From a candidate division TA06 bacterium SM23_40 (GTDB lineage Bacteria > LJUI01 > SM1-40): a stretch of DNA of 18,750 bases. Made by a program: the position numbers and the translations under genes. Within the stretch, counting starts at the first letter, position 1, and each line of letters starts with the position of its first letter. Shown in pieces: positions 1 to 18,750 of the stretch. A model generated the notes under the pieces. That model searched no databases, was not told the DNA's origin, and saw only the letters and a list, made by a program, of their open reading frames with translations. The stretch covers positions 1-18,750 of the forward strand of contig LJUI01000043.1 of NCBI GenBank assembly GCA_001303705.1. Direction: 5' to 3'.

Positions 1-2
1 TC

Positions 3-803
3 TACTCCGGGAATCTGGCCACATCCCAGGCATTGATCATCGGCAACACGGTCTCCGGAAATACGGCCTACGATGGCGGCGGGATCTGTTGTCACGATGC
101 CTCCCCGCGGATCAGGCGCAACACGATGACAGGGAACATGGCGGGCGAGTACGGTGGTGCGATCTACTCGATCTACTCGGCATGGCCCAAGGTCGGTAAC
201 TGCATCCTGTGGGACAATGGTGCGACCTTCGCGGGCACTGAGGAGATTGCTGTTCAGTATGGCGGCGGCACAGAAATCAGTTACTCGGACGTGAAGGGAG
301 GCTGGTTGGGGGAAGGGAATATCGATGCGGATCCGCAGTTCGTGCACCCGGGCTGGAAGGACTATCGTCTGTTGTGGGGTTCACCCTGTATCGATTCCGG
401 GCATCCAGACTACCTGGATCAGGATGGCACACGGAGCGATATGGGAGCGTTCGATTTCGATCAGTCGAAGCCCCTTGTTGCCTACCTGACGCAGCAGGCC
501 CGTATTGTCCACCAGGGAGAGACGAAGGGTGTGCTGTACACTCTGGCGAACTGCCACGATCAACCCCGGCCGTCCTGGGGAATTGTCGAGCTGATCCTTC
601 CTGGTGGAGAGCCATGGCCCGGGAATCCGCTCGAGGGACCTGGGTACGGAGTCATGTGTCCCCGGAGCAACTGGCACTATGTCCGGGAATATGAGGTGCC
701 CGTGGCATTCCCGCTCGGCACTTCGAGCTTCACGTGGAAGGTAGGAGTGCCTGGCAACCTGTTTGACACAGACACCTTCGAGTTCACGGTGGTCGAGCCA
801 TAG
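3..803 (+). CDS. Right-handed parallel beta-helix repeat protein, C-terminal part (5' end outside window)
   Basis: The reading frame is open from the first bases of the window to the TAG at 801-803, giving 266 residues of a longer protein whose start lies upstream. The first ~70 residues show short repeated turns of the type NTVSGN, GGGICC, NTMTGN and GGAIYS, the pattern of parallel beta-helix (pectate-lyase-like, PbH1) rungs. They are followed by NCILWDNG, a segment ISYSDVKGG...GNIDADPQF, and GSPCIDSGHPD...DGTRSDMGAF, a characteristic end-of-helix motif of secreted bacterial beta-helix proteins. The last ~115 residues look like a separate beta-sandwich domain, rich in Pro, Gly and aromatics. 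No LPXTG motif, lipobox or obvious T9SS tail is seen. Such proteins are usually exported and bind or cleave polysaccharide, but no catalytic residues can be assigned, so the function is unknown. It ends ~95 bp before a strong terminator and is transcriptionally separate from mfd. Confidence 0.85.
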   Translation, partial: YSGNLATSQALIIGNTVSGNTAYDGGGICCHDASPRIRRNTMTGNMAGEYGGAIYSIYSAWPKVGNCILWDNGATFAGTEEIAVQYGGGTEISYSDVKGGWLGEGNIDADPQFVHPGWKDYRLLWGSPCIDSGHPDYLDQDGTRSDMGAFDFDQSKPLVAYLTQQARIVHQGETKGVLYTLANCHDQPRPSWGIVELILPGGEPWPGNPLEGPGYGVMCPRSNWHYVREYEVPVAFPLGTSSFTWKVGVPGNLFDTDTFEFTVVEP

Positions 804-898
804 GGTGGAGGGCAGGTGTCTCGGCCTGCGATCATACAGAGTTGGTGCGGGTGGTCATCCTGCGATAGGGCTGACCAGAAATGACCTTGCGGTCTTCG

Positions 899-931
899 AG
901 CCGGCGGCACATCAGGAGTCGCCGGTTTTTT
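899..931 (+). terminator. Rho-independent terminator after the beta-helix gene
   Basis: A G+C-rich stem, CCGGCG at 901-906 pairing with CGCCGG at 920-925, is extended inward by a G-U and a C-G pair (907/919, 908/918). It closes a nine-base loop and is followed at once by six T residues at 926-931. This is a textbook intrinsic terminator on the + strand. It separates the upstream secreted-protein gene from the mfd transcription unit. Confidence 0.85.
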
Positions 932-1076
932 GTCGTTCTGATACGTCTGGGGACGGATGCCGGAAACCTGCATGAGCCGGGACTCTGCACTGACTCAGTT
1001 CGGACTAGTCAGGGATCACATAGCAGCGAGTGAACGCGCGCAGGCCTCGTCGCTCCGTGGTGGCCTGACATTTGTC

Positions 1077-1106
1077 TTGAGGCAGGGGTGGATGAGACAT
1101 TATGAT
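1077..1106 (+). promoter_or_regulatory. Putative sigma70-type promoter for mfd and downstream genes
   Basis: TTGAGG at 1077-1082 (-35-like, 4 of 6 to consensus) is separated by 18 bases from TATGAT at 1101-1106 (-10-like, 5 of 6). Transcription would start near 1113, giving a leader of about 90 bases before the mfd start at 1201. It is the best promoter-like match I found by eye between the terminator and mfd. Sigma consensus for this lineage is unknown, so this is inference. Confidence 0.45.
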
Positions 1107-1187
1107 GGAAGGTGTGGCTCTGTCTTGCCAAGATCCCGGCGACAGCCTGCCTGGCGGGTATGACACGATGGTATGCGGTCCGAGGAC

Positions 1188-1194
1188 GAGGAAG
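1188..1194 (+). promoter_or_regulatory. mfd: Ribosome binding site deciding the mfd start at 1201
   Basis: GAGGAAG at 1188-1194, with its AGGA core eight bases from the ATG at 1201. It supports initiation in the frame that encodes the Mfd-like N-terminus, rather than at the out-of-frame ATG at 1217. Confidence 0.55.
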
Positions 1195-1200
1195 CTGTTG

Positions 1201-4200
1201 ATGACTCCCATTCCCCATGATAGTACCGATGATAGCCCCGCGGCGAGGTTGGGCCCGTTGCTCGAACGGGTCCCCGCGCTGCACGATGTCGCGCGCGAGC
1301 TTGCGGCAGGCAGATCTCCCGTCACGCTCTGCGGGCTCGCAGCCCTCGGCAGTCGTCGCTTACCTCATACGTCGCCTCGAGCGTCCGATCGCCGCCATCG
1401 CCGGAGATGAGGAGCGGGCGACGGCCCTGTATCAGGATCTCATTGTACTCCTGGGCCAGGGGATGGTGCACCGTCTCCCTCCCTGGGACCTCCTCCCCTA
1501 TGAAGAAGGCAGCCCGAACCAGGAGGTCGTCGGCTCGAGGATCGAGGCCTTTGAGGCGATGACCCAGAACCGATCTGCCGTTGTCGTCCTCTCCCTGAAA
1601 TCATTCATGCAGCAGGTGCCGCCGCCGGAAGCATACCTGGCATCGCGGATCGAGGTGCGGGTCGGCGACGAGATCGATGTCGACGGTCTGTTGTGGCGTC
1701 TCCTGTACCTGGGGTACGAGTACCGCAGCGTCGTCGAGGAGCAGGGAGAGATGAGCCGGCGGGGTGGATTGATCGATCTCTTCTCGTTCGGGATGAAGGA
1801 ACCCCTGCGCATCGAGTTCTTCGGCGACGAGGTCGTATCGCTCCGGAGGTTCGATCCCTTCACGCAGCGCTCCGTGGGCAAGGATGAGCGTGCCGTGATA
1901 CTCCCGTTCCGCGAGCTCTTCTTCGATGAGCAGCAATACCGCCGCGGCGTTAGTGCGCTCGCGCGTCGGGGAGTGGAACTCATCGCTCCAGAGGATGAAG
2001 GGCCGTACTTCGAGGGCATCGAGCGCTACCTCGTGGCGTTCCACGAGCGGCTCGTGTCTGTATTCGACTATCTGTCCCGGGGAGCAGTCCTCGCTGTACA
2101 TGGCAGGGACGACTTGGAGCGCGAGGCTGCTGTCCTCGCCGACGAGCTGTCTCGACACGCCGGCGAAGGCGATGGCGGGAGGGGGGCACACGCTGAGACG
2201 GAATGGGGTGTGCATATTCTACCGCCGGCATCAGCGCTCGAGCACATTCTCGGGTCCCCGGCCGAGCCTCGCAGACTCCCTATCCTCATCCTTGAACGCG
2301 GAGCCGTGCCCGACACTCTCTCCCTTTCCTCCCGACCCCAATCACCCTATGGTGGGAACTTCACTCTGTTCAAAGAGGAGGTCGAACGACTCGGCGGAGA
2401 GGCATATCTTCAGTTCCTCTTCTGCGAGAGCCGGGGCCAGATCGAGCGGCTCACTGAACTGCTGAGCGAGGCCGAGGCCCCACTGGAGCTCGTGCTCGGT
2501 TCGCTGGCCGGGGGATTTCAGATCCCGGACGCCGGGCTCGCCGTGTACACCGACCATGAGATATTCGGTCGGTTCCGGCGGCGCCGCGCACTCCCCAGGG
2601 CGCGGCTCGGGATCCCTCTGGAGGACCTCCTTACGCTTACCCCGGGCGACTGGATCGTGCACGTCGATTACGGGATCGGGCGGTACGCCGGCCTGGAACG
2701 CATCGAGATCGACGAGACGATTACTGACTGCCTGCTGATCCGGTACGAGGGCGACGATAAACTCTACGTTCCGGTTGAACGGATGAATCTCGTGCAGCGG
2801 TACATAGGGAGCAGCGATGCGCGGCCGCGTCCCTCCAAGTTGGGAGGTGCGATGTGGGAGCGGGCCAAGCAGCGGACAAAGCGGGCGATCAGAGAGATGG
2901 CAAAGGAACTCCTCGCCCTGTACGCGGAGAGAGAGGCATATGAAGGTTACTCGTTCTCGCCCGACAAGCCCTGGCAACGTCAGTTCGAGAGTTCGTTTAT
3001 CTACGAGGAGACGGACGATCAACTTGAGAGCACTGAGGAAATCAAGCGCGACATGGAGTCGGCCAAACCCATGGACCGTCTCGTCACCGGTGACGTTGGA
3101 TATGGGAAGACCGAGGTCGCCCTGCGCGCGGCGTTCAAGGCGGTGATGGACTCGAAGCAAGTCGCGATCCTCGTGCCGACGACCGTACTTGCACAGCAGC
3201 ACTATAACACCTGCCTCGAGCGGTTGGCGGGCTTCCCCATCAACGTCGAGATGTTGTCGCGGTTCCGCAGTCGGGCCCGGCAGAAAGCAATTGTTGAAGG
3301 GTTGAGGCGAGGGACAGTGGACATCGTCGTCGGGACGCATCGCCTGCTGAGCAAGGATGTCGAGTTCAAGAACCTGGGGTTGGTCATCATCGACGAGGAG
3401 CAGCGGTTTGGGGTCGCCCACAAGGAGCGGTTGAAGAGGTTCCGCCGCACCGTCGATGTGCTGACGATGACTGCGACTCCCATCCCGCGCACGCTCCACA
3501 TGTCGCTGGTTCGTATACGGGATCTGTCGACGATAGAGACGCCGCCTAAGAACAGACTTTCGATCGTCACCAGAGTCGTGCGGTGGGATGAAGATCTGAT
3601 CGCGGATGCTATCAGGCGCGAGGTTGACAGAGAAGGACAGGTTTACTTCCTCCATAACCGGGTACAGTCGATCGATTCGATGGCCAACTTCCTGCGCCGG
3701 CTCGTGCCGGAGGTGACGCTGGGCGTCGCCCACGGACAGATGCGGGAGGATGAGCTGGAGCGGACCATGGTCGACTTCCTCAACCGGCGATTTCAGGTTC
3801 TCGTCAGCACCTCGATCATTGAGTCCGGGCTCGATATACCGAATGTCAATACGATCGTCGTGAATCGCGCCGATCGGTTCGGGCTGGCCCAGCTTCACCA
3901 GCTGCGAGGACGCGTTGGCCGGTCAGATAGGCTTGCCTACGCCTACCTGCTGGTGCCTGCCGGCGGCAGGGTAACGCGCGATGCGCGGAAGCGCCTGGGG
4001 GCGATCGAGTCCTTTCATGAACTGGGGAGCGGGCTCAAGCTCGCGCTCCGTGACCTCGAGATCCGCGGTGCGGGGAACATCCTCGGGCCGGAGCAACACG
4101 GCCACATCGGCATCGTCGGATTCGATCTGTACTGCAAGCTACTCGATGAGGCCGTGCGGGAGCTGAAGGGCGAGGCTCCTGAGGAACAGTCCGAGCCGAC

Positions 4201-4624
4201 GATCAGACTCGGCGTCGATGCCTACCTTCCGGATGACTACATCGGGGATGCCGAGCACAAGGTGGCGATCTATCGGCGCATCGCCTCGTGCGCGAAAGAG
4301 GATCAGGTGGCGAGCATTGAAGAAGAGCTCGCAGATCGGTTCGGTAGGCTCCCGGAGCCCGCGCGGATGCTGATCGAGGGGATGAAGCTGAAGATCCTCG
4401 CCCGGCGGGCATCGGTGGAGCGCGTGACCGTCCATCAGCGCGTGGCCGAGTTCGAGTACCCGCGCGGGACGGAGCCGGACCGGAAGCGCATCGCATATCT
4501 CATGGAGCAGGTGAAGGAGCCGATCGAATTCGCGGCAGCCGGCAGGTTCGCCATCAGAGTCACGCTCGGAGAGGAACGCCTCCGATTCGATCTGGTCAAA
4601 AAGGTGTTGCGAAGCCTCGCCTAG
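1201..4624 (+). CDS. mfd: Transcription-repair coupling factor Mfd (apparent +1 frameshift near 1343-1345)
   Basis: Mfd is a DNA translocase that removes RNA polymerase stalled at lesions and recruits UvrA. The composite protein (~1140 aa, normal family length) has a UvrB-like N-terminal module (LPPWDLLPYEEGSP); a CarD-like RNA-polymerase-interacting domain (~479-575, GDWIVHVDYGIGRYAG); RecG-like helicase lobes with Walker A GDVGYGKT (630-637), DEEQ box (731-734), TATPIPRT and motif VI QLRGRVGR (900-907); and a C-terminal TRCF domain. Only the frame starting at ATG 1201 encodes the family-like start (ERVPALHDVARELAAG...TLCGLAA). From about 1346 the match continues one frame over as SAVVAYLIRRLERP. 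One surplus C in the CCC at 1343-1345 explains both halves. The uninterrupted frame from ATG 1217 gives 1135 aa, but its first ~44 residues are Arg/Ser-rich and unlike Mfd. Either an assembly error or a real mutation is possible. The function call is very secure. Confidence 0.95.
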
Positions 4625-4753
4625 GGTGTTAGGCTCGTCCCGCCATTCATTGACTATCTCCCTGGACAGGTGATTCACGAAAAGGCGTCGTGACCACGCC
4701 CAGCGGCTCCGGGGCGGGAAGGCTGCCGGTCGACGACATGTTGCTGGAACCAC

Positions 4754-4758
4754 AGGAG
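4754..4758 (+). promoter_or_regulatory. Shine-Dalgarno AGGAG selecting the ATG at 4768
   Basis: AGGAG at 4754-4758 sits nine bases before ATG 4768. The in-frame GTG at 4690 and ATG at 4738 lack comparable sites and would put ~10-26 polar residues before the signal peptide. This site therefore favours 4768 as the true start. Confidence 0.7.
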
Positions 4759-4767
4759 TTGTGCCGA

Positions 4768-6057
4768 ATGCGGTGTGCGGCGCTCAGGACGGATATACCG
4801 AACCTGCTCGTAGCCGTCGTCCTGCTGTGTCTGTCCTTGTTCCTCATCTGCGGGTGCGGAGAGTCACCGTCTCCGGTCATTGCCACCGTAGGCGAGCGTG
4901 AGATGACTGCCGCCGATTGGATCTGGGAGTGCGGTCTCGGCGCGGCGGGCGAGGGCAACCCGCGACCTGCCGATTCACGCGCTGTACTCGACAGGATGAT
5001 CGAGCGGGCCGTTCTCGCCATAGAGGGAGAGCGAAGAGGGTACGATCATCTGCCGGCCATCCAGCGACAACTCGCGTGGATAGAGGAAGAGCAGCTTCTC
5101 CTGGAGACCTACCGGCGTGAGGTCGGCGATCCGAACGCAGGGAACCCTGAGGAGGGAGACTACTATCAGGAACTGAGGGACGGAGCCGGGGTGGAGGTGA
5201 GGGCAGATGGACTGGCAGAGCTCGCGCTGCTTGCGTCATCCAGGGGAAGAGGCGATGAGGGCGTCGAAGTAGTGACGTTCCGGGATACTACGTGGGCCGC
5301 TGGTGAGCTCCTCGAGCGGCTCCGTATGTCGAGGCCGAGTGGTTCGGTGCCCATGGACGAAGCTGTGCTGAGCGACCTTGTGGAGCGGGAGATCGACCGT
5401 GCGCTGCTCGTGGAGAGGGCAGCGGAGCTGGGGATTGACAGCGAAGAGACATTCTTGCGCACGTTGAGGAGGGAGCGTGATCAACTGATAGCGGAGCGAG
5501 TGCTCGAAGCGGAGATAGGGAGCGGGAGAGATCCGTCTCTGCCCGAGCTCCGTGAATACTTCGCGGCCCACCGGGAGAAGTACGAGCGAGAAGAGGAGGT
5601 AAGGGCGAGCATCATTGTCGTTGAGAGTATGTCCGAGGCGGCGGCACTGCTCGATTCGCTCGCTCGCGGGGAGGATTTCGAACGGCTTGCCCGAGAACAT
5701 TCGATCGATCCCTCAGGACCTCGCGGCGGCGATCTGGGATATTTCGCCCGGGGGCGTTTCGAACATATCGAGGAAGTGGCGTTTCGTCTGTCGCGGGGTG
5801 AGGTGTCTGAGGCATTTGCGGTAGATGGCGGCGTGGCGATCATGAAAGTGACGGCGAGGACGCCGGGTCGACAGCTCACCTTCGACGAAGCACGGCGCAC
5901 GGTGGAGAGGGACCTTCGGGAAGAGCTGAGGGCAGCGCGCATTGCGAGCTTTGTGGCGGAACTGAGGCAGGGCGTGGACGTCTCCATTGATGAGGAATTG
6001 GTGGCGCGCTACGAACAACAGATGGCGGAGGTAATCGATGAACCAGAGGAGAAATGA
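4768..6057 (+). CDS. SurA/PpiC-like periplasmic lipoprotein with degenerate parvulin domain
   Basis: From ATG 4768 the product is 429 aa. The N-terminus (MRCAALRTD, then a Leu/Val-rich core) ends in a lipobox-like ICGC, so it is probably a lipoprotein facing the periplasm. A helical SurA_N-like region follows, then a charged linker and a PpiC-type parvulin domain at about residues 275-365, recognisable by the EDFERLAREHSIDPSG...GGDLGYFARG core. The two signature histidines of parvulins are replaced: Ser281 stands where HIL(V) has His, and Ala357 where G-Y-H has His. By family knowledge this suggests little or no isomerase activity and a chaperone role. It is the first of three parvulin genes, 143 bases after mfd, and its end overlaps the next gene by 20 bases. 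An upstream GTG start at 4690 would give 455 aa and is less likely. A weak TTGACT at 4650-4655 has no good -10 partner. Confidence 0.85.
   Translation: MRCAALRTDIPNLLVAVVLLCLSLFLICGCGESPSPVIATVGEREMTAADWIWECGLGAAGEGNPRPADSRAVLDRMIERAVLAIEGERRGYDHLPAIQRQLAWIEEEQLLLETYRREVGDPNAGNPEEGDYYQELRDGAGVEVRADGLAELALLASSRGRGDEGVEVVTFRDTTWAAGELLERLRMSRPSGSVPMDEAVLSDLVEREIDRALLVERAAELGIDSEETFLRTLRRERDQLIAERVLEAEIGSGRDPSLPELREYFAAHREKYEREEEVRASIIVVESMSEAAALLDSLARGEDFERLAREHSIDPSGPRGGDLGYFARGRFEHIEEVAFRLSRGEVSEAFAVDGGVAIMKVTARTPGRQLTFDEARRTVERDLREELRAARIASFVAELRQGVDVSIDEELVARYEQQMAEVIDEPEEK
6027..6031 (+). promoter_or_regulatory. Shine-Dalgarno GGAGG inside the preceding gene
   Basis: GGAGG at 6027-6031 lies six bases before ATG 6038 and inside the 3' end of the preceding parvulin-like gene. 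It fixes the start of the next gene and makes translational coupling across the 20-base overlap likely. Confidence 0.7.
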
Positions 6058-6964
6058 TCTAGCGGCTGTTGTAGTCACGGGTCTCATGGCGTTGTCCCTT
6101 GGTCTGTCGCTGACTCTCGGGCTGCCCGGTTGTGGGCAGCGAGAAGGGGAAGAAGAGATACTCGCCAGGGTGGATGACGCCACACTGACCCTCGATGAAT
6201 TCCTGTCTCAGATTCCAGAGGAAGTGCGTCCTCTTCTCACAAGGCAGAACATGGAGAACCACGTGAAGCGGTGGGCCGACACCCAGCTCTTTTACAGAGA
6301 GGCGATGCGCCGGGGGCTCGACAGGGATCCTGAGGTCGCGCCGAAGTTGGAGAACCTCCGGCGGGAGATCCTCGTGGGGGAGCTGCTGAGCAGGGAGATG
6401 GAGGAAAAAGCGCAGGTGACCGATGAGGATGTTGCGGCCTACTATCGTGAGCATGAGGATGACTATGCGACCGAGATCAAAGTGGCCCACATTCTCGTGA
6501 GCACCCCAGGCGAGGCCCAAAGGATCCTCGAGGAAATTCGTGCTGACGGCGATTTCGCCGAGCTGGCGAGGGCATGGTCACTCGATGAGTCATCGAGGGA
6601 GAGGGGGGGCGAGCTCCCGTACTTCACGCGAGGAAGCGGTGTGCCCGACTTCGAGGATGCGTGTTTTGCGCTTGAGCTCGGGGAGGTGAGCGATGTCGTC
6701 GAGACGGGATACGGGTACCACGTCATCAAAATGATAAGCCACCGACCCGCCGGAAAGATCGTTGTTCTGGAGGAGATCGAGGACGAGCTGCGTGGATATA
6801 TGATGGCGATGAGACAGGATGAACTGCTCAGCTCCTGGCTCGATGAGCTCCGCGCGGGGGCGCGGATCGAGCTGAACCTCGACCTCCTCGAGAGGATCGA
6901 GCCCGCGCTGCCGGGAGGCGGGTCCGGAGCGATGGGGCCGATGGATGCTGGGCCTGACAGGTAA
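6038..6964 (+). CDS. PpiC-type peptidylprolyl isomerase lipoprotein
   Basis: The 308-residue product has a hydrophobic signal (ALSLGLSLTLG) ending in the lipobox LPGC at about residues 26-29, so it is a periplasm-facing lipoprotein. A helical N-terminal region of the SurA/PpiC type precedes one parvulin rotamase domain at about 146-235. Unlike the gene before it, both signature histidines are present: His151 in VAHILV and His228 in GYHVIK, with the GGELPYFTRGSGVPDFEDACFAL core between them. It should therefore be an active cis-trans prolyl isomerase helping exported proteins fold. The start overlaps the upstream gene by 20 bases and has its own strong ribosome site. It resembles PrsA/PpiC lipoproteins, but a specific orthologue cannot be named. 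Confidence 0.9.
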   Translation: MNQRRNDLAAVVVTGLMALSLGLSLTLGLPGCGQREGEEEILARVDDATLTLDEFLSQIPEEVRPLLTRQNMENHVKRWADTQLFYREAMRRGLDRDPEVAPKLENLRREILVGELLSREMEEKAQVTDEDVAAYYREHEDDYATEIKVAHILVSTPGEAQRILEEIRADGDFAELARAWSLDESSRERGGELPYFTRGSGVPDFEDACFALELGEVSDVVETGYGYHVIKMISHRPAGKIVVLEEIEDELRGYMMAMRQDELLSSWLDELRAGARIELNLDLLERIEPALPGGGSGAMGPMDAGPDR

Positions 6965-6972
6965 TGGGTTTC

Positions 6973-6996
6973 GGGCGCCGGATCGATCGGTCGCCC
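6973..6996 (+). other. Intercistronic stem-loop between two parvulin genes
   Basis: GGGCG at 6973-6977 can pair with CGCCC at 6992-6996, with an inner CCG/CGG helix and a one-base bulge. No T-run follows, so it is not a normal intrinsic terminator. It might stabilise or punctuate the transcript before the surA-like gene, or be a chance structure in G+C-rich DNA. Confidence 0.3.
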
Positions 6997-7032
6997 AAAA
7001 TCGAGATGGGGCCATAAAACTGAGGGAGTTGT

Positions 7033-8412
7033 ATGATGCACGATCTTCGCAGGTACATCCTTTTTCTCTTTCTTCTCTTCATGGTGGGAACCTCGTGGGC
7101 GGTCAGGGAGACGGTGGACAGGATCGTCGCGGTCGTCGGCGACGACGTCATACTCGAAAGCGAGCTGACTCGGGAGGTGTACCTGTACTACATCCAATTC
7201 GGAGTGGAGATTGAGGACGAGGCCCAGCTTGAAGACTTGCGTTCGTCGGTTCTCGAGCGGATGATCGAGAGCAGGATACTGTTGGCGGAGGCCAAGCGGG
7301 ACACGATCGAGCCGAGTGAAACAGAGGTGGAGGAAGCACTCAACCAGGCGATCAAGGAGATTTCTGGTCGCTTCCCCAGCGAGGAAGCATTTGAGGAGGA
7401 GGTGCTGCAGCAGGGGTTGACCGTGGATGATTTGCGGGCTCGTTATCGTGAGGATATCCGGGAACGCCTTCTCGTCGATGGCCTCGTTGAGAGGAGATTG
7501 AGGCCGGGTGTGTTCGTCTCCAGCCGCGAGGTTGAGGAATTCTACCAATCGCACATCGATTCGATCCCACTCGTACCTGCGAAGGTTACTCTCTCGCACA
7601 TAATGATCGCCGTCGTCCCTGGCGAGGAGATGGAGAAGGCGGCGAAGGAGCGGGCAGAGGCGATCCTCGCTCTAGTCAAGGAGGGGCAGGACTTCGCGAT
7701 GCTCGCCAGGCGGTTCTCCGAAGATCCGGGCAGTGCCCCCCAGGGGGGCGATCTGGGGTATTTCGGGCGGGGAGAGATGGTGCCGGAGTTCGAGACCGCG
7801 GCATTCGACCTCCAGCCTGGCGAGGTCTCGGGCCTCGTTCAAACGGTCTTCGGATACCACATTCTGAAGTGCGAGGAAAAGGAGGCGGACAGGGTGCGTA
7901 TCAGTCACATCCTCGTACTCCTCCTCCCCGGGCCAGAGGATGCCGCGCGTGCACGTGTAAGGGCGGACTCGGTGAGGACGATGGCGCTCGCAGAAGAGAG
8001 GTTCGCATCGCTCGCCGGCCGGTACTCAGACGATGCCGAGTCACGCGACCGCGGAGGTGTGCTGGGCGAGTTTGTGGTGGATGATCTCGGGCAGTTCCTC
8101 CGCGACGCGATCGAGGGTCTGGGCCCGGGAGAGATCAGCGATATAGTGGAGAGCGACATAGGCTACCACGTAGTCCGTGTCGACGCGTATGAGGCATCGA
8201 GGCGACCGACATATGACGAGATAAAGGGGAGCCTGAAGGAGTTCCTGTTTCAGACGAAGCTGGAGGAGAAATCGAAGGGCTGGATTGAGGAACTCAAAGA
8301 GGAGATCTACGTCGAGAACCGACTGGCTGAATCGGTCGTCGAGAGAGAAGAAGAGGATGAAGGACCTGCTCTCGAGCCTCCGGGTGAGGGCGGAGAGCTC
8401 GGGAGGGAATGA
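7033..8412 (+). CDS. surA: SurA-like periplasmic chaperone/peptidylprolyl isomerase with two parvulin domains
   Basis: The 459-residue product starts with a Sec signal peptide (MMHDLRRY, a Leu/Phe-rich core, then TSWA as likely signal peptidase I site) with no lipobox, so it should be soluble in the periplasm. The mature start VDRIVAVVGDDVILESEL is the typical beginning of SurA_N. Two parvulin domains follow at about residues 186-283 and 289-386. Each keeps both histidines: His189 and His276, then His292 and His379. SurA delivers outer membrane proteins to the BAM machinery, so this gene is a good sign of a true outer membrane. The tail is acidic and Glu-rich. Starts at 7033 and 7036 are adjacent ATGs; GAGGGAG at 7022-7028 fits either. 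The stop is nine bases before the next gene. Confidence 0.9.
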   Translation: MMHDLRRYILFLFLLFMVGTSWAVRETVDRIVAVVGDDVILESELTREVYLYYIQFGVEIEDEAQLEDLRSSVLERMIESRILLAEAKRDTIEPSETEVEEALNQAIKEISGRFPSEEAFEEEVLQQGLTVDDLRARYREDIRERLLVDGLVERRLRPGVFVSSREVEEFYQSHIDSIPLVPAKVTLSHIMIAVVPGEEMEKAAKERAEAILALVKEGQDFAMLARRFSEDPGSAPQGGDLGYFGRGEMVPEFETAAFDLQPGEVSGLVQTVFGYHILKCEEKEADRVRISHILVLLLPGPEDAARARVRADSVRTMALAEERFASLAGRYSDDAESRDRGGVLGEFVVDDLGQFLRDAIEGLGPGEISDIVESDIGYHVVRVDAYEASRRPTYDEIKGSLKEFLFQTKLEEKSKGWIEELKEEIYVENRLAESVVEREEEDEGPALEPPGEGGELGRE

Positions 8413-8421
8413 GGGAGAGAG

Positions 8422-8706
8422 GTGCGGCTCGATCTCTTCTTGAAGACAAGTCGACTTGTCAAGCAGCGGTCACTGGCCAAGCGAGCATGTGATGGAGGGC
8501 GGGTGAAGGTTGGCGGACGGGCGGCGAAGGCGAGTCATCACGTCCACCCCGGGGAACGATTGAGGATCGCCTATCCGACTAAGGTGGTCGAGGTCGAGGT
8601 GGTGGAGGTTCCTGAGGGAAATGTCTCCCGAGCACGGGCTCGCGAGCTCTATCGGGTGCTGTCGGAGGAACGTGTGGATGAATTCTGGCCCGACCGAGCC
8701 CGGTGA
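8422..8706 (+). CDS. rqcP: S4-domain RNA-binding protein, RqcP/YabO-like
   Basis: This small basic protein (94 aa) starts at GTG 8422 as M-RLDLFLKTSRLVKQRSLAKRA, the N-terminal S4 RNA-binding fold, followed by GRVKVGGRAAKASHHVHPGE. Length and pattern match Bacillus YabO (RqcP), which acts with RqcH to add alanine tails to nascent chains on split 50S subunits. The related heat-shock protein Hsp15 also fits but is usually longer with a basic tail. The name is by recognised similarity only; no RqcH gene is in the window. The purine-rich GAGGGAGAG at 8411-8419 overlaps the end of the surA-like gene and is a rather close ribosome site. The gene probably belongs to the surA transcript. Confidence 0.75.
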   Translation: MRLDLFLKTSRLVKQRSLAKRACDGGRVKVGGRAAKASHHVHPGERLRIAYPTKVVEVEVVEVPEGNVSRARARELYRVLSEERVDEFWPDRAR

Positions 8707-8729
8707 GCGGGAGCTGGACAAATCCGGTG

Positions 8730-8777
8730 TTGTAAACAGGGGCGAAACATTGTAGCATGGGGCCCGCGCGGTACTAT
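8730..8777 (+). promoter_or_regulatory. Candidate overlapping promoters before the transketolase-ftsEX group
   Basis: Within the 186-base gap 8707-8892 two promoter-like pairs can be drawn. One is TTGTAA (8730-8735) with 17 bases to TAGCAT (8753-8758). The other is TTGTAG (8750-8755) with 16 bases to TACTAT (8772-8777). Both are moderate matches. The motif TTGTA occurs three times here (8730, 8750, 8781). A start near 8785 would leave a leader of about 105 bases. No intrinsic terminator follows rqcP, so read-through from upstream is also possible. Confidence 0.35.
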
Positions 8778-8892
8778 ATGTTGTAGTCCTTCGACAGGGC
8801 CATGGAGGCCGTGAAGAGGCCCACCGCCTGAGCGCGTTTCGGGACATCTCCAGAACTGGCCCGATGTACCATTCCCCGGGGGTATCGATATC

Positions 8893-9741
8893 ATGGGTCT
8901 GTCGCACCAGGAAGTGGAGGAACTGCAGGAGATCGCCCGTCAGCTGCGGATCGACATCGTCGAGATGCTGGCAAAGGCCGGTTCAGGTCATACCGGGGGG
9001 AGCATGTCGATGGTAGAGATCCTTGTCGCACTCTACTTCCGGCATATGCGGCACAGGCCGCACGAACCCTGCTGGCCCGATCGGGACCGCCTTGTCCTGT
9101 CCAAGGGTCATGGCGCGCCCGCCCTGTACGCAGTGCTGGCCCGCGCGGGATACTTCCCCCGCGAGGAACTGAGCCGACTGCGCGTCCTGGGGAGCATACT
9201 GCAAGGCCATCCGGATATGGCGAAGACCCCCGGGATCGACTTCTCCAGCGGGTCGATCGGGCAGGGCCTCTCGGCTGCCTGCGGCATGGCGCTGGCCGCC
9301 CGCCTCGATAAGAAGGATCTCCGCGTCTACTCCGTTCTCGGGGACGGCGACATGCAGGAGGGACAGACCTGGGAGGCTGCTATGGCGGCAGCGCACTACG
9401 GGCTCGGCAATCTCAGCGCCATCGTCGACTATAACCGCGTTCAGTCAGACGGCCCCGTTGAAGAGGTGATGGAGATCAGTCCTCTCGCTGCTAAGTGGCA
9501 GGCGTTCGGCTGGAGGATGATGGAGATTGACGGGCACAATCTCGCGGATGTGAGCGACGCGCTCGAGTGGACTTCCGGCAAAGCGGAATCACCGAGTGTA
9601 GTCATTGCTCATACGATCAAGGGCAAAGGTCTCTCGTTTGCAGAAGGAAAAGCATCGTACCACGGTGTGGCTCCCAGCAAGGCTGAGCTCGAGCAGGCGC
9701 GGAAGGAGCTCGCACCGAAGAGAGAGAGGGTGGTGCGGTGA
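8893..9741 (+). CDS. Transketolase, N-terminal (thiamine pyrophosphate-binding) subunit
   Basis: Transketolase moves two-carbon ketol units between sugar phosphates in the non-oxidative pentose phosphate pathway. Here the enzyme is split into two chains. This 282-aa chain carries the start of the fold (AKAGSGHTGGSMSMVEIL), the KGHGAPALYA segment, and the diphosphate/Mg-binding motif beginning GDG at 150-152 (GDGDMQEGQTWEA) and ending in the DYN residues about 30 later. The tail IKGKGLSFAEG and YHGVAP is typical of this half. ATG 8893 is preceded by only a weak G-rich site (8878-8883). The stop overlaps the GTG of the partner gene by four bases, as expected for subunits made in equal amounts. 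1-deoxyxylulose-5-phosphate synthase is a relative but is a single longer chain. Confidence 0.93.
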   Translation: MGLSHQEVEELQEIARQLRIDIVEMLAKAGSGHTGGSMSMVEILVALYFRHMRHRPHEPCWPDRDRLVLSKGHGAPALYAVLARAGYFPREELSRLRVLGSILQGHPDMAKTPGIDFSSGSIGQGLSAACGMALAARLDKKDLRVYSVLGDGDMQEGQTWEAAMAAAHYGLGNLSAIVDYNRVQSDGPVEEVMEISPLAAKWQAFGWRMMEIDGHNLADVSDALEWTSGKAESPSVVIAHTIKGKGLSFAEGKASYHGVAPSKAELEQARKELAPKRERVVR

Positions 9742-10685
9742 GCGATATGCTCGGAACGCGTGATGCATACGGCAAAACCCTGGCCAGGCTTGGGGAGGAA
9801 CATCCAGAGATCGTCGTCTTCGACGCGGATCTGTCGAAATCGACGCGAAGCGCCGAGTTCGGCAAGCGGTTCCCGGATCGGTTTTTCAATATGGGCCTGG
9901 CCGAACAGAACATGCTGGCCACGGCCGCCGGCATGGCGGCATATGGCAAGATGCCGTTCGTCAGCACCTTCGCGATCTTTGCTAGCGGACGGGCATGGGA
10001 GCAGATCCGCCAGTCGATCTGCTATTCCGATTTGAATGTGAAGATCGTCGCCACACACGGAGGCGTGACGGTCGGGGCCGATGGGGGGTCCCACCAGTGC
10101 ACAGAGGATGTTGCGTTGATGCGTGTTCTCCCGAAGATGACAGTGATCGTTCCCGCCGACGCCTACGAGACCGAGCAGGTGATCGAGGCAGTTGTCGAGC
10201 ATCGCGGTCCGACCTATATCAGATTGGCACGGTCTAAGTTCCCTGTCTGTTACGGTCCCGATTGTAGCTTCAAGATCGGACGCGCTCACCGGATCAGAGA
10301 GGGGAGGGACGTCTCGATCATCGCCGTCGGCCTCATGGTCCACGAGGCCATGGAGGCGAGGGACCTCCTCGCGGCAGATGGCATCGATGCAAGAGTGGTG
10401 AACATGTCGACGATCAAGCCGATCGATGAGGAAGAGGTGCTCGCCGCGGCGAGAGAGACAGGGGGTATAGTCACGGCAGAGGAACATTCGGTGATCGGAG
10501 GGCTGGGGAGTGCGGTGGCGGAGATCGTCTGTGAGAAGCATCCTGTTCCTGTGAAGCGTATCGGCGTGCAGGACCTGTTCGGGATGTCGGGAGACCCTGA
10601 CAGTCTGTTGGAGTTCTACGGACTCAAGGCGCGGGACATAGCAGAGGCAGCAAAGGTCGTGCTCGATGAAAGTGCGAGGGCATGA
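9738..10685 (+). CDS. Transketolase, C-terminal (pyrimidine-binding) subunit
   Basis: This 315-aa partner of the preceding gene has the pyrimidine-binding domain, with the glutamate that activates thiamine diphosphate in the motif NMGLAEQNM, followed by AAGMAAYGKMPFVSTFAIF and GGSHQCTEDVALMR. The transketolase C-terminal domain (VSIIAVGLMVHEAMEA...TIKPIDEEEV) follows and ends in a short helical tail. It starts at GTG 9738, overlapping the N subunit by four bases. Its own stop overlaps the ATG of ftsE by four bases, so the metabolic and division genes are joined. The length is normal for a C subunit and all expected motifs are present. Confidence 0.93.
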   Translation: MSDMLGTRDAYGKTLARLGEEHPEIVVFDADLSKSTRSAEFGKRFPDRFFNMGLAEQNMLATAAGMAAYGKMPFVSTFAIFASGRAWEQIRQSICYSDLNVKIVATHGGVTVGADGGSHQCTEDVALMRVLPKMTVIVPADAYETEQVIEAVVEHRGPTYIRLARSKFPVCYGPDCSFKIGRAHRIREGRDVSIIAVGLMVHEAMEARDLLAADGIDARVVNMSTIKPIDEEEVLAAARETGGIVTAEEHSVIGGLGSAVAEIVCEKHPVPVKRIGVQDLFGMSGDPDSLLEFYGLKARDIAEAAKVVLDESARA

Positions 10686-11368
10686 TTGAACTCAACCACG
10701 TACACAAAGTCTACCGTGGGGATTGGGTCGCCCTCAACGACGTAAGCTTCGCAATCGGCAAGGGAGAATTCGCGTTCATCGTCGGTCCGTCGGGGGCGGG
10801 CAAGAGTACCCTCCTCCGGCTGCTTTATATTGAAGAGCGGCCGACGAATGGCACCGTTGTCGTCGTTGGGTTCGACACAGCCCGCATAAAACGGGAGGAG
10901 ATTCCTCTTCTCCGGCGGAAACTGGGCGTTGTGTTTCAGGATGTGAAGCTGCTCCCGGACAGGAACGCCTATGAGAATGTTGCCTTTGCCCTCGAAGTGA
11001 CAGGGGTGCGCCGAAGTGAGGTGAGGAGCCGGGCGCTCGATGCGCTCGGCGCGGTGGGTATGCGGCACAAATGGGATGCGTTGCCGTACCAGCTCTCCGC
11101 CGGGGAGCAACAGAAGGTGGCACTGGCGAGGGCGATCGCACGGGAGCCAGTCGTCCTCCTCGCCGATGAGCCGACAGGCAACATAGACGAGGACGGCGCT
11201 CGCGAGATAGTAGGACTGCTCGCAGATATCAACGCGCGTGGCACGGCGGTCGTCATGGCCACTCACGACTTCTCCATTGTTGAGAAGACCTCGTCGAGAG
11301 TGATATATTTGGACAGTGGCGAGATCCGTGGCGAAGAACGGAGCGTGGGGGGGATAGGTCACCGATGA
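10682..11368 (+). CDS. ftsE: Cell division ATP-binding protein FtsE
   Basis: FtsE is the cytoplasmic ATPase of the FtsEX complex, which transmits division-ring state across the membrane to switch on cell-wall amidases. The 228-aa product has Walker A GPSGAGKS (35-42), a Q-loop in VVFQDVKLL, Walker B VVLLADEP, the D-loop GNID and the H-loop histidine in MATHD. The length is typical of FtsE. The ABC signature reads LSAGEQQ (138-144) instead of the usual LSGGEQQ. The sequence FQDVKLLPDRNAYENVAFAL is a strong FtsE mark against the related LolD and MacB ATPases. It begins in an ATGA overlap with the transketolase gene and ends in one with ftsX. Confidence 0.95.
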   Translation: MIELNHVHKVYRGDWVALNDVSFAIGKGEFAFIVGPSGAGKSTLLRLLYIEERPTNGTVVVVGFDTARIKREEIPLLRRKLGVVFQDVKLLPDRNAYENVAFALEVTGVRRSEVRSRALDALGAVGMRHKWDALPYQLSAGEQQKVALARAIAREPVVLLADEPTGNIDEDGAREIVGLLADINARGTAVVMATHDFSIVEKTSSRVIYLDSGEIRGEERSVGGIGHR

Positions 11369-12225
11369 ATCCAGGAGCGGGATATGCCCTGCGCGAGGGG
11401 CTGCGGCTCCTCCGCCATAACCGTGCGCTCAGCTCCATTTCCGTGGGGACGATTGCCGTCTCGCTCGTCTTCTTCGGGGTCTTCCTCATCGCGACGGTCC
11501 ATCTGGGAGGATTGATCGACTGGTTCCGCGAGAAGGTCGAGATCAGGGTCATTCTTGATGAGAGATTTCGGGCTGACGATGCGCCGGCACTCGAGGAGCG
11601 GATCCTGAGCCTCATGGGCGTGGAGCAGGCTACATTCGTCAGCAGGGAGCAGGCACTGGAGGAGCTTCGGCACGGTCTCGGGGAAGACGCCGATGTGATC
11701 GACATATTGGACGAGAATCCACTTCCGCCATCGTTCCGCGTCGAGGTCTTCGACGCATATCAGTCGCCGGAGCATATGGCCTCGCTCGGGCAGAAGCTGT
11801 CGCTCTTTCCCGGTGTGGTGGAGGTTGACTACGGCGAGCCGTGGATCGTGAGGTTGAGCCGCATGGTGCGCACACTCATAATTGTCGATGTGGTGCTGGG
11901 CATCATCGTCGCCGCATCGAGTATCTTCGTCGTCTCGAACACGATCAGGCTGGCCGCCCTGGCACGGAGAGATGTGATAGAGATCATGCAGCTCGTCGGT
12001 GCCACCGACTCGCTCGTCAGATCTCCCTTCCTTGTGGAGGGGTCAGTCCAGGGGCTTCTCGGCGGGACGATTGCGGCCGCCGTGACGGCACTTCTCTACC
12101 ATGTGACCATATCTCATCTCGGCGGGGAGCCCGCAGTACGGCCCGAGCTCTTCGTGCTGCTCATCGTCTTTGGAACGGTACTCGGGCTCATCGGGAGTGG
12201 GTTCTCTCTCCGCAAGATCGTTTAG
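11365..12225 (+). CDS. ftsX: Cell division protein FtsX (permease-like)
   Basis: The 286-aa product has the FtsX plan. A short basic cytoplasmic N-terminus (YALREGLRLLRHNRALS) is followed by a first membrane helix at about residues 24-45 and then an extracytoplasmic loop of about 120 residues with REQALEEL, NPLPPSF and the VEVDYGEPW segment. Three more membrane helices complete it (about 170-190, 220-245 and 260-280). NTIRLAA and RRDVIEIMQLVGAT between helices 2 and 3 are hallmark FtsX/FtsX-like permease features. The loop is expected to bind the EnvC-like coiled coil encoded next. The start overlaps the ftsE stop by four bases, and no transport activity is expected. Confidence 0.94.
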   Translation: MNPGAGYALREGLRLLRHNRALSSISVGTIAVSLVFFGVFLIATVHLGGLIDWFREKVEIRVILDERFRADDAPALEERILSLMGVEQATFVSREQALEELRHGLGEDADVIDILDENPLPPSFRVEVFDAYQSPEHMASLGQKLSLFPGVVEVDYGEPWIVRLSRMVRTLIIVDVVLGIIVAASSIFVVSNTIRLAALARRDVIEIMQLVGATDSLVRSPFLVEGSVQGLLGGTIAAAVTALLYHVTISHLGGEPAVRPELFVLLIVFGTVLGLIGSGFSLRKIV

Positions 12226-12340
12226 GTACTGACGGTGCTCGTATCGCCGGCTGGTGAGTTGTCTCTGCGGATGATGGTGCAGTGGTGGAGAGGTGTGCGG
12301 GCAAGGCATGTCGATTTTCGTTCATCATCGGATCCTGATG

Positions 12341-12345
12341 GGAGG
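12341..12345 (+). promoter_or_regulatory. envC: Shine-Dalgarno GGAGG selecting the ATG at 12355
   Basis: GGAGG at 12341-12345 is nine bases before ATG 12355. The longer in-frame start at GTG 12235 would add 40 residues ahead of the signal peptide, so the internal ATG is preferred. Confidence 0.7.
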
Positions 12346-12354
12346 CAGTCGGAG

Positions 12355-13611
12355 ATGAGTTCCGTCGATTTGCGCCGTCGGCAGCTCCTCATTGCGCTCG
12401 CTGCAGCCACCATGCTCTTGGCGCAGTTGCGGCCTGCGGTGTCGCAGCTCAAATCGGAGATCGAGGAATTCGATGCCAGGATCGGCGAGAGTGAGGGCCA
12501 GCTCGAAGACCTGGCCCGGCAACTACAAAGCGCGCGTGACAGACGGCGGGAATTGGAAGGAGAGGAGAGCGGGATACTGCACCGTCTCGAGCAGAGCGAG
12601 GAGGAACTCGAACTTGCCGGGAGGCTGGTGCGGGGGCTCGAAGGGAGAGAGAGGCGGCTGACGCGTGAGATTGAGGCGCTGCGTGCAACAATCGGCGAGA
12701 CAGAAGATGACCTGAAGGGTCGTCGTCTGTTGCTCGCGAGGCGGCTTCGGGGGATCTACCTGCATGGCAATTCCCATCCGCTCCAGGTGTTGCTCGGCGC
12801 GGAGAGCTTCACTGACGCGTTTTCGAGGCTGCGCGGCCTGAGGCTCGTAGCTGCTCAGGATAGGGACCTCTATCTCGGGGTCCGTCAGACGAGACGGACA
12901 CTCGATGACCGTCACCAGGCCCTGGAGAGAACGGTGGTCGAGGTCTCAGGTATCCGCGAGCAGGCAGAGCGGGAGGAGGCGGCGATCGCCAGAAGACAGC
13001 AGGCTCGACAGGACCTGCTCGAGGAGGTGAGGGCAGAGGCAGAGGCGCAGCAGCGTCTCGAGAGAGAACTCGAGCAGGCCGCGGTGGAGCTGGAGGCGCT
13101 CGTCGCCGAGCTCGAACGGAAACGTCAGGAGACGGTGGCACGGCTGCAGGCCGAGCGGGCGGCGGCCGAGGCGGCGGCGCGCGCCTCGCTCCCCGCGATC
13201 GGTAGTTTCGGCGAGACGCCTGGCACGCTGCCGTGGCCGGTGCAGGGAGAGATCATCTCCAGCTTCGGAATGAAGAAGCACCCGAAGTATGGAACATCCA
13301 CCCGCAATAACGGTGTCGATATCCGCGCCCCACTCGGCACCCCGGTGCGGTGTGTGGCTGACGGCCTGGTCGCGTACGCCGATCGGTTTCTGGGGTATGG
13401 GAAGTTGATCCTTGTCGAGCACGGTGACGGCGTGTATACTCTGTATGGGCACCTCGATCAGATAGGTGTGACGGTGGGAGAGGTGTTGGCAAAGGGCGAT
13501 GTGGTGGGGACGGTCGGGGATACAGGATCTCTCGAGGGACCGAAACTCCACTTCGAGGTTAGACAGGAAGGCGCGCCGGTCGATCCACTTTCCTGGCTCC
13601 AAGGAGGGTGA
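12355..13611 (+). CDS. envC: EnvC-like murein hydrolase activator (coiled coil plus partly degenerate LytM/M23 domain)
   Basis: From ATG 12355 the product is 418 aa: a signal peptide (RRRQLLIALAAATMLLAQ) leads into a long Glu/Arg/Leu-rich coiled coil at about 28-275, then a LytM/M23-type domain at about 290-416 (WPVQGEIISSFGMKKHPKYG). In active M23 enzymes zinc is held by an H-x3-D and the last His of H-x-H. Here the first ligand is Asn318 and the first His of H-x-H is Lys397, while Asp322, His366 and His399 remain. That points to a non-catalytic activator of N-acetylmuramoyl-L-alanine amidases, like E. coli EnvC, rather than an endopeptidase. Its place 129 bases after ftsX fits the known FtsEX-EnvC complex. 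The gap 12226-12354 holds no other gene; an in-frame GTG at 12235 is the only longer start. The alternative is a weakly active M23 peptidase. Confidence 0.9.
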   Translation: MSSVDLRRRQLLIALAAATMLLAQLRPAVSQLKSEIEEFDARIGESEGQLEDLARQLQSARDRRRELEGEESGILHRLEQSEEELELAGRLVRGLEGRERRLTREIEALRATIGETEDDLKGRRLLLARRLRGIYLHGNSHPLQVLLGAESFTDAFSRLRGLRLVAAQDRDLYLGVRQTRRTLDDRHQALERTVVEVSGIREQAEREEAAIARRQQARQDLLEEVRAEAEAQQRLERELEQAAVELEALVAELERKRQETVARLQAERAAAEAAARASLPAIGSFGETPGTLPWPVQGEIISSFGMKKHPKYGTSTRNNGVDIRAPLGTPVRCVADGLVAYADRFLGYGKLILVEHGDGVYTLYGHLDQIGVTVGEVLAKGDVVGTVGDTGSLEGPKLHFEVRQEGAPVDPLSWLQGG

Positions 13612-13617
13612 GGGGAG

Positions 13618-14733
13618 ATGGCGTTCAGCCAGTTGATCGGGCAGGAGCGGGCGAAGAGGATGCTCTCACGGCTCATCGCCAGCCACCGCGTCGGAGGTAC
13701 GTACCTGTTCTTCGGACCCGAAGGGGTGGGCAAACGGACGACAGCTCTGCTCTTCGCGCAGGCGCTCAATTGCGCGGGCCCGGATGCAGCCGAAGGCGAG
13801 CCATGTGGCGCCTGTCCATCCTGCCGGAAGATCCTGCACGGGAACCATCCTGACATCCGTTACCTGTTTCCCCTCTCAAGAGCCGGGAAGGGGGCGCTCG
13901 ACGATTTACTTCACGATGCCCGGTGGGGCGAGCATGGGCCGAGGTTCGACCGCGCAGCATCGATCTCGATCGAGGGAGTGAGGGATCTCCGGCATGAGAT
14001 CGCACACCGTCCGTTCGTCGGGAGGATGCGGGCTGTGATCGTCTGCCGCGCAGAGCGCATGACTACTGAGGCGGCGAACGCCTTTCTCAAGATGCTGGAA
14101 GAGCCGCCGCCGGCGACGATCTACGTGCTCACCACGGCCAGACCACAAGCTCTTCTCGCCACTGTCCGTTCGCGGTGCCAGCCGATTCCGTTCGCCCGGC
14201 TCGCATCCGAGAGCATTGAGCACGCACTCATCGACCGTTTCGGGATCGATCAGGTGGTCGCATCGGCGAGCGCGGGCATGGCTAACGGCAGTCTGGGCCG
14301 AGCCCTCGATCTGGCCACAGGGAGCCTGGAGGAGGAACGCCAGCAGGCGCTCGACTTGATGCAGACCGCCGGTACGGGTCTGGAGGAGGTCCCGGAACTC
14401 GTCCAGAAGCTGGCCAGGCAGAGCGACCGAGGGGAAATCCAGCGAATGCTCGAACTCCTGCTGACCATCTGGCGGGACGTGATGGTCCTCAAGGTGCGTG
14501 CTCGCGCGCACCTGGTGAATGAGGATCTGGGGAACGAACTGACGGCAGAGGGGAGAGATCTCTCCCTGGACGAGATTGTGCAGACGATCAGGGCGATCGA
14601 TGAGACGCTGCGTGCCGTCGAGGGGAATGTGAACCTTGGTCTGGCGCTCGCCTATCTCGTCTCTCGGCTGAGTCGTGGGATGGGCGGAGCCGAAGTATGG
14701 GCCCGCTCACCGGGCCCCAGTGCAATCATGTGA
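13618..14733 (+). CDS. holB: DNA polymerase III subunit delta prime
   Basis: Delta prime is the rigid part of the clamp loader that opens and loads the beta sliding clamp. The 371-aa product starts MAFSQLIGQERAKRML, then has a P-loop GPEGVGKRT (33-41, Lys39) and a four-cysteine zinc module (Cys52, 63, 66, 69). The AERMTTEAANAFLKMLEEPP segment and the sensor-1/SRC motif (Ser185-Arg186-Cys187 in TVRSRC) follow. SRC marks delta prime and tau/gamma subunits that supply the trans-acting arginine. No tau-specific C-terminal region is present, so this is holB rather than dnaX. AAGGAGGG at 13601-13608 is an excellent ribosome site, placed within the envC end. The length is slightly above the usual ~330. 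Confidence 0.92.
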   Translation: MAFSQLIGQERAKRMLSRLIASHRVGGTYLFFGPEGVGKRTTALLFAQALNCAGPDAAEGEPCGACPSCRKILHGNHPDIRYLFPLSRAGKGALDDLLHDARWGEHGPRFDRAASISIEGVRDLRHEIAHRPFVGRMRAVIVCRAERMTTEAANAFLKMLEEPPPATIYVLTTARPQALLATVRSRCQPIPFARLASESIEHALIDRFGIDQVVASASAGMANGSLGRALDLATGSLEEERQQALDLMQTAGTGLEEVPELVQKLARQSDRGEIQRMLELLLTIWRDVMVLKVRARAHLVNEDLGNELTAEGRDLSLDEIVQTIRAIDETLRAVEGNVNLGLALAYLVSRLSRGMGGAEVWARSPGPSAIM

Positions 14734-14752
14734 CATTTGGATGGTCGATGAT

Positions 14753-15613
14753 ATGGCTGACGCAATCATAGAGGTTGAGTTTCGAGCCAAGCGGCGCGAT
14801 CGATTCATTGCCGACGAGTCACTCGAACTGGAACTGGGTGAACGTGTGCTCGTCGAGGCGGAGAAGGGCGTAGACATGGGGACCGTCGTTGGGATCTTCG
14901 CCCCTCCGGAGTCAGACGGATTTCCGGAGAAGCGTGTCGTGCGACGCATCGATGGCGCGGATCTCGAGCAATTGGCGAGAAACCGCCTCAAGGAGTTCGA
15001 GGCGCTGGCCATATGCCAGGAACGAGTCAGGCACCATGGTCTCTCGATGAAGCTGGTTGGTGTGGAGCAGCAGTTCGACAACAAGAAGCTCACGTTCTAC
15101 TTCACCGCTGAGAGGCGCGTCGACTTCCGCGCGCTGGTCAAAGATCTGGCGGGGATCTTCAAGACTCGTATCGAGATGCGACAGATCGGCGTGCGCGACC
15201 ATGCGAAGTGGCTCGGTGGGTACGGAAACTGTGGGAGGGGTCTCTGCTGCGCGACGTTCGTTCGGGACTTCGAACCTGTCACGCTCCAGATGGCTCGCGA
15301 TCAGAACCTGTGGGTGAATCCTGCAAAGATGTCGGGCGTGTGCGGACGGCTGATGTGTTGCCTGATGTTCGAGCGATCCTTCTATCTGGAGATGAGTGAG
15401 AAGCTTCCTATTGTGGGGAGCAAAGTAGTAACGGAGCGGGGCAAGGGAAGGGTGATGAAGCGAGACCTCTTCAGGGAGATCGTCTCGGTTCAGTATCGGG
15501 ATGGGGTCGAGGAGGAAGTCACTGTGGATCAGTTGGAGGAGGAGCGAAAGACGAGGAGAGGTCCGCTCCGGTTTCTGTCGAAGCGCAAAGGCAGACAGAG
15601 AAAGCAGCAGTAG
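14753..15613 (+). CDS. ricT: PSP1-domain regulatory iron-sulfur protein RicT (YaaT-like)
   Basis: The 286-aa product is a PSP1-family protein: an N-terminal beta-rich part (IIEVEFRAKRRDRFI, GERVLVEAEKGVDMGTVVG), a central RRVDFRALVKDLAGIFKTRIEMRQIGVRD segment, then a dense cysteine region with NCGRGLCC and GVCGRLMCC. In Bacillus, RicT (YaaT) with RicA and RicF binds [4Fe-4S] clusters and helps RNase Y mature mRNAs. Partners are not visible here. The C-terminus is strongly basic (KRKGRQRKQQ), suggesting RNA contact. The start is uncertain: ATG 14741 lies 12 bases upstream in the same frame, and the frame stays open back into holB to 14675. Neither ATG has a strong ribosome site; 14753 gives a family-like N-terminus. 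Confidence 0.88.
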   Translation: MADAIIEVEFRAKRRDRFIADESLELELGERVLVEAEKGVDMGTVVGIFAPPESDGFPEKRVVRRIDGADLEQLARNRLKEFEALAICQERVRHHGLSMKLVGVEQQFDNKKLTFYFTAERRVDFRALVKDLAGIFKTRIEMRQIGVRDHAKWLGGYGNCGRGLCCATFVRDFEPVTLQMARDQNLWVNPAKMSGVCGRLMCCLMFERSFYLEMSEKLPIVGSKVVTERGKGRVMKRDLFREIVSVQYRDGVEEEVTVDQLEEERKTRRGPLRFLSKRKGRQRKQQ

Positions 15614-15628
15614 AGGGACATCGGTACG

Positions 15629-17662
15629 ATGAGCAGGCTGTTGGTGACAAGCGCACTCCCTTATGCGAATGGTCCCATCCATCTCGGGCACCTGGCTGGC
15701 TGCTATCTGCCCGCCGACATCTTCGTCCGCTATCACCGGCTCAAAGGGACAGAGGTACTGTACATCTGCGGGACTGATGAGCACGGCGTTCCCATCACAA
15801 TTCAGGCAGAAGCGGAGGGTGTCTCGCCACAGGAGATAGTCGATCGGTACTACGAAAACATAAAGACGAGCTTCGCAGAGATGGGCATCTTGTTCGACAA
15901 CTTCTCCCGCACCACACGGGAGATCCACCATCGCCTTGCTCAGGACTTCTTCCTCAGGCTGCTGGAGAAGGGATATATGGATGTGCGGGAGGTAGAGCAG
16001 TTCTACTGTCCGAACTGCGAGCGGTTTCTTGCCGATCGGTATATCGTGGGGACCTGCCCTCACTGTCAGGCAGATAGAGCGCGCGGCGACGTCTGCGAGC
16101 AGTGCGGGCGGTGGCTGGAGCCGGAAGTGCTGATCGACCCCCAGTGCAAGATCTGCGGGAGCCGTCCGAGCCCGCGCAGCACGACACACTGGTTCTTCAA
16201 ACTGAGTGAGTTTCAGGAGAGTCTTGAACAATGGCTGGCCGAGAAGAAAGATTGGCGTCCCAGCGTATTGAATCTATGCCGCGGCTGGTTCAGGGAGGGA
16301 TTGGAGGATCGCCCTATTACCAGGGATCAGGAGTGGGGTGTGAAGGTCCCTCTGCCAGAGGGCGAGGGGAAAGTGCTCTATGTCTGGTTCGACGCCCCCA
16401 TTGGATACATCTCCTCAACGGTCGAGTGGGCAGAACTCCAGGGGAACACTGATGCATGGCGGACCTGGTGGCTCGATCATGATACTCAACTCGTTCACTT
16501 TCTGGCAAAGGACAACATCGTCTTCCATGCGATCATCTGGCCGGCGATGCTGATGGGGTACGGTCAGTACATCCTGCCTGGATCTATCCCCGCCAACGAG
16601 TTTCTCAATCTGGAAGGACGTAAACTCTCCACGAGCGAGAACTGGGCGGTTTGGCTCCCCGATTATCTGCGCGAATTCGAGCCCGATCCGCTTCGCTACT
16701 GCCTCACGGTCAATGCGCCCGAAGGACGTGACTCGGACTTCTCGTGGAGAGACTTCCAGGTGCGAAATAACAACGAACTGGCTGATATCCTCGGGAACTT
16801 CGTGAACAGAACAGTCGCATTCGTGGAACGCTATTATGGAGGGAAAATCCCTGAGGCGGGGGCGCTCGCCACCGAAGATCGGGAGGTGCTGGCGGAGATC
16901 GAGTCGGCGCCTGGCCGCATCGGCGAGGCAATCGAGAGATTCGAGTTCAAGCGCGCCCTCAGGGAACTGATGAAGCTCGCGGAACGAGGGAACAAGTACT
17001 TCAACGATCAGGAACCGTGGCGGACAATCAACGATGATCCCGGGCTGTGCGCGGCAACAATCGTCACCTGTCTCAGGTTGGTGTCGGCCATATCGTTTCT
17101 GGGAGAGCCGTTTCTTCCCTTCACCACACACAAGATCCGTTGTATCCTCGGCCTCGAAGAAAGGCGGGATGAAGTCCACTGGGATGATGCTGTCTGGGAG
17201 ACACTCCGACCAGGGCATCGTATAGGTAAGCTCGAGATACTGTTTCGCAAGATCGACGATGAGACCATTCAGCGACAGGTTGCGAAACTGGGAAAAAAGG
17301 AGGACAAGGAAATCGTGGCACCGACTCCGGAAGCGAAAGAGGAGCTGGGGATTGAGGACTTTTCGAAGCTCGACTTGCGGGTGGCCGAGGTCAAGACGGC
17401 CGAGCGCGTCCCGGGCACCGACAAGCTCATTACTCTCCAGATCGAGATGGGCGAAGAACGACGCCAGATCGTAGCCGGCATCGGCGCCGAGTACGAGGCC
17501 GACGAGCTCATAGGGAAGAAGATCGTCGTCGTCGCCAACCTGAGGAAGGTGAAGATACGCGGTGTGGAGTCGCACGGCATGCTGCTCGCCGCGTCGCATC
17601 AGTCGCACATCTCGCTTGTCGTGCTCGACCGAGACATAGAGACCGGCGCGGGTGTGAGCTGA
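15629..17662 (+). CDS. metG: Methionyl-tRNA synthetase
   Basis: Charges initiator and elongator tRNA(Met) with methionine. The 677-aa product has the class I signature HLGH (18-21) in LPYANGPIHLGHLAG. The connective-peptide zinc knuckles appear as four CxxC pairs (from Cys127: CPNC, CPHC, CEQC, CKIC), as in the E. coli-type four-cysteine-pair form. The catalytic loop KLSTS (332-336) stands for the KMSKS motif. The anticodon-binding helical domain (NAPEGRDSDFSW, NNNELADILGNFVNR) follows. A C-terminal Trbp111/OB tRNA-binding domain at about 574-677 (LDLRVAEVKTAERVPGTDKL, LRKVKIRGVESHGMLLAA) makes the enzyme a likely dimer. It begins 15 bases after ricT with AGAGGGA as ribosome site and ends five bases before tatD. 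Nothing is missing. Confidence 0.97.
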   Translation: MSRLLVTSALPYANGPIHLGHLAGCYLPADIFVRYHRLKGTEVLYICGTDEHGVPITIQAEAEGVSPQEIVDRYYENIKTSFAEMGILFDNFSRTTREIHHRLAQDFFLRLLEKGYMDVREVEQFYCPNCERFLADRYIVGTCPHCQADRARGDVCEQCGRWLEPEVLIDPQCKICGSRPSPRSTTHWFFKLSEFQESLEQWLAEKKDWRPSVLNLCRGWFREGLEDRPITRDQEWGVKVPLPEGEGKVLYVWFDAPIGYISSTVEWAELQGNTDAWRTWWLDHDTQLVHFLAKDNIVFHAIIWPAMLMGYGQYILPGSIPANEFLNLEGRKLSTSENWAVWLPDYLREFEPDPLRYCLTVNAPEGRDSDFSWRDFQVRNNNELADILGNFVNRTVAFVERYYGGKIPEAGALATEDREVLAEIESAPGRIGEAIERFEFKRALRELMKLAERGNKYFNDQEPWRTINDDPGLCAATIVTCLRLVSAISFLGEPFLPFTTHKIRCILGLEERRDEVHWDDAVWETLRPGHRIGKLEILFRKIDDETIQRQVAKLGKKEDKEIVAPTPEAKEELGIEDFSKLDLRVAEVKTAERVPGTDKLITLQIEMGEERRQIVAGIGAEYEADELIGKKIVVVANLRKVKIRGVESHGMLLAASHQSHISLVVLDRDIETGAGVS

Positions 17663-17667
17663 CGACG

Positions 17668-18444
17668 ATGGCCGGCCTCATCGATACACACACCCATCTC
17701 AGCCTGCGACAATTCCGGCGCGACAGGGAAGAGGTGATCGCCCGGGCGATTGATGGCGGAGTCGAGGCAATGGTCGAGGTGGGTGTTGATGTTGCTACCA
17801 GTCGGAAAGCCGTCGAGCTGGCGGAGTCGCATCGTCATGTCCGGGCTACAGTGGGAGTCCATCCGCACGACGCCAGGGAATTGAACGGCGACGTGCTGGA
17901 TGAGCTGGGCACCTTGGCGGATAATGAACGCACGGTAGCCATAGGCGAGATCGGACTCGATTATCACCGCGATCTGTCACCGCGCCCCGTTCAGCGTCGT
18001 GCGTTCGCACAGCAGATCGCTCTCGCGCAGACACACGGGCTCCCCATCGTTGTCCATGTCCGGAAAGCTCACCGGGAGGCACTCGAGATACTGGCGCGAG
18101 AGGCCTGCGGGATAGGCGGCGTGCTTCACTGCTGGTCGGGAGATATGGCGCAGGCGCGGCGCGCCCTCGATCTCGGATTCCAGCTCGGGGTGGGAGGGTC
18201 GATCACGTATGATGGGAGGCGTCTGGCGGAGATCGTGCGGCGGATTCCGCTCACCTCGATTGTGCTCGAGACAGACGCTCCTTACCTCGCTCCCGTGCCC
18301 CATCGAGGCGAGAGAAACGAGCCGGCATACGTTCAGTACGTCGCTTCTCATCTTGCTCAGGTGCTCGGGATCGACGTTGAGGAGATCGCGGCGACAACGG
18401 GACGCACGGCTCGACAGATATTCGGGGGGCTCGGACCGGAGTAG
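17668..18444 (+). CDS. tatD: TatD-family metal-dependent hydrolase (deoxyribonuclease)
   Basis: TatD enzymes are TIM-barrel amidohydrolase-fold nucleases linked to DNA repair and 3'-5' nucleic acid trimming. The 258-aa product has the full metal site: DTHTH (His8, His10), Glu94 in IGEIGLDYH, His130 in VVHVRKAH, His154 in LHCWSG and Asp203 in ETDAPYLAP. The ending NEPAYVQYVASHLAQVLG is typical. The length matches the family. It follows metG by five bases and precedes rsmA by nine, the same neighbours as yabD in Bacillus. Substrate is not settled for the family, so only nuclease-like activity is claimed. Confidence 0.93.
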   Translation: MAGLIDTHTHLSLRQFRRDREEVIARAIDGGVEAMVEVGVDVATSRKAVELAESHRHVRATVGVHPHDARELNGDVLDELGTLADNERTVAIGEIGLDYHRDLSPRPVQRRAFAQQIALAQTHGLPIVVHVRKAHREALEILAREACGIGGVLHCWSGDMAQARRALDLGFQLGVGGSITYDGRRLAEIVRRIPLTSIVLETDAPYLAPVPHRGERNEPAYVQYVASHLAQVLGIDVEEIAATTGRTARQIFGGLGPE

Positions 18445-18453
18445 GATGATTCC

Positions 18454-18750
18454 ATGAAATCGGTGTCACAGATGTTGAAGGCCTGCGGCATCCGCCCCAG
18501 TCGCCGGCTCGGACAGTCGTTTCTCACGGATGAGCGGATTGCGTCGAGGGTCGTTGGTGCCGCGGAACTGAGGGAAGGAGAGGTGGCCCTGGAGATCGGG
18601 CCCGGGCTTGGGATCCTCACCGAGCAGCTGCTGGAGAGGGCGTCGAAGGTCGTCGCGATCGAGATCGACGAGCGCCTGTGCAATTTGCTCTCGAGCCGAT
18701 TCGGGGGAGATGACCGCTTCATTCTTCTCAACAAAGATGTGCTCAGCGTT
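18454..18750 (+). CDS. rsmA: 16S rRNA dimethyladenosine transferase RsmA/KsgA, N-terminal part (3' end outside window)
   Basis: RsmA dimethylates two adjacent adenines in the helix 45 loop of 16S rRNA late in small-subunit assembly. The 99 codons present run to the last base of the window without a stop. They read MKSVSQMLKACGIRPSRRLGQSFL, where RRLGQSFLTDERIA is the hallmark start, then the S-adenosylmethionine-binding motif EIGPGLGILTEQLLERA and the acidic EIDERL that holds the SAM ribose. The N-terminal NPPY motif would lie just beyond the window. ATG 18454 follows the tatD stop by nine bases with AGGATG nearby as ribosome site. It is very secure by motif although only about a third of the gene is present. 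Confidence 0.93.
   Translation, partial: MKSVSQMLKACGIRPSRRLGQSFLTDERIASRVVGAAELREGEVALEIGPGLGILTEQLLERASKVVAIEIDERLCNLLSSRFGGDDRFILLNKDVLSV

Follow-up and report, generated by a model that had tools for sequence, protein, structure and literature searches.

An assembled bacterial mfd gene split by a frameshift in the GLxGS loop codons of domain 1a

The window analysed here (18,750 nucleotides, bases 1-18750 of contig 161 in a bacterial assembly of 2.88 Mb, 189 contigs and 89.76% completeness) encodes an Mfd-like protein preceded by two possible starts in different frames, ATG 1201 and ATG 1217. This arrangement raises the question of where mfd begins and what change in the sequence separates its start from the remainder of the gene. 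The ATG 1217 frame spans 1135 amino acids, close to the size of about 1140 residues first given for this protein, and is open up to the stop codon at 4622-4624. It encodes about 1,090 residues of Mfd, matching the mfd equivalog model TIGR00580 with 1048.7 bits, above its curated cut-off of 800, and presents in a single chain, and in this order, the domains PF17757, PF02559, PF00270, PF00271 and PF03461. The features of the locus are as follows.

1188..1194, + strand: Shine-Dalgarno-like GAGGAAG before ATG 1201, identified by eye and by anti-Shine-Dalgarno duplex energy
1201..1410, + strand: mfd start in frame 1 (69 codons), with the true N-terminus to about 1341, then out of frame to TGA 1408-1410
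1217..1333, + strand: out-of-frame stretch of the open 1217 frame, about 39 residues ahead of its Mfd homology, with no family or relative match
1331..1345, + strand: frame switch in the GLxGS loop codons, with a putative net loss of eight bases (join scan and simulations)
1331..4624, + strand: remainder of mfd, open and without other lesions (TIGR00580, 1048.7 bits against a cut-off of 800)
1649..1912, + strand: UvrB interaction domain (PF17757, domain match)
2636..2806, + strand: CarD/TRCF RNA polymerase interaction domain (PF02559, domain match)
3068..3925, + strand: SF2 translocase motor (PF00270 and PF00271, domain match)
4208..4480, + strand: TRCF C-terminal domain (PF03461, domain match)

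The ATG 1201 frame reads MTPIPHDSTDD...LHDVARELAAGRSPVTLCGLAAL and is terminated after 69 codons by the TGA at 1408-1410. As the initial annotation had proposed, it is preceded by a good ribosome site, pairing of the 20 upstream bases with the anti-Shine-Dalgarno sequence amounting to -7.1 kcal/mol for ATG 1201 versus -1.9 kcal/mol for ATG 1217. To locate the family N-terminus, a profile built from the aligned N-terminal regions (about 250 residues) of 89 relatives was run against every stop-to-stop stretch that the six frames contain between window positions 900 and 2000. The 1217 frame scored 221.5 bits, only from column 43 to the end of the profile, with the match in its stop-to-stop frame beginning at residue 43 (base 1331). 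The best of all other stretches was the ATG 1201 frame, which matched columns 12-43 (RLGPLLERVPALHDVARELAAGRSPVTLCGLA) in the right order and register. Taken alone, this second match is weak (-0.1 bits), owing to the variability of Mfd at this end, and searches of the 69-residue peptide alone against domain libraries returned no match, as expected for so short and variable an end.

Codon usage changes frame at the same point as profile homology. Between about 1204 and 1342 the codon log-odds are +3.2 for the 1201 frame and -6.9 for the 1217 frame, and between 1342 and 1408 they are -9.6 and +9.9, respectively. Alignment of both N-termini with the Mfd family gave a concordant picture: the 1201 frame continues the profile, and for most relatives, alignment to the 1217-frame protein begins at about residue 39-40, and for E. 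coli Mfd structures at residue 39. Where pairwise alignments start earlier, as for relative L034 from residue 14, merely scattered residues are in common in that region. The out-of-frame start, first put at about 44 residues, comprises about 39. Joining the 1201-frame prefix to the 1217 frame adds about 16 bits (222.1 to 238.5), a score reached by none of 1000 shuffled-residue prefixes (maximum 235.6) and well above that of the third frame (222.7). The complementary profile matches, the join gain, the codon switch, the ribosome site and the points at which relatives begin to align together indicate that mfd is split by a frameshift, as originally suggested, and on these sequence comparisons its true start is assigned to the ATG 1201 frame, with the frameshift about 45 codons downstream.

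The step from the 1201 to the 1217 frame is compatible with a gain of one base or with the loss of 2, 5 or 8 bases, continuing in steps of three. The switch falls in the loop G-L-x-G-S-x-x-S at profile columns 41-48, a region (columns 41-55) that is gap-free in all 89 relatives. The 1201 frame supplies the G-L-A of this loop and the 1217 frame its A-G-S-Q-P-S, from overlapping bases. A scan of possible joins peaked sharply at a net change of -8 bases (238.5 bits), followed by -11 (232.7), -5 (229.8), -2 (227.6) and +1 (226.7). As a control, single-base insertions or 8-base deletions were introduced in the loop of 42 relatives and the profile was rebuilt leaving each one out. All 42 simulated deletions were recovered as -8; 40 of the 42 insertions were recovered as +1, and in no case did -8 outscore +1 for an insertion. 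On the strength of the join scan, the gap-free loop and these simulations, a net loss of eight bases in the GLxGS loop codons is well supported as a reading of the sequence, unlike the one-base proposal. Combining a join scan with simulated controls offers a simple means of distinguishing an 8-base loss from a 1-base gain without recourse to reads.

Two other readings of the split itself can be weighed against these data. The initial annotation had attributed the frameshift to one extra C in the CCC at 1343-1345, and removal of that base does reopen the frame and generate a plausible-looking protein. This join, however, falls about 12 bits below the net -8 join and would cut three residues from the loop that is gap-free in the 89 relatives, and the simulated insertions did not mimic an 8-base loss, making the one-base cause improbable even as the frameshift and the start at 1201 stand. 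Still harder to sustain is the notion that ATG 1217 is the functional start of a protein with a merely divergent N-terminus. The frame is indeed open from ATG 1217 to 4624, but this start lacks a ribosome site, its initial codon score is negative, and for most relatives and for E. coli Mfd the match begins no earlier than residue 39, whereas the profile is carried on exactly by the other frame.

The locus is therefore best described as an ordinary bacterial mfd gene with a lesion, and not as a new system. Compared with the known transcription-repair coupling factor (TIGR00580; E. coli structures 2eyq and 6x26), it has the same domains after the first strand of domain 1a, but its first 43 or so residues sit in a different frame from the remainder, no complete domain 1a (first strand and GLxGS loop in a single frame) is present owing to the split at 1331-1345, and the assembled gene is unable to yield the full protein from its own ribosome site. 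No second lesion or further decay was detected in mfd across 1,090 open codons encompassing all the downstream domains. With the remainder of the gene complete and uninterrupted, the lesion is recent, a variant of one strain or an artefact of the assembly.

On balance, the best explanation appears to be an ordinary mfd gene with one net -8 frameshift in the GLxGS loop of domain 1a, likely caused by loss of a repeat unit through slippage. Under this mechanism, strand slippage, either in the organism or in one strain of its population, would have removed a single unit from an imperfect direct repeat of 8 bases located at about 1331-1341. The codons for G-L-x-G-S naturally read GG.CT. ... GG.TC., which creates an imperfect direct repeat at an 8-base offset and makes the loss of a repeat unit a likely event. 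In relative L035, GGGCTC occurs twice, 8 bases apart, in the same codons, and repeating eight local bases of the window yields the joined loop GLAGSQPS. This signature was considered as proof of slippage and dropped: when 1404 arbitrary 8-base deletions were simulated within the loop or adjoining it in GLxGS-bearing relatives, repetition of eight local bases could likewise restore the motif in 536, so that the signature is weak evidence for the mechanism. Period-8 repeats are barely commoner than other periods in the relatives (mean longest run of 2.38 versus 1.81-2.17), and a tandem repeat finder detected no array in positions 1100-1600. Literature searches covering indel errors in assemblies as well as slippage returned nothing specific. 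Slippage is hence a plausible mechanism for the sequence observed, and we infer that a frameshifted allele exists in cells.

The main competitor to a lesion present in cells is an artefact of assembly or consensus, in which mfd is intact in the cells and eight bases dropped out of the contig, for example through strain merging or the collapse of a short repeat. This is a serious possibility, though a less probable one, and the intact remainder of mfd and the fragmented and incomplete state of the source assembly both speak for it. There is also a precedent in Vibrio fischeri ES114, where an apparent mfd frameshift in the first genome release was corrected on resequencing and the gene pieces were fused (PMC2330054). 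An apparent frameshift in mfd is common to both cases, but resequencing fixed the one in V. fischeri, whereas the present case is seen in assembled sequence alone. The assembly carries a single copy of the mfd sequence, and hence stores no second allele. Among the 59 genomes searched as relatives, none was closer than the same domain; the top Mfd match elsewhere is 48% identical in its best segment, with others no higher, and the nearest matches are mostly metagenome-assembled genomes. Against an artefact, the long conserved genes uvrA, uvrB, valS, rpoB, dnaE and recG are single open frames elsewhere in the assembly and the other recognisable genes in the window are likewise intact in single frames, indicating that frameshifts are infrequent here, and eight-base losses are not typical of read errors. 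By judgement, a lesion that is real in at least part of the population is rated somewhat ahead of an artefact. Short repeats within coding sequence can turn genes on and off through changes in length, and the location of the site inside a repeat-like loop could accommodate such switching by an 8-base unit, or a programmed ribosomal frameshift. Both seem very unlikely, given that all 89 relatives read the region in one frame with a gap-free loop, that no standing tandem array is present and that a ribosome slipping by +1 would still produce a loop lacking three residues. An equally slim chance attaches to the specific version in which the 8-base unit is a reversible switch, with two units giving Mfd and one giving none, and a subpopulation with altered transcription-coupled repair.

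Beyond the lesion, mfd is followed in the window by three consecutive genes for PpiC-type peptidyl-prolyl isomerases (4690-8412) and by a transketolase encoded as two overlapping genes for its N-terminal and C-terminal halves (8893-10685). Between them, a short frame from GTG 8422 (about 8422-8706), below the ORF cut-off used, resembles by eye a small S4/Hsp15-type RNA-binding protein. The gene upstream of mfd (3-803) has no Pfam or NCBIfam match. Both uvrA and uvrB are present in the assembly, and a second UvrA-like gene lies at a contig end (G000 C75:2-1759) and may run off the contig. Searches of the whole assembly for uvrC with TIGR00194, whose sole match covered 44 positions and fell within uvrB, and with PF08459 did not find it, an absence that incompleteness alone may explain in an assembly about 90% complete.

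For annotation, where this ordinary finding mostly matters, mfd should be given ATG 1201 as its start instead of ATG 1217 and be marked as carrying a lesion, and the label of a one-base homopolymer error should be avoided. As assembled, ribosomes initiating at 1201 would stop after 69 residues, and full Mfd would be lost or some product weakly made from a later start. Such a product would lack the native first 42 or so residues, including the strand leading into the domain 1a loop, and its UvrB-like module, on which the coupling of repair to stalled RNA polymerase depends, would be damaged. In E. coli, transcription-coupled repair does not proceed, either in vitro or in vivo, without the UvrB homology module of Mfd (domains 1a, 2 and 1b), and an Mfd derivative lacking this module has a deregulated ATPase (PMC3025350). 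If the lesion is real, the strain carrying it would have lost or reduced Mfd, and would be without transcription-coupled repair or impaired in it.
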